Part shown: one piece after another, positions 1-64,000 of the stretch
Numbering within the stretch: position 1 is the first letter of the stretch
How the letters are laid out: each line of letters starts with the position of its first letter
NCBI RefSeq assembly: GCF_900166585.1
Contig: NZ_FVZC01000009.1
Location: 992,001-1,056,000, forward strand
Length of the DNA stretch: 64,000 bases
Direction of reading: 5' to 3'
Source of the DNA: Mesobacillus jeotgali
Lineage (GTDB): Bacteria > Bacillota > Bacilli > Bacillales > Cytobacillaceae
Notes under the pieces: generated by a model
The model's input: the letters and a program-made list of their open reading frames with translations, nothing else
Databases searched by the model: none
What the model was told of the DNA's origin: nothing
Position numbers and translations under genes: made by a program

Positions 1-17
1 TATTTGGAGAAATTTTA

Positions 18-338
18 ATGAAGAATGTTCGAGATGAAGCAATAGAGCAATGTGATATGACAATTCAAGGAAAAATGAAGAGTGAAGAAAGTCAAAGGTT
101 ACACAACCTTATAACTTTGAGCGGTCAGAGGGAGTTAATTAACGATCTTGTACCTAAAATCGTAGATACTACACTACATCATTTGCTAACGACATTAGAA
201 CAAGATGAATCTATAGATGTAACCCTAAATGAGGGTTACAATCCAGTTAGTATTAAGGATATTATTGATGGTTTAGCTGGAGAACTGTATACGGAAGATG
301 GTTGGATAAACAGGTTCAGTAACAAGACCAAAACATAA
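18..338 (+). CDS. hypothetical protein, 106 aa
   Basis: Short acidic protein without signal peptide or membrane segment. The ATG at 18 follows a GGAGA motif at 5-9, so the start is credible even though it lies at the window edge. No family is recognised. It is followed by a separate membrane-anchored hypothetical protein about 90 bases downstream, and the pair may form one accessory unit. Function unknown. Confidence 0.55.
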   Translation: MKNVRDEAIEQCDMTIQGKMKSEESQRLHNLITLSGQRELINDLVPKIVDTTLHHLLTTLEQDESIDVTLNEGYNPVSIKDIIDGLAGELYTEDGWINRFSNKTKT

Positions 339-430
339 AAACTGCACCTTATGTTATTGCGCTAAAGGACAGGTTAGTGCATTAAAAATTTAGCGTTTTT
401 ATGGAAAACTTAAAGGAAAGAGGGGGTTTT

Positions 431-1075
431 GTGAACAAATTTTTAAAAGTCATACTTATTGTTGTCGGAGTGATGATATTAGGAATTGCTATACTTGTAT
501 TTTCTTTTGTTCAGGGTATGAAGCCAGATAAAGAAGAAGAAGAAAAGGTGAAAATCAAAGCAGAGGAATATTTAGAAGATAAATTCAATGATAACTTCGA
601 GATTTATGATACTTTGTATGACAATATGGGGAACTTTAATTTTGAATATGCTGCAAAGGCTAGAGATAAGAGAAGCAATACGCAATTTTTAGTTTATTTT
701 GATGAAGCAACGGAACAAATGGTGGACACTTACATCGCTGATAAATGGGAAGATGATTTAGAAAAAGAAATACGCCCTTATATTAAAGAAAATTTCGGAG
801 AATTAACTGATTTTCAAGTCTATTATGATGACAAAATAGGCAAAGAATTGGGTATTAATTATGCTAATCAAGAGAGTTACAAAGATTTTAACGTTGCACC
901 TACTATTCGTATTACTATTCCCCGAAAAAAGAGTGGCGAAGATGAAAAACTCCTTAATGAGTTCATATCATTTCTAAACAGTGAAGATAAAGTGCAACAA
1001 GGGACTGTTATTGTGGGTTATGTCGCCGAAAATGGTGAAATATTAGAGGATGATGAGTGGAGCCGAGATTTTTAA
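431..1075 (+). CDS. hypothetical membrane-anchored protein, 214 aa
   Basis: The GTG at 431 is preferred over the ATG at 401 because AGGAAAGAGGGGG lies just upstream of it (413-425). Residues 4-27 form a single hydrophobic segment, followed by an acidic, lysine-rich extracellular region of about 185 residues with alternating charged and aromatic positions. The cysteine-free tail argues against a lipoprotein. It resembles generic Bacillus secreted or anchored hypotheticals; no domain is recognised and no function is proposed. Confidence 0.6.
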   Translation: MNKFLKVILIVVGVMILGIAILVFSFVQGMKPDKEEEEKVKIKAEEYLEDKFNDNFEIYDTLYDNMGNFNFEYAAKARDKRSNTQFLVYFDEATEQMVDTYIADKWEDDLEKEIRPYIKENFGELTDFQVYYDDKIGKELGINYANQESYKDFNVAPTIRITIPRKKSGEDEKLLNEFISFLNSEDKVQQGTVIVGYVAENGEILEDDEWSRDF

Positions 1076-1105
1076 TAAGTAGTTGAATGAGATTACTCAA
1101 TTAAC

Positions 1106-1141
1106 GGGTGCGTTGATCTAGGAAGGATTAACGGCCTTTTT
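1106..1141 (+). repeat. left half of dispersed terminator-like repeat, split by IS110
   Basis: The sequence matches the start of the intact copy at 5851: GGGTGCGTTGATC, a short loop, then GGATTAA and CCTTTTT. The match stops at the T-run 1137-1141. The rest of the repeat (TTTTTGTTGAATTC and on) resumes at 2678. The repeat folds as a stem-loop followed by T residues, so it probably also ends transcription of the upstream gene. Confidence 0.65.
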
Positions 1142-1283
1142 CTGTGAAAATAAATAATTCTGGCTGCTTGGAATAATAGTGATCCTATTCGGCAATCCTT
1201 AAAGTAACCTAAAAAAGCCAATAAGAAAGCGGGGCTACCTGTCGGAGGGTAACCGTGTATACATCTATTTGGTTTTGGTTATA

Positions 1284-2423
1284 CTAAATAACTTGTCTTT
1301 CTTTAAATGGCTCCTTGTTTATAAGCATGGAGTAGATGATTCGAAGCATTCGATGCGATGTCGCAACGAGTGCTTTTTTCTTTCCTCTCCTAGCGGCAGT
1401 AGACCAGTATTTCGTGGCTAACCACCTATTTCGACTTCTTGAAACGGCCCAGGCTGCTTCACACATGGCTGATTTAATGTGCGGATTTCCTTTTGTTGTC
1501 CGAGTACTCTTTCGTTTTCCTGCACTTTCATGATTGCCAGGAGATACACCTGCCCACGAAGCTAAGTGTTGAGAGGTTGGGAATTGGTTCATATCCACTC
1601 CAATCTCGGCAATAATGATGGCTGCAGTATCTTTCTTTATTCCAGGAATGGTCAGAAGTAAATGAAGTTCTTCTTTATATTCCTCTAGAAGATGGTCAAT
1701 TCTTTTTTCCACCTCTACAATATGTCCCTCCAGCTGTTGAATATGAAGCCAAGACTGTTTGATTAGAAATCTTTGGTGGTCATTGATCGTGCCGAAGAGC
1801 GAGTCAGTAATTAATTGTTTTTTAGATGACATCTTTCCGTGTATCCGGCTTTCGACATCAACGGCATCTACATATCCCTGTTCCACCAGTCTCTCAAGCA
1901 GCTTTCTCCCTGAAACCCCAAAGACATCGGATATAACCGAACTCAGCTTTACATTTGAGCACTCCAGAACCTTCTGAATCCGGTTCTTCTCGGAAGTTAA
2001 ATGACCTATCCACTTTTTTCGAAGACGTGTAAGGTCCCGTAGCTCCCGGATATCGGACGGAGGCACGAAACTCTTTTCGATGAGTCCGTGTCGCAATAAT
2101 TTGGCAATCCACTCGGCATCGGAAACATCTGTTTTTCTTCCAGGGACGTTCTTGATCCTTTGGGCATTCGCAAGAGTAATATCAAAAAAGTCTTCAAGGA
2201 TATTAAACACAGGCTTCCAATATACTCCCGTGCTTTCCATCGCAATATGGGTAACCCCATGGTCTTCCAGCCATTTTAAGAGACGGAAGAGATCTTTCGT
2301 CAAGGTTGGAAAGGTTTCAGTTACCCTAATCAAATCTTCGTCCTGTTTGCCCGTCAGAACACAGGCAACGATTGTCTCCGAATGAACGTCAAGACCAGCA
2401 CAACGTTCAATAAATACATCCAT
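1284..2423 (-). CDS. IS110-family transposase (DEDD recombinase)
   Basis: The 379-residue protein has the usual IS110 length and architecture. The N-terminal RuvC-like DEDD domain shows D12 (AGLDVH), E63 (AMESTG), D99 and D102 (KTDVSDAEW). A coiled-coil-like middle follows, then the C-terminal Tnp_20 domain with LLTIPGIKKDTA and ASWAGVSPGNHESAGKRKS. The ATG is preceded by GGAGG on the minus strand (CCTCC at 2433-2437). The reading frame is intact, so the element may be active. These enzymes move a circular intermediate under guidance of a structured RNA. Confidence 0.95.
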   Translation of the reverse strand: MDVFIERCAGLDVHSETIVACVLTGKQDEDLIRVTETFPTLTKDLFRLLKWLEDHGVTHIAMESTGVYWKPVFNILEDFFDITLANAQRIKNVPGRKTDVSDAEWIAKLLRHGLIEKSFVPPSDIRELRDLTRLRKKWIGHLTSEKNRIQKVLECSNVKLSSVISDVFGVSGRKLLERLVEQGYVDAVDVESRIHGKMSSKKQLITDSLFGTINDHQRFLIKQSWLHIQQLEGHIVEVEKRIDHLLEEYKEELHLLLTIPGIKKDTAAIIIAEIGVDMNQFPTSQHLASWAGVSPGNHESAGKRKSTRTTKGNPHIKSAMCEAAWAVSRSRNRWLATKYWSTAARRGKKKALVATSHRMLRIIYSMLINKEPFKERQVI

Positions 2424-2429
2424 AATACC

Positions 2430-2600
2430 AATCCTCCGCGTGTTAGATCACAAACAGCGAGTGGATTTGAAAATAGGCATTTTTCTGTACGTGGTCATCC
2501 TTCCCATAGGGAATGAGCCAACAAAGGGTTGATCACCAAATCCACTCAAACAGTTTTTGTTACAGGGTCTTAGCCACCATAAAGAGCCACGTCCTCTAAA
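2430..2600 (-). ncRNA. candidate IS110 bridge RNA in the 5' non-coding end
   Basis: Upstream of the transposase, on its strand, an 11-base perfect inverted repeat (2459-2469 with 2537-2547, GAGTGGATTTG) encloses about 67 bases. Inside are a small hairpin (TTCCC ATA GGGAA near 2510-2522) and two single-stranded segments. One internal segment (plus strand 2476-2488, GGCATTTTTCTGT) matches the element/target junction at 1133-1145 (GGCCTTTTTCTGT) at 12 of 13 positions. IS110 elements are known to encode a bridge RNA in this location whose loops pair with donor and target. The RNA ends are guesses. Confidence 0.55.
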
Positions 2601-2677
2601 CCGTTTGTGTCCTCAACATTATAGACATATGAGATTTATTTTCATGCATGGGTTGGGAGTCAAAGGAATCATGATAG

Positions 2678-2716
2678 TTTTTGTTGAATTCCTTATTAAA
2701 CAAAACGGGGCAGGTT
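2678..2716 (+). repeat. right half of dispersed repeat split by IS110
   Basis: TTTTTGTTGAATTCCTTATT followed by AAACAAAACGGGGCAGG matches the second half of the copy at 5880-5918, and related tails occur near 6120, 7711 and 19911. Together with 1106-1141 it rebuilds one uninterrupted copy. Confidence 0.65.
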
Positions 2717-2980
2717 CCTCAATGTAATCGTCTGTACCCCATCAACATACAGGGGAGCCTGTTCCAGTCGTTATTTCTGGACCCGGCATTCGAAGAGACC
2801 GAGTCTTGCAATATAATGAACTAGGGGGGGCTTCCAGTAGCCACTGTCATTTAAGGTGAAGCGATTTTGTAAGGATTTTGCATGGACTAATAGGAAAAAT
2901 GAAAGCAAGGTAATTAACGAACCTAAGCCGATAAAATTTTAGTGGTAGTGTACCTGTGTAATAATTTATAGAATAAAAAA

Positions 2981-3022
2981 AGGACATGCATCTTAGCCTC
3001 ACTGAGATGCATGTCCTTCTTA
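2981..3022. terminator. strong stem-loop terminator downstream of the EamA gene
   Basis: A 16-base inverted repeat (AGGACATGCATCTTAG at 2981-2996, CTGAGATGCATGTCCT at 3002-3017) has an A-run on its left side and T-rich sequence on its right. Read on the minus strand, the A-run becomes the T-tail, which suits the transporter gene ending at 3123. Nothing else recognisable lies between the IS110 end and this hairpin. Confidence 0.75.
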
Positions 3023-3122
3023 TTTCCAATGAACTTCAGGAAATTAATTTGCAAGGCTTCCCGTAATTAAAGGTAGGAACCCTTAATCCATTATCAAGAC
3101 AAGTGGTTGTCCTCAAATTTTT

Positions 3123-4070
3123 TTAAACCTGTCTCCTATCATTAATACAAATACTCTGCAGTTGTTTTTTACTTTGCTGATTATCCGGGAACGATAAGAT
3201 GACAACAGCTGTAACGATAAAGAATCCGCCTAATAGTTGAGTAGTGCCAAACCCTACGTTTAACCATAGGATAGAGACCATTGCAGCAACTAGAGGTTCG
3301 ATACTGGATAATAAACTTGTTTCCGTGGCGCTTAAATAATTCAGACTGCCAATATAGAGAATAAAAGAAACTGTGCCGCTGATAATCACAAGAAGCATCA
3401 TCGAAAATGTATGAAATGTTAAGGTTTGCGCCAATTGTACAACGCTAAAACCAGGATTGAATACTAACAGGACAATGCCGCCAATTAACATACCCCAACC
3501 AATGATGACCGAGGTTCCCCACTCCTTGATCAATGAGATAGGATGGAGTGTGTAGAAAGTAAAACCAAGTGTAGTTAGTAGTCCAAGAATAATGGCCCTT
3601 TTCGATAATATGACAGTTTCCATTGAGCCATTTGTAATTAGGAGAACGGTTCCAACTAAGGCTGCAATTACAGCTAGGAATTGCATCATTGTTGGCAGTT
3701 TTCTTGTTTGCCATGCTACATAAATGGTAATGAAAACTGGACCAAGAAATTGGAATAATACTGCTGTGACTGCATTACTTACACGGATGGTTTCTATAAA
3801 AGCGTACTGGGCGCCAAGCATACCTAACACACCAAAAATCATGAGTTGAAACCAAGAGCGAGGATGCTTCCAAATGCCAAAAATGTTTTTTTGAGTGAGA
3901 TACAACAGCCCCAAAGTGATGATTCCAGCCATAATTAATCGCACAACAAGGAAATTATTCAGAGTTAATTCGCTGCTTTGAAAAAGCCACTGGATCATTG
4001 GTCCGGAGAGACCCCATAATGTTGCTCCACTAATTATCATCAAAAGTCCGACATATCGGGATGTTTTCAT
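3123..4070 (-). CDS. EamA (DMT superfamily) transporter
   Basis: A 315-residue, very hydrophobic protein with about ten membrane segments arranged as two EamA repeats; the first begins GATLWGLSGPMIQWLF and the second contains LNYLSATETSLLSSIEPLVAAM, typical of the family. Such proteins export amino acids or metabolites through the cytoplasmic membrane. It is transcribed divergently from a MocR-type regulator with a palindrome between them, a common pairing in which the regulator controls the exporter. The substrate cannot be read from sequence. Confidence 0.9.
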   Translation of the reverse strand: MKTSRYVGLLMIISGATLWGLSGPMIQWLFQSSELTLNNFLVVRLIMAGIITLGLLYLTQKNIFGIWKHPRSWFQLMIFGVLGMLGAQYAFIETIRVSNAVTAVLFQFLGPVFITIYVAWQTRKLPTMMQFLAVIAALVGTVLLITNGSMETVILSKRAIILGLLTTLGFTFYTLHPISLIKEWGTSVIIGWGMLIGGIVLLVFNPGFSVVQLAQTLTFHTFSMMLLVIISGTVSFILYIGSLNYLSATETSLLSSIEPLVAAMVSILWLNVGFGTTQLLGGFFIVTAVVILSFPDNQQSKKQLQSICINDRRQV

Positions 4071-4110
4071 GATGATTGCCTCCCTACTAATAGTTTTTTA
4101 ATTGTAATTA

Positions 4111-4126
4111 ATAGAAATGTTTCTAT
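4111..4126. promoter_or_regulatory. palindromic operator candidate between eamA-type gene and mocR-type gene
   Basis: ATAGAAA-TG-TTTCTAT is a perfect 7+7 inverted repeat in the 126-base divergent intergenic region. A TATAAT box lies at 4135-4140, pointing toward the regulator. MocR-type regulators usually bind such sites upstream of a divergent target, so this is the likely binding site. Confidence 0.45.
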
Positions 4127-4196
4127 AGTTGTATTATAATAAAGAACTGGCCTTGTTTATAGGGTCAGTTTTTGTCATTGTCAGGGGGTCAGATGA

Positions 4197-5582
4197 ATGT
4201 TTGAATTAACACTAAAATTTGATTCGTATAGTAAAGAACCTCAATATGTACAGTTGTATAATTATATTAAGCAAGAGATTGATAAAGGGAGGCTTAAGCC
4301 AAATACTAAGCTGCCTTCCAAACGAAAACTTTCTCGGTATCTAAAGGTGAGCCAAAACACTATAGAGGCAGCGTACGACCAGCTTGTTGCCGAAGGATAT
4401 ATCGAGGGAATCCCACGAAAAGGGTATTTTGTTTGTGAAATTGAGCCAACATTTTCTAGTGCTGAAAAAAATACCGGTTATATCCAGGAAAAAATCTTAA
4501 AAGGCGACGTCACCTTCGATTTCACTCATACAGGAGTTGATTACCATTCATTTCCTTTTTCTGTTTTTCGAAAAATAGCAAATGATGTTTTAAGGGATGA
4601 GAGTAAACAACTGCTGTCGATTGGGCATCCTCAGGGAGAATACGAACTCCGTGAAGAAATTGCCTCTTATCTGTACGAATCCCGTGGCGTCCGGACATCG
4701 CCGAGCCAGATAATCATTGGGTCAGGAACACCAACTCTAATACGACTTTTGTTTAAGCTGTTAAAGGGAAGCTTGTATGCTGTTGAAGACCCCGGATACC
4801 ATAAAAGACTTATAACCTTCGAAAAAGGACCTGAAAATGTGAAGGGAATTCCGCTTGATGATGAAGGAATCATCATAACCAGCTTAAATGAAAGTGGCGC
4901 TAATATCGCTTTTGTTACGCCGTCACACCAATTTCCTTGTGGAATGATAATGCCGATATCAAGGCGTAAGCAGTTATTGAGTTGGGCTAAGGAAAAAAAG
5001 GGACGATACATCGTCGAGGATGATTATGACAGTGAATTTCGTTATTCAGGCAAACCTATCCCTGCATTACAAAGTCTGGATTCCGATGAAAAAGTAATCT
5101 ATATGGGTACATTTTCTAAAGCGTTGCTGCCGTCCCTGCGCATGGCTTATATTGTCCTTCCCAAACCGTTAATGGAAAAGTACCATGAACATTACTTTCA
5201 CTTCGTTCAGTCTGTGTCTCGTCTAGACCAAGAGATCATAAAAAGATTTATGCAGGAAGGCAGCTGGAAAAAACATATTAACAAAATGCGAATTGTTTAC
5301 AATAAAAAAAGAGATGCACTAATCACTGCGCTTTCGAATCATTTCCCAAATTCAATTGAAATTATCGGCCAGGATTCTGGATTGCATCTACTAGTCCGCA
5401 CGAATAACGGTATGATGGAAAAAGAGCTTATTGAACAGGCTGCTAAATATGATATCAAAGTTTATCCTGTATCAGATTATGGTCTAAGTGACTATCAAAC
5501 CATTCTATTGGGTTTTGCAGTATTATCTGAGGAAGAGATCTATTCGGGAGTTCACTTGTTGGCGAAAGCCTGGGGTGGGTAG
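4197..5582 (+). CDS. MocR family PLP-dependent transcriptional regulator
   Basis: The 461-residue protein has an N-terminal GntR winged helix (residues about 10-78, QYVQLYNYIKQEIDKGRL to PRKGYFV) joined to a class I aminotransferase-like domain. K308 in GTFSKALLPSLR is the expected PLP-binding lysine, and DDYDSEFRYSGKP is the conserved pocket motif. The ATG at 4197 follows AGGGGG at 4183-4188. Members sense amines or amino acids through PLP and usually control a divergent gene, here the EamA exporter. Confidence 0.93.
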   Translation: MFELTLKFDSYSKEPQYVQLYNYIKQEIDKGRLKPNTKLPSKRKLSRYLKVSQNTIEAAYDQLVAEGYIEGIPRKGYFVCEIEPTFSSAEKNTGYIQEKILKGDVTFDFTHTGVDYHSFPFSVFRKIANDVLRDESKQLLSIGHPQGEYELREEIASYLYESRGVRTSPSQIIIGSGTPTLIRLLFKLLKGSLYAVEDPGYHKRLITFEKGPENVKGIPLDDEGIIITSLNESGANIAFVTPSHQFPCGMIMPISRRKQLLSWAKEKKGRYIVEDDYDSEFRYSGKPIPALQSLDSDEKVIYMGTFSKALLPSLRMAYIVLPKPLMEKYHEHYFHFVQSVSRLDQEIIKRFMQEGSWKKHINKMRIVYNKKRDALITALSNHFPNSIEIIGQDSGLHLLVRTNNGMMEKELIEQAAKYDIKVYPVSDYGLSDYQTILLGFAVLSEEEIYSGVHLLAKAWGG

Positions 5583-5659
5583 CACCCAAAAAATGCTGTG
5601 AGATTTACTGCGCTTGAGGAACAAACCAAATATTTCTTAAGTAACAAAAGATAAAGTAA

Positions 5660-5839
5660 TGTAGTTTAACCGATCATAAATTACTTACCCTCGAATTTAA
5701 TGTAACCTTGTCTGGGGGTTACAAATTAGAGGTATTTCCAGATAGTTCTGAAGAGGATAGTGAACATAGGAGGCTCTTTAATCGAAAAGAAAATAATCTT
5801 CATTTTATTGTAACTGGAAATGGAATTGAAAAAGTCTGA
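5660..5839 (+). pseudogene. C-terminal remnant of a small hypothetical protein gene
   Basis: An open frame without start reads DHKLLTLEFNVTLSGG then YKLEVFPDSSEEDSEHRRLF and ends in a stop at 5837-5839. The LEVFPDSS...RLF pattern with HFIVTGNGIE at the end looks like the C-terminus of a common small Bacillus hypothetical family. Upstream, in-frame stops begin at 5657 and no ribosome site is seen, so this is a decayed fragment. Confidence 0.5.
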
Positions 5840-5850
5840 ACTTCTACTTG

Positions 5851-5920
5851 GGGTGCGTTGATCCACGAAGGATTAAGGCACCTTTTTGTTGAATTCATTA
5901 TCAAAACCAACGAGGCAGCA
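5851..5920 (+). repeat. intact copy of dispersed terminator-like repeat
   Basis: GGTGCGTTGATCC, loop ACGAA, then GGATTAAGGCACC form a stem with 12 of 13 pairs, followed by TTTTTGTTGAATTC and a conserved tail ending in GGCAG. The same order occurs at 1106-1141 plus 2678-2716 (split by IS110), in degenerate form at 6096-6155, and as a tail at 19911-19955. It can act as a Rho-independent terminator. Confidence 0.65.
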
Positions 5921-6035
5921 AACCTGTAATAAAACTAATTTTGTGAAGAAATGTACTTATTTAAAAGATGAGATAAAATTCAAGTGATATTACTATTCGT
6001 ATAATACAAATTAAAGCTTTATTAAAAACGGTTAT

Positions 6036-6077
6036 AAAATGTCCACACCCTTGGTATATATGGGTTTGGGCATTTTT
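6036..6077 (+). terminator. terminator-like hairpin in non-coding stretch
   Basis: AAAATGTCCACACCC (6036-6050) pairs with GGGTTTGGGCATTTT (6062-6076) at 13 of 15 positions and ends in T residues. No gene directly upstream is intact; it probably belonged to the decayed gene ending at 5839. Confidence 0.5.
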
Positions 6078-6095
6078 AAAATTATACGATTATTT

Positions 6096-6155
6096 GCGAT
6101 AAGAAGGATTAAAGCACCTTTTTATTGAATTCGTTATGTAGCAAAAACGGCAGGT
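6096..6155 (+). repeat. degenerate copy of dispersed terminator-like repeat
   Basis: GCGATAAGAAGGATTAAAGC followed by ACCTTTTTATTGAATTCGTT and a GGCAGGTT end matches the intact copy at 5851, with a damaged left stem arm. The rest of 5583-6259 holds no recognisable gene. Confidence 0.5.
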
Positions 6156-6259
6156 TATGACTTGAAAATTTTAAAGAATGTGAGACAGCTAATAAAGTTA
6201 AAGATACGGGTTCGTTAGAATTAGGAAAGGTTCGAATTTAAATAAGGGAGTTTCTTTAA

Positions 6260-6601
6260 ATGAAGGAAGCAGCAATTATGAAACTGCAAGAAGCATTCTT
6301 AAAATCTTGGTCAAAAAAAACAAGTTCCAAATGGACTAAAGACAATCCTGCTAAAGGCCAATGCGGTGTAACGGCGTTAGTAGTAAATGATTTGCTTGGC
6401 GGACAAATAAGTAAGACCTTGTTACCTGAAGGCTGGCATTTTTACAACGAAATCAATGGGGTACGATATGATTTTACCGTTTCACAGTTCAATGAAGATA
6501 TCAGGTATATGGACATACCGTCAAATAGAGAAGAGGCCCTCTTGGATACAAATCAGAAACAATATCACTGTTTGATGCAAAGTGTAAAGATGCATTTATA
6601 A
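6260..6601 (+). CDS. yunG: YunG family protein
   Basis: The 113-residue protein matches the YunG family: SSKWTKDNPAKGQCGVTALV, then EGWHFYNEINGVRYDFTVSQF. The conserved Cys36 in KGQCGVTA and His54 in GWHFYN suggest a papain-like or NlpC-like small fold, but no activity is established. The ATG at 6260 follows AAGGGAG at 6244-6250. It stands alone between non-coding stretches. Confidence 0.8.
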   Translation: MKEAAIMKLQEAFLKSWSKKTSSKWTKDNPAKGQCGVTALVVNDLLGGQISKTLLPEGWHFYNEINGVRYDFTVSQFNEDIRYMDIPSNREEALLDTNQKQYHCLMQSVKMHL

Positions 6602-6715
6602 GACCGTCTGAAAAGTAGCCTATTGAACAAACGAGGAAGCTTCGATCAAAAAAGGAAAAAGGGATAAGGATAGGGAATTACTTTGTAAACATACTAAATA
6701 AAGGAGAGGTTGTTT

Positions 6716-7090
6716 ATGAGTAATTCATTTATTGAACAAGTACATTATATTAGAATCCCGGTAAAAAATTTAGAGCAATCTGCACAGTGGTATAGAGATA
6801 TATTAGGGCTTCAATTATTATCCATTACTGAGGATCCATTTGCCATTATAAAAGTAAATGAGGGACCTTTTCTACTTATTCTAGTCCCTACTGATGATGA
6901 TACATTTGCACATTTTACAATTGGTAATGCCCCAGCCTTTAGCATTGGTTTTACAAGTCCAGAATTATCTAAATTTCATACTCACCTTATTGAAAATGGT
7001 GTGAAGGTTGAGGATATAAAAGAGAATAATGGACATGCCTTTTTTTATTTTTTTGATTTAAATGGCAATAAACTTCAAGTACACTGGTAA
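6716..7090 (+). CDS. VOC family (glyoxalase-like) protein
   Basis: 124 residues forming one vicinal-oxygen-chelate unit: VHYIRIPVKNLEQSAQWYRD at the start and HAFFYFFDLNGNKLQVHW at the end, with the usual metal-side His and Glu/His positions partly kept. The ATG at 6716 is chosen because AAGGAGAGG (6701-6709) is ideally placed; the TTG at 6710 is too close. Substrate unknown; members include antibiotic-resistance and isomerase enzymes. Confidence 0.82.
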   Translation: MSNSFIEQVHYIRIPVKNLEQSAQWYRDILGLQLLSITEDPFAIIKVNEGPFLLILVPTDDDTFAHFTIGNAPAFSIGFTSPELSKFHTHLIENGVKVEDIKENNGHAFFYFFDLNGNKLQVHW

Positions 7091-7123
7091 TATTTATTGG
7101 AAGGTCACACTTAAACTAAAGGG

Positions 7124-7152
7124 GCATTCTTTAATTAAAAATGCTTTTTTCA
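7124..7152 (+). terminator. weak terminator after VOC gene
   Basis: GCATT at 7124-7128 pairs with AATGC at 7140-7144 across an AT-rich inner part and is followed by TTTTTT. The tail GAAGTAAAGGGGCAG also recalls the dispersed repeat of this region. Confidence 0.4.
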
Positions 7153-7240
7153 TATTGAAGTAAAGGGGCAGCAGTTGAAGGAGGAAAAGGTTTCCATTAC
7201 ATAGAAAAATATTGTATTGGGTTAAATTGGAGTGTTGATA

Positions 7241-7708
7241 ATGATAAAATTTTTTGAATATAACTGGCAAGTAAGAGATGAGTGGTTTGACTGGTGCAAG
7301 CAACTAACAATTGAGGATTTGTTAAGGACTCGTAAGGGAGGAGTAGGAAATATTTTATATACACTTTTCCATATAATTGATGTGGAATATAGTTGGATTC
7401 GTGGTATTCAGGGGAAAGAGGATGTAGTATTTCAGTTTGCTGATTATAATACACTTAAAAAGGTTAAATCTCTATCAGATAAATTACATACGGAAATAGT
7501 TGAATTTCTAAAAACAAATATGGATGACGTAAAAGAAAAGAGTGTCAGTGTGCCTTGGGATGAAGCAAAATATGCTGTGAATGACATACTTCACCATATT
7601 ATTGCACATGAAATTCATCATATAGGCCAACTTTCTATTTGGTCTAGAGAAGTGGAACTGCAACCAGTATCCTCTAATTTCGTTGGCAGAAATTTTAAAT
7701 CTGTCTAA
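7241..7708 (+). CDS. DinB family protein
   Basis: 155-residue four-helix protein of the DinB/YfiT type. The metal triad is visible: His in LFHIIDVEYSW and the HEIHHIGQLS motif. The ATG at 7241 is 8 bases from GGAG (7229-7232). A paralogue at 20072 shares the same motifs and ends. Members are metal-dependent thiol transferases or unknown stress proteins; bacillithiol use is possible but not shown here. Confidence 0.85.
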   Translation: MIKFFEYNWQVRDEWFDWCKQLTIEDLLRTRKGGVGNILYTLFHIIDVEYSWIRGIQGKEDVVFQFADYNTLKKVKSLSDKLHTEIVEFLKTNMDDVKEKSVSVPWDEAKYAVNDILHHIIAHEIHHIGQLSIWSREVELQPVSSNFVGRNFKSV

Positions 7709-8270
7709 TTTTTATTAAACAAACTTAGCAGGATTGGTTTAGGAGGAAATTAATTTCATAGATTTAAGCAGAGAAAGTGATTCAGAAATTAGAGACAAAA
7801 ACTTTCGAGATTCCCCTTACTCAACCCTATCCTTATTAAAATTTGATGATAATCTTGTTGTACTTACAAAAATGAACAAAAGATATTTGGAACAGGGGTT
7901 TCTACAATAGTAGAAGCTCCTGTTTCTATTAGGGACGTGGTTAAATCTAATAAGCAGGGAGTGAAACTTTTGATATTTATTAAAATGGATGGAATGTGTT
8001 TGGTAAAGTCAAAAGAATGGGGGAAAATGGTTAGACCTTATCTTAGCATTTTTGTTCTTTGTTCTAATGGATGCATTGATTCAGCAGGACACGGCCTATT
8101 TTATTTAAATTAATATTGAACAACAAAGCATTTACTGGGTTTTTATTTCATCCTTTTAAATTTGCAGGATTATTTAAATGGTTGATCGCATTTATATAAG
8201 TTCATAATTGTTTAATCAACATTGGGCAAAATAATACAGGAGTAACAATGTAATACAGGGAGTTGCGAAT
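7709..8270 (+). other. decayed non-coding stretch, no intact gene
   Basis: 562 bases with AGGAGG-like sites (7741) and short open segments interrupted by stops, including a frame at about 7958-8113 ending in FVLLCSNG-like hydrophobic residues. A repeat-tail-like motif (TTATTAAACAAACTTAGCAGG) lies near 7712. It looks like gene remnants; no family could be recognised. Confidence 0.4.
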
Positions 8271-8981
8271 GTGGAAATATTATATTATCCATTTATTGTT
8301 TTTACTGTTGGTTATTTGCTGTTAAGAGTAACGGGAAAAAAGGCTGTATCCCAAATGCATACTTTCGATTTACTATATATATTTGTCTTGACCAATATTA
8401 TTAGTGCGCCAGTAGAGGAAAGTAAAATGGAAAATGCATTATTAGATGCGGTTATAATTGTAATTCTTTATAAAATTTTAATTCGATTATCTTTACATAA
8501 TAAATTAAGATGGATTTTATATGAAAGACCAACAGTGTTAATACGAAATGGAGATATTGATCGAAAAGGGCTAAAAAAAGTGCGGATGCCTATGAATGAA
8601 TTATTGTCACATTTAAGGGTTAAAGGATATACGGATACGCAAAATATTGCAATGGCGACTATGGAGGAAACGGGCAGTATTAGCGTTATTCCTAAGTCGG
8701 AATATCGTCCAGTCCAACCCAATGATTTAAATTTAATGACACAGAAAGAATATGTTCCAATTCCATTGATAATGGACGGTCAAGTTATTTACCATAATTT
8801 AAAATATCTGCAATTAGAACAAAGCTGGCTTAGCAATGAGGTGAGGAAAACAGGTAAAAGTGTCGAAAACATTATGTTAGCCACCTATTTAAAAGATGGC
8901 AAGTTATTTATAGACGATAATGAATTGCAAAAACATAATTATGATCCATATTACTACGAGCCAGGAAATGAAAATTATTGA
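8271..8981 (+). CDS. DUF421 membrane protein (YetF family)
   Basis: 236 residues with three N-terminal membrane helices (GYLLLRVTGKKAVSQMHTFD is the family signature), followed by a cytosolic beta-rich DUF421 domain containing YERPTVLIRNGDID and MEETGSISVIPKSEYRPV. The GTG start at 8271 has AGGGAG at 8257-8262. B. subtilis YetF-type proteins have been linked to germination or membrane stress, but the activity is unknown. Confidence 0.88.
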   Translation: MEILYYPFIVFTVGYLLLRVTGKKAVSQMHTFDLLYIFVLTNIISAPVEESKMENALLDAVIIVILYKILIRLSLHNKLRWILYERPTVLIRNGDIDRKGLKKVRMPMNELLSHLRVKGYTDTQNIAMATMEETGSISVIPKSEYRPVQPNDLNLMTQKEYVPIPLIMDGQVIYHNLKYLQLEQSWLSNEVRKTGKSVENIMLATYLKDGKLFIDDNELQKHNYDPYYYEPGNENY

Positions 8982-9090
8982 TTCCTTAAGAAAGAGCATT
9001 TCATAGACTCGGTAAAATAATAGAAAAGGATACCTATAATCATAACGCGTTCGGTTTTTGAGTACAAAAGCTTAATTCGCATACAAATTA

Positions 9091-9128
9091 GCAGTCCAAT
9101 TACCCACGGAATTGGACTGCATCTTTTT
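9091..9128 (+). terminator. Rho-independent terminator after DUF421 gene
   Basis: GCAGTCCAATT (9091-9101) pairs perfectly with AATTGGACTGC (9110-9120), then ATCTTTTTG. The rest of 8982-9386 contains an imperfect inverted repeat near 9166-9206 and no gene. Confidence 0.8.
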
Positions 9129-9386
9129 GTTGATATATCAGCGTTTTACACTCGAATTTGCACTTTTTAGCATGGTGACAAAAATTATTGTCATGGTGCT
9201 AAATTGTATGCTATTTGTTATGTTGAAAGATGGAAACATGTTTCTGGATATTTTTATTAAAACGATATGAAGGATTATTCAACGAAAAGGCCAGTTTTGT
9301 TAAAGAAGTTTAGTTATGTAAATTAGTTCCAAAGATAAAAATTTCATTTATAATACAGATAATACCAGTTTAAAGGGGTCCTAAAC

Positions 9387-10202
9387 ATGGAACTAATCAC
9401 AAACAAAGTCGTTTTAATATCTGTATTCTTATTGGTTGTAACTACGATAGAAACATTAGCTTATTCTACAAGAATATCAGGGGCTAGGGTGAAGTTAATT
9501 GCTACTGCCTTATCTTTATTTAGTACACTAGTGATTATTTCAAGATTTTCAACGATGATACAGCAGCCCTTAACCGCTAAACTCATTGCAGAGGCTCCCG
9601 ATACAAATAAACTTCAATTCATTGAGGAACAATACAGGATTTTAATCGGTGTTACATCCATTGGTGTTTTACTTGGTATCGCTTTGTTCCCCACTTTTAT
9701 AAATATTTTCTCAAGAGCAATTATACAGCTATCTAAAGAGCGTGGTTCTTTAGTTTCACTATTTGTCAAACAATTCAATGTCTCTGGTTTTAAAAAAGTT
9801 ATTAAATGTGACAGGATTCCAAGATGGTCATACCTTAACGGAGTAACTTTAAAGACCATTCCTAAACGTCTTTTTTTAATTAACGTTATTATTTCTGCAG
9901 TTTTTACGACAGGTGTCCTTTCTTCGATTTATGCTTCAATGTTAGTCCCAAGTGATTATGCCCAGGCTGCATTGATGTCATCTGGAATTATTAATGGAAT
10001 CGCGACTATTCTTCTAACCTTGTTTGTAGACCCTAAAGCTTCTGTTTTGGCTGATAGGGTAGTTAACAATCAAAGTCAGTATATATACTTGAAAAGTTAT
10101 TCTCTCACAATGGTTAGCTCCAAATTGGTGGGGACGATTGCTGCTCAGTTAATATTCATTCCAGCTGCGTATTATGTCGCTTGGTTCGCTAAATGGATCT
10201 AG
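9387..10202 (+). CDS. amj: lipid II flippase Amj
   Basis: 271-residue membrane protein with about six hydrophobic segments and the Amj (formerly YdaH) signature ETLAYSTRISGARVKLIATALSLFSTLVIISRFSTMIQQPL at residues 21-62. Amj flips lipid II for cell wall synthesis and backs up MurJ when that is inhibited. The ATG at 9387 follows AAAGGGG. Length matches the family. It is single-gene, flanked by non-coding AT-rich sequence. Confidence 0.88.
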   Translation: MELITNKVVLISVFLLVVTTIETLAYSTRISGARVKLIATALSLFSTLVIISRFSTMIQQPLTAKLIAEAPDTNKLQFIEEQYRILIGVTSIGVLLGIALFPTFINIFSRAIIQLSKERGSLVSLFVKQFNVSGFKKVIKCDRIPRWSYLNGVTLKTIPKRLFLINVIISAVFTTGVLSSIYASMLVPSDYAQAALMSSGIINGIATILLTLFVDPKASVLADRVVNNQSQYIYLKSYSLTMVSSKLVGTIAAQLIFIPAAYYVAWFAKWI

Positions 10203-10282
10203 GCTTATTAAACTACTAAAACAGAATTTCCTAAGTGTTTATATAATAGGTTCAACTTAACTAATTCAAAGGTGGGCATGTA

Positions 10283-10500
10283 ATGATAGGATCTTCAGAA
10301 ATAAATAAAACAATTAGAAGAATCTTATCACCTCATTGAGAGAAGCGGTATTTAATAGAGTGAATTCGAGACAAAGTTGAGCTTGGACTGACCACTGCTT
10401 CTGGGTATTAGAAAGCAAAGTATGTTGCAGAATATCTAAAAGACAGTGAAAAGATAAATAAATATACCTAATTCTTTGATATGGAGCAAAAAAGAATTAA
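10283..10500 (+). pseudogene. decayed hypothetical gene
   Basis: After AAAGGTGGGC, an ATG at 10283 opens MIGSSEINKTIRRILSPH, then a stop; the next frame pieces read REAVFNRVNSRQS and AWTDHCFWVLESK, again with stops. The INKTIRRIL...GF.RVNSR order recalls DUF4304-type proteins, but the match is by eye only. The gene is broken by at least three stops. Confidence 0.4.
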
Positions 10501-10603
10501 TATGTAAATCATCTAATAGGTTGCCATAATCCAAATGGAATAACACTTTTTGGGTATTCTTATTTAAGAAAGTTGCAGTTATGTTGAACAAGGAGAATGA
10601 AAG

Positions 10604-10740
10604 TTGGATAAAGAAAAACTAGAATATATAAAAGTCAGAAGTTGAGTTGTGATTGCAATTAGCATAGCTATAATTGCTTATGTTATTTATCCAGCTATGT
10701 AGTTTATTAACCAAACGAAGCAGGAGTTAAAGAAGTTTTT
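10604..10740 (+). pseudogene. remnant of a short membrane protein gene
   Basis: The TTG at 10604 opens MDKEKLEYIKVRS, then a TGA, then VVIAISIAIIAYVIYPAM and a TAG. One sense codon in place of the first stop would restore a small single-pass protein. A tail similar to the dispersed repeat (AACGAAGCAGG) follows. The rest of 10203-10832 holds nothing recognised. Confidence 0.35.
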
Positions 10741-10832
10741 CTTTTTTGGATAGGTGCAAACTGTGTAGGAGGAGCTTATGAATGAATTGTATAAGTTGTT
10801 AGAAAATAAATTTCATAAAAAGGTGGAATTAT

Positions 10833-11795
10833 ATGCCTAAAATTGACAATATGTTAGCAATTCTATGGATGCTTCGTTCAGGTGAAAAAATTACTGCAAA
10901 ACAAATTTCAGAAAAGTTAGAGATGAATATAAGGACTGTGTATCGTTATATTGATACCATTTCAACAAGTGGCGTACCTATAATTTCAGAACCTGGACAT
11001 AACGGTGGATACACTTTATTGAACAACTTTATTGAGGCTCCTCTTTTTTTTGATTTTGAGGAGCAAACTTCCCTATTCCACGCTGCTGTTTTTGCAGAAG
11101 AAGCCGGATATTATGGAGGTGAAGCACTTAATAGGGCTATTTCAAAACTAAGTAAATACTCAAATCAAGAGCAGGAAACAAAGATAAATCAACATTTAAC
11201 TAGTCTTGAAGTAATAAATCGATTAAGTTCACTCTCTAAGGAACCTTTTTTGAAAGAGTTGGAGCAGGCCGTTGCTGACGGGTACTCCGTAAAAATTCTT
11301 TACCATAAAAGTGGCGAAAAGCAATTAAATTATAGAGTGGTCGATCCGTACAGAATTATCTATTGGAATAATAAGTGGTATGTGATTGGATTTTGTCAGC
11401 TTAGGAATGAAATCCGTAGTTTTAGAGTCAATCGAATTGAAAATCTAATGCTAACCGAAAATAAGTTTAACCGGCCAGAAAATTTTTCAGCTCGTGACTT
11501 TTTTATAAAAAGTCTTCTTCCTACTATAGAAGATAAGGAAGGGATTATTTCTTTGGTTATTAATGGGGATAAAAATGTATTGGATGATATTTGCCAACAT
11601 TGGTTTTTAGGACATTATTTACAAGAACGGACTTCAAATCAAGCAGTTTTTCTTCTTGAAAAAGATATAATACATACATATGTACCTTATTTACTTTTAC
11701 CGTACAATAAATCTATTAAAGTTATTGAGCCAATAAGTCTTAAGAAAAGACTTATTGAAGTTCTGTCGGAATTAATAAAATTTCATCAAGTATGA
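10833..11795 (+). CDS. HTH-WYL transcriptional regulator (YafY type)
   Basis: 320 residues. An N-terminal HTH_11 helix-turn-helix (residues about 5-60, KITAKQISEKLEMNIRTVYRYIDTI) is followed by a linker and a WYL domain (residues about 140-215, VVDPYRIIYWNNKWYVIGFC) and a C-terminal WCX-like segment. WYL domains sense ligands such as nucleotides. The ATG follows AAAAAGGTGG. It is likely a regulator of the following DJ-1/PfpI gene or of itself, though a terminator separates them. Confidence 0.9.
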   Translation: MPKIDNMLAILWMLRSGEKITAKQISEKLEMNIRTVYRYIDTISTSGVPIISEPGHNGGYTLLNNFIEAPLFFDFEEQTSLFHAAVFAEEAGYYGGEALNRAISKLSKYSNQEQETKINQHLTSLEVINRLSSLSKEPFLKELEQAVADGYSVKILYHKSGEKQLNYRVVDPYRIIYWNNKWYVIGFCQLRNEIRSFRVNRIENLMLTENKFNRPENFSARDFFIKSLLPTIEDKEGIISLVINGDKNVLDDICQHWFLGHYLQERTSNQAVFLLEKDIIHTYVPYLLLPYNKSIKVIEPISLKKRLIEVLSELIKFHQV

Positions 11796-11797
11796 TA

Positions 11798-11835
11798 ACT
11801 TCCCTGACGTTAACTGTCAGGGAAGTTTTATTATA
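11798..11835 (+). terminator. terminator after WYL regulator
   Basis: AACTTCCCTGAC and GTCAGGGAAGTT form a near-perfect hairpin (11797-11827) followed by TTATTA. It divides the regulator from the next gene. Confidence 0.85.
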
Positions 11836-11869
11836 ATAGCTATATCAATTGTGATTGGAGTGTTAATGG

Positions 11870-12520
11870 ATGCAAACAAAAAAAGTTTTTCTATATGTAT
11901 TTAATAAAATGTCGGACTGGGAATATGGATATTTAATTGCTGAACTAAACTCAGGAAGATATTTCAAAAAAGATTTATCACCTTTAAGTGTAATTACAGT
12001 AGGAGCTAATAATGAAATGATTACTACTATGGGAGGACTGAGCATAAAACCAGATATTTCCCTTGAGGAATGTACTCTTGAGAGTAAAGATCTTTTAATT
12101 TTACCAGGAGGGACTACTTGGAGTGAAGAAATTCATCAACCTATCTTGGAAAGAATTGGCCAAGCTTTAAAAATTGGCACTATTGTTGCTGCAATTTGTG
12201 GTGCAACTGAGGCCCTTGCGAATAGGGGATACTTAGATACTAGAAAGCATACAAGTAATAATTTAGAATACACTAAAATGGTATGTCCTAACTATAAAGG
12301 AGAAGAGTTCTATGAGGTGGGATCAGCCGCAGCTGATGCGAATTTAATTACTGCATCAGGAATAGCTCCTCTGGAATTTGCGATGGAAGTACTGAAAAAA
12401 TTAGATGTATTTGCACCAGATACATTACATTCTTGGTATAACCTAAATAAGACTCATAAACCTGAATACTACTTCCAGTTAATGAATTCAATAAATAGCC
12501 GAGCTGAAAAATCTACTTAG
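11870..12520 (+). CDS. DJ-1/PfpI family protein (class I glutamine amidotransferase-like)
   Basis: 216 residues with the DJ-1/PfpI fold. C110 in VAAICGATEALA is the nucleophile-elbow cysteine, and LLILPGGTTW is the conserved strand and loop before it. HTSNNLEYTKMVCPNY follows as in YdeA/YoaZ-type Bacillus proteins. ATG at 11870, GGAG at 11857-11860. Possible roles are glyoxalase III, deglycase or stress chaperone; none can be chosen from sequence. Confidence 0.85.
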   Translation: MQTKKVFLYVFNKMSDWEYGYLIAELNSGRYFKKDLSPLSVITVGANNEMITTMGGLSIKPDISLEECTLESKDLLILPGGTTWSEEIHQPILERIGQALKIGTIVAAICGATEALANRGYLDTRKHTSNNLEYTKMVCPNYKGEEFYEVGSAAADANLITASGIAPLEFAMEVLKKLDVFAPDTLHSWYNLNKTHKPEYYFQLMNSINSRAEKST

Positions 12521-12560
12521 CAGTTTTATATTAATTCAAATAGAAATAAGGAAGTAACTG

Positions 12561-12612
12561 AAAAGCTCACTTTCTCTATTTTGTTTTGCAGAGAAGTTGG
12601 GCTTTTTTGAAA
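12561..12612 (+). terminator. terminator after DJ-1/PfpI gene
   Basis: AAAAGCTCACTTTCTCT pairs with AGAGAAGTTGGGCTTTT with one bulge, then T residues. Confidence 0.7.
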
Positions 12613-12746
12613 TTTCCTTGTGGTTGAAAATCACTTTTTCCTGCCACTACCCATTAGTGAAGATACATGTAACATTCCTGAAAGAAGTTTGTGAAGAAAT
12701 GGACTTAAACGTATGGATGCAAATGTTCAACAACACACTAATAAAA

Positions 12747-12785
12747 AAAACTCAGTGCTTTTTATGGCTCTGAGTTTCTTTATAT
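12747..12785. terminator. second hairpin in convergent region
   Basis: AAAACTCAG and CTGAGTTT form a short stem with an A-run on the left and T-rich flank on the right. It lies between the plus-strand DJ-1 gene and the minus-strand operon ending at 12922. Confidence 0.5.
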
Positions 12786-12921
12786 TCTTATATAACTACC
12801 TATTAATCAAGTTATTGGGAGAAATCCCCTGTTAAATTATATTCTGTATTTAAAATTCTCGTATTAGTGAAGCCTATCTAATTAAAAGCACCCTGAATTA
12901 TGGGATTTATTAGCTAACATC

Positions 12922-13317
12922 CTAGTTGCTAGTCTTTTCAATGAAAAAGGTAACCACAACAAACAGAATAAAGGCGACCAACAGTAATGATCCGCCGACG
13001 ATGAACAGAACCATTACGAAAGTTTCACCCAGATTGAAGGGGTTGAGGTTGTACATCCACATGCCGACGGTTAGTCCCAGAGCACCGACCATACCGGTAA
13101 TGCTGTGAATGGCTACGAGTTTTTTAGATTTGATTTTATAGTTTTTGTAAAAGATTCCCCAGGCGAATACGGACAGCCAGCCGACTAACAGGATGTGGGC
13201 GTGGATTGGGCGCATGGCATAGTCGCCAGCACCCGCCATGTGTGAACCCATGAAAGTACCAATTAGTCCAAATATAGCTGCAAATCGTATAAGCCGAATA
13301 CTCCAAGTTTGTTCCAT
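12922..13317 (-). CDS. small four-helix membrane protein, cytochrome-oxidase-subunit-I-like
   Basis: 131 residues with four membrane segments. MRPIHAHILLVGWLSVFAWG, with two histidines close to a helix start, resembles a piece of the haem-copper oxidase / NorB subunit I fold, and similar short Bacillus proteins are annotated that way. It follows the kinase gene by 4 bases and ends the minus-strand unit, so it is probably co-expressed with the MMPL transporter. Haem binding is a guess from the histidines. Confidence 0.65.
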   Translation of the reverse strand: MEQTWSIRLIRFAAIFGLIGTFMGSHMAGAGDYAMRPIHAHILLVGWLSVFAWGIFYKNYKIKSKKLVAIHSITGMVGALGLTVGMWMYNLNPFNLGETFVMVLFIVGGSLLLVAFILFVVVTFFIEKTSN

Positions 13318-13321
13318 TTTT

Positions 13322-14716
13322 TTATTCCTCCGTTTGTTTTTCTATCGGTAGCTTTATCGTAAAAGACGTACCCATTTGAATCTCGCTCTCCACTTCAATT
13401 GTTCCATCGTGTAACTCGATAATATGTTTGACGATTGACAATCCTAAACCCGTGCCATCCTTCTTTCGGGCTGCATCGACTCGATAAAAGCGTTCGAAGA
13501 CCTTTGAGGCCTGTTCCTCAGTCATGCCGATTCCGGTGTCTTTGAAGATGATGGCGGTGTAATCATCATTCTGAGTAATCTTGATAAAAATACTGCCGCC
13601 GTTTTGATTGTATTTAATCGCATTCGTGAGCAGGTTGTCCCATACCGTCATAAGCAGTTCAGGGTCCGCCTGAATCGGGGAAGGGGGGAGCTGGTAAGAA
13701 ATTTCAATCTCTTTTTCCTCCAGCCGCCACTGATGCCGTCTTACTGTTTCCTTGATCTGTGTGTCAATCCTTGTGACACCAAGCTTCATCGGGTAGGATT
13801 TTTGATCCAGGGAAGTAAGAAGCAGCAATTGTTTCGTCAGATTGGACAGCCTCTTGGATTCCTGGTCTATTATTTCAACATATTCAAGGTGCTCCTCATC
13901 AAGCTTCTGTGTTTTTAAAAGCTCTGCGTATCCCTGAATATTCATCAAAGGTGATTGAAAGTCATGGGACACATTATTGATGAACGATTTACGCGCTTCA
14001 TCATTATGCTGCAGCTGCGTCTGCATGATGCCGAAGCTTTCGGCAAGCTGGCCAATTTCATCTTTGCGATAGATGTTCAAAGGGAAGTTGAAATTTTCCC
14101 TTGTGATTTCCCTGGTGGCTTCTGTCAGTTTGGTGATTGGTTTGATCAGGTGCTTGGCAAACCAGATGACTCCGCTGATACTCACGATTGAAACAGCAAC
14201 AAAAAACCAGGCGAAAATGACATGAACATCTGAAAATAATAGTTTATTATTTGGCCTCAGGTATAAGCCAAAGTTCTCGTCAGCAATTGTGAAGGGAACG
14301 CCCACGGTATTATCAAGCTGGTTTGAAAAATGGCTCATCATCATCCAGCCAGCATTTGAAAGATCCATCCCGTGGTAAATTTCTTTATCTTTAATCACCG
14401 ACATTGCCTCAGGTGGAAGGTTCTTTTTTGAAAAAGGTTCGCCGAAAAAGAATTCCTCACCCGATTCACTTAATACGTAGATTTGATACCCCAGTTTACT
14501 GACCGAATCAAGATAAGCCACGAAGCTTACATGACTGGTAGAATGCATTTGTTGAAGACTCGAGGCCATCTCTTCAGCAATGATCACATTCTGCCGATCG
14601 ATTCTTCCTTTTGTCGAGGTCATATAGACCCAATTGGCCAAAATAAAAGCTATGATAATGCTGATTCCAAGGATGAGAAGGGTTGCGATGATGAACTTCC
14701 TGTATAAAGTTTTCAT
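13322..14716 (-). CDS. sensor histidine kinase, HssS-like
   Basis: 464 residues from the ATG at 14716, which has AGAGGAA upstream and overlaps the regulator stop (ATGA). Order: membrane helix 1 (about 8-30), extracellular sensor with GYQIYVLS...FFFGEPF...YHGMDL...DNTVGVPF...LYLRP, helix 2, HAMP, HisKA with H251 (NNVSHDFQSP), and HATPase with NAIKYNQNGG, DTGIGM and GTGLGLSI. The sensor pattern closely follows the haem-stress kinase HssS. The ligand here is inferred only. Confidence 0.88.
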   Translation of the reverse strand: MKTLYRKFIIATLLILGISIIIAFILANWVYMTSTKGRIDRQNVIIAEEMASSLQQMHSTSHVSFVAYLDSVSKLGYQIYVLSESGEEFFFGEPFSKKNLPPEAMSVIKDKEIYHGMDLSNAGWMMMSHFSNQLDNTVGVPFTIADENFGLYLRPNNKLLFSDVHVIFAWFFVAVSIVSISGVIWFAKHLIKPITKLTEATREITRENFNFPLNIYRKDEIGQLAESFGIMQTQLQHNDEARKSFINNVSHDFQSPLMNIQGYAELLKTQKLDEEHLEYVEIIDQESKRLSNLTKQLLLLTSLDQKSYPMKLGVTRIDTQIKETVRRHQWRLEEKEIEISYQLPPSPIQADPELLMTVWDNLLTNAIKYNQNGGSIFIKITQNDDYTAIIFKDTGIGMTEEQASKVFERFYRVDAARKKDGTGLGLSIVKHIIELHDGTIEVESEIQMGTSFTIKLPIEKQTEE

Positions 14717-15384
14717 TTCAATTCCTCTAGTCTGTAACCAATTCCGCGGATTGTCTGAATTTCTACACAAGCCTGGTGCTTCTTCAGCCGGTCACGAATC
14801 CGATTGATATGAGTGTTGAGTGTTTGTTCACTGCCTTCATAGTCAGCTCCCCAGGCTTGTTCAATTAAAGCCGCACGGGGAGTGGTTTTATTCATCCGTG
14901 AGGCCAGAATGCTTAATAGCTCGAATTCCTTAAGAGGAAAAAGAATCGTTTCTTGATTGATCTCCACCTCAAAACTGTTTCGATCAATCTTCATATTTCC
15001 GACCTGTATGATCGAATCGATAACTCGCTGCATCCTTCTCAAGACCACGGCGACTCTAAATAAAAGTTCCTTCACTTCGAATGGCTTTACAATATAATCC
15101 TCAGTACCCGACAGGAATCCTTCTTCTTTATCGCTTAACTGGCCTTTTGCGGTGAGGAGGATGACGGGAATCTCCCAGTCACTGGTCAGGATTTTAGTCA
15201 GTTCGAAGCCATTCATGCCGGGCATCATTACATCGACAATCGCCAGGTCTACATTGTGATTCTCAAGCAAGGACAAAGCTTCCTCGGCATCGTTTGCCCT
15301 GAACACCTGATAACCTTCCTGGGTTAAATGGATGGTCACAAGTCTTTGGATATTTGCATCATCATCTACAACCAAAATTCTCAT
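14713..15384 (-). CDS. OmpR/PhoB-family response regulator, HssR-like
   Basis: 223 residues: a receiver domain with DDD at 7-9, phospho-acceptor D51 (AIVDVMMPG) and K in DYIVKPFEVKELLFR, then a winged-helix DNA-binding domain ending RDRLKK...IQTIRGIGYRLEE. Several stretches (LSDKE.FLSGT.DY..KPFEVKEL.FR) resemble staphylococcal HssR. The gene is translationally coupled to the kinase through the ATGA overlap. It presumably controls the upstream MMPL gene and its own operon. Confidence 0.9.
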   Translation of the reverse strand: MRILVVDDDANIQRLVTIHLTQEGYQVFRANDAEEALSLLENHNVDLAIVDVMMPGMNGFELTKILTSDWEIPVILLTAKGQLSDKEEGFLSGTEDYIVKPFEVKELLFRVAVVLRRMQRVIDSIIQVGNMKIDRNSFEVEINQETILFPLKEFELLSILASRMNKTTPRAALIEQAWGADYEGSEQTLNTHINRIRDRLKKHQACVEIQTIRGIGYRLEELK

Positions 15385-15431
15385 ACTTCAGCCTCCTAAA
15401 AGGGGAAATGGAGAGGAGGCCTCTCCATTCT

Positions 15432-17552
15432 TTATTGAATCTCCGGACTGGTTTGCTTGTCTTTTTCAAAGAAAAGAATCAGGGCAGGAAGCAGCATGCC
15501 GCGGACAAGGAAGGTGTCAATCAGGATCCCGATCGCTACCATGAATCCGAAAATGAACAGGTCGGCAATTGGCATCGTTGTTAGGGCTGCAAATGTTGCG
15601 GCCAGAATGATCCCTGCGGACGAAATGACACCGCCTGTATTGCGGATGGCTATTTCCAATGCTTCTTTCACTTTATGTTTCTTGCGTTCCTCGATAAAGC
15701 GTGACGCTAAAATTATATTATAATCGATTCCCAATGCGACCAGGAAGATGAATGCATAGACTGGCACACGGGTACTGATTGCCTCATATCCAAACAGGAC
15801 ATCGATGAGGAATACACCGAGGCCTAGTGCGGATAGATAAGAAAGCAGGATGGTGGCCATCATGTAAAATGGCATTTTCAAGCTGCGAGTCAGCACTACG
15901 AGCAATACAAGAATCAGGATCGTTTCAAGCGATGCAATCTTAATGATGTCGCCATCATTGTATTCGCGCTCGTCGATCAGCTTAGGGGTTACTCCGCTAT
16001 AATAGGCGTCAGCATCCAGACCTAAATTATCAAGAATTTCAGGTGTTTGATTCTGCAAACCTTCAATATAATCCATTGCCTCGACAGAGTACGGATTCAT
16101 TGCGAGGGCAACGCTGAACTTGGCAGCTTCTCCATTATCCGTCAATCCGGATAAGCGGACTGAAGCAATCTCTTCTTCAGCCTGCAGTTTTTCGCTGAGT
16201 TTCATTGCATCTGCTTCAGATAACGCTCTGTCACTTTCAATCAACAGTGTAGTAGGGGCGAGTTCTCCCTTGTCATATCTCTGTTCAACTATTTCATAGC
16301 CAACGCGGGAAGGCAAATCTTCCGGGAAGCTTTTCACCATGTCGAATTCATACTCAAGGTTGAAAACGTTCAAGGCAGTAACAATCAGAAAGATGCCTAC
16401 AATCCCGCCGGAAAGCCCTGGCTTATTCACTACGAATTTAGCAACAGGTCCCCACACACCATGCTTGACCTCTTTTTCTACACCATATTTAGGTACCTTT
16501 GGCCAGAATGCTTTTCGTCCAAACAAGGCGAACAAGGCAGGTACGAGTGTTACGGAAGCAATCATGATAAAGAACATGGCGGTACCGAAAATCGGAGCAA
16601 AGTTCTGGTAATCACGGAAATCAGCAAACAGAAGTACAAGCATCGCAGCAAGAACGGTTCCGCCGGCAAAGAAGACAGGCTCGCCCGTAGCGCGCATTGC
16701 ATGCTTCATAGCATCAAATTTATTTTCATAATGATTCAATTCTTCACGGAAACGCGAGAACACGAACAACGAATAATCAATAACGGCCGCGAACAAGAGG
16801 ATACTCATGATTGAGGTGGTCTGGTTATTGATTTCCAGTCCGCCTGCTCCCATCAGGGCAACACTCTGGTTAACCACCTGATAAACAATCACTGTGGCCA
16901 GTAATGGAATGATGGCCAGGAGCGGTGATCGGTAAATGACAATCAGCAGAACAAGAATAATACCGACTGTCGCCAATAACAAGACGAAATCAGCCCGTTC
17001 AAAAAGCTTGATTGTATCCCCGGCAATTCCGGCAGGTCCGGTAATATAAAATGCCGTGCTTTCAAGCTTGTCAGCAATGCCAGTTCCAATTTCTGTTGCG
17101 CGATCGTTGATTTCAGCATACTCATCATTACCCAATCCGGGTTCAAGCTCCATAGGGACAATCATAGTAGATTTATCTTCAGAAATAAAGGAGCCCAGTG
17201 CCTGTGGAGGAAGGGTACGAGTATCGACTATATTCTTAATCCCCTCAATGTCTTCAGCAATGATCCCGTCAAGGATTTGATTCACTTCATCAAGATTTAT
17301 AACGCCGTTTTCGTTATGGAAAACAAGAATACCTGGAGTTCCCTGTGCATTCGGGAAATAATCCTCCGTTTTTTGCTGTGCGATGATTGATTTTGCCTCA
17401 TCGGGCAGCGATTGGAAATTGTTAATCTTGTAATCGCCAAGCTTAGGCCCGGCGCTTAAGCCAATCATCAACACCAGCCAGGCGATGATGGTAATCCACA
17501 TGCCGCGCTTTGTTGAAACACGGTCTGTGATGGAATGAAGCATTTTCTTCAT
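15432..17552 (-). CDS. MMPL family transporter (RND superfamily)
   Basis: 706 residues with about twelve membrane helices in two halves, each starting with a helix and a large extracellular domain (residues about 40-170 and 390-520). The MMPL core AAVIDYSLFVFSRFREEL and its second copy VALGIDYNIILASRFIEERKKH are clear, including the conserved D-Y pairs for proton use. The ATG follows GGAGG on the minus strand. The gene leads a four-gene unit with its likely regulators; the substrate may be a lipid or toxic hydrophobic compound. Confidence 0.92.
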   Translation of the reverse strand: MKKMLHSITDRVSTKRGMWITIIAWLVLMIGLSAGPKLGDYKINNFQSLPDEAKSIIAQQKTEDYFPNAQGTPGILVFHNENGVINLDEVNQILDGIIAEDIEGIKNIVDTRTLPPQALGSFISEDKSTMIVPMELEPGLGNDEYAEINDRATEIGTGIADKLESTAFYITGPAGIAGDTIKLFERADFVLLLATVGIILVLLIVIYRSPLLAIIPLLATVIVYQVVNQSVALMGAGGLEINNQTTSIMSILLFAAVIDYSLFVFSRFREELNHYENKFDAMKHAMRATGEPVFFAGGTVLAAMLVLLFADFRDYQNFAPIFGTAMFFIMIASVTLVPALFALFGRKAFWPKVPKYGVEKEVKHGVWGPVAKFVVNKPGLSGGIVGIFLIVTALNVFNLEYEFDMVKSFPEDLPSRVGYEIVEQRYDKGELAPTTLLIESDRALSEADAMKLSEKLQAEEEIASVRLSGLTDNGEAAKFSVALAMNPYSVEAMDYIEGLQNQTPEILDNLGLDADAYYSGVTPKLIDEREYNDGDIIKIASLETILILVLLVVLTRSLKMPFYMMATILLSYLSALGLGVFLIDVLFGYEAISTRVPVYAFIFLVALGIDYNIILASRFIEERKKHKVKEALEIAIRNTGGVISSAGIILAATFAALTTMPIADLFIFGFMVAIGILIDTFLVRGMLLPALILFFEKDKQTSPEIQ

Positions 17553-17809
17553 TGTATAAAGCCTCCTATGTCATTTTCTCGAATTGATTGCTATTCAATC
17601 GGAATCCGAGCACTTTCAGGGCTTTTCAGATAAAAAGATGAAACAGGATTAATTGCTATTTTAAAAAAGCCCTTCAGTCAATGAACATCATATAGTATTA
17701 AAATAAACACAACCTCAACTTTCAATTACAAATGTTGATTTTGATAAAAACAGGAATAAACCACCAAAATGTAGAATGGTTAGGAAGAAACGTAACTAGG
17801 GGGGAAGTT

Positions 17810-18679
17810 ATGGACTTCTTTCATAAATTAAGAAGCATAAAAAACCAGGTCAGCAAAACAGAAAACTTTGGTTACGATATGAGAAAGCAGTGGGAGACAG
17901 TATTTGCATCTCATTTAACATCCATGGAAAAAAAGGAGATTTACCTTCATGCTGATAGTGGAGCAAGTGGCTATCTATGGCATGTGTTCAGTTATGGAAA
18001 GAGACCTTGCGAGAAGGGGAATCGAGCGGAACTAGGATTCGACAAACAGTACAAAGACACTTGCCTGATTTTCTTCCAGCATTCAGATGATGTCTGGCTC
18101 GTTGAGGATGCGTCTGACTTGAAGGCAAAACACTTATTGTTGGCAGAGGGTGAATATACCGACCTATACGTCGTGGCAAGGATTTTAAATGGACTTTTGC
18201 CATTACCCATGAACAGGGATGGATTGGTCCGTTTTTTTGCAGAAAATGAATCAGGATGGGGAATAGAAATGTTTTTAAGAAAATTGATTTCTGCCTGTGG
18301 GGCAACGGTAATAATGGTCACACTTTTTTCTATACTAGAAGAGTTTGGAGCAGGGCTCTTTTTAGGGATATATTTGCTGCCCATCATCTTAATCTACGGA
18401 ATTCCTTCTTCGATACTAGCGGATTTCCTAACCAGACGAACAGACGGACATAAGCGGATGGTAACAGCAGCTTTGCTGCATGTTTCCCTTGGTGCTTTAT
18501 TTGTTGCAGTACCAACCTTCATATTTGATACAGCACAGGGTAACTGGATCACGAGTATAAGGAATAATGGCTTCTTGTTTTTTTATTCCGTCGTTTCCGC
18601 ATTCATCTTCTGGTGTTTTGATGAAGGATTAAAAAGTAAGTGGTTTGCAGGCTTAAAGAAGATTGGGATGAGGGTTTAG
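17810..18679 (+). CDS. DUF4275-like domain fused to a membrane domain
   Basis: 289 residues from the ATG at 17810, which has AGGGGGG at 17798-17804; the ORF continues upstream to 17732 without a ribosome site. The N-terminal 140 residues match the DUF4275 pattern (WETVFASHLTSMEKKEIYL, SGYLWHVFSY, ACLIFFQHSD-like segment). The C-terminal half holds four membrane helices ending in a short basic tail. DUF4275 proteins are normally short and soluble, so the fusion is unusual. Function unknown. Confidence 0.65.
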   Translation: MDFFHKLRSIKNQVSKTENFGYDMRKQWETVFASHLTSMEKKEIYLHADSGASGYLWHVFSYGKRPCEKGNRAELGFDKQYKDTCLIFFQHSDDVWLVEDASDLKAKHLLLAEGEYTDLYVVARILNGLLPLPMNRDGLVRFFAENESGWGIEMFLRKLISACGATVIMVTLFSILEEFGAGLFLGIYLLPIILIYGIPSSILADFLTRRTDGHKRMVTAALLHVSLGALFVAVPTFIFDTAQGNWITSIRNNGFLFFYSVVSAFIFWCFDEGLKSKWFAGLKKIGMRV

Positions 18680-18681
18680 CG

Positions 18682-18716
18682 AGAAGCAGGGATCGCAGTC
18701 TCTGCTTCTTTTTCGA
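18682..18716 (+). terminator. terminator after DUF4275-like gene
   Basis: GAAGCAGGGAT and GTCTCTGCTTC (about 18684-18708) form a hairpin followed by TTTTTC. Confidence 0.7.
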
Positions 18717-18781
18717 TGAAGGAACAACTGTAAGAGTGAATTAATTTGGGTATTATAAAACTTCTTTTATCTAATACAGTG

Positions 18782-19132
18782 TTATTTCCTCAAAATCTTT
18801 TCCAGCGCTTTACCCCTTGCCAACTCATCAATCAGCTTGTCCATGTAGCGAATTTCCCGCATAGTCGGTTCTTCGATGTCTTCAACCCTGACTCCGCAGA
18901 CTACACCTTTGATCAGAGATCTCGAAGGATTCAGTTCGGGAGCTTCTGCAAAAAAGGTCTCAAAGTCCGTCTGTTTTTCCAATTGTGCTTCCAGATCTTC
19001 CTGGCTATAACCTGTCAACCAGCGGATAATTTCATCCACTTCTGATTTCGTGCGTCCTTTTCTCTCCGCCTTCGCAACATAATGAGGGTAGACACTTGCA
19101 AAGCTCATCTTATAGATTTTATGTTTGGCCAT
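18782..19132 (-). CDS. DUF2200 family protein
   Basis: 116 residues matching DUF2200 along the full length: [29 protein letters not shown], then [14 protein letters not shown] and [33 protein letters not shown]. Soluble, helical. The family is widespread and of unknown function. The gene is monocistronic and convergent with the DUF4275-like gene. Confidence 0.9.
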
Positions 19133-19287
19133 GGTACAACGTCCTTTTAGGTTTTTCTACATTATATTACGAACAATAGGCTAGAACAAACTTGTTATTT
19201 TATTACAGACGCAAAGGAAATCGGCCAAAGGAGAAAGAATATTTAGGTTAAATGTATTTTTGAACCAGAAGAAAAGGGGTGTGGCTG

Positions 19288-19560
19288 ATGGCTGACACAG
19301 GTCTTTCAAACAGGGGAAAGAAATATCCTAAATTCTCTTTTGATGAAGTTTCTTTTTTTCGAATGCTCCGTTTTGTATTCTTATTGTTTCTCTCCTTATT
19401 AGTCGTGTACATTTACTATCTTCATCTAAAAGGCGACCTCCAAAAAACATTTCTCGATATCTGGACTAAACATCAAAAGACCATCATAGCCCTTTCAATT
19501 TTCTTGACTTATTCAGCGATTATTTTCCAAATAGGTGTTTGGAGAGGGAGGAGAAGGTAG
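19288..19560 (+). CDS. hypothetical two-helix membrane protein, 90 aa
   Basis: The ATG at 19288 lies 9 bases after AAAAGGGG, better placed than the GTG at 19279. Residues about 28-48 and 65-82 are hydrophobic, and the C-terminus is basic (WRGRRR). No family is recognised. Confidence 0.55.
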   Translation: MADTGLSNRGKKYPKFSFDEVSFFRMLRFVFLLFLSLLVVYIYYLHLKGDLQKTFLDIWTKHQKTIIALSIFLTYSAIIFQIGVWRGRRR

Positions 19561-19625
19561 ACCAATAGAGGTGTATCTAAGGAAGCAGGGCGAATGAATG
19601 TTAATTACATGAGAGGAGGATTAGT

Positions 19626-19880
19626 TTGCAAAGAGTCAAAAGGTTTAGACCAGAGCTTATAACTATATCGTTATTGATATTAGTAGGTATTAGTTTTCTC
19701 TTATCATTGGTTACTGGACTAACATCAATAAAAGAAGCAATTACTTATTCTTTAATTATAGTATTGCTTTCTTTTTTAACGATAGATATCAAAAAAGGCT
19801 CAACAAAAAAGAAATCAACGCTTGTAGAATATAGGTATTTTATACTGATGTTTCTGTTTTCCTATTTAACTCTTTTTTAA
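19626..19880 (+). CDS. hypothetical membrane protein, 84 aa
   Basis: The TTG start at 19626 is supported by GAGGAGG at 19614-19620. Three hydrophobic segments fill most of the protein, with a basic N-terminus and a KKGSTKKKS cytosolic loop. No family is recognised. Confidence 0.5.
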   Translation: MQRVKRFRPELITISLLILVGISFLLSLVTGLTSIKEAITYSLIIVLLSFLTIDIKKGSTKKKSTLVEYRYFILMFLFSYLTLF

Positions 19881-19910
19881 AAAGCCTTTTCGGTGAGTGG
19901 TTCCATGAAG

Positions 19911-19955
19911 TATCAGCCGCCTTTTTTTGGTTGAATTCCTCATGGAACAAATGGG
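19911..19955 (+). repeat. tail copy of the dispersed repeat
   Basis: CTTTTTTTGGTTGAATTCCT followed by CATGGAACAAATGGGGCA matches the second half of the repeat at 2678 and 5880. A GGCTGATAC-like stem precedes it, so it may serve as terminator for the 84-residue gene. Confidence 0.45.
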
Positions 19956-20071
19956 GCAAAATAGTGTAACTAGGGATTCTAAAAACGTTTTAGAAATAGT
20001 AATAATTATTAAGTTTCGTTTCTTAGTTATTTTTATAGTTTATTCCATTTGAATGGGTAGGAGGGATTGTT

Positions 20072-20557
20072 TTGCAAACTTTTTTTAGATATAACTGGAT
20101 GGTTAGAGAAGACTGGTATCGTTGGTGTGAAGGTTTAAATGAAGAAGAACTACTGCAAAACCGAACAGGTGGTATGAAAAGCATATTATTTACACTTTTT
20201 CATATAGTTGATGTCGAATGGAGCTGGATACGCCTCTTACAGGGTAAAACTGACTTTCAAGAGAGCTTTGAAGAGTATAAGAGCCTGAAAAAAGTTAGAG
20301 CGTTGGACGCCCATTTTCATTTAGAAGTTGAAAACTTTGTGAACAACTGGGAGTCTAATATGGAAAATCGTTTATTTTATGATACCTTACCAGATGGAAG
20401 AGTTGTGACGGATACTTGGGGGGAAATCATGCGACATACCATTGCCCATGAAATTCACCATATAGGACAATTATCAATTTGGGCAAGGGAAATCGGAAAA
20501 ACTCCTGTTTCTGCAAATCTTATTGGCCGGGGGCTTTCTATTTATTCAAAGAAATAA
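20072..20557 (+). CDS. DinB family protein (paralogue)
   Basis: 161 residues, starting at TTG 20072 with GGAGGG at 20060-20065. It shares with the protein at 7241 the pattern RYNW.VR..W..WC, TGGMKSILFTLFHIVDVEWSWIR and HTIAHEIHHIGQLSIWAREIG, so the metal-binding histidines are kept. The two are clear paralogues about 13 kb apart. Role unknown; possibly thiol-dependent detoxification. Confidence 0.87.
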   Translation: MQTFFRYNWMVREDWYRWCEGLNEEELLQNRTGGMKSILFTLFHIVDVEWSWIRLLQGKTDFQESFEEYKSLKKVRALDAHFHLEVENFVNNWESNMENRLFYDTLPDGRVVTDTWGEIMRHTIAHEIHHIGQLSIWAREIGKTPVSANLIGRGLSIYSKK

Positions 20558-20671
20558 TCTGTTTATGTTTATGCTGTGGTCATTATTTTGAAAAATGGTT
20601 CTTAAAGTAGCTTATGCGTTGTTCTATGGTGTAAAAAGTTTGGACTAAAATAAGCGCGAGGGGTTAAAAAT

Positions 20672-21169
20672 ATGAAACAAATGGGGACGCTATACTTTTT
20701 GTGCGGAAAAATGGGAGCTGGAAAATCAACTAAATCAAAACAATTGATGATAGATAAACATGCGGTCCTATTGTCTGAGGATGAATGGCTTTCGTCTCTT
20801 TATCCTAATCAGATTGCATCATTTGAAGACTATCTAAAATTTTCAGCGCAGCTCAAGCCGTTAGTGAAAAAGCATGTTCAAAACATATTAAGTGTCGGCA
20901 CAGATGTAGTGATGGATTTTCCAGCTAACACTCAAAAACTGCGAAAGTGGTTTTTGGATATTGCATCAGAAGTCAATGCAAGCCATCAACTAATTTTCCT
21001 AAATCTAAATAACGAGCAGTGCTTACGTCAAATTGCACAAAGGCGAAACGAACAACCCGAAAGAGCAGCTTTTGACACGGAAGCTGTGTTTATTCATGTG
21101 ACTACATTTTTTGAAGCACCAGAGGCATCCGAGGGATTAAATATTTTAGAGTTTAGCGGAAAAGAATAA
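20672..21169 (+). CDS. P-loop ATPase/kinase of the AAA_33 or zeta-toxin-like class
   Basis: 165 residues with Walker A at residues 12-19 (GKMGAGKS), a likely acidic residue in LSEDEW, and VVMDFPANTQKLRKWF as the Walker B-like strand. The family phosphorylates small molecules or nucleotides. GAGGGG at 20658-20663 precedes the ATG. It stands alone upstream of a convergent VOC gene. Confidence 0.8.
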   Translation: MKQMGTLYFLCGKMGAGKSTKSKQLMIDKHAVLLSEDEWLSSLYPNQIASFEDYLKFSAQLKPLVKKHVQNILSVGTDVVMDFPANTQKLRKWFLDIASEVNASHQLIFLNLNNEQCLRQIAQRRNEQPERAAFDTEAVFIHVTTFFEAPEASEGLNILEFSGKE

Positions 21170-21441
21170 TAAGGAATTCAATGATTCTTGTTAAAGAGTA
21201 GCTTTTGTTCTAGAAGGTGCGCCATGTGATATAAAATGAATTGAGTAAAGTTTCAATGTATATGCTCGAATCGACTTTGCCAAGTATTACGTTTGAACTA
21301 AAGGGTGGTTTTGTCAAAAATAACTCAAATATAAATTAAAATGTACATAATTGCACCCTAACAGAAGTGTCTATTAGTCTTCAAATTGATTATAAATTCC
21401 TCATAAAAAAGATTTATTGCTAAATGCCTTTATATCAATAA

Positions 21442-21483
21442 AAATAGACCATCATATTCTTTACAAATTGATGGTCTATTTGC
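21442..21483. terminator. bidirectional terminator between convergent genes
   Basis: AAATAGACCATCA (21442-21454) pairs perfectly with TGATGGTCTATTT (21469-21481). It can serve the kinase gene on the plus strand and the VOC gene on the minus strand. The rest of 21170-21555 shows nothing. Confidence 0.75.
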
Positions 21484-21555
21484 ATTACATTATTAAATCT
21501 AGCGACAGGCACTGAACCTGTTATGCTTGGCATCCATTTAATGTTTTAAGAATGT

Positions 21556-21933
21556 CTATTTTTCTAGTACGGCAAAATAGTTTTCTTCAAAATCTGCAAA
21601 GTTAAAAACTCTCCCGGTTGGCATGTTGACAATCTCACCGACTGTGATTTCTTTGCCCTTTAATTCACTGTGTAATTGTTCGATGCTGTCTGTGAAATAC
21701 ATTAAAGAAGGGGTATCTAGATTTAAACCAGGAGACATTTTTGAAACGAATTCTTTATTATGCAGAATCAAGGTTGTTTCTGCCCCTGTTTTTGGAGCGA
21801 TTTCAATCCATCTAAATCCCTGATTGTTGTTCTCCTCAGCTATTACAGTGAAATCCAATTTCTCAGTCCAGAATCGAACAGCCTCGTCCTGATCATTGAC
21901 ATACAACATAATTTGACCGACTTTATTAATCAT
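21556..21933 (-). CDS. VOC family protein
   Basis: 125 residues with one VOC module: GQIMLYVNDQDEAVRFWTEKLDF at the N-terminus and GRVFNFADFEENYFAVLE at the C-terminus. The start MINKVGQIM at 21933 is chosen over the ATG at 21948, which has no ribosome site. Similar to YetH-type bleomycin-resistance-like proteins of Bacillus. Substrate unknown. Confidence 0.82.
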   Translation of the reverse strand: MINKVGQIMLYVNDQDEAVRFWTEKLDFTVIAEENNNQGFRWIEIAPKTGAETTLILHNKEFVSKMSPGLNLDTPSLMYFTDSIEQLHSELKGKEITVGEIVNMPTGRVFNFADFEENYFAVLEK

Positions 21934-22370
21934 TCTTCCACACCCCATATCAAAAAAATTGTTTTCTTTTCAAAATGAATATTCTTTGTTGGGACGTAAA
22001 AACCCTTTTTAAGTTACACAGATTTCTTTGGTCAGCACCACTTTTTTGTGTTTGCATATGACTGTTAGATATACTAAATTCTTCTGTTGCGTTTACCTGC
22101 TAAGCAGGATAAGAGAAAAGGGATAAGAAAGAACTGGATTGTGGAAAAGGAGAAGCAGGTAAAAGAAATGCTAAAATTACTCCTCTACTTATGAACTAAT
22201 TACGACAATCATATGATTTAAGAAAAGTACTTAACGATATTTGATATAGTTATGTAAAAAGGGGCTTCCTTGGGAAGGCTTTGATAAGCGACTAGAATGC
22301 TCATTCATGATATACTTTTTTCTACTATAATATAGAAGGAAAGCGGAATCAGGACAAAGGAGTCAACACT
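21934..22370. other. non-coding stretch, nothing recognised
   Basis: 437 bases with AT-rich sequence, scattered ribosome-site-like motifs and a small hairpin near 22260-22285 (GGCTTCC / GGAAGGC). The last 60 bases probably carry the promoter of the hemolysin III gene (TATAAT-like box at 22325-22333). Confidence 0.4.
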
Positions 22371-23009
22371 ATGGCCAATGTACATATCTTTACGAAAAAA
22401 GAAGAAATCGCTAATGCGATCATTCATGGAATTGGTGCCTTATTAAGCATCACGGCGCTCGTCCTGCTGATCGTTTTTTCATCAATACACGGGACAGCCT
22501 GGCATGTCGTCAGCTTCACATTATTTGGAGTCACCATGGTTCTGCTTTATACGTCATCAACTCTTGTTCACAGCTTTCCGCAGGGTAAGGCAAAAGACAT
22601 CTTTGAAATATTCGACCATTCGTCCATTTATTTTTTCATTGCCGGTACCTATACACCATTCTTGTTCATCGCAGTAAAAGGAGCATTAGGGTGGACGCTG
22701 TTCGGGATTGTATGGGGACTTTCCATCGCTGGAACTGTCTTCAAATCGCTGTTCGTGAAACGCTTCCTGCATACGTCCACTGCATTATACGTCATTATGG
22801 GATGGCTGATCGTATTCGCATGGGGGCCATTGACTGAAAATGTTTCCATACAAGGACTTCAATTCCTTGTTATTGGAGGAGTACTGTATACAGTAGGGGC
22901 GATTTTTTATGTATGGCGGGGATTCCATTACCATCATGCCGTCTGGCACCTGTTTGTTATGGCTGGCTCAATTATGCACTTTTTTGCGGTTTTGACTTTG
23001 TTGCCATGA
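22371..23009 (+). CDS. trhA: hemolysin III / PAQR family membrane protein TrhA
   Basis: 212 residues with seven membrane helices. The PAQR histidines and acids are present: NAIIHGIGALLS, TLVHSFPQ...FEIFDHSSIYFFIAGTYTPF, and RGFHYHHAVWHLFVMAGSIMHFFAV. These define a predicted metal-dependent hydrolase of the hemolysin III class that affects membrane homeostasis. The ATG has AAAGGAG upstream. A strong terminator follows. Confidence 0.9.
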   Translation: MANVHIFTKKEEIANAIIHGIGALLSITALVLLIVFSSIHGTAWHVVSFTLFGVTMVLLYTSSTLVHSFPQGKAKDIFEIFDHSSIYFFIAGTYTPFLFIAVKGALGWTLFGIVWGLSIAGTVFKSLFVKRFLHTSTALYVIMGWLIVFAWGPLTENVSIQGLQFLVIGGVLYTVGAIFYVWRGFHYHHAVWHLFVMAGSIMHFFAVLTLLP

Positions 23010-23030
23010 TTGTAAAGAAAAATATAAATA

Positions 23031-23068
23031 GAGTTAGAGGACAAAGTGTCTTCTAACTCTTTTTTTGA
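23031..23068 (+). terminator. terminator after trhA, copy of the one after prsA
   Basis: GAGTTAGA and TCTAACTC enclose GGACAAAGTGTCT, followed by TTTTTTT. The same stem (GAGTTAGT / ACTAACTC) ends prsA at 27252-27285. Confidence 0.8.
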
Positions 23069-23099
23069 TTGAATATAAGGGCTTTGATGTAAGGGTGCT

Positions 23100-23220
23100 T
23101 GTATTTGCATATTGCCTGTTGATCAGTTGAGATAAATTCCATCAGTTTCATCCTGAGATTGATGATCCTTAGTTGGATCATTTTTTTATTTCTTCCACTT
23201 TTATTGGATAAAAAGAGGGG
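23100..23220 (-). pseudogene. remnant of a PadR-type regulator gene
   Basis: On the minus strand the sequence reads VEEIKKMIQLRIINLRMK, close to VDEIKKMIQQWIIELQEE in the PadR protein at 27274-27780, with TGATCCAACTAAGGATCATC matching the corresponding bases. The whole block 23031-23220 lines up with 27250-27460, including the terminator. Only the C-terminal part remains. The remainder of 23221-23748 shows no gene. Confidence 0.6.
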
Positions 23221-23748
23221 TGGGGAATACTATTTCTTTTTGGCTACGCCAAAGTTATAACCAATGGGCCTTTTTACGCGTTTTTCTACTTTTGGAATAA
23301 AGTTGAAGGATTACTAATTTTTATGCAGAAATTAGGGAGTATAAATATTTCGGAATGCGTAATAGATTAATAGCAGAAGAGGGAATATTTTTTTAAAGTA
23401 AAAAATAATGTCATATAATGTCGGAATATTCGGAAAAGTGTAGATGAAAATCACACCATGCTTCAAACATTATATTTTCATCATCAATCATTTCTACACT
23501 CTTGCAAACTTCTATTTTAAAATTCTTTCATTTATATACAAATTCCAATCAGTACTAATTTTGAACAATCGATTTATGCACTTTGAGGAGGTGATAAACC
23601 CAGTTACGACATCAAGCTGTGATAGGTGGGTGATAAATGACTATTCACGATTAAGAAAATGGCAACATAACAAAAGTTTTATAGTAAATGAAAAACCACA
23701 ACCTACATAAAAAGGTAGGGACATTATCTAATTGGGAGGAGAATCGAT

Positions 23749-26028
23749 TTGAAATTCAAGAATAAAATTGCAGCAGCCACTACCACTTTATTGCTTGCGT
23801 TTTCTTCAACAGCCACTTTTGCTGCGGAACCAGGTCTGGAGAAAATGCCCGGCCCAGTGGATTCCCAGTCATGGGTAAATCCAGATGATATGACTTGGAA
23901 TGATTATAATCCGATTCCAGGTATGGATTGGAATTCAACTAATATTAAACCCGAAACAGAACTTAAAGGTGCCTTGATTTTGGTCGACTTTCCTGATCAG
24001 GATTTTATCCTGACCCAGCCAAAAGGTTCTGAGATTGCCGGCAATCCTCAAGTGGATGCCGTTCCTCGTGAAGATCTTGGGGAATGGTGGGAGAACTTTT
24101 TGAATGTTCCTAGTAAACTCAATAACTATCAGACAATTGATGGCTTCTGGAAGGAGAATTCCCAGGGAAAATGGGGCGTCTCCCTTGATTCTTATGGTCC
24201 CTACCGCCTGGATAAAAACGAATTTCAATATGGGCTTAACAGTATGAATGCCGGTTCACTTCCATCTCAATATAGCAGCGGAAACCTTTTTCAGGACGGG
24301 GTAAATGCAGCAGCAGCTGACATTGCCGCAGCTGGAAAAGACTATGACTTTGCATTCATCGTACATGCTGGTTATGACGAGTCAACCGTATGGCAAGAAT
24401 TCGGCGAAATGATGTTTCTTAATCAAGACTCGGTTTCTGATGCATTTGGACCGCCGGATTTGCCTGGATTTGAAAACATGCCAAACTGGGCAAAAACTCG
24501 TTATGTTCCGTGGACTTCCTTTTATGCAGCAAAAACGATTTGGTCGGCGGCCTCTAGTGCAGACATAAATGGCAAAAGGATTCGTGTCTCTATACAGGGA
24601 GAAAGCGATGGCATGGGAACATTTGCTCACGAATTTGGCCATCTCCGCGGGCTTGGTGATAATTACAATAATGCATCCCTTGACCCTAGAACCTATTCTG
24701 GTTATTGGGAGACGATGAGCCGCGGCTCATTCAATGGTCCTGGCGGAACGCATACTCGCTGGATGATTCCATCGACTCTTGGTGCTTCTATACCGGCTCC
24801 ACATATGCTGCGTAATAAGATGAAACAGGGATTTGTATCCGATGATGAAGTCTTGAAGCTAAACCGAGATGAATTAAAGGAATCTGGACCGGTGTTTGCG
24901 GATATTACCGCACGTCAAGCACCAATTGGAGGAAACTTCGGCAGAACCGGAATCCATGGTATTAATATCAGCATGGACGATTTAACACCAACAGATTACC
25001 TTGCCGGTGACTGGCGAAATGATATTCTTTCTAATAGATTGTACAATAACTACACCCTTGAAGTGGTCGATCGCGTTGGTTCGGATTCCTTCGCAGCTGA
25101 TTCTGGCGTCTTGATTGCCAAGACGAAAAATGCGGAGTCTGCCCCGAATATCTGGGTAGTTGACTCACATCCTGAGGATATCAATCTGAAAGACTTTACT
25201 AGACCTGATGGCACCACAGCGATGGTTGCCAAAGGTGATCCACGGCAAACTCTCGATGCTTTATTCAAAGCTGGTAATGGGGCAAGCCTGGTTGCCGGAC
25301 AATTTGATGGTTCTATTGACAAAGACACAGTTGTCAATGAGTACGTTGATCCTTACAATAAACTTCATTTCTACATTTTAGGGAAACAAAAAGACAAAGA
25401 TGGGGTACTCCGCTATCAGGTTGCCGTCCGAAACACGGAAGGCGCAGGTGGATTTCAACGAGGAGTAAATGTTAGCGCAGGCACTGTACAGCCTGCTGTA
25501 GAGGACAAAGTGGCAGTCTATCATTTTAATGTCACAAATACCGGCGAAGCAAAGGACCTTTTCCGTGTCAATGCTTCGGCAGGTGATGATTGGAAAGTAC
25601 AACTTGATCACAATGTAATCGCGGTAGATCCAGGAGCAACCGTCGCTGTTCCGGTTTATGTGAAGATCCCGAAAGGCAAGACAGCACCTTCCAAACTTAC
25701 CTTTACAGCCACTTCAGAGACAGACGCTAATCAAAGTTTTACTGACTACAACTTCTTGCCTGGCAGCTTGAGTGCAGCAGGTATAAGCTCTGTTATTGAT
25801 AGTTTTGCAAATGAGGGATCTATCAAAGCAGGTACGGCGGAAGCATTGAAGGCACATATGAAAACTGTAGGGCAGTTTGAAGAGAAAGAATCTGCTGATA
25901 AGGTTGTCAAACACCTTAATGATTTCAAAGGGTTCTTAGAACTCAAAAAGGATGCGAATCAAATCTCTGACAAAGTGTATACCAGTCTGAATGCATATGC
26001 TGACTCAATGATTGAGATCTGGCAATAG
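23749..26028 (+). CDS. secreted M6-family (immune inhibitor A-like) metalloprotease
   Basis: 759 residues from a TTG start with GGGAGGAG at 23734-23741. A Sec signal peptide (residues 1-26, cleaved near ATFA-AEP) is followed by the M6 catalytic domain with the zinc motif HEFGHLRGLGD (H294, E295, H298). After residue about 560 comes an Ig-like NEW3-type domain (VYHFNVTNTGEAKDLFRV) and a C-terminal FIMAH-like helical domain (SSVIDSFANEGSIKAGTAEA). It probably degrades host or environmental proteins outside the cell. Confidence 0.88.
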   Translation: MKFKNKIAAATTTLLLAFSSTATFAAEPGLEKMPGPVDSQSWVNPDDMTWNDYNPIPGMDWNSTNIKPETELKGALILVDFPDQDFILTQPKGSEIAGNPQVDAVPREDLGEWWENFLNVPSKLNNYQTIDGFWKENSQGKWGVSLDSYGPYRLDKNEFQYGLNSMNAGSLPSQYSSGNLFQDGVNAAAADIAAAGKDYDFAFIVHAGYDESTVWQEFGEMMFLNQDSVSDAFGPPDLPGFENMPNWAKTRYVPWTSFYAAKTIWSAASSADINGKRIRVSIQGESDGMGTFAHEFGHLRGLGDNYNNASLDPRTYSGYWETMSRGSFNGPGGTHTRWMIPSTLGASIPAPHMLRNKMKQGFVSDDEVLKLNRDELKESGPVFADITARQAPIGGNFGRTGIHGINISMDDLTPTDYLAGDWRNDILSNRLYNNYTLEVVDRVGSDSFAADSGVLIAKTKNAESAPNIWVVDSHPEDINLKDFTRPDGTTAMVAKGDPRQTLDALFKAGNGASLVAGQFDGSIDKDTVVNEYVDPYNKLHFYILGKQKDKDGVLRYQVAVRNTEGAGGFQRGVNVSAGTVQPAVEDKVAVYHFNVTNTGEAKDLFRVNASAGDDWKVQLDHNVIAVDPGATVAVPVYVKIPKGKTAPSKLTFTATSETDANQSFTDYNFLPGSLSAAGISSVIDSFANEGSIKAGTAEALKAHMKTVGQFEEKESADKVVKHLNDFKGFLELKKDANQISDKVYTSLNAYADSMIEIWQ

Positions 26029-26078
26029 GCTGGATTGCAAGGGGCCTTGTATAAGGGTACAAAAAACAATTAAATAAT

Positions 26079-26115
26079 AGGCGGGACAGTCGTAAAACTG
26101 TCCCGCCTCCTTTAA
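26079..26115 (+). terminator. terminator after metalloprotease gene
   Basis: AGGCGGGACAGT (26079-26090) pairs perfectly with ACTGTCCCGCCT (26097-26108), followed by CCTTTAAAA. Confidence 0.8.
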
Positions 26116-26277
26116 AATCATTATAATCATGCGACTGTCCTATGTTGCGTTTAATCACATGATCACTATTACATGCATTAAAAGATTATTTGATGTTCAT
26201 CTCAATAGTAAACCTTAGGAAGTTCTATTAGCGATAACCATTATGATGAAGATGATAAAAAGCAGGAGGGAAGTTAA

Positions 26278-27156
26278 ATGAAGAATATGACCAAAATTGT
26301 AGCCGTTTTATCATTATTGTTTTTGCTTGGTGCTTGTTCGGCTGTAACTTCTGGGGAAGAGAGAGAGCTGCTAGTTAAAACGGAATACGGAGATATATCA
26401 AAGGATGATTTATTTAAAGAAGTGGCAAGCACCGAGCGCGGAAAGGAATTGATCCAAAAGTTGGTTTATATGCAAATTTTGAAAGGTAAATATGAGGTAT
26501 CTGATCAAGAAGTGAACCAACGGCTGAGCGAAATAAAGGAACAGGTTGGTAATAAAGAAGCGTATACAATGTTCCTGCAAAAACAGGGCTTTAAAAACGA
26601 AGAAGAGTTAAAGGATCATATAGAACAATCCCTATATTTTTTTAAAGCGACAACAGAAGGGGTGAAAGTCACAGATAAACAAATAAAAGATTACTATGAA
26701 CAACATAAAAATGAATACACTGAGGCGAAAACCAGTCATATTCTCGTGGATAATGAGTCAACTGCTAAAGAAATAAAAAAGGAACTAAAGAAAGGAACCG
26801 ATTTTGCAGAATTAGCCAAGAAGCAATCGACAGATAAAATGTCTGCTGCTGAAGGCGGAGATATTGGCTATCTTTCCGGAAGAAGCCAGGAATTGGACCC
26901 GACATTTCTTGCAGCAGCTTTGAAATTGAAAAAAGAAGAAGTAAGTGAGCCGGTCAAGACAGTATCTGGTTATCACATCATTAAAGTAACAGATATCAAG
27001 GAGACGCCTTTAAGCGAGGTGAAAGATCAAATTAAACAAGCACTTATGAGTAAAGAGGCAAAACCGGTTCAGGAGATATTAAACAACTTGAATAAAGAAA
27101 TTGAGATAGAAGAAGATGCTTTTAAAGATGCATTTAAAGATGTTGAACCAAAATAA
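26278..27156 (+). CDS. prsA: foldase lipoprotein PrsA (parvulin peptidyl-prolyl isomerase)
   Basis: 292 residues. A lipoprotein signal ends in LGAC (Cys20). An N-terminal chaperone-like region (about 30-135) precedes a PpiC/parvulin domain (about 136-230) starting ETKTSHILV-like (AKTSHILVDNESTAKEI) with GGDIGYLSGR and VKTVSGYHIIKV. PrsA folds secreted proteins on the outer face of the membrane; the metalloprotease just upstream may be a client. AGGAGGGAAG precedes the ATG. Confidence 0.92.
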   Translation: MKNMTKIVAVLSLLFLLGACSAVTSGEERELLVKTEYGDISKDDLFKEVASTERGKELIQKLVYMQILKGKYEVSDQEVNQRLSEIKEQVGNKEAYTMFLQKQGFKNEEELKDHIEQSLYFFKATTEGVKVTDKQIKDYYEQHKNEYTEAKTSHILVDNESTAKEIKKELKKGTDFAELAKKQSTDKMSAAEGGDIGYLSGRSQELDPTFLAAALKLKKEEVSEPVKTVSGYHIIKVTDIKETPLSEVKDQIKQALMSKEAKPVQEILNNLNKEIEIEEDAFKDAFKDVEPK

Positions 27157-27245
27157 CCATCCGTATCAAGTTTTAAAATGTTCAGTCTGGCAGTTGGGAT
27201 GATTATTGTAGAAAGTTACAACAAATACATAGTTTTGACTTTTGT

Positions 27246-27286
27246 AAAAAAAGAGTTAGTCGACATATGTCTACTAACTCTTTTTG
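27246..27286. terminator. bidirectional terminator between prsA and padR
   Basis: AGTTAGT (27254-27260) and ACTAACT (27273-27279) flank a GACATATGTC palindrome, with A-run and T-run on the two sides. The right arm overlaps the PadR stop codon. Confidence 0.8.
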
Positions 27287-27780
27287 ATATTCACTAAAAG
27301 GTCTTTTAACCATTTATGATAAAGTTTATTTGTATCCGAATAGTGCCTGTTAATCAATTGAGGCAATCCTGCCGGATATTCTGTCTCAACCGAGGTTTCT
27401 TCCTGCAGCTCGATGATCCATTGTTGGATCATTTTCTTTATTTCATCTACATTTGATAAATGAATGAAAAGGGTGGCAGGATAAAGTGAGCGAGGCTCCT
27501 TCAATCGTTGTTCAAAAACGAGCTGAATTTCTTTGGATAGCTGATCCTTTCCTTCATCTGTAATCCGATAGACAGTCCGGTTTGGCCGATTATTGACTTG
27601 CTCTTCCTTTTCCGATTCCACCCATTCATGCTTTTCCAGTTTTCTAATCGCATGATAAATGTTACCGTCCGTCACAGGGAAAAGATGGTCCCACTTATTT
27701 TCAATAATCATTTTCTTCATTTCATATGGGTGATAGGATTTCTCCTGCAATAAGCCTAAAAGGACAATCTGGATGGACAT
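27274..27780 (-). CDS. PadR family transcriptional regulator
   Basis: 168 residues starting MSIQIVLLGLLQEKSYHPYEMKKMI at 27780, with GGAAAGAAG upstream on the minus strand; the reading frame extends to 27858 without support. The N-terminal winged helix (residues 1-80, with NIYHAIRKLEKHEWV and NRPNRTVYRITDEGK) is followed by a Vir_act_alpha_C helical dimer domain. It lies downstream of a GNAT gene. A decayed relative sits at 23100-23220. Confidence 0.9.
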   Translation of the reverse strand: MSIQIVLLGLLQEKSYHPYEMKKMIIENKWDHLFPVTDGNIYHAIRKLEKHEWVESEKEEQVNNRPNRTVYRITDEGKDQLSKEIQLVFEQRLKEPRSLYPATLFIHLSNVDEIKKMIQQWIIELQEETSVETEYPAGLPQLINRHYSDTNKLYHKWLKDLLVNIKKS

Positions 27781-27872
27781 GGTTTCACTTCTTTCCGGTG
27801 GACTAAGTATATAATATAACACTAACGCTGCTAAAAGGTTGACGGAAATAGCTTTCACTTAAGACGGATTTT

Positions 27873-28334
27873 CTATAGTTTTAGCTTTAACCCTTCATGG
27901 GTTGCCGTAAAGCCTAATTTTTCATAAAATCTCAATGCATCAGGTCTTTTTTTATCAGTGGTCAATTGTACTAAGTGGCAGCCTCGTTCTTCAGCACGTT
28001 TAATGGCCCATTTGATCAGTTCACTGCCGACCCCCATGCCTCTGACTCGAGAGGATGTCCTGACTCCCTCGATCGTCGCTCTCCATCCGCCTTGATGGGT
28101 GATGTAGGGGGTGAAAGTAATTTGCTGTACTCCAATCACTTCATTGTCCCGGCATGCCACTATTAATTCGTTATTTGGATCCGAGGAAATTGCCTTGAAT
28201 GCGTCCAGGTAACTTTGGGGAAGTGGCTGTTCATAACGTTCACGTTGACTTCCTAATACATCATCAGCAAGCATTTCAACGATCCTATTTAAATCCTGTT
28301 CTTCAGCCATTCTAAACACCAATTTAGCACCCAT
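27873..28334 (-). CDS. GNAT family N-acetyltransferase
   Basis: 153 residues from the ATG at 28334, which has AAAAGGGGCG upstream. The acetyl-CoA loop reads RVRGMGVGSELIKWAIKRAEERG (pattern R/Q-x-x-G-x-G) and DALRFYEKLGFTATHEGLK ends the domain. Probably co-transcribed with the PadR gene 93 bases downstream. Substrate unknown. Confidence 0.88.
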   Translation of the reverse strand: MGAKLVFRMAEEQDLNRIVEMLADDVLGSQRERYEQPLPQSYLDAFKAISSDPNNELIVACRDNEVIGVQQITFTPYITHQGGWRATIEGVRTSSRVRGMGVGSELIKWAIKRAEERGCHLVQLTTDKKRPDALRFYEKLGFTATHEGLKLKL

Positions 28335-28487
28335 TCGTATTCGCCCCTTTTCAATCATCCTATTTGTTTCTATGCTAACTGAATTTTAGTCATAAGTGAA
28401 TGATGTTGTTTCTATGACTTATTATAAGTCTTCCTTATGATTGTGTTGAAGTGGGGATGATGTGTGGGGATGAGGTGCATTAAGATA

Positions 28488-28522
28488 AAAACAGACTAAA
28501 CCATATGGCTTAGTCTGTAAGT
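28488..28522. terminator. terminator downstream of SDR gene
   Basis: ACAGACTAA and TTAGTCTGT form a 9-base stem around CCATATGGC. An A-rich flank on the plus side becomes the T-tail for the minus-strand SDR gene. Confidence 0.65.
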
Positions 28523-28538
28523 TTGTGTAAAGGTAAAA

Positions 28539-29273
28539 TTACTGAGCAGAAAAGCCTCCGTCAATGACTAATTCTGCTCCCGTAATATAAGCAGCATCAT
28601 CTGAAGCCAGGAATAATACGGCACGTGCCACATCATCCGCTTGTCCTAAGCGTTGTAAAGGAGTAGCCATAATCAAACGCTTTACGACTTCACTTGATTC
28701 GGACAAGTTAGCTGTCATTGGTGTTTCGATGACTCCAGGGAATACAGTATTTACGCGAATTCCGAATCTGCCATAGGCTGTACTGGCTGCACGTGAGATA
28801 GATCTGACGGCACCTTTAGAAGCGGTGTACGTATTGACACCCATACCAACCATGGCAGTATAACTCGAAATATTGACAACGGCACCGCTGTTTTGTTTCA
28901 CCATATGAGGCAATACATGCTTCATACCGGCAAATGGACCAAAGCCATTAATGCGCATCATTAAATCCCAATCTTCAATCGTTGTTTCGTCCATTTGCTT
29001 TTCAGTCGCAATTCCTGCGTTATTAATCAGGATATCGATTCGTCCATGATCAGCAATGATTTCATCAACAGCTTTTTTCCAATCGTCCTCAGACATTACA
29101 TTCAACAATTTGCCCTCAATGGAATCATGCTGACTGACCACTTCAAGCAGTTCTTTATTAATATCAGCAGCGATGACATAAGCGCCTTCTTCAACAAAAA
29201 GCTCAGACATTCTTTTCCCCATACCTGAAGCTCCACCCGTGATCAGAACGATTTTATTATCAAATTTCCCCAT
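28539..29273 (-). CDS. SDR family oxidoreductase
   Basis: 244-residue classical short-chain dehydrogenase. It has the cofactor motif TGGASGMGKRMSELF (residues about 11-25), D in ADINKE suggesting NAD preference, NNAG (INNAGIATEK), catalytic Ser (NISSYTAMVG) and YTASKG. C-terminal ITGAELVIDGGFSAQ is typical of FabG-like enzymes. The ATG has GGAGGAAT upstream on the minus strand. Substrate unknown. Confidence 0.92.
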   Translation of the reverse strand: MGKFDNKIVLITGGASGMGKRMSELFVEEGAYVIAADINKELLEVVSQHDSIEGKLLNVMSEDDWKKAVDEIIADHGRIDILINNAGIATEKQMDETTIEDWDLMMRINGFGPFAGMKHVLPHMVKQNSGAVVNISSYTAMVGMGVNTYTASKGAVRSISRAASTAYGRFGIRVNTVFPGVIETPMTANLSESSEVVKRLIMATPLQRLGQADDVARAVLFLASDDAAYITGAELVIDGGFSAQ

Positions 29274-29531
29274 CGTAATTCCTCCCTTTTGTTTGTTTCA
29301 CTCATATTATAACCAGTTAAATACTTTGTGCAAAGTATTATGTTTTGCATATTAAGCAATAAGCTGGTGGGTTTGGAAGAAAATCCAACAAGTGGCAAAA
29401 ACAGTAAGTAATAAGTTTAATAGCAACTATTATCCCTTTACAATCGCTCCAAATTCTTATAGAATACTTGAATGGCTTCCAAATTCTTAAAAGCTATTAA
29501 AACAGTAGATGATAGAAAGAGGGGAATGAAC

Positions 29532-31463
29532 GTGATTAAAAAAATCCCAAAAACCCACATGGGCCTATTCTTTTTAGCTGTTGTTTTATTATGGGTGAAA
29601 ACATATTTAGTACAACATTTAGAATTCAAACTAGGCTTGGATAATAACTTGCAGCAATTTCTATTATTTCTGAATCCGTTAGGTTCAGTCTTACTATTCT
29701 TAGGTTTTTCTTTATTATCCACGAAAAGAAAATTTTTATGGCTTATTGTTATTGACTTTATTTTGAGCTTCTTACTATTTGCAAATGTGGTGTATTACCG
29801 ATTCTTTAGCGATTTCATCACCATACCAACCATTTCCCAGACACAAAACTTTGGGGATGTAAGCACAAGTGTGTCATCTTTGCTGAAACCTTATGACTTT
29901 TTATTTTTCCTGGACACGCTTATTGTATTGGCCGTAGGATTACTGTGGAAAAAAGAGCGTACGAGCGGAATGGTTAATCGCAAAAGCGTTGCGACTGTGT
30001 TCATAGCCGCCATTCTAATCATGTCAGTGAACCTTGGGCTGGCAGAAAAAGACCGCCCGCAATTATTAACGAGGACATTCGATCGCAACTATATTGTCAA
30101 ATATTTGGGGATGTATAACTATACCATTTATGATGCTGTACAGAGTGTCAATGGCTCCATGAAACGGGCAATGGCAAGTACAGATGATTTAACTGAAATC
30201 CTTAATTACCAGAGAACAAATTACGCAAAACCGAATCCGGAATACTTCGGTGCTGCGAAAGGGATGAATGTAGTTTACTTCCACCTTGAATCGATGCAAA
30301 ATTTCTTGATTGATTACAAACTTCACGGTGAAGAAGTAACACCATTCCTGAACTCGTTAACGAGAGATTCAAACACCCTGTATTTTGATAATTTTTTCCA
30401 TCAAACAGCCCAGGGGAAGACATCTGATGCTGAATTTATGCTCGAGAACTCCCTATATGGTCTGCCGCAAGGGTCTGCTTTCTCTACAAAAGGAATGAAT
30501 ACGTATCAAGCTGCACCAGCTATCTTAGGCCAAAACGGATACACTTCCGCTGTTTTCCACGGGAACAATGGATCGTTCTGGAACCGTGATGAAATTTATA
30601 AATCATTTGGCTATGACAACTTCTTCGATTCAAGCTACTACACAATGAATGAAGAGGACCTTGCAGAGTATGGGTTAATGGATAAGCCGTTCCTTAAGCA
30701 ATCTCAGCCTATGCTTGAATCATTGCCACAGCCATTTTATACAAAGTTCATAACAGTATCCAACCATTTTCCTTATAAAATGGATCAGGAAAAAACAACG
30801 ATTGAACCACATACTACTGGAGATGCATCCGTTGATTCATATTTCCAGACAGCTCGATATGCTGATGAAGCATTAAAAGAGTTCTTTGACTACCTAAAGG
30901 CATCCGGTTTATATGATAACACTGTAGTCATCATGTATGGTGATCATTATGGCATTTCCGATAATCACAACAAGGCGATGGAGACAGTATTAGGCAAAGA
31001 AATTACTCCATTTGAAAGTGCTGGCCTTCAGAGAGTACCATTATTGATGCATGTGCCCGGCATCAAGGGAGGAACAATGCATGAATACGGCGGACAAATT
31101 GACTTGCTTCCAACTCTCATGCATTTACTAGGAATTGATTCAAAGCCATATCTCCAATTGGGTACAGACTTGTTATCAGAAGATCACGATGAACTAGTGC
31201 CATTCCGAGATGGTGATTTCATGAGTCCTAAAGTCTCATTCATTGACGGCAAGTATTATGACTCAGCTACCGGCACTGTAATAGAAGAAACGGAAGAAGC
31301 AAAACAGCAGAGGGAAATGACGGAGACCATATTGAATTACTCTGATAAGGTGGTAGAAGGTGACCTTTTACGTTTCTACACTCCTAAGGATTTTGTTCCT
31401 GTTGATCGTTCACAGTATGATTATAAAGAGAAGATCGATCAGAACAGCAATAAAACTGAATAG
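29532..31463 (+). CDS. ltaS: lipoteichoic acid synthase LtaS family (sulfatase fold)
   Basis: 643 residues from the GTG at 29532; AGAGGGG at 29518-29524 is too close to the ATG at 29526. Five N-terminal membrane helices are followed by an extracellular sulfatase-like domain with catalytic T297 (QGKTSDAEFM), metal ligands in YFHLESMQ and YGDHYGIS, and HVPG. LtaS polymerises glycerol phosphate on the membrane outer face. Length and motifs fit LtaS/YflE/YfnI/YqgS paralogues; which one cannot be told. A strong terminator follows. Confidence 0.92.
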   Translation: MIKKIPKTHMGLFFLAVVLLWVKTYLVQHLEFKLGLDNNLQQFLLFLNPLGSVLLFLGFSLLSTKRKFLWLIVIDFILSFLLFANVVYYRFFSDFITIPTISQTQNFGDVSTSVSSLLKPYDFLFFLDTLIVLAVGLLWKKERTSGMVNRKSVATVFIAAILIMSVNLGLAEKDRPQLLTRTFDRNYIVKYLGMYNYTIYDAVQSVNGSMKRAMASTDDLTEILNYQRTNYAKPNPEYFGAAKGMNVVYFHLESMQNFLIDYKLHGEEVTPFLNSLTRDSNTLYFDNFFHQTAQGKTSDAEFMLENSLYGLPQGSAFSTKGMNTYQAAPAILGQNGYTSAVFHGNNGSFWNRDEIYKSFGYDNFFDSSYYTMNEEDLAEYGLMDKPFLKQSQPMLESLPQPFYTKFITVSNHFPYKMDQEKTTIEPHTTGDASVDSYFQTARYADEALKEFFDYLKASGLYDNTVVIMYGDHYGISDNHNKAMETVLGKEITPFESAGLQRVPLLMHVPGIKGGTMHEYGGQIDLLPTLMHLLGIDSKPYLQLGTDLLSEDHDELVPFRDGDFMSPKVSFIDGKYYDSATGTVIEETEEAKQQREMTETILNYSDKVVEGDLLRFYTPKDFVPVDRSQYDYKEKIDQNSNKTE

Positions 31464-31473
31464 TTACAGATAA

Positions 31474-31510
31474 GCTGCCGGGCTTGATGAGCCCGGCAGT
31501 TTTTTGTTTT
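31474..31510 (+). terminator. terminator after ltaS
   Basis: CTGCCGGGCT and AGCCCGGCAG form a GC-rich 10-base stem with loop TGATG, followed by TTTTTTG. Confidence 0.92.
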
Positions 31511-31639
31511 TCTGGTAGATATTATTGTATTAATAGTTCTTCAACGTTACTTCCCCAAGCTTGAAATCCCTTCACCTATTAAAGCCATAAACAATAACTT
31601 ATGTTCTAAATGAATAAGAAGAAGAGACCTTTTGACAAA

Positions 31640-31841
31640 TAGAGCTAAGGAGCCACCAGTATAGCGGATGTACATATATTTACGAACAACGATTATCACA
31701 AAAGTTAGAGGAAAGTTGGGTTTTATCAAAGAAGGATTATTAAGGAATTATGAGTTTGCACGTGGTAAATTTCATTATTTATATATGTATTCTTTGTTGA
31801 AAGAAGACTTTGGTAAAATTATAGAGGGTCAGACAAAGTGA
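31640..31841 (+). pseudogene. remnant of a GNAT (RimJ/RimL-type) acetyltransferase gene
   Basis: One frame reads KLGFIKEGLLRNYEFARGKF, then HYLYMYSLLKEDFGK to a stop at 31839-31841, the usual C-terminus of ribosomal-type acetyltransferases. Upstream, ADVHIFTNNDYHKS is in another frame, so at least one frameshift occurred, and the N-terminal two thirds are missing. Confidence 0.55.
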
Positions 31842-31937
31842 ACTACTGATGCTCATTTATGAGTCTCAATTATAAAGTAGAAATTATGGGTCGAAGGGCA
31901 GTAAAATTAGATTGGTTAAAAGTATGTGATCATAAAA

Positions 31938-31992
31938 ACACCTAGGATGTCGTATGGTTGAATTACGACATCCTAGGTGTTTGATCTTTTAA
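31938..31992. terminator. long perfect hairpin, bidirectional terminator
   Basis: ACACCTAGGATGTCGTA (31938-31954) and its exact complement (31964-31980) flank a 9-base loop, with A-run to the left and TTGATCTTTT to the right. It can end the broken MFS gene read from the right. Confidence 0.8.
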
Positions 31993-32066
31993 TAAAAAGA
32001 AAAACAGATGAACAATTGTAATTATCACTTTGGAAAAATCCTCTCAAGGGATGTAATCAGTTTCGA

Positions 32067-32545
32067 TTATTTTTCCGTCTGTACATGGATTGTTGCTCTT
32101 TGAACTAGCACAAAATAGGAAAGGAGAGCGAGTAAGCTTGCTGATAAAATAACCACACCCATTGGTATCGCTGAATATTCTCCCGCAATCCCTACTAATG
32201 GTGATGTAAGCGAACCAAGAACAAATGGCAGTAAACCTAATAGTGCTGATGCACTTCCGGCAATATGTCCCTGAGACTCAATTGCTAATGCGAAGGAAGT
32301 GGTTGAAATGATCCCTATGGAACACACTAAAAAGAAAATCGGGATAGCAACTGCTAGAAGTGGTGCTTTTAACAGAAGAGCTTCCAGTAAAAAAATACCG
32401 GCGGCAGTAGAAAGGTATAAACCGAATTTCAAGAATGTTTTTTCGGGAATAATATCTGCTAAACGACCAACCAACTGGGTTCCAATGATTAAAGCCAGGC
32501 CATTTACTCCAAAAAGTCGATTCAACTTCAGGAAAATATTTGTTT
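32067..32545 (-). pseudogene. C-terminal half of a Bcr/CflA-type MFS drug transporter
   Basis: About 152 residues remain, beginning near LFGVNGLALIIGTQLVGRLAD, which is the middle of this 12-helix family, and running to the natural C-terminus through about five membrane helices. No start codon or ribosome site is present, and homology stops at 32515-32545, exactly where the restriction remnant on the other strand begins. The first six or seven helices are gone, so transport function is lost. Confidence 0.8.
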
Positions 32546-34472
32546 GCTGATTCCATAATGATTGCTGATGAGTTGGTAGAAATCCGGGAAGTTACAGATT
32601 TTTCTGATTCAAACGAGGATGCAATCAACCTCTTATTTACAACTATCCAGCAACTGCATATCGACTTGAATACACCTCGTGAAAATCGCCTCTCTTATGA
32701 ACAATTCGAGGACATTTCCGTTGTAATGCTCGCCGACGAAGCACATCACTTAAATGCCGGACTCAATGCGGATGAGAAAAAGGATAATACCAGTTGGACT
32801 GCGACAGTTGATAACATTCAAAGAAATGCAAAAAAATCTTCTCTTTTCGAGTTCACTGCAACGATAGATTTGTTAGATGCTGACATTGCAGCGAAGTACA
32901 GAGAACACCTACTGTATAAATATAATCTTAAAGATTTTCGATTAGATGGTTATAGTAAAGATGTTTTGTTCCACCTGGTAAATAATGAAGTTGATGTCCG
33001 TATGCTTCAAGCAATAATCATCAGTCAGTTCAGAAAGAAAATCGCATTAAAAAATGGGATTAACTTAAAACCACTAATTCTATTTAAGTCACAAAAGAAG
33101 ACAGAGAGCGCAGGGAATCTATCTTATTTTCTTGAAATTTTGGATGGTCTAACGGCTTATCAAATTGAACAACAAAAACTATCCTCAACTGGCCTTGATG
33201 GTATTTTGACACAGGCGTTTAACTTTTTTGATGAAAATGGCATTACTCATGAGAACCTAATTGCCGAATTAAAAGAAGACTTCCGCGAAGAACGATTAAT
33301 GCTTATCGATAGTGATAATAAGACGAGTGATAAGTTGGTTGAATTAAATACTCTGGAAGATCCCAAAAATGAGATTCGGGCTATCTTTGCCGTTGATATG
33401 CTGAACGAAGGATGGGATGTACTAAATCTATTTGATATCGTTCGCCTCTACGATACTCGTGATGGGAAGACGACGAAAGCTGGATTTAAGCCAGGGGCGA
33501 CAACTAATGCAGAGAAGCAACTTATTGGTCGTGGAGCTCGTTACTATCCATTTGTCATCAATAATGATTTAGCTATGAAATACAATGCGGAAATTTGACC
33601 ATAATGAAGCGGCCGAACTACGCGTTATTGAACAACTTCATTACCATTCGAAAGACAACCCGAGGTATATTTCTGAGCTGAAGCAAGTTCTTCGCGAATC
33701 CGGAATCTATGATGACCAATCAATGGTTGAAAGGCAAATCAAATTGAAACGATCCTTCCGGAAAACAGGCACTTATAAGAACGGTGTCGTATGGGTCAAC
33801 AGTCGAGTTGAAAAGCCGTCCTCTACATCAGTGCAAGGGTCCTTATTCGGGGATGATTGGGAAATCATTCTTCCAGAGGAATTGGAAGTTCATCTTCCAA
33901 CTTCTGGTATGGGCGACTTTGCAGCCTTTGAAGGAGAAGACAGAGAGGTTTTTCAAGTTAAGAAAAAACAAGATAACCGAAAGTTCAAAGTCGGAAAAGA
34001 AATCACCCTCAATGTTTTGAGAGCAGCAGTGAACCTGAAAAATAAAGATTTTAATTTTGAGAAACTGCATAATTCTTATGTCGGACTACCAACTTTGGAA
34101 GGCTTCTTGAAAGAAATTCAAAACAAAGTGTCTGTCATTGTCTTTGGTGATGAAGAGGATGTAAAAACTCTTTCTCAAGATCACAAGCTGTTTATTTCAA
34201 ATGCAATTCTGCAGGCTATTGTAGATGAGTACATTAATGTTGAGAAACAGTACAAAGGAACTTTGAAATTCGAAGCAGTCAAGATTAAAGATGTTTTCGA
34301 GAAGAGAATTCAACGCAAGTATGTTATTGATTCGAATAGTAACAAGGAGAATGGTATTTCTCAAAAAGACTTAACTGAAACCAGAATCTTCGAGGATATC
34401 GATAAACTTGACTGGTATGCTTATACAGATAACTATGGTACAAGCGAGGGAAAATTCTCTTATTTAGTCTAA
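32528..34472 (+). pseudogene. type III restriction enzyme Res subunit, 5'-truncated and frameshifted
   Basis: Two overlapping frames (to 33598 and from 33585) together give about 640 residues. The first has the helicase Walker B box DEAHH (MLADEAHHLNAG), motif III-like FTATIDL and motif VI LIGRGARYYPF. The second continues with KFDHNEAAELRVIEQLHYH as in intact Res proteins. Walker A is missing, with homology starting at SGKYLF-like residues near 32528. A one-base shift around 33585-33598 breaks the frame. Intact Res is about 850-1000 residues. Confidence 0.82.
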
Positions 34473-34706
34473 CAACTTATCATAAAGTTAATGATTCATC
34501 CTATAGTTAAACTATTTAATATGTTATTAAAACTCATACAGAAACATTTTTTTACAAAAAATACAAAAATATACCGAATCCATATAAAATTTTGGTAAAA
34601 TAAAGACAGAAAAATAAATAATTTGAAAAATCTCATCGGATTTTAGGGGTGATTAATATACAATAATATTATAGTAAAGTACTTAATTAGATAAGAAGGT
34701 AGTAAT

Positions 34707-35519
34707 ATGGATAGAATTATAACCCCATTTTTAAAGTGGCCTGGTGGAAAAAGATGGTTTATACAGAAACACAAAAGTTTGTTACCTAAAGAGTTTAATA
34801 GATATTTTGAACCTTTTTTAGGAAGTGGAGTTGTATTTTTTTATCTTAATCCTGATGTGGCAGTTCTAAATGATTTAAATAAAAATTTGATCGATACATA
34901 TAAAGGTATTAAGAGTAAGTGGAGTAAAGTTTATCAATTATTAAATGAACATAACGAAGCTCATTGTAAAGAATATTATTATTATATTCGTTCGACAACT
35001 TTTACCACTTTAGAAGAAAAAAGTGCTCAACTGATTTACCTAAATAGAACATGTTTTAACGGGATTTATCGAGTTAATAAACAAGGGCAATTTAATGTAC
35101 CGATTGGTTCTAAAACGCAAGTTTTACTAGATACTGATAACTTTCAGGCAACTGCAAAAGCATTAAGAAGTACGAAACTATTAAATAAGGATTTTGAAAA
35201 AATTATTAATATGACTAAAGAGAATGATTTTCTATTTGTGGACCCGCCATATACAGTTCGACATAATAACAATGGATTCATAAAATACAACGAAGTACTT
35301 TTCTCCTGGGATGATCAAGTGCGTCTAGCCAAAAGTTTATCAAATGCAAAAGAACGTGGTGTAAAAATAATATTAACAAATGCTTCTCATGAATCGATAA
35401 GAGATTTATACGAGCCATATGGTTTTGATTTTATTGAAACCTCACGATATAGCTCTATCTCAGCATCTTCAAGTAAACGCAGTAATTACGAGGAATTAAT
35501 AATTATGGCAAATCTATAA
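34707..35519 (+). CDS. DNA adenine methylase, D12 (Dam-like) class
   Basis: 270 residues. FLKWPGGKRWF (residues 8-18) is the AdoMet-binding motif of the D12 class, FEPFLGSGVVFF follows, and D179-PPY is the catalytic motif; the order fits alpha-class N6-adenine methylases such as Dam and DpnM. The ATG has AAGGTAGT upstream. The gene is AT-rich and only 15 bases before the HerA gene, so the two are co-expressed. Likely role is marking self DNA; the target site is unknown. Confidence 0.9.
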   Translation: MDRIITPFLKWPGGKRWFIQKHKSLLPKEFNRYFEPFLGSGVVFFYLNPDVAVLNDLNKNLIDTYKGIKSKWSKVYQLLNEHNEAHCKEYYYYIRSTTFTTLEEKSAQLIYLNRTCFNGIYRVNKQGQFNVPIGSKTQVLLDTDNFQATAKALRSTKLLNKDFEKIINMTKENDFLFVDPPYTVRHNNNGFIKYNEVLFSWDDQVRLAKSLSNAKERGVKIILTNASHESIRDLYEPYGFDFIETSRYSSISASSSKRSNYEELIIMANL

Positions 35520-35534
35520 AAAGGAGAATAGTTC

Positions 35535-37526
35535 ATGAATCAGATTGAAGATTTAATTCAAACGTCAACTTTAAGCGATAATCCTCTTAGAGTGTTATCG
35601 GATTTTTTAGACAAACAAAAAAGTCTTGAAGATGCAAGAATAGTAGATCAAATGAGGTTTGTTGGATATGTTCTGGAGTTAAATTACGATACGGCTAAGA
35701 TAATTACTTCAGATCCATATAAAGTAGCAGTTGGAGGTATTCCTCGGGGATCATTCCTAATTTTAGTACCAAATGATTTTAGGGGTGTACCATATCACTT
35801 TACTCTTTTAAGAGTGGGTGGTGTTTCACCAACTCCACTAAGTAATCATGTACAGCAAACATATTTTGAATTGCATAAGAAATCTATGCCAGAGTTAGAC
35901 GTATGGACTCAAAGTGAGCTACAATGGGGAGCGTTGGACTGTGATGTGCTCGGAATGTTTTATCAAAATCCTGTTGAATCAAACAGAGTTGCATATTCAG
36001 GAGATGTAAATAATGTTGTTAGCGCTCATCGTTACTTAGTTTATTCTCCAAATCAAGAAATCTTAAATTTAATAATTAATGGGCTTGTTAAACAAAAAAA
36101 CAGTTATGATTTGGGCTATCTTCGGACAACAGAATGTCAACTAACATCGAGTCAGGTCCAGCCAACAGAAGTAAAGATTTCTGTTGAGGACTTCAAAGGT
36201 ACAAGGACTGCTATGTTCGGTAAGACAAGATTAGGTAAGTCAAATGTTGTGAAACTTATAGCTCAATCTGTTATTAAGGCATCAAAAAAAGATAAAACCG
36301 TAGGTCAAATTATCTTTGATACAAATGGTGAATATGCGAATGATAATCCTCAAGATGGGAATAAATCACTTAGGTCAGCGTATAAGGATGATTGTGTTGT
36401 TTATGCCTTAACCAAGAGACCAGGAACAGAGTCAAAGGATTTGCGCTTGAATTTCTATGAGCAACCAGATACATGTAAAAATGTAATATCAACTCTTTTA
36501 GAACAGGATAACCAGAATGCTATATATGTAAAAAGTTTTGCTAGTGTTGAATTACCAGCTATAGAAGCAATAAAGAGTGCCGATGATAAAGAAAAAACCA
36601 GAATGATAAGAAAGATACAGTTTTATTGGGCTATATTAAAAAAGGCAGGATATTCTTGTAGTGAATCAAATCTAAGTAAACTGGGATTAAGAACCAAGAA
36701 CGCCGGAGACTTTAATCCCGGACTTAATCAAGATGTTAGAAGGAAAATATACAATATAAAGAAGAATGATGAATTACCAGCTCAGCCTAGCACAATAGAT
36801 GAATTGGTTACTGAGATAACAGCATTAACAAAGTATATAAATGAAAATACTGCTAGTGAATTAAAGTCATCATCTTCTAAGAAGGATTTATTTGATGCTG
36901 ATGATCTTGCATTACTTGGCTTCTTTTCTCCAAAATCAGGAAGCGGTGTTAGTATTCTTCGGAATTATTTAAAATATCATTCTAAAGATGCAAGTAATTT
37001 TACTACAGAGATATTGGCATATATTGATGAAGGAAAAACAGTCATTTTAGATTTAGGTAATGCTACTGATAATATAAGAAGGTACTTTTCTGATTTAGTT
37101 TCAAAAGCAGTATTTGGACACCAAGAGCAAAAATTTGTTACAAATGAATTAGGAAACCATTTTGTTCAGCTCTATTTTGAAGAGGCACACAACTTATTCC
37201 CTCCAAATACAAATGACCATACGGGTATTTACTCTAGGTTTGCCAAAGAGGGTGCTAAATTCCATATAGGGATGGTATATTCGACACAGTCTCCTTCTAC
37301 AATTAGCAGTGAACTACTTGCGCAAACTGAAAACTTCTTTGTTGGTCATCTTTCTTCTTCAAATGAGACAAGGGCTCTATCAAAAGTACAAGTTGCATTT
37401 AGTGGAATTGAAGATGATATTCAAAAAGCAAAAACCCCGGGTTATATGAGAATGTTAACTATGTCTCATAGATTTGTTATACCTGTTCAAGCAAATAAGT
37501 TTGAAGTAGTTGTTGGTGAAGAATAA
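35535..37526 (+). CDS. HerA-type hexameric ATPase/translocase
   Basis: 663 residues with a short N-terminal HAS-barrel-like region (residues about 35-190) and a HerA/FtsK-class ATPase core. Walker A is G229-K-T-R-L-G-K-S, Walker B is YFEEAHNLFP with E549/E550, and YSTQSPSTIS is the sensor-like motif; an insert at about 300-470 is helical. HerA pumps DNA into the NurA nuclease. AAGGAGA precedes the ATG, and the stop overlaps the nurA start (TAATG). No Sir2, DUF4297 or other effector is fused. Confidence 0.88.
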   Translation: MNQIEDLIQTSTLSDNPLRVLSDFLDKQKSLEDARIVDQMRFVGYVLELNYDTAKIITSDPYKVAVGGIPRGSFLILVPNDFRGVPYHFTLLRVGGVSPTPLSNHVQQTYFELHKKSMPELDVWTQSELQWGALDCDVLGMFYQNPVESNRVAYSGDVNNVVSAHRYLVYSPNQEILNLIINGLVKQKNSYDLGYLRTTECQLTSSQVQPTEVKISVEDFKGTRTAMFGKTRLGKSNVVKLIAQSVIKASKKDKTVGQIIFDTNGEYANDNPQDGNKSLRSAYKDDCVVYALTKRPGTESKDLRLNFYEQPDTCKNVISTLLEQDNQNAIYVKSFASVELPAIEAIKSADDKEKTRMIRKIQFYWAILKKAGYSCSESNLSKLGLRTKNAGDFNPGLNQDVRRKIYNIKKNDELPAQPSTIDELVTEITALTKYINENTASELKSSSSKKDLFDADDLALLGFFSPKSGSGVSILRNYLKYHSKDASNFTTEILAYIDEGKTVILDLGNATDNIRRYFSDLVSKAVFGHQEQKFVTNELGNHFVQLYFEEAHNLFPPNTNDHTGIYSRFAKEGAKFHIGMVYSTQSPSTISSELLAQTENFFVGHLSSSNETRALSKVQVAFSGIEDDIQKAKTPGYMRMLTMSHRFVIPVQANKFEVVVGEE

Positions 37527-38860
37527 TGGCGTACAATAGTAGTCCGACATCACCTTTTGAAACAGCATCTAAGCTTGGGCATATTAATGTAATTGAGAGC
37601 GAATGGGTTCAATCATTAGTTCGGGAATTTGAAACTAATTCCTATGAAGTTTCGGATGGAGAGAAACAGGGATGGGAACAAGCAGAAACAACGGATTCTG
37701 AAAAGTTAAAGTATTTTTGGGCCGTTGATGGCTCCTATGTTTCGGTGACATCCGAAACAAAACCACCCAAAGAAGTATCATTTGTGAAAACAGCTCTAAT
37801 TTCAATAGACCGGTCGAAGTTAGAAAAAATTGACAAAGATCAACCTCATCCTTTGCAGTTGCAAGATATAATGACTAATAGTGCAGTTCAACACGCCACT
37901 GTTTTTCCACTAAAAAATATTAAGACTTCTCTAGGCTCTAATTACGATACCGTAAGACACATAGTAAGGGATTCCTTAAAGATAGATCAAAACGGAATGT
38001 TCTACGAAACTTTAAAATGGTTAGTTTATGAGAAATGGTCAGATAGTTTAACGCCGTCACCCGATTTTCAGTGTCCACAGTGTGATAAAGAGGTTTCCGG
38101 CTTAGAACCAGATCAAGATGAGAAAAACTGTGAGTTTTGTAGTAAAAAAGTATATCTTTCCGATATGATAGGTTTCCACTTAGACATGGATGAGGAAAGT
38201 GCTCCAGAAAGCGTAAGTTCCGCTTATATGCTAATTATGGAACACTTAATGTTATTTACAATAATCCGTTTGTTATGGAACCATAATGACAAAAAATTAG
38301 TTACTGAAACGTTATTTATAAAAGATGGCCCACTTACTTTACGTAGCCAGTATTCAAAACTAGTTCCAAAGATTAGATCGTTTTTAGAATTTGCAAAACA
38401 AACAGAACGTCCAATCCATATAATAGGGCAAGAGAAATCTGGTGTGTTTGCTGATCACCTATCTAAAATGGCGAGAGAATTGGAACCTATTGAAAGAAAC
38501 AGGCCTATGCACTTTTCAGTTTTAACCCACGAATATATACGAAAAGAGGTATATAGAACGCCCGACTTAATGAACGCATATGGGAAAAGGACAAACTGGG
38601 GTGAGAAAATGTATGTTAAGGTTGATCCCAATTCTTATTTAGTCCTTAATGTACCAACGGGTGAATACAAAGATAGTAAGGATTACCCTCAATCTTCAAA
38701 TTTAATAGGGCTAAATAGGATCCTTGCTACTCTTCCAGAACTAATTAGCCATAGATATACTGGAGCGCTTTTCCCAATTGAATTGGCAAACGGTATTGCC
38801 TCTATGTCCAGTTATCCTTCTTCAAAAATTTTGCAAAGGTTTTTGGAAGGAAGCTCTTAA
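37526..38860 (+). CDS. NurA-domain nuclease with a zinc ribbon insert
   Basis: 444 residues. WAVDGSY (D68) and FIKDGPLTLR are the NurA metal-site motifs of the RNase H-like nuclease fold. Between them is a four-cysteine ribbon, C183-x2-C186 and C202-x2-C205. C-terminal IIGQEKSG and the HRYTGALFPIELANGIASMS helix fit NurA. The gene overlaps herA by one base, so the two proteins are made in coupled fashion and likely form the HerA-NurA nuclease complex. A terminator follows. Confidence 0.85.
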   Translation: MAYNSSPTSPFETASKLGHINVIESEWVQSLVREFETNSYEVSDGEKQGWEQAETTDSEKLKYFWAVDGSYVSVTSETKPPKEVSFVKTALISIDRSKLEKIDKDQPHPLQLQDIMTNSAVQHATVFPLKNIKTSLGSNYDTVRHIVRDSLKIDQNGMFYETLKWLVYEKWSDSLTPSPDFQCPQCDKEVSGLEPDQDEKNCEFCSKKVYLSDMIGFHLDMDEESAPESVSSAYMLIMEHLMLFTIIRLLWNHNDKKLVTETLFIKDGPLTLRSQYSKLVPKIRSFLEFAKQTERPIHIIGQEKSGVFADHLSKMARELEPIERNRPMHFSVLTHEYIRKEVYRTPDLMNAYGKRTNWGEKMYVKVDPNSYLVLNVPTGEYKDSKDYPQSSNLIGLNRILATLPELISHRYTGALFPIELANGIASMSSYPSSKILQRFLEGSS

Positions 38861-38870
38861 TTTTACTGGT

Positions 38871-38902
38871 AAAAACCTTCCTTCTTTGGAAGGTTTTTTT
38901 AT
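38871..38902 (+). terminator. terminator after nurA
   Basis: AAAAACCTTCC (38871-38881) and GGAAGGTTTTTTT (38888-38900) form a clean Rho-independent terminator. It separates the methylase-HerA-NurA unit from the McrBC-like pair; a TATAAT box at 38915-38920 could start the second unit. Confidence 0.85.
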
Positions 38903-38949
38903 CCTTTGTTAAAATATAATTATAAAACTCAAATAACTGGAGAGGCAAA

Positions 38950-41538
38950 ATGAATAAACACGTATTTTTAAATATAGCGAAAAGAGTAAATAAAATTAAA
39001 ACACTAGGAACGAATAAATACAATTTGATAACTAATGTAAATAATCAAGAGATTTATTTAGAAACCGAAGCTAGTAGGGCTAAGTTTAAATCGGGAGAAA
39101 AAGCGAATCCATTTGAGAATATTTCTTTCAAATTCATTAATAGAGCTTGGGAAGAATTTATTATTGCTAGGCAAGCGAATTCTCATGATTTTCAGAAGGC
39201 AAGAGGACATTCGTCTTTTATAATTGCTTTTTTCTCTCAGTTACCTTTTGTCGAAGTAGTTAATCGTGACAATAAAATTGGAATAAAATTAAAAGAATTC
39301 CATACCGATGATATACCGAGTGAGCAGTACCAGAAAGTAAAGTTATTCTTAGACGAAGTATTAGAAGCAAAATATGACCCTAAGAACTTAAGTGGACAGA
39401 TAGATGGTAATTTATATAGAGTAAAATCGAGAGGAAGACAAGATTCAAGGTTATTGGGTTTTATTGATGAGTACAATAATATTAATAACAGTCAATTTAA
39501 CTTATACAAAAAAGCTGATAATAAAGATGAATACATGAAAAGCATTTTAATTAATGTAAGTTACTTTAAAATGGCTTTAATGATTTTAGATCTTCTAAGC
39601 AACATTTCAAAAAAAGAAAAGAAGGCCGCCCTCGAAGAGATAGGGATGTTAATTGTCAGGAACTCCCGAGGAGATAATTTAATGGTTGAATCAGTTGCTA
39701 AGGAAAGAACTCATAATCTTCTTAAGTGGCTGGAAAGCACAAATTTAATAGATTATAATTGGACTCCATATGAAAAGTACTTTGACGTTTTTAACAAGAA
39801 GGAGAACAGCATGGAAAGTAATTTAAGAGAAAGCTTATTAAAAATGATGAACGAGTACTTGCAAGCAAAAAGAGAGCCTTTTGGAGGTCATCCACTCGGA
39901 ACGTTTATAAGAAATGACGTACCGGTGGAGTTTACTCGATTACCTTTTGTACCTCCAACTGACTATGTTGTTACTGGCTCTGTAGGTCAGGGTGTATGGG
40001 CTCATGTGCCTTGGATTGCCATAATGAATAGGTCTGTCACAGTGTCAACACAAAGAGGATACTATATTGTTTACCTCTTCAGTGAGGATATGAGTAGTGT
40101 ATATCTAACTCTTGCTCAAGGTGTTACTGAAACTTCTCGAGAAGCAATACAAATAATTAAAGAAGAAATACGTAGATCTGTTCCTCTTTCCAGCAAAGTA
40201 AGGAAGGATGATGACTTTTATCTAGGGAATAGTCCAAGGGCAAAAGCTTACGCACAATCTACTGCACTTTATATACCCTATGATAATGAAAACATGCCGG
40301 ATGAGAGTGAACTACTGGCAGACCTAGAAGAAATGATTAATATTTACGAGAATTTTATTTCTATTAAGAATGGCAGTGTGCATTTTAGGTATGAAGGAGA
40401 TATTATGAGTGAAAATCCACATGATGTAACTAGAGAAAAATTCGAATATCTCTCTTACAATGATTTAGTTACTTATATTTATTCTTTTATTAAGGGTAAA
40501 GGTTTTTATTACGAAAAGGAAGAAGTAATCAATCTCTTCTTATCCCTAAAAACAAAACCTTTCGTCATCATCTCAGGTATTTCCGGAACAGGTAAAACAA
40601 AGATCGTCCAATGGTTTGCTGAAAGTGTAGGAGCAACAGAAAAGAATGGGCAATTTAGTTTAATCCCGATCCGTCCAGATTGGAATGATGGTTCTGACTT
40701 ACTGGGATATGTTGATATTAAAGGTGAGTTTAAAGAAGGACCTTTAACGAAGGTAATTAAGAACGCTCACCTGAATCCTGATCTGCCTTATTTTGTGCTT
40801 CTGGATGAGATGAATCTGGCGCGTGTTGAGTATTATTTTAGTGATATTTTAAGTGTGATGGAGAGCCGTAAGTGGGAGAATGGTGAGGTTGTTTCTTCAA
40901 CTCTTCTCTCTAGTGATGTGTATGGGGAGGACCTTACTCTTCCAAACAATCTTTATATAATCGGAACGGTTAATATGGATGAAACGACGCACCCATTCAG
41001 CAAAAAGGTATTGGATCGGGCAAATACGATTGAGTTTAATCGTGTTAATCTTGGTAACCTGGCTTTTTTAACTGAGCTTGAAGAAGTGGAGCCGAAAGTC
41101 ATCGGTCATGATCGTTTTGCTTCTAAGTATCTTCATTTAAAGGACGTATATAAAGAAAATAAAGAATTAGTGACCAGGGCTACGGATGAGCTGGTTAAAA
41201 TCAATGAATCACTCCAGTTGATTAATGCGCATGTTGGTTACCGTGTTCGGGATGAGATCTGTTTTTATCTGGCTTACAATGAAGAATCAAATTTAATGAA
41301 GTTTGAAAATGCATTTGACCACTGCATCATGCAGAAGATACTTCCGCGAATTGCCGGCAGCGACACCAGAGTGGAGCAATTGCTGAGGGAACTTTATAGT
41401 CTGTTTGCGAATAAAGACTATGAAGAAGATGGTCAAAATGACATTCAAAATGCCAAGTATCCGCGAAGCGCAGCAAAGGTTGCTGAAATGCTTGGGAGGT
41501 TAAGAAACGATGGCTTTACTTCCTTCTGGATCTCGTGA
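38950..41538 (+). CDS. McrB-like AAA+ GTPase with DUF3578 (MrcB_N) domain
   Basis: 862 residues. An unrecognised helical N-terminal region (1-285) is followed by a DUF3578-like modified-DNA reader (about 290-480, with VTGSVGQGVWAHVPWIAIMN). The McrB motor has Walker A G543-ISGTGKT, Walker B LLDEMN (D619, E620) and NVDE-like GTVNMDETTHPFS (N675). CGAGAGGC upstream (GGAGAGG at 38939-38945) supports the ATG. It shares 29 bases with the next gene. The 5' half is far more AT-rich than the 3' half. Expected to bind modified DNA and drive the McrC-like nuclease. Confidence 0.88.
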   Translation: MNKHVFLNIAKRVNKIKTLGTNKYNLITNVNNQEIYLETEASRAKFKSGEKANPFENISFKFINRAWEEFIIARQANSHDFQKARGHSSFIIAFFSQLPFVEVVNRDNKIGIKLKEFHTDDIPSEQYQKVKLFLDEVLEAKYDPKNLSGQIDGNLYRVKSRGRQDSRLLGFIDEYNNINNSQFNLYKKADNKDEYMKSILINVSYFKMALMILDLLSNISKKEKKAALEEIGMLIVRNSRGDNLMVESVAKERTHNLLKWLESTNLIDYNWTPYEKYFDVFNKKENSMESNLRESLLKMMNEYLQAKREPFGGHPLGTFIRNDVPVEFTRLPFVPPTDYVVTGSVGQGVWAHVPWIAIMNRSVTVSTQRGYYIVYLFSEDMSSVYLTLAQGVTETSREAIQIIKEEIRRSVPLSSKVRKDDDFYLGNSPRAKAYAQSTALYIPYDNENMPDESELLADLEEMINIYENFISIKNGSVHFRYEGDIMSENPHDVTREKFEYLSYNDLVTYIYSFIKGKGFYYEKEEVINLFLSLKTKPFVIISGISGTGKTKIVQWFAESVGATEKNGQFSLIPIRPDWNDGSDLLGYVDIKGEFKEGPLTKVIKNAHLNPDLPYFVLLDEMNLARVEYYFSDILSVMESRKWENGEVVSSTLLSSDVYGEDLTLPNNLYIIGTVNMDETTHPFSKKVLDRANTIEFNRVNLGNLAFLTELEEVEPKVIGHDRFASKYLHLKDVYKENKELVTRATDELVKINESLQLINAHVGYRVRDEICFYLAYNEESNLMKFENAFDHCIMQKILPRIAGSDTRVEQLLRELYSLFANKDYEEDGQNDIQNAKYPRSAAKVAEMLGRLRNDGFTSFWIS

Positions 41539-43984
41539 TGATGTTGAATTAGTAAAAATTGAGACCGAGGATCTTTCATTAGTGATAAAGGGAAAACCTT
41601 ATCATGAACGGTATGAAGGATTACGGCAATATAAGGCTATGGACCGTCATGATGTAATGTACTTTAATGCTGTTAGTGATTCCATCCAGAATGAAAAGAT
41701 TTATGATATCTCCGTTCAAGAGTTGGTAAACCCAACAATCCAAAGGCCGATCTTCTTTGAAAATGGGATCTATCAGCTTATTGTCGTTCCGAAAGATGAT
41801 CGGGAGTTCACTTTTTATCACGAATATCCTCTTATCAGACAAGCTGTTTCTCCTGTTCCTATTGGCAGTCAATCTATTTTAATGGGGAATCTGCAGTTTC
41901 AAAACGAGGTTGGTTTTACAACGTTTGAGATAAGAGCCGATGGTAAAACACTCCTTGAAGTCACACTGGAAATTTTCCCTGTTAAACTTGATTATAAAAA
42001 CGATTATCAAAAGTTATTAGAAGAAGTAAACGATGAAATTTATAACCTGGCTTTTCACTTTATCCGAAAAACATATTTGGGTGCCAGGCTAAAGCTAGAG
42101 GGAAATCCGTCGAAAGCGGAATTTTACCGGCTGATCAGTGAGCATTTTCATCAATTTCTTCAGGCAGTTGCGAGAATTGAATTTCAACCTCATCATAAAT
42201 TGGAGAAGACTTATGAAAAAGCACGCGGGGACCAGCTGAGGAAGCAAGACTCTGTAAGCAGGAATTTTTTAAGGAAGCGTGCAAACGTCTTTGTGGATGT
42301 ATCAAAAGGGATTGACATTCATGGCAGGAAAGTGATGCCAACAGAAGGGTTAAAAATCAAAAAAGAGCTTACATATGATACTTTGGAGAACCGCTATGTT
42401 AAGTGGATGATCGTGCGGATTAGACAAAAGCTGGATGATTTATTGGACTCTATTGTGAGCAAAAACAGATGGACCAGAGAGAAGCCAGATTATGACTTAG
42501 TTGAGAAAATTGAATCGATGTCGAAACAGTTAAAGACAAAGCTGAGCAGTCCTTTTTGGAAGCCTATTGGCAAGCTGGACCGATCAGTTATGAGTCTGGT
42601 TCTGCAAATGGCGCCTGGTTATCGGGATGCTTTTCAAATCTATTTAACCGTATCCAAAGGATTGATGCTGCAGGGGAAGCTTTACCAAATGTCGGTGAAG
42701 GATGTTGCGACTCTCTATGAATATTGGACTTTCTTGAAGCTAGGGCAAATTCTTGGCTGTAAGTATAAGCTTATTAGCCAGGATATTGTACAGGTTAACA
42801 GGGAAGGTTTGTTTGTAAATCTGGAAGCAAATAAAACGGCCAGAAGGATATTCAGGCATCCTGTTACGAATGAAGAAATCATTTTAGCGTATCAAAAACG
42901 GGAAAGCAGCTTGCCGACTGTTTCGCAAATACCTGATACAATGCTGAGCATTGAGAAAAAAGGTAAGGGATACAAATACCATTATATTTTTGATGCCAAG
43001 TATCGGATCGATTATGCCCAGGAAGACAGCTATTACCAGAAACGATATAAGATACCCGGTCCAATGGAGGATGACATTAATACAATGCATCGATATCGGG
43101 ATTCAATTGTTGCAACAAGTGGGGGACCATTTGAAAGAACCGCTTTTGGAGCTTATGTGTTATTCCCATGGTTTGACGAAACTCTCTATGAAGAGCACCA
43201 TTTTTACAAGAGTATTGATAAAGTGAATATAGGCGGGCTGCCTTTTCTTCCGAATGCCACGAATATGGTTGAACGGTTCGTAGAAAGATTGATCGATAAG
43301 AGCCCGGAGGAGATACAAAAAGAAGGGATCCTGCCAAGAGGGGCACATGAAGAATGGAAGTCGAGCATGGATCAAATGGTAATGGTTGGACTTGTTTCCG
43401 ATCAAGAGAGTTATGATCAATTCATCAAGGAAGCCTATTATCAAATTCCTGTGAAACAATTAAGAAAAGGCTGGCAGGAAGCTGAGTTTATAGCTTTGTA
43501 TGTTAAAAACAGCTTGAATAGTGATAATGGAGTGCGGCTTTACGCAAAGATTAAAGATGTCATGCCTTATTATGATGGTACTGAAGAATACATGCGTTTT
43601 CGCATAGCTGCCTGGTCCAGATTGAAGCAGAATATTAGACCTGTATATTATGGCATTTCCAACTATGTGATGACGACTTTAAATAACCTAAAAGAAGCTC
43701 AGGAACTTCCTGAATTATTTATGAAATCCAATGAAGAGAGGTCCATATGGCGAATGCTTAGGAGGGTCTCGGATCACATTAGGATTGACCTGGACCACGA
43801 GAATCTTGATAGGGCTTCTAGAATTTCGGAATATAAGATTAAAGATATCAAAGTGATCATGGATAAGCAGGATAGAGAAATCCGATTTATTAAAAATTAC
43901 ACAGAAGAAGCGGTTTCGATTGAACAATTAGAGAAAAATCCTTCAGGGGTTTTTAAGAAATTGATAGAAATGCTTCAAGAATAG
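41510..43984 (+). CDS. McrC-like nuclease with DUF2357 domain
   Basis: 824 residues, starting inside the end of the mcrB-like gene. The N-terminal part (1-130) is beta-rich, DUF2357 follows with helical coiled regions (about 140-330), and the PD-(D/E)XK site reads SIEKKG...YIFDAKYRID with D495, K497. The C-terminal 250 residues are unassigned. LlaJI R2 is a known member of this arrangement. It should cut DNA when activated by the McrB-like partner. A terminator follows directly. Confidence 0.85.
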   Translation: MALLPSGSRDDVELVKIETEDLSLVIKGKPYHERYEGLRQYKAMDRHDVMYFNAVSDSIQNEKIYDISVQELVNPTIQRPIFFENGIYQLIVVPKDDREFTFYHEYPLIRQAVSPVPIGSQSILMGNLQFQNEVGFTTFEIRADGKTLLEVTLEIFPVKLDYKNDYQKLLEEVNDEIYNLAFHFIRKTYLGARLKLEGNPSKAEFYRLISEHFHQFLQAVARIEFQPHHKLEKTYEKARGDQLRKQDSVSRNFLRKRANVFVDVSKGIDIHGRKVMPTEGLKIKKELTYDTLENRYVKWMIVRIRQKLDDLLDSIVSKNRWTREKPDYDLVEKIESMSKQLKTKLSSPFWKPIGKLDRSVMSLVLQMAPGYRDAFQIYLTVSKGLMLQGKLYQMSVKDVATLYEYWTFLKLGQILGCKYKLISQDIVQVNREGLFVNLEANKTARRIFRHPVTNEEIILAYQKRESSLPTVSQIPDTMLSIEKKGKGYKYHYIFDAKYRIDYAQEDSYYQKRYKIPGPMEDDINTMHRYRDSIVATSGGPFERTAFGAYVLFPWFDETLYEEHHFYKSIDKVNIGGLPFLPNATNMVERFVERLIDKSPEEIQKEGILPRGAHEEWKSSMDQMVMVGLVSDQESYDQFIKEAYYQIPVKQLRKGWQEAEFIALYVKNSLNSDNGVRLYAKIKDVMPYYDGTEEYMRFRIAAWSRLKQNIRPVYYGISNYVMTTLNNLKEAQELPELFMKSNEERSIWRMLRRVSDHIRIDLDHENLDRASRISEYKIKDIKVIMDKQDREIRFIKNYTEEAVSIEQLEKNPSGVFKKLIEMLQE

Positions 43985-43991
43985 TGCGATT

Positions 43992-44020
43992 AAAGGCAGA
44001 CAATGAGTCTGCCTTTTTGT
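43992..44020 (+). terminator. terminator after mcrC-like gene
   Basis: AAAGGCAGAC (43992-44001) and GTCTGCCTTTTT (44007-44018) with loop AATGA close the defence island. Confidence 0.88.
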
Positions 44021-44044
44021 GTAACTTTAAACTTTTGGTGTTAA

Positions 44045-44242
44045 TTATTCATGGATTGGCTTGCACACTTTGCAAGTTTTAACGGAAGGATCGTTTAGCT
44101 CTTCAAGATGTTGTAGAGGGCGATAGTAACCGTTCTTCTCCTTATTAATGATCACTTTTAAATCAAAATTCTTTTTTATGATATAGGAGCAATTTGTTTT
44201 ATGAAGCTTGTTTCCAGTAGCGCTGTCATAAAACGACAACAT
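44045..44242 (-). CDS. small Cys/His protein, 65 aa
   Basis: Contains HKTNC near residue 14-18 and CKVCKP at the end, an H-x3-C plus C-x2-C pattern like the small zinc or Ada-type segment found at the end of some secreted nucleases. No clear ribosome site precedes the ATG on the minus strand. It may be a fragment of a longer gene. Function unknown. Confidence 0.35.
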   Translation of the reverse strand: MLSFYDSATGNKLHKTNCSYIIKKNFDLKVIINKEKNGYYRPLQHLEELNDPSVKTCKVCKPIHE

Positions 44243-44374
44243 AAGGATATTTCAGGATTTCAGCAAACATCTTTATAGCCACTAATAACACTCCCTTTTT
44301 CTATGAATATATCACTCAGAACAGGGAAATGGTATAATTTAACTAAAGTATATTCTGAATAGAGGGAAAATGAT

Positions 44375-44470
44375 ATGGCTGCATATTTTACTGTGGAAAA
44401 ATTTGATTTTCCGGGAAATTTACGAGGCAGAAGTATTCATATAAATGTTATGTGTGGGTTAGTGGTCTAA
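44375..44470 (+). CDS. 31-residue ORF just upstream of MazG-like gene
   Basis: Starts at ATG 44375 with GAGGGA (44362-44367) at good spacing and ends 2 bases before the next ATG. The peptide has FTVEKFDFPGNLRG and looks like the start of a longer protein. It may be a leader peptide or a truncated gene that now couples translation of the next one. Confidence 0.35.
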   Translation: MAAYFTVEKFDFPGNLRGRSIHINVMCGLVV

Positions 44471-44472
44471 GT

Positions 44473-44805
44473 ATGGGTAAGTCAAAGGTTTATAACAAGT
44501 TAGTCAGGGACCGAATACCTGAAATCATTCATCAGTCAGGAAAGGGATTTAATACAAAAAAACTGGTACATGATGAATATATCAAAGAGTTGAAAAAGAA
44601 AGCATTTGAGGAACTGAACGAATACACAAATAGTGCTAGCACACAAGAAGCAGCTGAAGAATTGGCAGATTTATTAGAAGTAATGTATTCGCTAGCAGAA
44701 GTTCATGGTTATAAATTTAATCAGATTGAGGAAATTCGTAAACGGAAAGCAGAGGTTAGAGGCGGGTTTAGGGAAAGGATATTTTTGATTGATGTTGAGG
44801 GGTAG
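44473..44805 (+). CDS. MazG-like / phosphoribosyl-ATP pyrophosphohydrolase-like protein
   Basis: 110 residues starting MGKSKVYNKLVRDRIPEII. The KLVRDRIP signature and FEELNEY...AAEELADLLEVMYSLAEVHGY, with the EExxE...D metal-binding pattern, place it among all-alpha NTP pyrophosphohydrolases. It likely clears non-canonical or toxic nucleotides. It is not next to his genes, so a histidine role is unlikely. Ribosome site is weak; see the coupled 31-residue ORF. Confidence 0.8.
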   Translation: MGKSKVYNKLVRDRIPEIIHQSGKGFNTKKLVHDEYIKELKKKAFEELNEYTNSASTQEAAEELADLLEVMYSLAEVHGYKFNQIEEIRKRKAEVRGGFRERIFLIDVEG

Positions 44806-44996
44806 ATAAAGGCAAATAGGAGAAAAGATGATGGTTAAAAAGACATTTACATACCCTTTAATAGATTGCTGGAAACTTCAGTGGATGGCCTAACAAATGA
44901 ACAAAAGATCAGTTTATGAAGAAATGGATTCGAGACTAGGAGAAGGTGGAAGAAAAGTGGCTGTTGTTATCAAAAAAGGTCTTGGGGAGAAGTGGG

Positions 44997-45512
44997 ATGG
45001 CTTTTTTTAGAAATATACTTAAAGGTTTAGTCTACATATTTGTATTTGGTTGGCTAATGGGATTCTTATTCAATTTCGTTTCAGCTTTATCAGGATTCAT
45101 CATTCAACCAGGGGTGCCTGAAAATGTAAATAACTTAATATGGTCGCTGGTGAGCATTCTGATAGTGCTTGTTTCATTTTTGATCTGCCGAAAAATTGTC
45201 CTTGATGTAATTGGCTTTTGTTTGACTTGTGGCTTTATGGGATATCCTTTATTGCATGCTATGCTAGCTATGATCCCGACTCTTCTTTTACTGTTTAAAT
45301 TTGAGAATAATGGATGGATTCATGAAATAATTATTGGAGCTGTTCTAATCCTCGTCTTTTTCTTTGTTGTAAGTCCTTTCTATCAAAGATTTATCAAGTG
45401 GTATTTTAGAAAGAAAGAGATCTTACTGGCAAAGAAGGAAACATTAGAACCTGTTGCTCCTCCACCCAATGCCAAAAACAAAAAGAAACGTAAAAACAAA
45501 AGAATTAGTTAG
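44997..45512 (+). CDS. hypothetical membrane protein, 171 aa
   Basis: The ATG at 44997 follows GGGGAGA (44984-44990). Four or five hydrophobic segments span residues 8-140. The C-terminal tail is strongly basic and proline-containing (PVAPPPNAKNKKKRKNKR), probably cytosolic. No family is recognised. Confidence 0.6.
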   Translation: MAFFRNILKGLVYIFVFGWLMGFLFNFVSALSGFIIQPGVPENVNNLIWSLVSILIVLVSFLICRKIVLDVIGFCLTCGFMGYPLLHAMLAMIPTLLLLFKFENNGWIHEIIIGAVLILVFFFVVSPFYQRFIKWYFRKKEILLAKKETLEPVAPPPNAKNKKKRKNKRIS

Positions 45513-45749
45513 GAAGCAGGGCTCTTTGCTTTGGATGCTATAATCTTTTAAACTTAGAGAATTAACTTGGTAAATCTTACTGATAACCTACCGTGTGGCA
45601 TGTAATGTCGGCGGAAATATTCACCAACTTTTAATCTGGAAGTAAGCATCGCTTTTTTCTGCAAGACGTGCAGCTGTTTTTAGTAGTAAGCGATAGATAA
45701 TCAAACTTCGGATAGGCCTTTATAGAATAATGGAAGAGTGAGGATTAAA

Positions 45750-46523
45750 ATGGCTAATCTAAAAGGAAAACTTGCAATTGTTACTGGTGCAAGTCGTTCA
45801 AAGGGAATAGGGGCTGCGATTTGTCGCTCACTTGCGAATGCTGGGGCAGATGTGTTTTTTACACATTGGTCTCCGTTTGATGAGATGAGCGGTAATGATG
45901 AGGATTTCCCCAATATGTTATGTGAAGAGTTAAGAAATATTGGAGTGAATGCTGCTCACATGGAAGTTGATTTGAGTAGTAATGAATCATCCAGTCTTAT
46001 TATGGACAGGGTTGTAGAAACGTTGGGAACCCCTGGCATATTAGTGAACAACGCTACCTTTGAATCTCCTGCAAGTTTTCGAACTTTGAATAGAGAGATT
46101 CTGGACATGCATTACAAAGTGAACAACAGTGGGACACTTATGCTGTCACTGGAATTTGCCAAACGGTATGAAAAGTCATTTCCTGAGGGGAAAGATGGCC
46201 GAATCATTAATATGGTATCTAAAGGTCCTGACCCTAACAATCTCGCCTATATAGCAACTAAAGGAATGATTATCGCCATAACCGAACCATTATCAGTGGC
46301 GTTAGTCCCCATCGGTATCACAGTGAATTCTGTCGATCCTGGTCCCACTGATTCCGGTTGGATAAATGATGAATTGAGAGAACAGCTATTGCCACTGTTT
46401 CCAACAGGACGTATAGGAGTACCTGAAGATGCGGCGAGGTTAATTACGTTCTTAGCCAGTGATGATTCTGGATGGATTACTGGACAAACGATAAAATCCG
46501 AGGGTGGATTTTTGGGTAAATAA
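45750..46523 (+). CDS. SDR family oxidoreductase
   Basis: 257 residues starting MANLKGKLAIVTGASRSKGIG at 45750 with GTGAGG upstream. Nucleotide motif TGASRSKGIG, NNAT in place of the usual NNAG, and YIATKG with conserved Tyr and Lys. The catalytic serine position reads NMVSKG. C-terminal ITGQTIKSEGGF. A 3-oxoacyl reductase-like enzyme of unknown substrate; the altered NNAG is common in divergent members. Confidence 0.88.
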   Translation: MANLKGKLAIVTGASRSKGIGAAICRSLANAGADVFFTHWSPFDEMSGNDEDFPNMLCEELRNIGVNAAHMEVDLSSNESSSLIMDRVVETLGTPGILVNNATFESPASFRTLNREILDMHYKVNNSGTLMLSLEFAKRYEKSFPEGKDGRIINMVSKGPDPNNLAYIATKGMIIAITEPLSVALVPIGITVNSVDPGPTDSGWINDELREQLLPLFPTGRIGVPEDAARLITFLASDDSGWITGQTIKSEGGFLGK

Positions 46524-46555
46524 GAAATTTAAGAATACTAATATGTGACATTTTT

Positions 46556-46600
46556 AGCCTGATTCCTTGCTGACTGTGCAGGAAACAGGCTTATGTTTTA
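46556..46600 (+). terminator. terminator after SDR gene
   Basis: AGCCTGATTCCTTGC (46556-46570) pairs with GCAGGAAACAGGCT (46578-46591) with one small mismatch, then TATGTTTTA. Confidence 0.75.
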
Positions 46601-47010
46601 TAGCTTCGATTATGGTCTTTTAGCAAACCCATTTGGAGTGAAATAGACTGCCTGATACTCAAGGGTTATGTTTTTTTTTGTTTATTCTTGAAAAACTAAG
46701 CAGTAAATCGGCAAATTGGATAGCTGCTGCAGCCTATGAATATACCTTTATTCACTGTTCTGGATACAAGCGGACTTCCGCAGCGTAGACATATATTTTC
46801 TGTCACCTTGACTTTTTTTGTAGAAGGGCATTTTTAATATCTGTAAGATGCTTTTTCTTAATTTCATTCTTCTGCTTGAAATCCTTGATGACAAATGGAG
46901 ATCTCCATTTTATATGTCATTCTGTCTTTTGGTGATGCAAACACAAAAAGACATAGCAAAATTTTTTTTATCTTTAGCTATGAACTAAAATTCGAGTATA
47001 ATTAAAATAC
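46601..47010. other. non-coding stretch with a palindrome
   Basis: AT-rich sequence without gene. It contains a 14-16 base palindrome near 46896-46912 (AATGGAGATCTCCATT) flanked by ATGACA / TGTCAT, which is a hairpin of unknown role. Confidence 0.4.
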
Positions 47011-47020
47011 TATATTTAGT

Positions 47021-47100
47021 ATACGAATCCACTGAGATGGATTCGTATTTCTAAACGGACAAGGTCTGACCAAGGCTACTCAGACAGTTACCGTTCCGCT
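47021..47100 (+). promoter_or_regulatory. structured 5' leader of the diguanylate cyclase gene
   Basis: Two stem-loops: ATACGAATCCA / TGGATTCGTAT (47021-47048, 11 pairs), then a nested pair with AACGG (47054-47058) / CCGTT (47091-47095) around GTCTGA (47064-47069) / TCAGAC (47080-47085). It sits about 60 bases before the TTG start. The order does not match the c-di-GMP GEMM aptamer as far as I can see. It may be a regulatory RNA, an old terminator or protein-binding leader. Confidence 0.45.
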
Positions 47101-47157
47101 ATGATGGACGAAATTGCATGATTAATTGGTCCCTTTTACATAAAGGAGAAAACATAA

Positions 47158-48186
47158 TTGAGAAAATTAGGTTCTTTGCAGGACTTTAAAAGGACTGTCT
47201 ATCTAAGTATGATCATACCCAGTCTGCTGGCTATGATCTCTTATATTTTTTTCGTATTCAACCGTCCAGGACATGGTAAATATATAGCAATTACAGTAGT
47301 ACTGACCTGCTGGTTCACTATCAGTTTGTTCATGTTGTATCAGAAAAGGCTCATGCGTTTTGTGGAGTATGGAACATTAATCATTATTTCTGCTATGCAT
47401 ATCGGAACAGTATACGATGGCTTTTTTAATTATATTGCCATTGATAAAGCTGGAGCATTTGGGGTTACAGTGATGTGGGTGCCTGCTGTGATTCTGAGCT
47501 TTTTCCTTATTCTTGGAGGAAGGCGCGGGCTGGTCTTTTCACTAACTGTTTTTATGGTCATCTTTGTGATGGGTTTAGTGAATTTCCGTGAAATGTCCGA
47601 AGATTACTTAATTTCGGTTACACAGTTTTATGTTGCCTATCTATTTTACATCCTGATTATTTATTTCTCACAGTTTTTAATTAAACTTTTTTCCGACTTT
47701 GAAGATATGAAAGAGAATGCTTTTACTGATGCATTGACAGGAATCGCCAATCGTCATCAAATCGATATTTGGCTGGAAGAAAAAGTGTCGTCAGAAACAG
47801 AAGTGCCAGTATCTCTATTATTTTTCGATATAGATCATTTTAAATGTGTTAATGACAAATACGGACATAAAGTTGGGGATTCCGTCCTTAGGGAATTGGC
47901 TGTCCTTATTAAAGAAAACCTGTCATCGTACGAACAGTTTGGCCGCTGGGGAGGGGAAGAGTTTATAATCATTTCCGCTCAATCTCGAGAAAACGTACAG
48001 AAGCTGGCTGAAGAACTGCGCTTAAAAATTCAGGAACACAGCTTTGAGACAGCCGGGAGACAGACAGTAAGTTTTGGAGTGACAGAGTTTATCGTGGGTG
48101 AATCAATCGATTCATTAATCAGTCGGGCGGACAGAGGCTTGTATCAGTCAAAGCATGAAGGGCGGAACAGAGTGACGATTATTTAA
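47158..48186 (+). CDS. membrane diguanylate cyclase (GGDEF domain)
   Basis: 342 residues from TTG 47158, supported by AAAGGAGAA at 47142-47150. Six membrane helices (residues about 12-180) are followed by a short linker and a GGDEF domain with DALTGIANRHQID, FFDIDHFKCVNDKYGH and GRWGGEEF (GGEEF at 265-269). No RxxD inhibitory site is visible just before GGEEF. It should make cyclic di-GMP in response to a membrane signal. The gene is followed 15 bases later by paiB-like. Confidence 0.93.
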   Translation: MRKLGSLQDFKRTVYLSMIIPSLLAMISYIFFVFNRPGHGKYIAITVVLTCWFTISLFMLYQKRLMRFVEYGTLIIISAMHIGTVYDGFFNYIAIDKAGAFGVTVMWVPAVILSFFLILGGRRGLVFSLTVFMVIFVMGLVNFREMSEDYLISVTQFYVAYLFYILIIYFSQFLIKLFSDFEDMKENAFTDALTGIANRHQIDIWLEEKVSSETEVPVSLLFFDIDHFKCVNDKYGHKVGDSVLRELAVLIKENLSSYEQFGRWGGEEFIIISAQSRENVQKLAEELRLKIQEHSFETAGRQTVSFGVTEFIVGESIDSLISRADRGLYQSKHEGRNRVTII

Positions 48187-48201
48187 GGGGGAGTAAATCG
48201 T

Positions 48202-48807
48202 ATGTATATACCCAAACATTTTAAGCTCGAAGAGGAAGAGAAGATTTATGAGTTTATTGAAAAGTATAGTTTTGCCACTTTGTACTCGACACATAAGGGA
48301 GAACCATATGCTACTCATCTGCCATTAATCCTTAGGAAAGATGAAAATGCATTATATGGCCATTTTGCTCGCCCGAATGGACAGTGGAAGGATATCGAGA
48401 ATCAATCTGTTCTTGTAGTATTCCAGGGTCCTCACTGTTATATTTCACCTTCCTGGTATGAAATAAAAGACGCAGTACCTACCTGGAATTACGTTGCCAT
48501 CCATTTATACGGAAGGGTGGAGATTATTGAAGATGAAAAAGTAATACTGGATTCTTTGAATGACATGGTAAATAAATATGAAAAGCCAGGTAGTACATAC
48601 AATTTGAAGAACGTTGACAGCAGATATGTTGAAGGAATGAGTAAAGGCATTGTAGCTTTTAAGATCACCATTACAAAGATTGAGGCAAAAGCGAAACTAA
48701 GTCAAAACCATCCAGTGGAAAGGCAAGAGTTGATTATTCAGAGTCTAGAGAGAGATGTGGATCAAGATAATTTAGAACTAGCGGCACTCATGAAGGAAAA
48801 TCTGTGA
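48202..48807 (+). CDS. paiB: PaiB family FMN-binding protein
   Basis: 201 residues matching PaiB: MYIPKHFKLEE, ATHLPLIL, YGHFARPNGQWKD, VFQGPHCYISPSWY, VPTWNYVAIHLYGRVEI. The split-barrel fold binds FMN; Bacillus PaiB was described as a repressor of sporulation and degradative enzymes, though some relatives may be enzymes. AAGGGGGAG precedes the ATG. Likely co-transcribed with the diguanylate cyclase gene; a strong terminator follows. Confidence 0.9.
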   Translation: MYIPKHFKLEEEEKIYEFIEKYSFATLYSTHKGEPYATHLPLILRKDENALYGHFARPNGQWKDIENQSVLVVFQGPHCYISPSWYEIKDAVPTWNYVAIHLYGRVEIIEDEKVILDSLNDMVNKYEKPGSTYNLKNVDSRYVEGMSKGIVAFKITITKIEAKAKLSQNHPVERQELIIQSLERDVDQDNLELAALMKENL

Positions 48808-48822
48808 ATATATTAAACTACA

Positions 48823-48858
48823 AAACAGACAGGAGATCTTCCTGTCTGTTTTTTTAAA
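48823..48858 (+). terminator. terminator after paiB
   Basis: AAACAGACAGGA and TCCTGTCTGTTT form a 12-base stem around a short loop with GATC, then T residues. Confidence 0.85.
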
Positions 48859-49036
48859 ACTATTTTTCCTTACAAATATGTTCACTTGCCAGGTATGTTA
48901 AGACCAAGTGATGCAAGTTAATGTTCCCTTAAGAATTTCATTCAAAGTTCCAAAAGATCGTAGAGTTTTATTTTAGGAAGGACAGCAAAATACTACTGAA
49001 ACCGTCAATCGATTTATTTAAAAAATATAGGGAGAT

Positions 49037-49576
49037 TCATCGAATAAAATAACGGCCTAAAAGATTGCCAACCAGAAAAACCAGTATCATGATTAAACTA
49101 ACCGGAAGACTGATGAAAAATAAATGCCAGTCCATCTGTCCAGATTCGGCTAAAAAATAATAGGTAACGAGGCAGTAAGGGATCAGGAGGAACAGGGACG
49201 TTATGATGCCAGGTGTATAGGCCCTGAACTTGATGCTTTGAACGATATGCATGGTTGCCTGCAAAACAAATAAATTAAGAATGGCTATAAACATAAGAAA
49301 GCCTTCTCCGTTAGATGAAAACTTAGCGGTCATCACTGCAGTGAAGGAGATAATCAGTAAAATCCATGTTGCTGAAACAGCAAGTTCGGCAGCGGTTGAC
49401 CCAAGCTTTTGCCTCATTCTTAATGTCCTTTTAACGAAGTTAGTCTTCGGATATTTGTCTGCAGCCATGGAAGATTCAATGGTTATGATTTCTTCGAGGT
49501 CATGAAAAATAAAAATGATGGGAAACAACCAGATTAATGTTTTCAGATCTAAAAATTGGTGGAACTCCGCTAACAT
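49037..49576 (-). CDS. HXXEE domain membrane protein
   Basis: 179 residues with about five membrane helices. H25-D-L-E-E29 in IIFIFHDLEEIITIE is the family motif, and a second histidine lies in LQATMHIVQSIKFRAYTPG. The protein is presumably a metal-dependent membrane enzyme of unknown substrate. GGAGGCAG precedes the ATG on the minus strand. It is downstream of sqhC on the same strand. Confidence 0.85.
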   Translation of the reverse strand: MLAEFHQFLDLKTLIWLFPIIFIFHDLEEIITIESSMAADKYPKTNFVKRTLRMRQKLGSTAAELAVSATWILLIISFTAVMTAKFSSNGEGFLMFIAILNLFVLQATMHIVQSIKFRAYTPGIITSLFLLIPYCLVTYYFLAESGQMDWHLFFISLPVSLIMILVFLVGNLLGRYFIR

Positions 49577-49689
49577 CTTAGTCTGCCTCCTTGTTTCCGA
49601 TATTGTCGTTTATTGTGGTTTGTTCATTTTATGGGACAGGAATGAATATTATGCGAAATCCAAACAAGAGAGCACAATTCATAAATGTA

Positions 49690-51576
49690 TTATTCACTGG
49701 TTAAGAGCTGCCCGCCAGCTAATTTTTGAAAATGAGCCAGAGCTAGCAATGGAAAAACATACTCATAACAATGGTAATTGATATAAAAGGCTCCGGCCAT
49801 TCCCCTTCCTTTTGGGTAGGTCGTCGTCCACTCTTTTTTCTTCCTATCCACTAAAAAAGCTGCACCGTTTTCAATTTCAGGGGTAACTTCATTTGCTGCT
49901 GAGATGAGTGTGTCAAGAGCCCAGGCGGTATGTGTGCGGGTGCTTTCGCCGAGGGGCACATACCGTTTTTTGATATCACTTTTACAAGATTCTCCCCAGC
50001 CACCGTCGGGATTCTGGATTTTCCGCAGCCAGGTTAGAGCCTTTTGGATTGCGGGATGATTCGGAGAAACCCCAACTGCAACCATTCCTGTAACAGCGGC
50101 CCATGTTCCATAAATATACACGCCCCAGCGCCCGACCCAGGATCCATCTGAATTTTGATGCCGCAGCAGCCAGCGAATCCCGTCTTTTATCATTGGGTGG
50201 TGGAAATCCAAATGGGAGTAGTTACCGAAGAACTCTAAAGTCCTTCCCGTTAAATCAGCGGTAGACGGATCAATCAATAAATCTTTTCCACCCTCTATCG
50301 GTAACAAATTCAACACTTTCTTATCTACATTTTTTTCGAATGCCGGCCAGCCTCCGTCATTGTTTTGCATGGAAATGAGCCAGTTTATGCCACGATCCCA
50401 TGCCTGCCGGCTATCTACTTGCTCTGTGGCCAATGTACGTATCGACCGAAGTGCTGCTGTTGTGTCGTCAATATCCGGGTGAAATGTATTCAAATCCGCA
50501 AACCCCCAGCCTCCGGGCAACAGATTCGGTTCATGAATGGCCCAATCTCCGTATTTGAGATGCTGGCGGGAGAGAATGTAATGATTTGCGTTTTGAATAG
50601 TGCCGGATGAATAGGGGAGTCCGGATTCTTGCAGTGCATAATTAATTAAAGTCGTATTCCAGACCGTAGCCGTCGTGTACTGGCAATGAAGTTCTCCGTC
50701 TATTCGGGTGGCCATTGCTTTTAAACCTTGCACGGCGCGAGTAATCACCGGATGTGTGCTTGGATAGCCTCTCGCCAGTAAGGCGAAAATCATCAGAAAA
50801 GTCGAGCTGAAATAATTGCAAAAGGTGCCGTCGGGTTCAAGCCGATCCAGCATATATTTTTCGGCGCGATATAAGGACAATTCGCGAAGGTTTCCATGGT
50901 ATTTCAAGCCCTTGATCCCTTGTTTTATCCAATTGATCAACGAGCGCGCCTCATTTTCTTCATCCTGTGTAAAAAAACGGACATGGTTATTTTGAAATAA
51001 ATCGGAAAGATTGGGCGACCGAGGTGTTCGCTTACGAAAATTCGTATTGGCGAGTATCAAAAAAGGGATAATATTGGCTCTGCCATATACAGAGAGGTCA
51101 AAAAGATTGATTGGAAAGGAGTCAGGTAAAAGCATCACTTCTATATTAATGGGGAAGTGCGGCCATGCACATTGTCCTGTTACGGCCATCAAGATTTTCA
51201 AAAACATATGGACTTCCGCGGCGCCTCCGTTGGCCAGAATAAAGCGTCTTGCCGCCTGGATTTCCGGATCTTTTTTATTTCGGTAACCAGAATAAAGGAG
51301 GGAGTAATAAGCTTCCACAGTGGATGTCAGATTCCCTTTTTCCTCATCATGAAACAGTTTCCATGATCCATCTCCCTGCTGTTTTCCTGCGATGCGTTCC
51401 ACCAATTCTTTTATGAACTCCTCATCATTTATTTCCAATGTCCGCAATAAGATAATCATACTGCAGTCCGATGCGATCCCGGTTTCGAAAGGATAACGCC
51501 AGGACCCATCTTCAGATTGGTCCTGTATTAACTGATTAGCGATTCTGTTCATTTCGTTGTATACTCGCTGCCTCAT
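49690..51576 (-). CDS. sqhC: squalene-hopene cyclase family, sporulenol synthase type
   Basis: 628 residues. The catalytic D368-IDD motif (HPDIDDTTAALR) and repeated QW motifs (QSEDGSWRYPF, QNNDGGWPAF, QNSDGSWVGRWGVYIYG, QNPDGGWGES) define a class II triterpene cyclase with two alpha/alpha barrels. In Bacillus the enzyme cyclises tetraprenyl-beta-curcumene to sporulenol during sporulation; bacterial relatives make hopene. GGAAGGGTAAT-type ribosome site precedes the ATG on the minus strand. Its start is only about 56 bases from the divergent DUF2515 gene. Confidence 0.93.
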   Translation of the reverse strand: MRQRVYNEMNRIANQLIQDQSEDGSWRYPFETGIASDCSMIILLRTLEINDEEFIKELVERIAGKQQGDGSWKLFHDEEKGNLTSTVEAYYSLLYSGYRNKKDPEIQAARRFILANGGAAEVHMFLKILMAVTGQCAWPHFPINIEVMLLPDSFPINLFDLSVYGRANIIPFLILANTNFRKRTPRSPNLSDLFQNNHVRFFTQDEENEARSLINWIKQGIKGLKYHGNLRELSLYRAEKYMLDRLEPDGTFCNYFSSTFLMIFALLARGYPSTHPVITRAVQGLKAMATRIDGELHCQYTTATVWNTTLINYALQESGLPYSSGTIQNANHYILSRQHLKYGDWAIHEPNLLPGGWGFADLNTFHPDIDDTTAALRSIRTLATEQVDSRQAWDRGINWLISMQNNDGGWPAFEKNVDKKVLNLLPIEGGKDLLIDPSTADLTGRTLEFFGNYSHLDFHHPMIKDGIRWLLRHQNSDGSWVGRWGVYIYGTWAAVTGMVAVGVSPNHPAIQKALTWLRKIQNPDGGWGESCKSDIKKRYVPLGESTRTHTAWALDTLISAANEVTPEIENGAAFLVDRKKKEWTTTYPKGRGMAGAFYINYHCYEYVFPLLALAHFQKLAGGQLLTSE

Positions 51577-51632
51577 ATTACCCTTCCTCTCTCAAAAAAT
51601 ATTCATCTTTGAATTCATATTCCGGGAGAAAG

Positions 51633-52832
51633 ATGAATATGCATTTCTTTGATGGGAATGACCGAAACACTCAAGACAATCTATGGCAAAGGATGATGCC
51701 GTTTTTGCTGAACTCCTTCTCAGATGTAAAAAGAGAGTTGAAAAAAAAGATAAAAAAGAAATCTCCCTGCCATCCGTCGAGTTTATCAGAACATGATAAA
51801 CAATGTATTAAATTCATTAAAGAACAGACGAAACAGCATAATCAAAACAATGTTACACGCAGCCAGGCTTATTTTCATTTTTATCTTCAGCACCCAGAGA
51901 TACATTGGGCGCTTCTCGCGCATATGGTATCCCGAAACGTCGGGTGGAACATGACGGATCTAAAAGGGGAATTGCTGACAAAACTGCTGCCTGAAAGTGA
52001 TCAGAAAGCCTTTTTTTCTTTTCTGGAACGGGGCAGTTGGCTGATTTTTGGGGATATATTCCCTCAATTTTTGATTTATGATCTGAGTGTGAGAGGCAGC
52101 CGAGAAATGTTCCACCTGTTGCCTTTTTTCGGCACTTCCACCTTCATGGATACGATGTGGAGTTATTTTTGGCGAAGACGGGATAGCTATACATTGGCGA
52201 TTGCGATGGTAATAAATGAACAAAGCTATTTGGAAAATAGATTGATTCAAAATCATCATTTCAAAAAAAATGTAACAGGTACGGTCAGCTTTAAAATGTA
52301 TGATTTTTTGCAGCTTAATAACATTATTTTCCCTTATGGTTCAGGGGAAAAAAGGGAGAAAGCTTTGCTTACCGGCTCAGCCTTACGGTATTTCACTTCT
52401 CTCCACGAAAGAATTTTATTCGGTAAAAAATTGTATTCGCTTCTTTTTCAGCATGAAGAGATTCTAAAGGGCGTGTTGAAATGGGCGCATGAGCATCCTC
52501 ACACGGGCTCACGGAAAGATTATTGGCCACATTTGTTTAATGATATCAATGAATCATTACCCCGATCCCTTTATAAGCGCCGGGTCAAGAATTGCGTGTT
52601 GAGAAAGGGTGCCGAGCGGCTGTACAGTCCGCCTTTAAAATATGCCTGGCCAAATATTCCTCATGAGGATGCTGAAGGTGGAGATTGGTTTAAGGACTGG
52701 CATATCCTTGATTATATTCATAAAGAAGTCAGTTTGGATGGCGATATTTTAAATAATTATTGCAAAACCATAGAAACAATCGAACTTGCTGTTATGGCGA
52801 AGGAAGCCATACTTCTGCGAGAAGAAGAATAA
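51633..52832 (+). CDS. DUF2515 family protein (YppC-like)
   Basis: About 399 residues. GGGAG at 51624-51628 serves either ATG 51633 or ATG 51639; the choice is open. Conserved segments include RSQAYFHFYLQHPEIHWALLAHMVSRNVGWNMTDLKG and LFGTSTFMDTMWSYFWRRRDSYTLAIAMVINEQSYLENR, then a C-terminal YSPPLKYAWPNIPHEDAEGGDWF. The family is soluble, of unknown function and often near sqhC-like or sporulation genes. Confidence 0.85.
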   Translation: MNMHFFDGNDRNTQDNLWQRMMPFLLNSFSDVKRELKKKIKKKSPCHPSSLSEHDKQCIKFIKEQTKQHNQNNVTRSQAYFHFYLQHPEIHWALLAHMVSRNVGWNMTDLKGELLTKLLPESDQKAFFSFLERGSWLIFGDIFPQFLIYDLSVRGSREMFHLLPFFGTSTFMDTMWSYFWRRRDSYTLAIAMVINEQSYLENRLIQNHHFKKNVTGTVSFKMYDFLQLNNIIFPYGSGEKREKALLTGSALRYFTSLHERILFGKKLYSLLFQHEEILKGVLKWAHEHPHTGSRKDYWPHLFNDINESLPRSLYKRRVKNCVLRKGAERLYSPPLKYAWPNIPHEDAEGGDWFKDWHILDYIHKEVSLDGDILNNYCKTIETIELAVMAKEAILLREEE

Positions 52833-53033
52833 TCAATGAAGAGCGGTGTTCCTGACACACACTTTTGAATAATGCAGGGTTAATGGGTTATTTTCCAATA
52901 AAATATCGAAGTAATATTTAAGTTCCATTACAGGAAATCGAAAATCTCCTTTCCCGGGTTGAACTAGCCCATATTTCTTTCATTTACCTGCTTTGCTATT
53001 CTAGCAATTTTACTTTCGTGATTTTTGTTATTA

Positions 53034-53068
53034 AAAAGCGCAGGGCACATACCCTGTGCTTTTTCTTG
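53034..53068 (+). terminator. terminator after DUF2515 gene
   Basis: AAAAGCGCAGGG and CCCTGTGCTTTT with loop CACATA, then T residues. The remainder of 52833-53185 shows only AT-rich promoter-like sequence. Confidence 0.85.
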
Positions 53069-53185
53069 GCTTTATTCCTCATACCAGCTGAATCTTAAAT
53101 TAAACATGGTGCAAAGCGGATTTTTTACGTAAGTCCATACCCTTAAATTAGGGATGAATAAAATATTTTGAAGGGAGGTTTGTGT

Positions 53186-54181
53186 ATGGCTCATTTTATT
53201 AGTAACGAAAAACCACCCAGTGTGGCAGCACCGGCGCAGGCTAGTGACTTTGAAATTATATGTGAGGAAAACTGCGGCATGACAACGTTTGAAGGCCCTC
53301 CAACTTATACCCTCGTTCCGCCCCTTGATTTGTGTGTATCCACTGTTACGTTTAATAATTGGCGGACGATTACGGGCGGCAATGTGGGCAATTGGCCATC
53401 TCCCCGCACTGTGATTTATTGGCTTGATGGCAACGAGAGGGATATGACTTTTAGCCCTGAAGTGTCTTCCATCAGTTTTTATTATTCCTCTTCAGTGGAA
53501 GTTACAATAGAGGCTTTTGATGCTACTGGCAACTTGATTGCAAGATTAGTTGAACCGGCAAACTACCGGGAACCCGTCTATGATGAATGGGATTTAGTCA
53601 CAGTTGATGTAGGGGCGAATGCGATTGCCAGACTGAGAATCACCGCTGCCTCTAATTCATTTGGTTTGGATAATTTACAGGTGTGCAGGATTGTCTGCCC
53701 TGTTGCCAATCCGCAGACATGCTGCAAGCAAATGGTTGAACATAAGACTCAGCTTGTTCCTCCAGCTTTAATAGGGGATGAATTTAATCCTGTTACCTAT
53801 ACAAATGTGATTGAAGCAGCAGTAGAAGCTGTTTGTCCAGAGGAGGTCATGATCTGCGGGGTCCTTCGTAAAACGATTACCTATGATACAATTTTATACA
53901 ACCAGGAAACAGGAATGGATGAGATCACTGCAGGCTACCAGGTTCTCGATGAAGTCCCGTTCCAATGCATGATTGATCGTGAAGATGCAAATGCTGGCGA
54001 TGCTTTTTACATTACAGGAGCTGCAGTCCTTTGCAATGTATTTGTACGTACAGGAAATATTGGAACAATTCAGGACCCAAGAGACCCTGAAAATGAGTTA
54101 GAGGCTGCCTGGTCATTTAGTGAAAAAGATATCGTGAAAGTTTGTGTACGTAAGGGAACCGCTCCTGTTCCTCCAGGTTAA
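53186..54181 (+). CDS. two-domain cysteine-containing protein, possible spore-surface protein
   Basis: 331 residues from ATG 53186, with GAAGGGAGG at 53171-53179. The first half (about 25-175) is a beta-sandwich-like region ending FGLDNLQVCRI, as in lectin-like or choice-of-anchor domains. The second half (from CCKQMVEHKTQLVPPAL to KVCVRKG) has alternating hydrophobic strands with GVLRKTITYDTILYN, reminiscent of the DUF3794/SPOCS fold. No signal peptide is present, and cysteines are frequent, which suits spore coat or exosporium material. Assignment is tentative. Confidence 0.6.
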   Translation: MAHFISNEKPPSVAAPAQASDFEIICEENCGMTTFEGPPTYTLVPPLDLCVSTVTFNNWRTITGGNVGNWPSPRTVIYWLDGNERDMTFSPEVSSISFYYSSSVEVTIEAFDATGNLIARLVEPANYREPVYDEWDLVTVDVGANAIARLRITAASNSFGLDNLQVCRIVCPVANPQTCCKQMVEHKTQLVPPALIGDEFNPVTYTNVIEAAVEAVCPEEVMICGVLRKTITYDTILYNQETGMDEITAGYQVLDEVPFQCMIDREDANAGDAFYITGAAVLCNVFVRTGNIGTIQDPRDPENELEAAWSFSEKDIVKVCVRKGTAPVPPG

Positions 54182-54258
54182 AATGAAAGTCGGGTATATA
54201 GGTTCTATGCTGAAAGACGTCACTAGAGTGATTAAACAATATAGATATTCCTAATGTT

Positions 54259-54297
54259 AAAATCAAAAGGCTTTATTAAAGTCTTTTGATTTTTTAT
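54259..54297 (+). terminator. terminator after the cysteine-containing protein gene
   Basis: AAAATCAAAAG (54259-54269) and CTTTTGATTTT (54283-54293), then TTATG. Confidence 0.7.
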
Positions 54298-54505
54298 GTT
54301 TATCCACTCTTACCTATTTTGAAAGAATGCAGAATAAAGTTAGGAATTATAGCAGCTATTTATTAGTAGCCTTTTAATCATTTACCTGCTTTTTAAGCCA
54401 AGAAAAAATGTACTTAATAGATTAAATTTTAGATAATTTATACAAATTATTACTTCTATCGACATGAATTGTGTATAATTGAAACCAGCGGAAAATTTTA
54501 TACAT

Positions 54506-54715
54506 AAAGAATCTGGTGTCTGCTAAACGAAATAGTAGTTTAGAGACTTAATAGGGAAGTTGGTGAAATTCCAACGCGGTCCCGCCACTGTAACTGGGAG
54601 CTTCAAGCCTGATGCCACTGTACATTTTGTATGGGAAGGCGCTTGAAAGCAATGACCAGAAGCCAGGAGACCTGCCTGATTCTTAGCGCCACAACCTACG
54701 AGGATAGGAGGTGTT
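54506..54715 (+). promoter_or_regulatory. cobalamin riboswitch
   Basis: Contains the conserved series AATAGGGAAG, GGTGAAATTCC, GCGGTCCCGCCACTGTAA, the B12-box GCCACTG and AGCCAGGAGACCTGCCT in the right order. These mark an adenosylcobalamin-type aptamer. A terminator hairpin follows at 54753-54788, before the btuF start at 54867, so control is by transcription termination when cobalamin is plentiful. It governs the salvage operon that runs to the end of the window. Confidence 0.95.
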
Positions 54716-54752
54716 TGGAACGATTCTGGCTTTTCATTAGAGGAACCGACAC

Positions 54753-54789
54753 AAACATCTCCATGAGTAAAATGGAGGTGTTTTTTTAG
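54753..54789 (+). terminator. riboswitch expression-platform terminator
   Basis: AAACATCTCCAT (54753-54764) and ATGGAGGTGTTT (54772-54783), followed by a T-run. It is the cobalamin-dependent off-switch of the operon. Confidence 0.88.
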
Positions 54790-54866
54790 TTTCATAGACT
54801 GGTTTTGTTTTGTTTTGCAAGAAGTTTAGTACAAACCTTTTAAAAGAATTTTCGGAGGAATGACAG

Positions 54867-55838
54867 ATGAAGAAGTTGAATGCATTATTATTTGCTCTAT
54901 TATTGACGATTGCGGCTCTGGCTGGGTGTGGAAGCAGTACTGAACAGTCAAACGCACAGCCTGCAAAGAAAAATGAAACAGCGCAGAAGGCAGAAGTGAA
55001 ATTCCCTGTCAGCATCACGGATGGAACAGGACAAGAAGTGAAGATTGAATCGAAACCAGAAAAAATCGTTTCACTGATACCAAGCAATACGGAGATTGCC
55101 TACGGCTTGGACCTGGGTGATCAAATTGTCGGAGTTTCTGATTTTGATAATTATCCTGAAGAAGTAGCGAAGAAAGAAAAAATTGGCGGCATGGAGTTCA
55201 ATGTTGAGAAAATCATTTCTTTAAAGCCAGAGTTGGTCCTTGCCCATGCGTCAAGTGCACATACATCTGCAGCAGGTCTTCAACAGCTTAAAGATGCGGG
55301 AATTACAGTACTTGTTGTTAATGATGCGACTACATTCGATCAAGTTTATGAATCTATCAGCATGATTGGTACAGCGTCAGGGGAAAAGGAAAAAGCCGAT
55401 GCTTTGATCGCAGACATGAAGAAAAAGATTGAAGGGATCAAATCAAAAGCAAAGGAAGTAAAAGAGGAAGACAGAAAGTCGGTATTTGTCGAAGTGTCCC
55501 CGGCGCCTGAAGTTTATGCAGCTGGGAAGAAAACCTTCATTGACGAAATGCTGCAAATTATTAATGCGGAAAATACTGTAACAGAAGAAGGATGGCCTAA
55601 GCTTGATTCAGAGGCGATTATTAAAAGCAATCCAGACGTGATTATCACGACCCATGGTTACTATACTCCGGAACCGGTGAAAAATGTAACAAGCCGCAAA
55701 GGCTGGGACAAGATTACTGCCGTAAAGGAAAACCGTGTAGTGGATGTTCATTCCGATAAGGTGACAAGAACTGGGCCGAGGCTGACAGAAGGAGTAGAGG
55801 AGCTTGCAAAAGCTGTTTACCCGGATGTTTTTAAATAA
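54867..55838 (+). CDS. btuF: cobalamin/cobinamide ABC transporter substrate-binding lipoprotein
   Basis: 323 residues with lipoprotein signal ending LAGC (Cys20) and a class III binding fold: KIVSLIPSNTEIAYGLDLGDQIVGVSDFDNYP and KIISLKPELVLAH in lobe 1, long helix, and VFVEVSPAPEVYAAGKKTFIDEML in lobe 2. These features fit BtuF. CGGAGGAATG-type ribosome site precedes the ATG. It is first in the riboswitch-controlled operon. The permease (btuC) and ATPase (btuD) genes do not follow it here. Confidence 0.9.
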   Translation: MKKLNALLFALLLTIAALAGCGSSTEQSNAQPAKKNETAQKAEVKFPVSITDGTGQEVKIESKPEKIVSLIPSNTEIAYGLDLGDQIVGVSDFDNYPEEVAKKEKIGGMEFNVEKIISLKPELVLAHASSAHTSAAGLQQLKDAGITVLVVNDATTFDQVYESISMIGTASGEKEKADALIADMKKKIEGIKSKAKEVKEEDRKSVFVEVSPAPEVYAAGKKTFIDEMLQIINAENTVTEEGWPKLDSEAIIKSNPDVIITTHGYYTPEPVKNVTSRKGWDKITAVKENRVVDVHSDKVTRTGPRLTEGVEELAKAVYPDVFK

Positions 55839-56598
55839 TAAGTCTAGCACTGATTCTCATTCAGAGGATGCCTTGCCAGAAATGGCATTGCCTTCTGCAA
55901 ATGCTTTAGACGATACACCACCAGTGGAAATAGGAGAAAGCTATCTGGAAGTGACTGGAGATTTCATTGTCTTGAAATCTCCTGTTCCTTTAAGAACGAT
56001 GTCTTCAGGAGTTGTAGGGGCCGGAACCGGCTGGTACAGCAAGTTCGTGAACCGGCATGTGAACAAGGATTATAATTGCAGTGACCATCGGGAAGAAATG
56101 ATCCACTATTTGAAGGAGCAGGGATTCAAGCCCGGGGCAACGGTCGGGATGATGACTGCCGTGATGACAGAGGATGTATGTTATAAGCAATATCAGGAAG
56201 CAGGTTTTTCAGTCTTTATCGTTGTTACTGCAGGTATTGGAAATGCGGTGGATGCCTCGAAAAGCAGCGAGTATTATTCCTATGACACATCACCCGGAAC
56301 CATAAACATATGGATATTCGTCAGCGGGGAACTGACTGAGGAAGCTTTCATCCAAAGTATCATGACCGCAACAGAAGTGAAGACAAAGGTGCTGCACGAA
56401 CTGGAGATCAGGGACCCCATGTCAGGGACGGTGGCAACAGGAACTTCTACGGACAGCATTCTAATTGCCTCCACGCAGCGTGGGGAAAAGCTTGAATACG
56501 CCGGCACGATTACTCCTCTTGGACGTATCATTGGCAAGGGAGTCTATGAATGTACAGTAGAAGCAATCAGGAACAGCCGGAAAAGGGTGAAGATATGA
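55804..56598 (+). CDS. cbiZ: adenosylcobinamide amidohydrolase CbiZ
   Basis: About 264 residues. The CbiZ domain starts near LEVTGDFIVLKSPVPLRTMSSGVVGAGTGWYSKFVNRHVNKDYNC and runs to ITPLGRIIGKGVYECTVEAI. The enzyme removes the nucleotide-loop side chain from incoming corrinoids, giving cobyric acid. The likely start is TTG 55804 inside btuF, with AGAAGGAG upstream; ATG 55825 and later ATGs have no ribosome site. The first 45 residues are low-complexity linker. In many Bacillus the domain is attached to BtuD. Confidence 0.85.
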   Translation: MQKLFTRMFLNNKSSTDSHSEDALPEMALPSANALDDTPPVEIGESYLEVTGDFIVLKSPVPLRTMSSGVVGAGTGWYSKFVNRHVNKDYNCSDHREEMIHYLKEQGFKPGATVGMMTAVMTEDVCYKQYQEAGFSVFIVVTAGIGNAVDASKSSEYYSYDTSPGTINIWIFVSGELTEEAFIQSIMTATEVKTKVLHELEIRDPMSGTVATGTSTDSILIASTQRGEKLEYAGTITPLGRIIGKGVYECTVEAIRNSRKRVKI

Positions 56599-57578
56599 TT
56601 CTGAATCATCTTATCGCCGTGACACTGGCTGTGGTCCTTGATTGGTTTGTTGGTGATCCGCCGGATTGGCCGCATCCTGTAAAATGGATGGGAACACTTA
56701 TTTATAAGTTAGATAGGACAATGAATAGAGGAAACGGCAGAAAAGCTAAAGGAACGGCAATGGTCGCTGTCGTCCTGCTGATCATAGGAAGCGCTGCCAT
56801 CCTGGTCACATCCTTTTTTTATTACCTGCATCCAGCGGTGGGAATCCTCATGGAAGCTGTTCTGATTTCAACCGCGATTGCTCAAAAAAGCCTCAAGGAG
56901 GCTGGACTTTCGGTTTACCATCCACTTGTCGATCAAGATATGGAAGAGGCCAGGCATAAGCTCTCCTGGATTGTTGGCCGAGATACAGACCAGCTTGAGG
57001 AACCAGAAATTGTCCGGGCAACTGTTGAGACGGTTGCTGAAAACACCAGCGATGGCATAACTGCTCCGCTTTTCTGGGCTGTGATTGGCGGAGCTCCGCT
57101 TGCACTTGTTTATCGGGCAATCAATACCTGTGATTCGATGGTCGGTTATAAAAATGAAAAGTATTTTGATTTTGGCTGGGCATCGGCAAAGCTTGATGAT
57201 TTGGCGAACTGGGTGCCAAGCAGGATCACTTCCCTTTGCATGGTCATGATGAACCGCCCGCTTTACAACACAAGAATTGCCGCCTGGAAAGTGGTCAGGC
57301 GTGATGCAAAAAAACACCCAAGCCCAAACAGCGGCTGGGGAGAGGCAGCGGTAGCAGCGATACTGGGTGTCCAGCTCGGAGGCATCAATTATTATAAAGG
57401 CGTCATTTCTGAACGTGCCACGATGGGTGAAGCCCTTGTCACTCTTGAGAAAAATCATATTCTAGCAGCAAACAAAATCGTTACAGCGACTGTCCCTCTG
57501 TTTTTAACAGTGCTGTGGCTTGGGGGGATTCTCTTTGAAATGGCCATCTCATGGTGCCAATCCACACTATTTATATGA
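56595..57578 (+). CDS. cbiB: adenosylcobinamide-phosphate synthase CbiB
   Basis: 327 residues from ATG 56595, overlapping the cbiZ stop (ATGA). Several membrane helices; LDWFVGDPPDWPHPVKWMGTLI near the start, RATVETVAENTSDGITAPLFWAVIGGAPLALVYRAINTCDSMVGYKNEKY and PSPNSGWGEAAVAAILGVQLGG are family hallmarks. The enzyme condenses adenosylcobyric acid with aminopropanol phosphate in the membrane. Confidence 0.95.
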   Translation: MILNHLIAVTLAVVLDWFVGDPPDWPHPVKWMGTLIYKLDRTMNRGNGRKAKGTAMVAVVLLIIGSAAILVTSFFYYLHPAVGILMEAVLISTAIAQKSLKEAGLSVYHPLVDQDMEEARHKLSWIVGRDTDQLEEPEIVRATVETVAENTSDGITAPLFWAVIGGAPLALVYRAINTCDSMVGYKNEKYFDFGWASAKLDDLANWVPSRITSLCMVMMNRPLYNTRIAAWKVVRRDAKKHPSPNSGWGEAAVAAILGVQLGGINYYKGVISERATMGEALVTLEKNHILAANKIVTATVPLFLTVLWLGGILFEMAISWCQSTLFI

Positions 57579-58611
57579 AGCGATGAATCTGCCAGTTCCA
57601 AAAGAAAAGCTGGATTTCAGTGCCAATATTAATCCACTGGGTCTCCCTCCTGTGTTAAAAGAGAATTGGTCTCGGCTCCTTGAGGGTGTCTCGGAATATC
57701 CGGATCCACACGGAACAATTTTAAAAAGAAAGATTGCCGAACAGGAAGGATTAGATGAAAATCAAGTCCTGCTTGGGAATGGAGGGGCGGAAATCATTTC
57801 ACTGATTGGCCGGATGCTTGCTGGAAAACAGGCGGTGATTGTCCAGCCTGCTTTTTCGGAATATGAAGAAGCTTGCAGGGTGAATGGCTGCAAGGTGCAG
57901 TATCACCAGCTGCCGCCGAACTGGGGCTGGGAGGATCGGGGTTTAAGTGACAAGCTCAAGGAAGCTGATGCTCTATTTCTATGCAATCCTAATAATCCAA
58001 CCGGTACCTACTATCCTAGACCCATTATTATTCATTTGCTGGAGGAGTGCAGAAGGCATCATTGCTTGCTGATCGTGGATGAGGCATTTTACGACTTCCT
58101 CGCAGAATACGAATCTATCACTCAATACATACATGAATTTAATAATTTGCTCATCATCAGATCGATGACAAAAATGTTTGCTATACCTGGCTTGAGGCTT
58201 GGCTATTTGCTCGCGAATCCTGAAGTCATCAAGAAAATCGCAGCCTTCCAGCCACACTGGAGCACGAATGCGATTGCCTTGAAGGCAGGTGAATGGTGCC
58301 TCGATAGTGAATCTTACATAAAAGAAACAATTACCTTAATCGAGCAGGAAAGAAGGCGTCTTTTCGGTTTTTATCAAAACAGGAACCTGTTAGTCTCTCC
58401 ATCCCGCATTAATTTTTACCTTCTAAAGGATCCAGTTTTTGAAGACCAGTATCCATTTCTGCAATTCCTGCTTAATAGAGGAATCATCCCCAGGCATACA
58501 TTGAACTTTCCTGGACTTGAAGGTGGATGGCTGAGATTTGCGATCAAGGGACCTGAAGATAATGACAAATTGATGGAGGCGGTGGATGAATGGCTGGAGA
58601 GTCGTCTTTAA
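57535..58611 (+). CDS. cobD: threonine-phosphate decarboxylase CobD
   Basis: 358 residues from TTG 57535 with GGGGGG at 57522-57527; it overlaps cbiB by 44 bases. Typical N-terminus LKWPSHGANPHYLY, DFSANINPLG, and the PLP site RSMTKMFAIPGLRLGYL. CobD makes aminopropanol O-2-phosphate from threonine phosphate for the CbiB step. Length and motifs fit the class I aminotransferase-fold decarboxylase. Confidence 0.93.
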   Translation: MKWPSHGANPHYLYEAMNLPVPKEKLDFSANINPLGLPPVLKENWSRLLEGVSEYPDPHGTILKRKIAEQEGLDENQVLLGNGGAEIISLIGRMLAGKQAVIVQPAFSEYEEACRVNGCKVQYHQLPPNWGWEDRGLSDKLKEADALFLCNPNNPTGTYYPRPIIIHLLEECRRHHCLLIVDEAFYDFLAEYESITQYIHEFNNLLIIRSMTKMFAIPGLRLGYLLANPEVIKKIAAFQPHWSTNAIALKAGEWCLDSESYIKETITLIEQERRRLFGFYQNRNLLVSPSRINFYLLKDPVFEDQYPFLQFLLNRGIIPRHTLNFPGLEGGWLRFAIKGPEDNDKLMEAVDEWLESRL

Positions 58612-59171
58612 TTTTTATCAGCGGCGGTGTTCGTAGCGGCAAAAGTCGTTTTGCGGAGATTCTTGCGGGTAAGTGGGAAGCTAAATATTCCGGGCAGCTG
58701 CATTATGTTGCTGCAGGGCAGCCTAGCGACCAGGAAATGAAAGAGAGAATTCTTCGTCATCAACAGGACCGGGAATTCAGCGGTCTGCATTGGAGAACCT
58801 GGGAAATACCGAGAAATCTTTCTTCGTTATCAATGGTTCTCACAAAAAACGACATCGTCCTGCTTGATTGCCTGACAACGTTACTGAATAATGAATTTTT
58901 TTATAAAGATGGGCAGTGGAAAAATGATAACTTCCCGAAAATGATCGCAATAAAAATCATCAATGAGCTGAAGCAAGTGGCTGAACAAGCTAGAGCGTTT
59001 ATCATTGTGAGCAACGAAGTCCTTGGAGAAGCGGTAACCGATGATCGGCTTGTATTTACCTATGCTAAGGTGCTGGGCCAGCTTCATCAAGCTATTGTGA
59101 AAGAAGCAGATTATGCTTATTTAGTGGAAGCTGGTGTGCCGATTATGATGAAGGGAGAGTGTTCTTCATGA
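58590..59171 (+). CDS. cobU: adenosylcobinamide kinase / guanylyltransferase CobU
   Basis: 193 residues. Walker A is G12-GVRSGKS, with the guanylyl-acceptor histidine in MKERILRHQQDRE, and TWEIPRNL, LLDCLTTLLNNE and IIVSNEVLGEAVTDDRLVFTYAKVLGQLHQAI as further family motifs. The enzyme phosphorylates adenosylcobinamide and attaches GMP. It overlaps cobD by 22 bases and cobQ by 4. Confidence 0.94.
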   Translation: MAGESSLIFISGGVRSGKSRFAEILAGKWEAKYSGQLHYVAAGQPSDQEMKERILRHQQDREFSGLHWRTWEIPRNLSSLSMVLTKNDIVLLDCLTTLLNNEFFYKDGQWKNDNFPKMIAIKIINELKQVAEQARAFIIVSNEVLGEAVTDDRLVFTYAKVLGQLHQAIVKEADYAYLVEAGVPIMMKGECSS

Positions 59172-60667
59172 AGGGAATCATGGTTCTAGGTACAGCATCT
59201 GATGTTGGAAAAAGCCTGATTGCCACTGCAATCTGCCGGGCCTATGCTAATGAGGGTGTTCGTGTGGCGCCTTTCAAGTCGCAAAATATGTCAAACAACT
59301 CGTATGTCACCTCTGATGGAAAAGAAATCGGCAGAGCCCAGGGTATACAGGCAGAGGCAGCAAGGACAGAGGCGACGGTGTGGATGAATCCCATTCTGCT
59401 TAAACCGAGGTCCGACCAGAACGCGGAAGTGGTCTTATTTGGGAAGGCAGTCAATACCTTATCGGGAAAAGCATACAGGGATATTTTTTACGAAAAGGGA
59501 CTTAAAGCAATCTCTTCCGCTTTTGAAAATCTTGAAGATGAATATGAAATGATTGTGATGGAGGGTGCGGGCAGCCCGGTTGAAATCAATTTAAAGGACC
59601 GTGAGCTTGTCAACATGAAGGTGGCAGAAATCGCCGATGTACCGGCTGTACTGGTCGCGGATATTGACAGAGGCGGGGTATTTGCCAGCATTATTGGCAC
59701 TTTGGAACTTATGACTCCCGAAGAGAAATTGCGGGTAAAAGGTTTGATTATCAATAAATTCCGCGGTGACCTATCCTTGTTCGAAGAAGGCATTAAATGG
59801 CTGGAATCTAGAACAGGGATTCCAGTCCTTGGCGTACTCCCGTTTCTCGAAAACCATATGATTGATGGAGAAGATTCCTTATCAATCCCGGCATCCACTT
59901 ACAAGGCCGGGCTGGATATTGCGGTGATCAAGCCTCCATACATTTCGAATTTCAGTGATGTAGAGCCTTTCTATCTTGAACATGATGTCTCGGTCCGCTG
60001 GGTCAGTTCACCTGGGGAGATCGGTGAACCTGATGCTATCATCCTGCCAGGCACAAAAAGCACCATCAAGGACCTTCAATATTTTAAAAAGGCCGGGATT
60101 GGAAGCTGGCTCCGTGATTATGCTGCAAACGGGGGATTTATAGCTGGGATTTGCGGGGGCTATCAAATGCTTGGCGATAAGCTGATTGATCCGATCGGGA
60201 GTGATACCGGCACTGCAGGCTCAGAGGAAGAAGGAATGGGGATCATTCCGGCTGTCACCACTTTTTCAAAGGATAAAATCACCGTTAGAATAGAAGGGAA
60301 GCTTCATCAAGACATTGGAACCACTCTTACTGTCAAGGGTTATGAGATTCATCTTGGGCAAACTGAAATCGGATGCCGTCAGCCATTTTTGTTGTTGAAT
60401 AATGGCAGGGAAGAAGGTTTTTATGGAAAGAATGGCCGCATTATTGGTACATATCTGCATCATATTTTTCACAATGATGAATGGAGAAATCTCTGGCTGA
60501 ATTCCATTAGACAGGCCAAGGGGCTGCCAGTACAAAAACCGGTTTATATAGGCAGGCTCAAGGACCAGAAGTATGATGAACTGGCGGACCATCTGAAAGA
60601 ACATCTCGACTGGGACAGGCTGAAGGGAATTTCTTATAATTGGAGAAAAAGCCATGAGTTGGTTTAA
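59168..60667 (+). CDS. cobQ: cobyric acid synthase CobQ
   Basis: 499 residues from ATG 59168 (ATGA overlap with cobU). N-terminal dethiobiotin-synthetase-like domain with GTASDVGKS and RVAPFKSQNMSNNSYVT; C-terminal glutaminase domain with catalytic Cys in FIAGICGGYQMLG and His in GTYLHHIFHNDEW. The enzyme amidates four corrin side chains. CobQ action is useful after CbiZ or on a,c-diamide precursors. Confidence 0.95.
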   Translation: MKGIMVLGTASDVGKSLIATAICRAYANEGVRVAPFKSQNMSNNSYVTSDGKEIGRAQGIQAEAARTEATVWMNPILLKPRSDQNAEVVLFGKAVNTLSGKAYRDIFYEKGLKAISSAFENLEDEYEMIVMEGAGSPVEINLKDRELVNMKVAEIADVPAVLVADIDRGGVFASIIGTLELMTPEEKLRVKGLIINKFRGDLSLFEEGIKWLESRTGIPVLGVLPFLENHMIDGEDSLSIPASTYKAGLDIAVIKPPYISNFSDVEPFYLEHDVSVRWVSSPGEIGEPDAIILPGTKSTIKDLQYFKKAGIGSWLRDYAANGGFIAGICGGYQMLGDKLIDPIGSDTGTAGSEEEGMGIIPAVTTFSKDKITVRIEGKLHQDIGTTLTVKGYEIHLGQTEIGCRQPFLLLNNGREEGFYGKNGRIIGTYLHHIFHNDEWRNLWLNSIRQAKGLPVQKPVYIGRLKDQKYDELADHLKEHLDWDRLKGISYNWRKSHELV

Positions 60668-61439
60668 GGGATTTCTGATCAATCTCCAGTTCTTCTCGAC
60701 TATACCGATTCCTTTTAGCTTGCCAATGGACAAAAAGCATCTGGAAAGAGCGATTCAAACATTCCCTTTACTGGGGATCGTGCAAGGTGCAATTTACGCA
60801 GGTCTTCTATATAGCATTATGGAGTGGACACCATTTTCTACTCTTGCAGCTGCATTTGTGCTGTGGCTTGCAAGTATTCTTATAACCGGTGGGATCCATC
60901 TTGATGGCTGGATCGATTCTAGTGATGCTTTTTTCTCCTACCGGGATCAGGAAAAGCGATTAGAAATCATGAAGGATCCAAGGACCGGGGCGTTTGGTGT
61001 CTTGTCCGTTATTACACTGTTGGGTTCAAAGTTTTTCTTTCTATACGAAATTGTAGGCATGATGGATAGTGCTACCTACTTGCTAGCACTTGCTATTCCT
61101 TTTCTTAGCAGAACAGTCATGGGAGTCCTGCTCGTTACAGTCAGGCCAGCAAAAAATGAAGGGCTAGGGGCATTGTTTAAAAATGCTTCATCAAAGAGAA
61201 CGTTATGGATTTACCCGGTTTATCTTCTTGGTTTTGCAGGGATTCTGCTTTTTAATGGTGTATATATAAGCCTGGCCAGCTATCTCATTGCTGTCATTCT
61301 CGTTACCTTATTCCTTAAGCAGAAGATAGTGGAATGGTTTGGAGGGTTGACCGGGGATACGCTAGGCGCAAGTGTCGAACTAACGGAGGTATTACTGTGG
61401 ATGACATTGTGGCTATTGCATTATTTCGCCATGGGATGA
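60654..61439 (+). CDS. cobS: adenosylcobinamide-GDP ribazoletransferase CobS
   Basis: 261 residues with six or seven membrane helices. Starts MSWFKGFLINLQFFSTIPIPFS; GGIHLDGWIDSSDAFFSYRDQEKRLEIMKDPRTGAFGVL is the CobS active-site signature with metal-binding aspartates. It joins alpha-ribazole(-phosphate) to adenosylcobinamide-GDP. It overlaps cobQ by 14 bases. Confidence 0.95.
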   Translation: MSWFKGFLINLQFFSTIPIPFSLPMDKKHLERAIQTFPLLGIVQGAIYAGLLYSIMEWTPFSTLAAAFVLWLASILITGGIHLDGWIDSSDAFFSYRDQEKRLEIMKDPRTGAFGVLSVITLLGSKFFFLYEIVGMMDSATYLLALAIPFLSRTVMGVLLVTVRPAKNEGLGALFKNASSKRTLWIYPVYLLGFAGILLFNGVYISLASYLIAVILVTLFLKQKIVEWFGGLTGDTLGASVELTEVLLWMTLWLLHYFAMG

Positions 61440-62026
61440 CGATGGAAAATAAACGTCAGGCATACCTGGGATGGACGGATTCACCTTTGGTGCCTGGACA
61501 GGTTTTTCCTGAGATTCTTGAGGATTTCGATAGGATTTATACAAGCGATCTTGGAAGGTGCAGGGAAACTGCGAAAGTCCTTTTTCCTAACAAAACTGCA
61601 GAGGTGGTACCTGAACTTAGGGAAATGAGTTTTGGAGAATGGGAAGGGAAAACATACGAACAGCTGAAGAACGATGTCATCTATCAAAAGTGGCTGGATG
61701 AACCTTTCAGAATTTCTCCACCAAATGGGGAATCCTTTTTTGCCTTTACTCAGCGCGTAAATAAAGGTTGGGGCGAAATTACCGGGAAAATGATTGAACA
61801 TCGAGTAAAAACATCTGCATTAGTCACACATGGTGGAGTGATTCGTTATTTATTGACTGCATATTCTCCTGAAAAGAGAGATTTTTGGGAATGGAGCATT
61901 CCGTATGGCCGCGGCTATCAATTAACCTGGAGCAGAGAGGGTTTAAGGAGGGGTGAACGATGCATTTCGTTACGGGAGGTGCCTTTAATGGAAAATCAAA
62001 ATGGGTCAGGGAGCAATATCAGCTAG
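61397..62026 (+). CDS. cobC: alpha-ribazole phosphatase CobC (histidine phosphatase)
   Basis: 209 residues from GTG 61397, preceded by GGAGGT at 61385-61390; it overlaps cobS by 43 bases. LFRHGMTMENK is the RHG phosphohistidine motif, with IYTSDLGRCRETA, REMSFGEWEGKTYEQL and VTHGGVIRYLL as second catalytic segment. In the operon it should dephosphorylate alpha-ribazole phosphate or adenosylcobalamin phosphate. Confidence 0.88.
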   Translation: MDDIVAIALFRHGMTMENKRQAYLGWTDSPLVPGQVFPEILEDFDRIYTSDLGRCRETAKVLFPNKTAEVVPELREMSFGEWEGKTYEQLKNDVIYQKWLDEPFRISPPNGESFFAFTQRVNKGWGEITGKMIEHRVKTSALVTHGGVIRYLLTAYSPEKRDFWEWSIPYGRGYQLTWSREGLRRGERCISLREVPLMENQNGSGSNIS

Positions 62027-62388
62027 ATGGTCAAGAGTTTACGTGGACCTCAGCTTACAAAGGGGACGAAATCCCTGTACTGAATGGTAAGCAAATCATC
62101 GTTTTGGAAGGCATTGAAGTGTGGATTCGACAAGAGACTCGAAGTATTGCTGCTGATGAAAGCCGGGAAACATGGCAGTCGATCATTCGGCAGTGGCTGC
62201 AATGGGAAAGTAAGGACCAGCAGCGGAAACTGGTGCTAATAGGGAGTGACATTTCTAAAGGCATTGTTCCCATTGCTACCGAAGATCGATCATGGCGTGA
62301 TACGACAGGATGGGTTTATCAAGACCTTGTATCAGCTGCTGAACGGGTTGACGTGATTTGGTATGGAATCAGTCAAAAACTAAAATAA
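61960..62388 (+). CDS. CobU-like small P-loop protein
   Basis: 142 residues, overlapping cobC by 67 bases with GGAGGGGTGA upstream of the ATG. The P-loop GGAFNGKSKWV starts as in CobU, and RSWRDTTGWVYQDLVSAAERVDVIWYGISQKLK resembles the CobU C-terminus, but the guanylyl-acceptor histidine helix and middle motifs are missing. It may be an active kinase-only or regulatory version, since full-length cobU is in the same operon. Confidence 0.65.
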   Translation: MHFVTGGAFNGKSKWVREQYQLDGQEFTWTSAYKGDEIPVLNGKQIIVLEGIEVWIRQETRSIAADESRETWQSIIRQWLQWESKDQQRKLVLIGSDISKGIVPIATEDRSWRDTTGWVYQDLVSAAERVDVIWYGISQKLK

Positions 62389-62400
62389 AGGGGAATGGAC

Positions 62401-62997
62401 ATGAGATTATATACAAGAACAGGCGATAAAGGAAAAACAAGCATTATCGGAGGCCGTGTTGAAAAAGATGATATTCGTGTAGAAGCATACGGAACCGTAG
62501 ATGAAGTGAACTGCTTTGTAGGCCAGGCTGTTACCCAGCTGGATCCTGCAATTTTTTCAGATGTCCTTGAAGATCTGGAAAAAATCCAGCATGAGCTATT
62601 TGACTGCGGCGGTGACTTAGCAAATGTAACGAAGAACCGGGAGCTAAAACTGACAAAGGAATCCGTTGAATACCTTGAAAAGAAAATTGACGAACTGATT
62701 GTGGAAGCTCCGAAGCTTGAGAGATTCATATTACCGGGAGGAGCTCCTGCTGCCGCTTCGATTCATCTTGCCCGGACCGTCACAAGAAGGGCTGAAAGGC
62801 TAGTAGTTTCATTGTTGAAGTCTGACCCGGAAGTTTCGGAAACCGCTCTGCAATTTTTAAATAGATTGTCTGATTACTTCTTTGCTCTTGCCAGGGTGAT
62901 TAACTTCAGACTCAATCTGCAGGATGTTGAATACGTACGAAGTGCCAAGGTATTCAGGGAGGGAAAGCGCAAGGAGGAAAAGCAGGGTGAAGAATAG
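62401..62997 (+). CDS. pduO: PduO-type cob(I)alamin adenosyltransferase
   Basis: 198 residues from ATG 62401, which suits AAAGGGG better than the ATG at 62395. Starts MRLYTRTGDKGKTSIIGG with the ATP-binding loop, and has RVEAYGTVDEVNCFVG and IHLARTVTRRAERLVVSL, then FLNRLSDYFFALAR, all PduO hallmarks. It adenosylates corrinoids before the CobU/CobS steps. The family is also called YvqK in Bacillus. Confidence 0.93.
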   Translation: MRLYTRTGDKGKTSIIGGRVEKDDIRVEAYGTVDEVNCFVGQAVTQLDPAIFSDVLEDLEKIQHELFDCGGDLANVTKNRELKLTKESVEYLEKKIDELIVEAPKLERFILPGGAPAAASIHLARTVTRRAERLVVSLLKSDPEVSETALQFLNRLSDYFFALARVINFRLNLQDVEYVRSAKVFREGKRKEEKQGEE

Positions 62998-63478
62998 AAA
63001 GTTATCCTGGTTGGCTATGTTCATCGCCCTTTCGGCGGCGGGCGCTTTCATTAAGATCCCGGCAGTGATTGGGAGTGTGGCATTAGATTCCTTGCCTGCC
63101 CTGATGGCAGCCGGACTTTTAGGAGGACCAGCAGGAGCAGCAGTTGGGGGAATCGGTCACCTGCTATCTGCAATTATTGCTGGAATGCCGCTCGGACCTT
63201 TTCATTTCCTGGTTGGCGGTGAAATGGTTCTTCTTGTTTATGTTTACGGCTTGTTATATAGAAATGGCAAACCCTGGTCTGCCGCCGCTTTATTTATCCT
63301 GGGCAACAGCTTTGCCGCCCCGCTGCCGTTTATCATGTTAATGGGTAAGTCCTTTTACTTAGCTATTGTGCCATCATTGTTTATCGGTTCGATTTTAAAT
63401 ACTGTCCTTGCTTATGTCGTTTTGCCGAAGGTCGCTAGAGTGCTTGGACACCTCCTTCCATTTTCTAGACAAGCATAA
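62987..63478 (+). CDS. cblT: ECF transporter S component, alpha-ribazole transporter CblT
   Basis: 163 residues from GTG 62987, with AAGGAGG at 62971-62977; it overlaps pduO by 11 bases. Five or six membrane helices, with ALSAAGAFIKIPAVIGSVALDSLPALMAAGLLGGPAGAAVGGIGHLLSAIIAGMPLGPFHF typical of ECF S components. Its place beside cblS and cob genes supports the CblT identity for alpha-ribazole uptake. The energy-coupling subunits are elsewhere. Confidence 0.8.
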   Translation: MKNRKLSWLAMFIALSAAGAFIKIPAVIGSVALDSLPALMAAGLLGGPAGAAVGGIGHLLSAIIAGMPLGPFHFLVGGEMVLLVYVYGLLYRNGKPWSAAALFILGNSFAAPLPFIMLMGKSFYLAIVPSLFIGSILNTVLAYVVLPKVARVLGHLLPFSRQA

Positions 63479-63508
63479 ACGGATTTATAGCATAGAGGGA
63501 GAAAGCAA

Positions 63509-64000
63509 ATGAGAGATATATTAGTGATTCCTTTCAATGAAGAAGAAAACCTGGTGATAGCCAGTGATAACAGCGGCTGTATTGGGATGAAGGAGGGTGA
63601 CGCGGTTCATGTTTCTTATAAAACCGTCGCCTACTATTCATTCAGAGTGGCCGTCATGGAATGCATAAGTGCGGGTGCCGAACCTTTTGCGGCTATTGTT
63701 CAGAACTTCTGCGGTGAGAGAGCCTGGGATGAACTTTTACAAGGCATTGAACAGGGAGTTCGTGAGCTTGGAAAGGTAGACATCAGGATTAACGGGAGCA
63801 CGGAAAGCAATTTTTCATTGAATCAATCTGCTGTTGGGATGTCGGTTTTGGGAAAAAGAAAATCAACCGAAAATACCGATAAGCTGACATATAACGCTCA
63901 GACCTGCCTAACTGTGATTGGCTCTCCGCTGGTCGGGCAGGAGGTAGTGGAAAGGGAAGAACAGGTTGTTCCTTTGTCTGTTTTTGCGCAGGTTTGCAAT
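63509..64000 (+). CDS. cblS: alpha-ribazole kinase CblS, partial at window end
   Basis: The reading frame opens at ATG 63509 with GAGGGAG at 63495-63501 and runs past the last base, giving 164 residues. MRDILVIPFNEEENLVIASDNSGCIGMKEGD and SYKTVAYYSFRVAVMECISAGAEPFAAIVQNFCGE show the AIR-synthase-like fold used by CblS. With CblT it forms the alpha-ribazole salvage route that bypasses CobT. The C-terminal half lies beyond the window. Confidence 0.8.
   Translation, partial: MRDILVIPFNEEENLVIASDNSGCIGMKEGDAVHVSYKTVAYYSFRVAVMECISAGAEPFAAIVQNFCGERAWDELLQGIEQGVRELGKVDIRINGSTESNFSLNQSAVGMSVLGKRKSTENTDKLTYNAQTCLTVIGSPLVGQEVVEREEQVVPLSVFAQVCN

Follow-up and report, generated by a model that had tools for sequence, protein, structure and literature searches.

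The question raised by this locus is whether five consecutive genes, found on the forward strand of a 64,000-nucleotide stretch of Mesobacillus jeotgali DNA (hereafter the window), form one combined defence system, as the initial annotation had put forward, or serve separate functions. These genes are two independent units, the first (34707-38860) made up of three closely spaced genes, for a Dam-family adenine methylase, a HerA ATPase and a NurA nuclease, with a terminator at its end, and the second (38950-43984) a McrB/McrC pair on the same strand, with 89 bases between the two. We hypothesize, with a probability of about 0.6, that the three genes of unit 1 constitute a self-contained restriction-modification-like defence module, in which a TdpAB-type translocase-nuclease would operate with exchangeable methylases.

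Gene content and division of the locus

The features of the locus are as follows.

34707..35519, + strand: Dam-family (D12) adenine methylase, putative modification arm (PF02086, TIGR00571, DpnM relative, motifs)
35535..37526, + strand: HerA ATPase, TdpA type, putative translocation arm (DUF87; TdpA nearest solved relative)
37526..38860, + strand: NurA nuclease, TdpB type, with four-cysteine insert, putative cutting arm
38072..38140, + strand: zinc-ribbon-like stretch of NurA (C183, C186, C202, C205), predicted from cysteine conservation
38871..38902, + strand: intrinsic terminator closing unit 1 (stem search and folding)
38950..41538, + strand: McrB-like AAA+ protein with MrcB_N (DUF3578), by Pfam; outside the module, independently distributed
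41510..43984, + strand: McrC-like DUF2357 and PD-(D/E)XK nuclease, by Pfam; outside the module

All five open reading frames are intact and free of internal stops (270, 663, 444, 862 and 824 aa), as the initial annotation had it, and their coordinates bear out the two overlaps it described, one base between herA and nurA, at 37526, and 29 bases between the McrB and McrC genes (41510-41538). Its description of the methylase as unlinked-looking was mistaken, the gene lying only 15 bases from herA. The division into two transcription units agrees with the terminator found between NurA and McrB, an 11-pair stem (38871-38898) followed by a T-rich tail, with a folding z-score of -3.23 against shuffles; its stem is the longest of the terminator-like sites in the window, but since 13 such sites were found for 5.0 expected, the match by itself is weak. 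A type III Res remnant upstream (32540-34472) was rejected as a part of the module, its N-terminus being missing and its frame broken, and no match to it was seen at the other NurA loci.

The methylase matches PF02086 (Pfam, E 2.1e-48) and TIGR00571 dam (NCBIfam, 8e-72), in agreement with the proposed D12 identity, and carries the motifs PFLKWPGGK, FLGSG and DPPY. Among PDB sequences its nearest solved relative is DpnM (5.3e-52), followed by E. coli Dam, both of which act on GATC. The stretch NRTCFNGIYRVN, which we take to be the DNA-touching part of the methylase, resembles the corresponding stretch of these two enzymes, and because of this likeness, NRTCFNGIYRVN included, the target site is likely to be GATC or a relative of it.

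TdpAB is a restriction complex which is stopped by phosphorothioate on host DNA. An et al. (2025, doi 10.1038/s41589-024-01832-w) reportedly presented TdpABC as a phosphorothioate-based defence. When all PDB sequences were compared with the window HerA, TdpA was the nearest solved relative (E 1.7e-25, the runner-up at 1.9e-9; 2.6e-43 by profile), and by this comparison HerA is of the TdpA type. The protein also matches DUF87 (Pfam, 3.6e-11) and has the Walker A motif GKTRLGKS at residues 229-236, where it had been placed beforehand; the Walker A residues and an EE pair are invariant in 13 of 13 aligned sequences.

The window NurA has no Pfam match at 1e-3, and its identity was correctly assigned, as seen from its relatives, six of 22 aligned members matching PF09376 (best 2.2e-21), and from its fold. 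An AF2 model (pLDDT 86.8) matches solved NurA-type nucleases, the closest fold being that of the partner chain of TdpA in the TdpAB complex, according to a single structure comparison (VIA); by sequence no match was found in the PDB, TdpB included, and by profile only zinc-finger-type matches were obtained. The window thus holds both a TdpA-type HerA and a TdpB-type nuclease. In an alignment of 28 NurA sequences, D68 (28/28), E239 (27/28) and D267 (27/28), which we take to be the catalytic acids of NurA, are kept, and the four cysteines of the predicted ribbon are indeed present, C183, C186, C202 and C205 each being kept in 26-28 of the 28. The position presumably held by the catalytic His is an Asn in the window protein, which is one of 16 among the 28 sequences to have Asn or Gln there; because of this replacement, an identical NurA chemistry cannot be taken for granted. 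Neither HerA nor NurA has an apparent site-recognition domain.

In unit 2, Pfam confirms the McrB-like AAA+ protein with DUF3578 and its DUF2357/PD-(D/E)XK partner. McrB matches MrcB_N (7.1e-57) and, weakly, AAA_5 (23.4 bits for a cut-off of 22), with a Walker A motif GISGTGKT at 543 and VNMDETT at 674; McrC matches DUF2357 (1.8e-85) and PDDEXK_7 (4.6e-56) and carries IFDAKY. An attack of such a pair on foreign-modified DNA would be ordinary type IV biology. The VNMDE of the window McrB fits the NxD form, as do 99 of the 120 relatives listed, the other 21 falling outside the search pattern, and passages of PMC11090510 describe this NxD branch of McrB.

The idea of a single five-gene system, with the methylase and HerA-NurA as one layer and McrBC as the other, draws on the shared strand and the short distance between the units, yet the units are separated by the terminator and occur apart in other genomes, each module being regularly found without the other. 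At E <= 1e-3, and counting remote AAA+ proteins, 55 of 101 related genomes gave a match to McrB; for NurA the count was 3 of 201, with its own genome among the three. In nine of 20 genus-mates (G001, G006, G007, G008, G010, G014, G017, G019 and G020) McrB is strongly matched (E <= 5e-188) and NurA not at all, and G016, the sole genus-mate with HerA-NurA, lacks a McrB match. Of the 28 NurA loci outside the window, none showed relatives of McrB/McrC in the flanks read, some of which are short, and among 118 McrB relatives listed only that of the window appears alongside a listed NurA. The proposed joint system was therefore rejected as a conserved unit and is highly improbable. McrB instead keeps its own company: in ten McrB control loci, seven from the genus and three from the family, McrC follows McrB in all ten, and in eight a MazG-like gene comes after McrC, as it does in the window, and the sequence upstream of McrB is variable across the seven McrB loci listed. 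By these sequence comparisons, the McrBC pair is an independent type IV system sharing a defence island with unit 1.

Recurrence of the methylase-HerA-NurA unit

With NurA alone as the query, 28 loci besides the window were obtained whose flanks, of 0.3 to about 10 kb, could be read: L004-L007, L048-L057, five viral contigs (L088-L092), L098-L100, and five plasmids and one phage (L058-L062 and L085). L053, in which NurA is broken into pieces and HerA is absent, was dropped, leaving 27; also outside this set are G425 (broken), phage H7, L097 (the L004 locus) and seven weak partial matches (G221, G235, G302, G340, G370, G419 and G589). A DNA methylase gene is the immediate neighbour in 24 of these 27 HerA-NurA loci, of the D12 family in 19 and of the N6/N4 family in five, and this adjacency speaks for the functional tie suggested earlier between the methylase and HerA-NurA; L006 and L007 are close relatives within the set, and so are the three cyanobacterial loci. 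The three loci lacking a methylase are plasmids of Calothrix, Nostoc and Tolypothrix, with a helix-turn-helix gene before HerA. Three of the 27 have a short or interrupted HerA frame, namely L055, L058 (by an IS200/IS605 insertion) and L062 (annotated as two ORFs).

The D12 HMM used on some loci was trained in part on loci counted here; methylases of L048-L052, L054-L057, L060 and L062 have independent Pfam support, those of L004-L007 are supported by tblastn and that of L058 by the annotation of its record. L088-L090 and L098-L100 likewise match the window methylase by tblastn, L099 weakly (7.5e-07), and the calls in L091 and L092 come from the HMM alone. In a phylum set of 398 evenly drawn genomes, full-length NurA occurs in seven besides that of the window, all seven with an adjacent methylase; G424 and G425 hold broken NurA pieces and seven others give weak partial matches only. 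The five plasmid records matching HerA are the same five that match NurA. A distant DNA search of E. coli genomes with two queries returned no matches, and a first scan of viral contigs confirmed none of 14 stretches. The three genes of unit 1 do recur together as a module.

Clustering of defence genes in islands does happen and plasmids often carry D12 methylases (2459 plasmid records), so that the methylase may be an unrelated passenger brought near HerA-NurA by clustering alone. This we consider improbable, given that a methylase directly adjoins HerA-NurA in 24 of the 27 loci, as against no D12 or N6/N4 methylase, by the same HMMs, in the ten McrB control loci of 19.5-20 kb each, which were scored for these two families only. 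Apparent C5-cytosine methylases were noticed by eye in two of the control loci (L039 and L041). Across 61 related genomes the background is 19 PF02086 and 30 PF01555 matches over cut-off, less than one per genome each. Co-occurrence within the genus likewise stands against a passenger: among 21 genomes, D12 is found only in G000 and G016, the sole carriers of HerA-NurA, and is adjacent in both (Fisher p 0.0048, a value which ignores kinship and includes two genomes under 90% complete). An HMM scan of the window genome gave this methylase as the sole D12 match and no PF01555 match; since D12 is absent from genus-mates without HerA-NurA and single in the window genome, the enzyme is no housekeeping Dam of the genus.

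Over 22 loci, methylase and NurA distances are correlated (Mantel r 0.82, reached in 0 of 9999 permutations), which indicates joint travel and not contact, because shared descent contributes. Comparison of the best 120 methylase relatives with the best 120 NurA relatives gave 19 paired methylases, window included, and 101 unpaired, the latter including, among the matches listed, sequences assigned by name to the Bacillus amyloliquefaciens group and B. subtilis, at 67-68% identity; as only the best 120 of each list were compared, these unpaired relatives neither prove nor exclude solitary use. Related Dam genes adjoin DGQHR-domain genes on Zymomonas and Roseateles plasmids.

A tree was built from 28 NurA sequences, and in it the N6/N4-linked members are scattered over three positions, L054 and L056 together, L060 next to the D12-linked L057, and L055 and L058 next to the cyanobacterial group that lacks a methylase; the tree has long branches, and two of its splits, one of them deep, have support below 0.1. 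The methylase gene lies upstream, downstream, divergent or convergent relative to HerA-NurA. This scatter, together with the four gene arrangements, suggests that the modification gene has been exchanged repeatedly.

The module is also mobile. A distant form of it resides on an archaeal plasmid, and in the temperate Vibrio phage PQ189353 its genes lie between an annotated integrase and excisionase. In viral contig L088, with ORFs read by eye, the module is seen between an apparent repressor and an integrase. A reading of unit 1 as a DNA repair operon, with HerA-NurA resecting double-strand breaks in the manner of archaea or Deinococcus, would be in line with PMC12977600 and PMC9960219, which describe end resection by archaeal HerA-NurA and a bacterial complex. 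This is nevertheless very improbable for a module that is sporadic (3 of 201 relatives), occurs on plasmids and phages and has about 60% identical relatives in organisms named as Bacillota, Pseudomonadota and Bacteroidota; Mre11 and Rad50 are absent among the eight neighbours scanned, and the window pair further differs from the end-resecting systems in its adjacent methylase and is a closer relative of TdpAB than of them.

Proposed mechanism

We infer that the restriction-modification-like module would work as follows. The Dam-family enzyme would methylate adenine at a short site throughout the resident DNA, and HerA, of the TdpA type, would assemble into a ring pumping duplex DNA and carrying NurA, of the TdpB type, along with it. 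Phage DNA entering unmethylated would be translocated by the complex and degraded by NurA; methyl marks on the host's own DNA would block loading, pumping or nuclease activation, by analogy with TdpAB and phosphorothioate. According to passages of PMC12977600, NurA of T. kodakarensis cleaves circular ssDNA and spares circular dsDNA, and its HerA accelerates the cleavage; because circular duplex is spared, the attack may start at the ends of linear phage DNA.

The same behaviour of T. kodakarensis NurA would also suit an end nuclease that acts on linear phage DNA regardless of methylation, the methylase being separate or regulatory, and three loci do manage without a methylase. We regard this as unlikely, since a methylase that is adjacent in 24 of 27 loci, drawn from two families and placed in four arrangements, is hard to explain if dispensable.

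Comparison with known defence systems

Among the open-licence PMC titles and abstract openings listed, a scope outside which the TdpABC paper falls, no description of a methylase-HerA-NurA defence module was found. Passages of PMC10853773 describe HerA/FtsK capture systems and passages of PMC12839542 describe BREX-related systems with PglZ, GNAT and TGT, the term NurA being absent from these texts, and neither HerA nor NurA occurs in PMC12707154, a 2025 review of restriction-modification. PADLOC v2.0.0 gave generic methylase and HerA matches and no model matching the window NurA. No DISARM or BREX (PglZ, BrxC) model was matched at 1e-3 among the eight proteins scanned, and both systems were rejected. 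HerA-DUF4297 and Sir2-HerA (Nezha) likewise combine a HerA-type ATPase with an effector partner, but here the partner is NurA, neither DUF4297 nor Sir2, and the NCBIfam HerA_antiphage model gives 59.5 bits where 800 are required; these too were discarded. Unit 2 matches the NxD branch of McrBC type IV systems in its MrcB_N plus AAA+ and DUF2357 plus PD-(D/E)XK proteins, with no notable difference found.

Unit 1 resembles type II and type III restriction-modification systems in pairing a methylase with a nuclease, and type III also in having an ATPase, but differs in that its nuclease arm is HerA-NurA. The genetic linkage of methylase and nuclease expected of restriction-modification in general is seen in the window and in the 24 of 27 loci. 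HerA-NurA is known mostly as repair machinery; if unit 1 is a restriction system, it would be a compact, three-gene kind, with a NurA that no PADLOC v2.0.0 model matches in the window.

The nearest known system is TdpABC. Both combine a modification gene, a motor and a nuclease, the window HerA being closest to TdpA by sequence and the window NurA closest in fold to the partner chain of TdpAB. The window differs in having a Dam-family methylase in place of TdpC and a NurA without a sequence match to TdpB. No sulfur-modifying enzyme of the TdpC type was found among the eight proteins scanned (32540-44802), and for this reason the module is not TdpABC itself, although by analogy it probably works like it. 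We tentatively propose a wider reading, in which TdpAB-type HerA-NurA could be the engine of a class of epigenetic immunity with an exchangeable modification enzyme (D12 adenine methylase, N6/N4 methylase or phosphorothioate enzyme), the motor telling marked from unmarked DNA as the duplex passes through its ring, without a subunit dedicated to site recognition. This raises the question of whether one kind of motor reads m6A, possibly m4C, and phosphorothioate as self. If so, TdpABC would be one member of the class, and the methylase-paired form a separate, widespread kind of restriction-modification in bacteria, archaea and temperate phages.

The methylase-HerA-NurA module and its parts on mobile elements

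In a Vibrio phage (PQ189353, L062) and a viral contig (L088), annotated (L062) or apparent (L088) integrase, excisionase or repressor genes are found near the module formed by the D12 (Dam-family) methylase, HerA and NurA, which in these two loci looks like the cargo of temperate phages. On the cyanobacterial plasmids of Calothrix, Nostoc and Tolypothrix (L059, L061 and L085), HerA-NurA is present with no methylase nearby and is preceded by a helix-turn-helix gene. Plasmids of Zymomonas and Roseateles (L086 and L087) carry genes for related Dam methylases that adjoin genes encoding DGQHR-domain proteins, and HerA-NurA is absent beside them. In a Deferribacter megaplasmid (L058, 2515-4294), herA of another methylase-HerA-NurA module is interrupted by an IS200/IS605 transposase gene and a TnpB gene.

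A type III restriction remnant upstream of the module

Positions 32067-34472 of the window hold what is left of a type III restriction subunit (PADLOC model REase_III), which lacks its N-terminus and displays a frame break near 33585-33598. An apparently truncated transporter gene abuts it on the opposite strand.

McrBC and its surroundings

The AAA+ part of McrB (38950-41538, + strand) shares 92-94% identity with its counterparts in genus-mates (L030, L031 and L032); the N-terminal half differs, with 36-43% identity, a pattern resembling an exchange of the reader domain. A MazG-like gene (44452-44805) is located 3' of McrC, and such a gene also follows McrC in eight (L038-L045) of the ten McrB loci fetched; in another locus, L047, it is found upstream of McrB.
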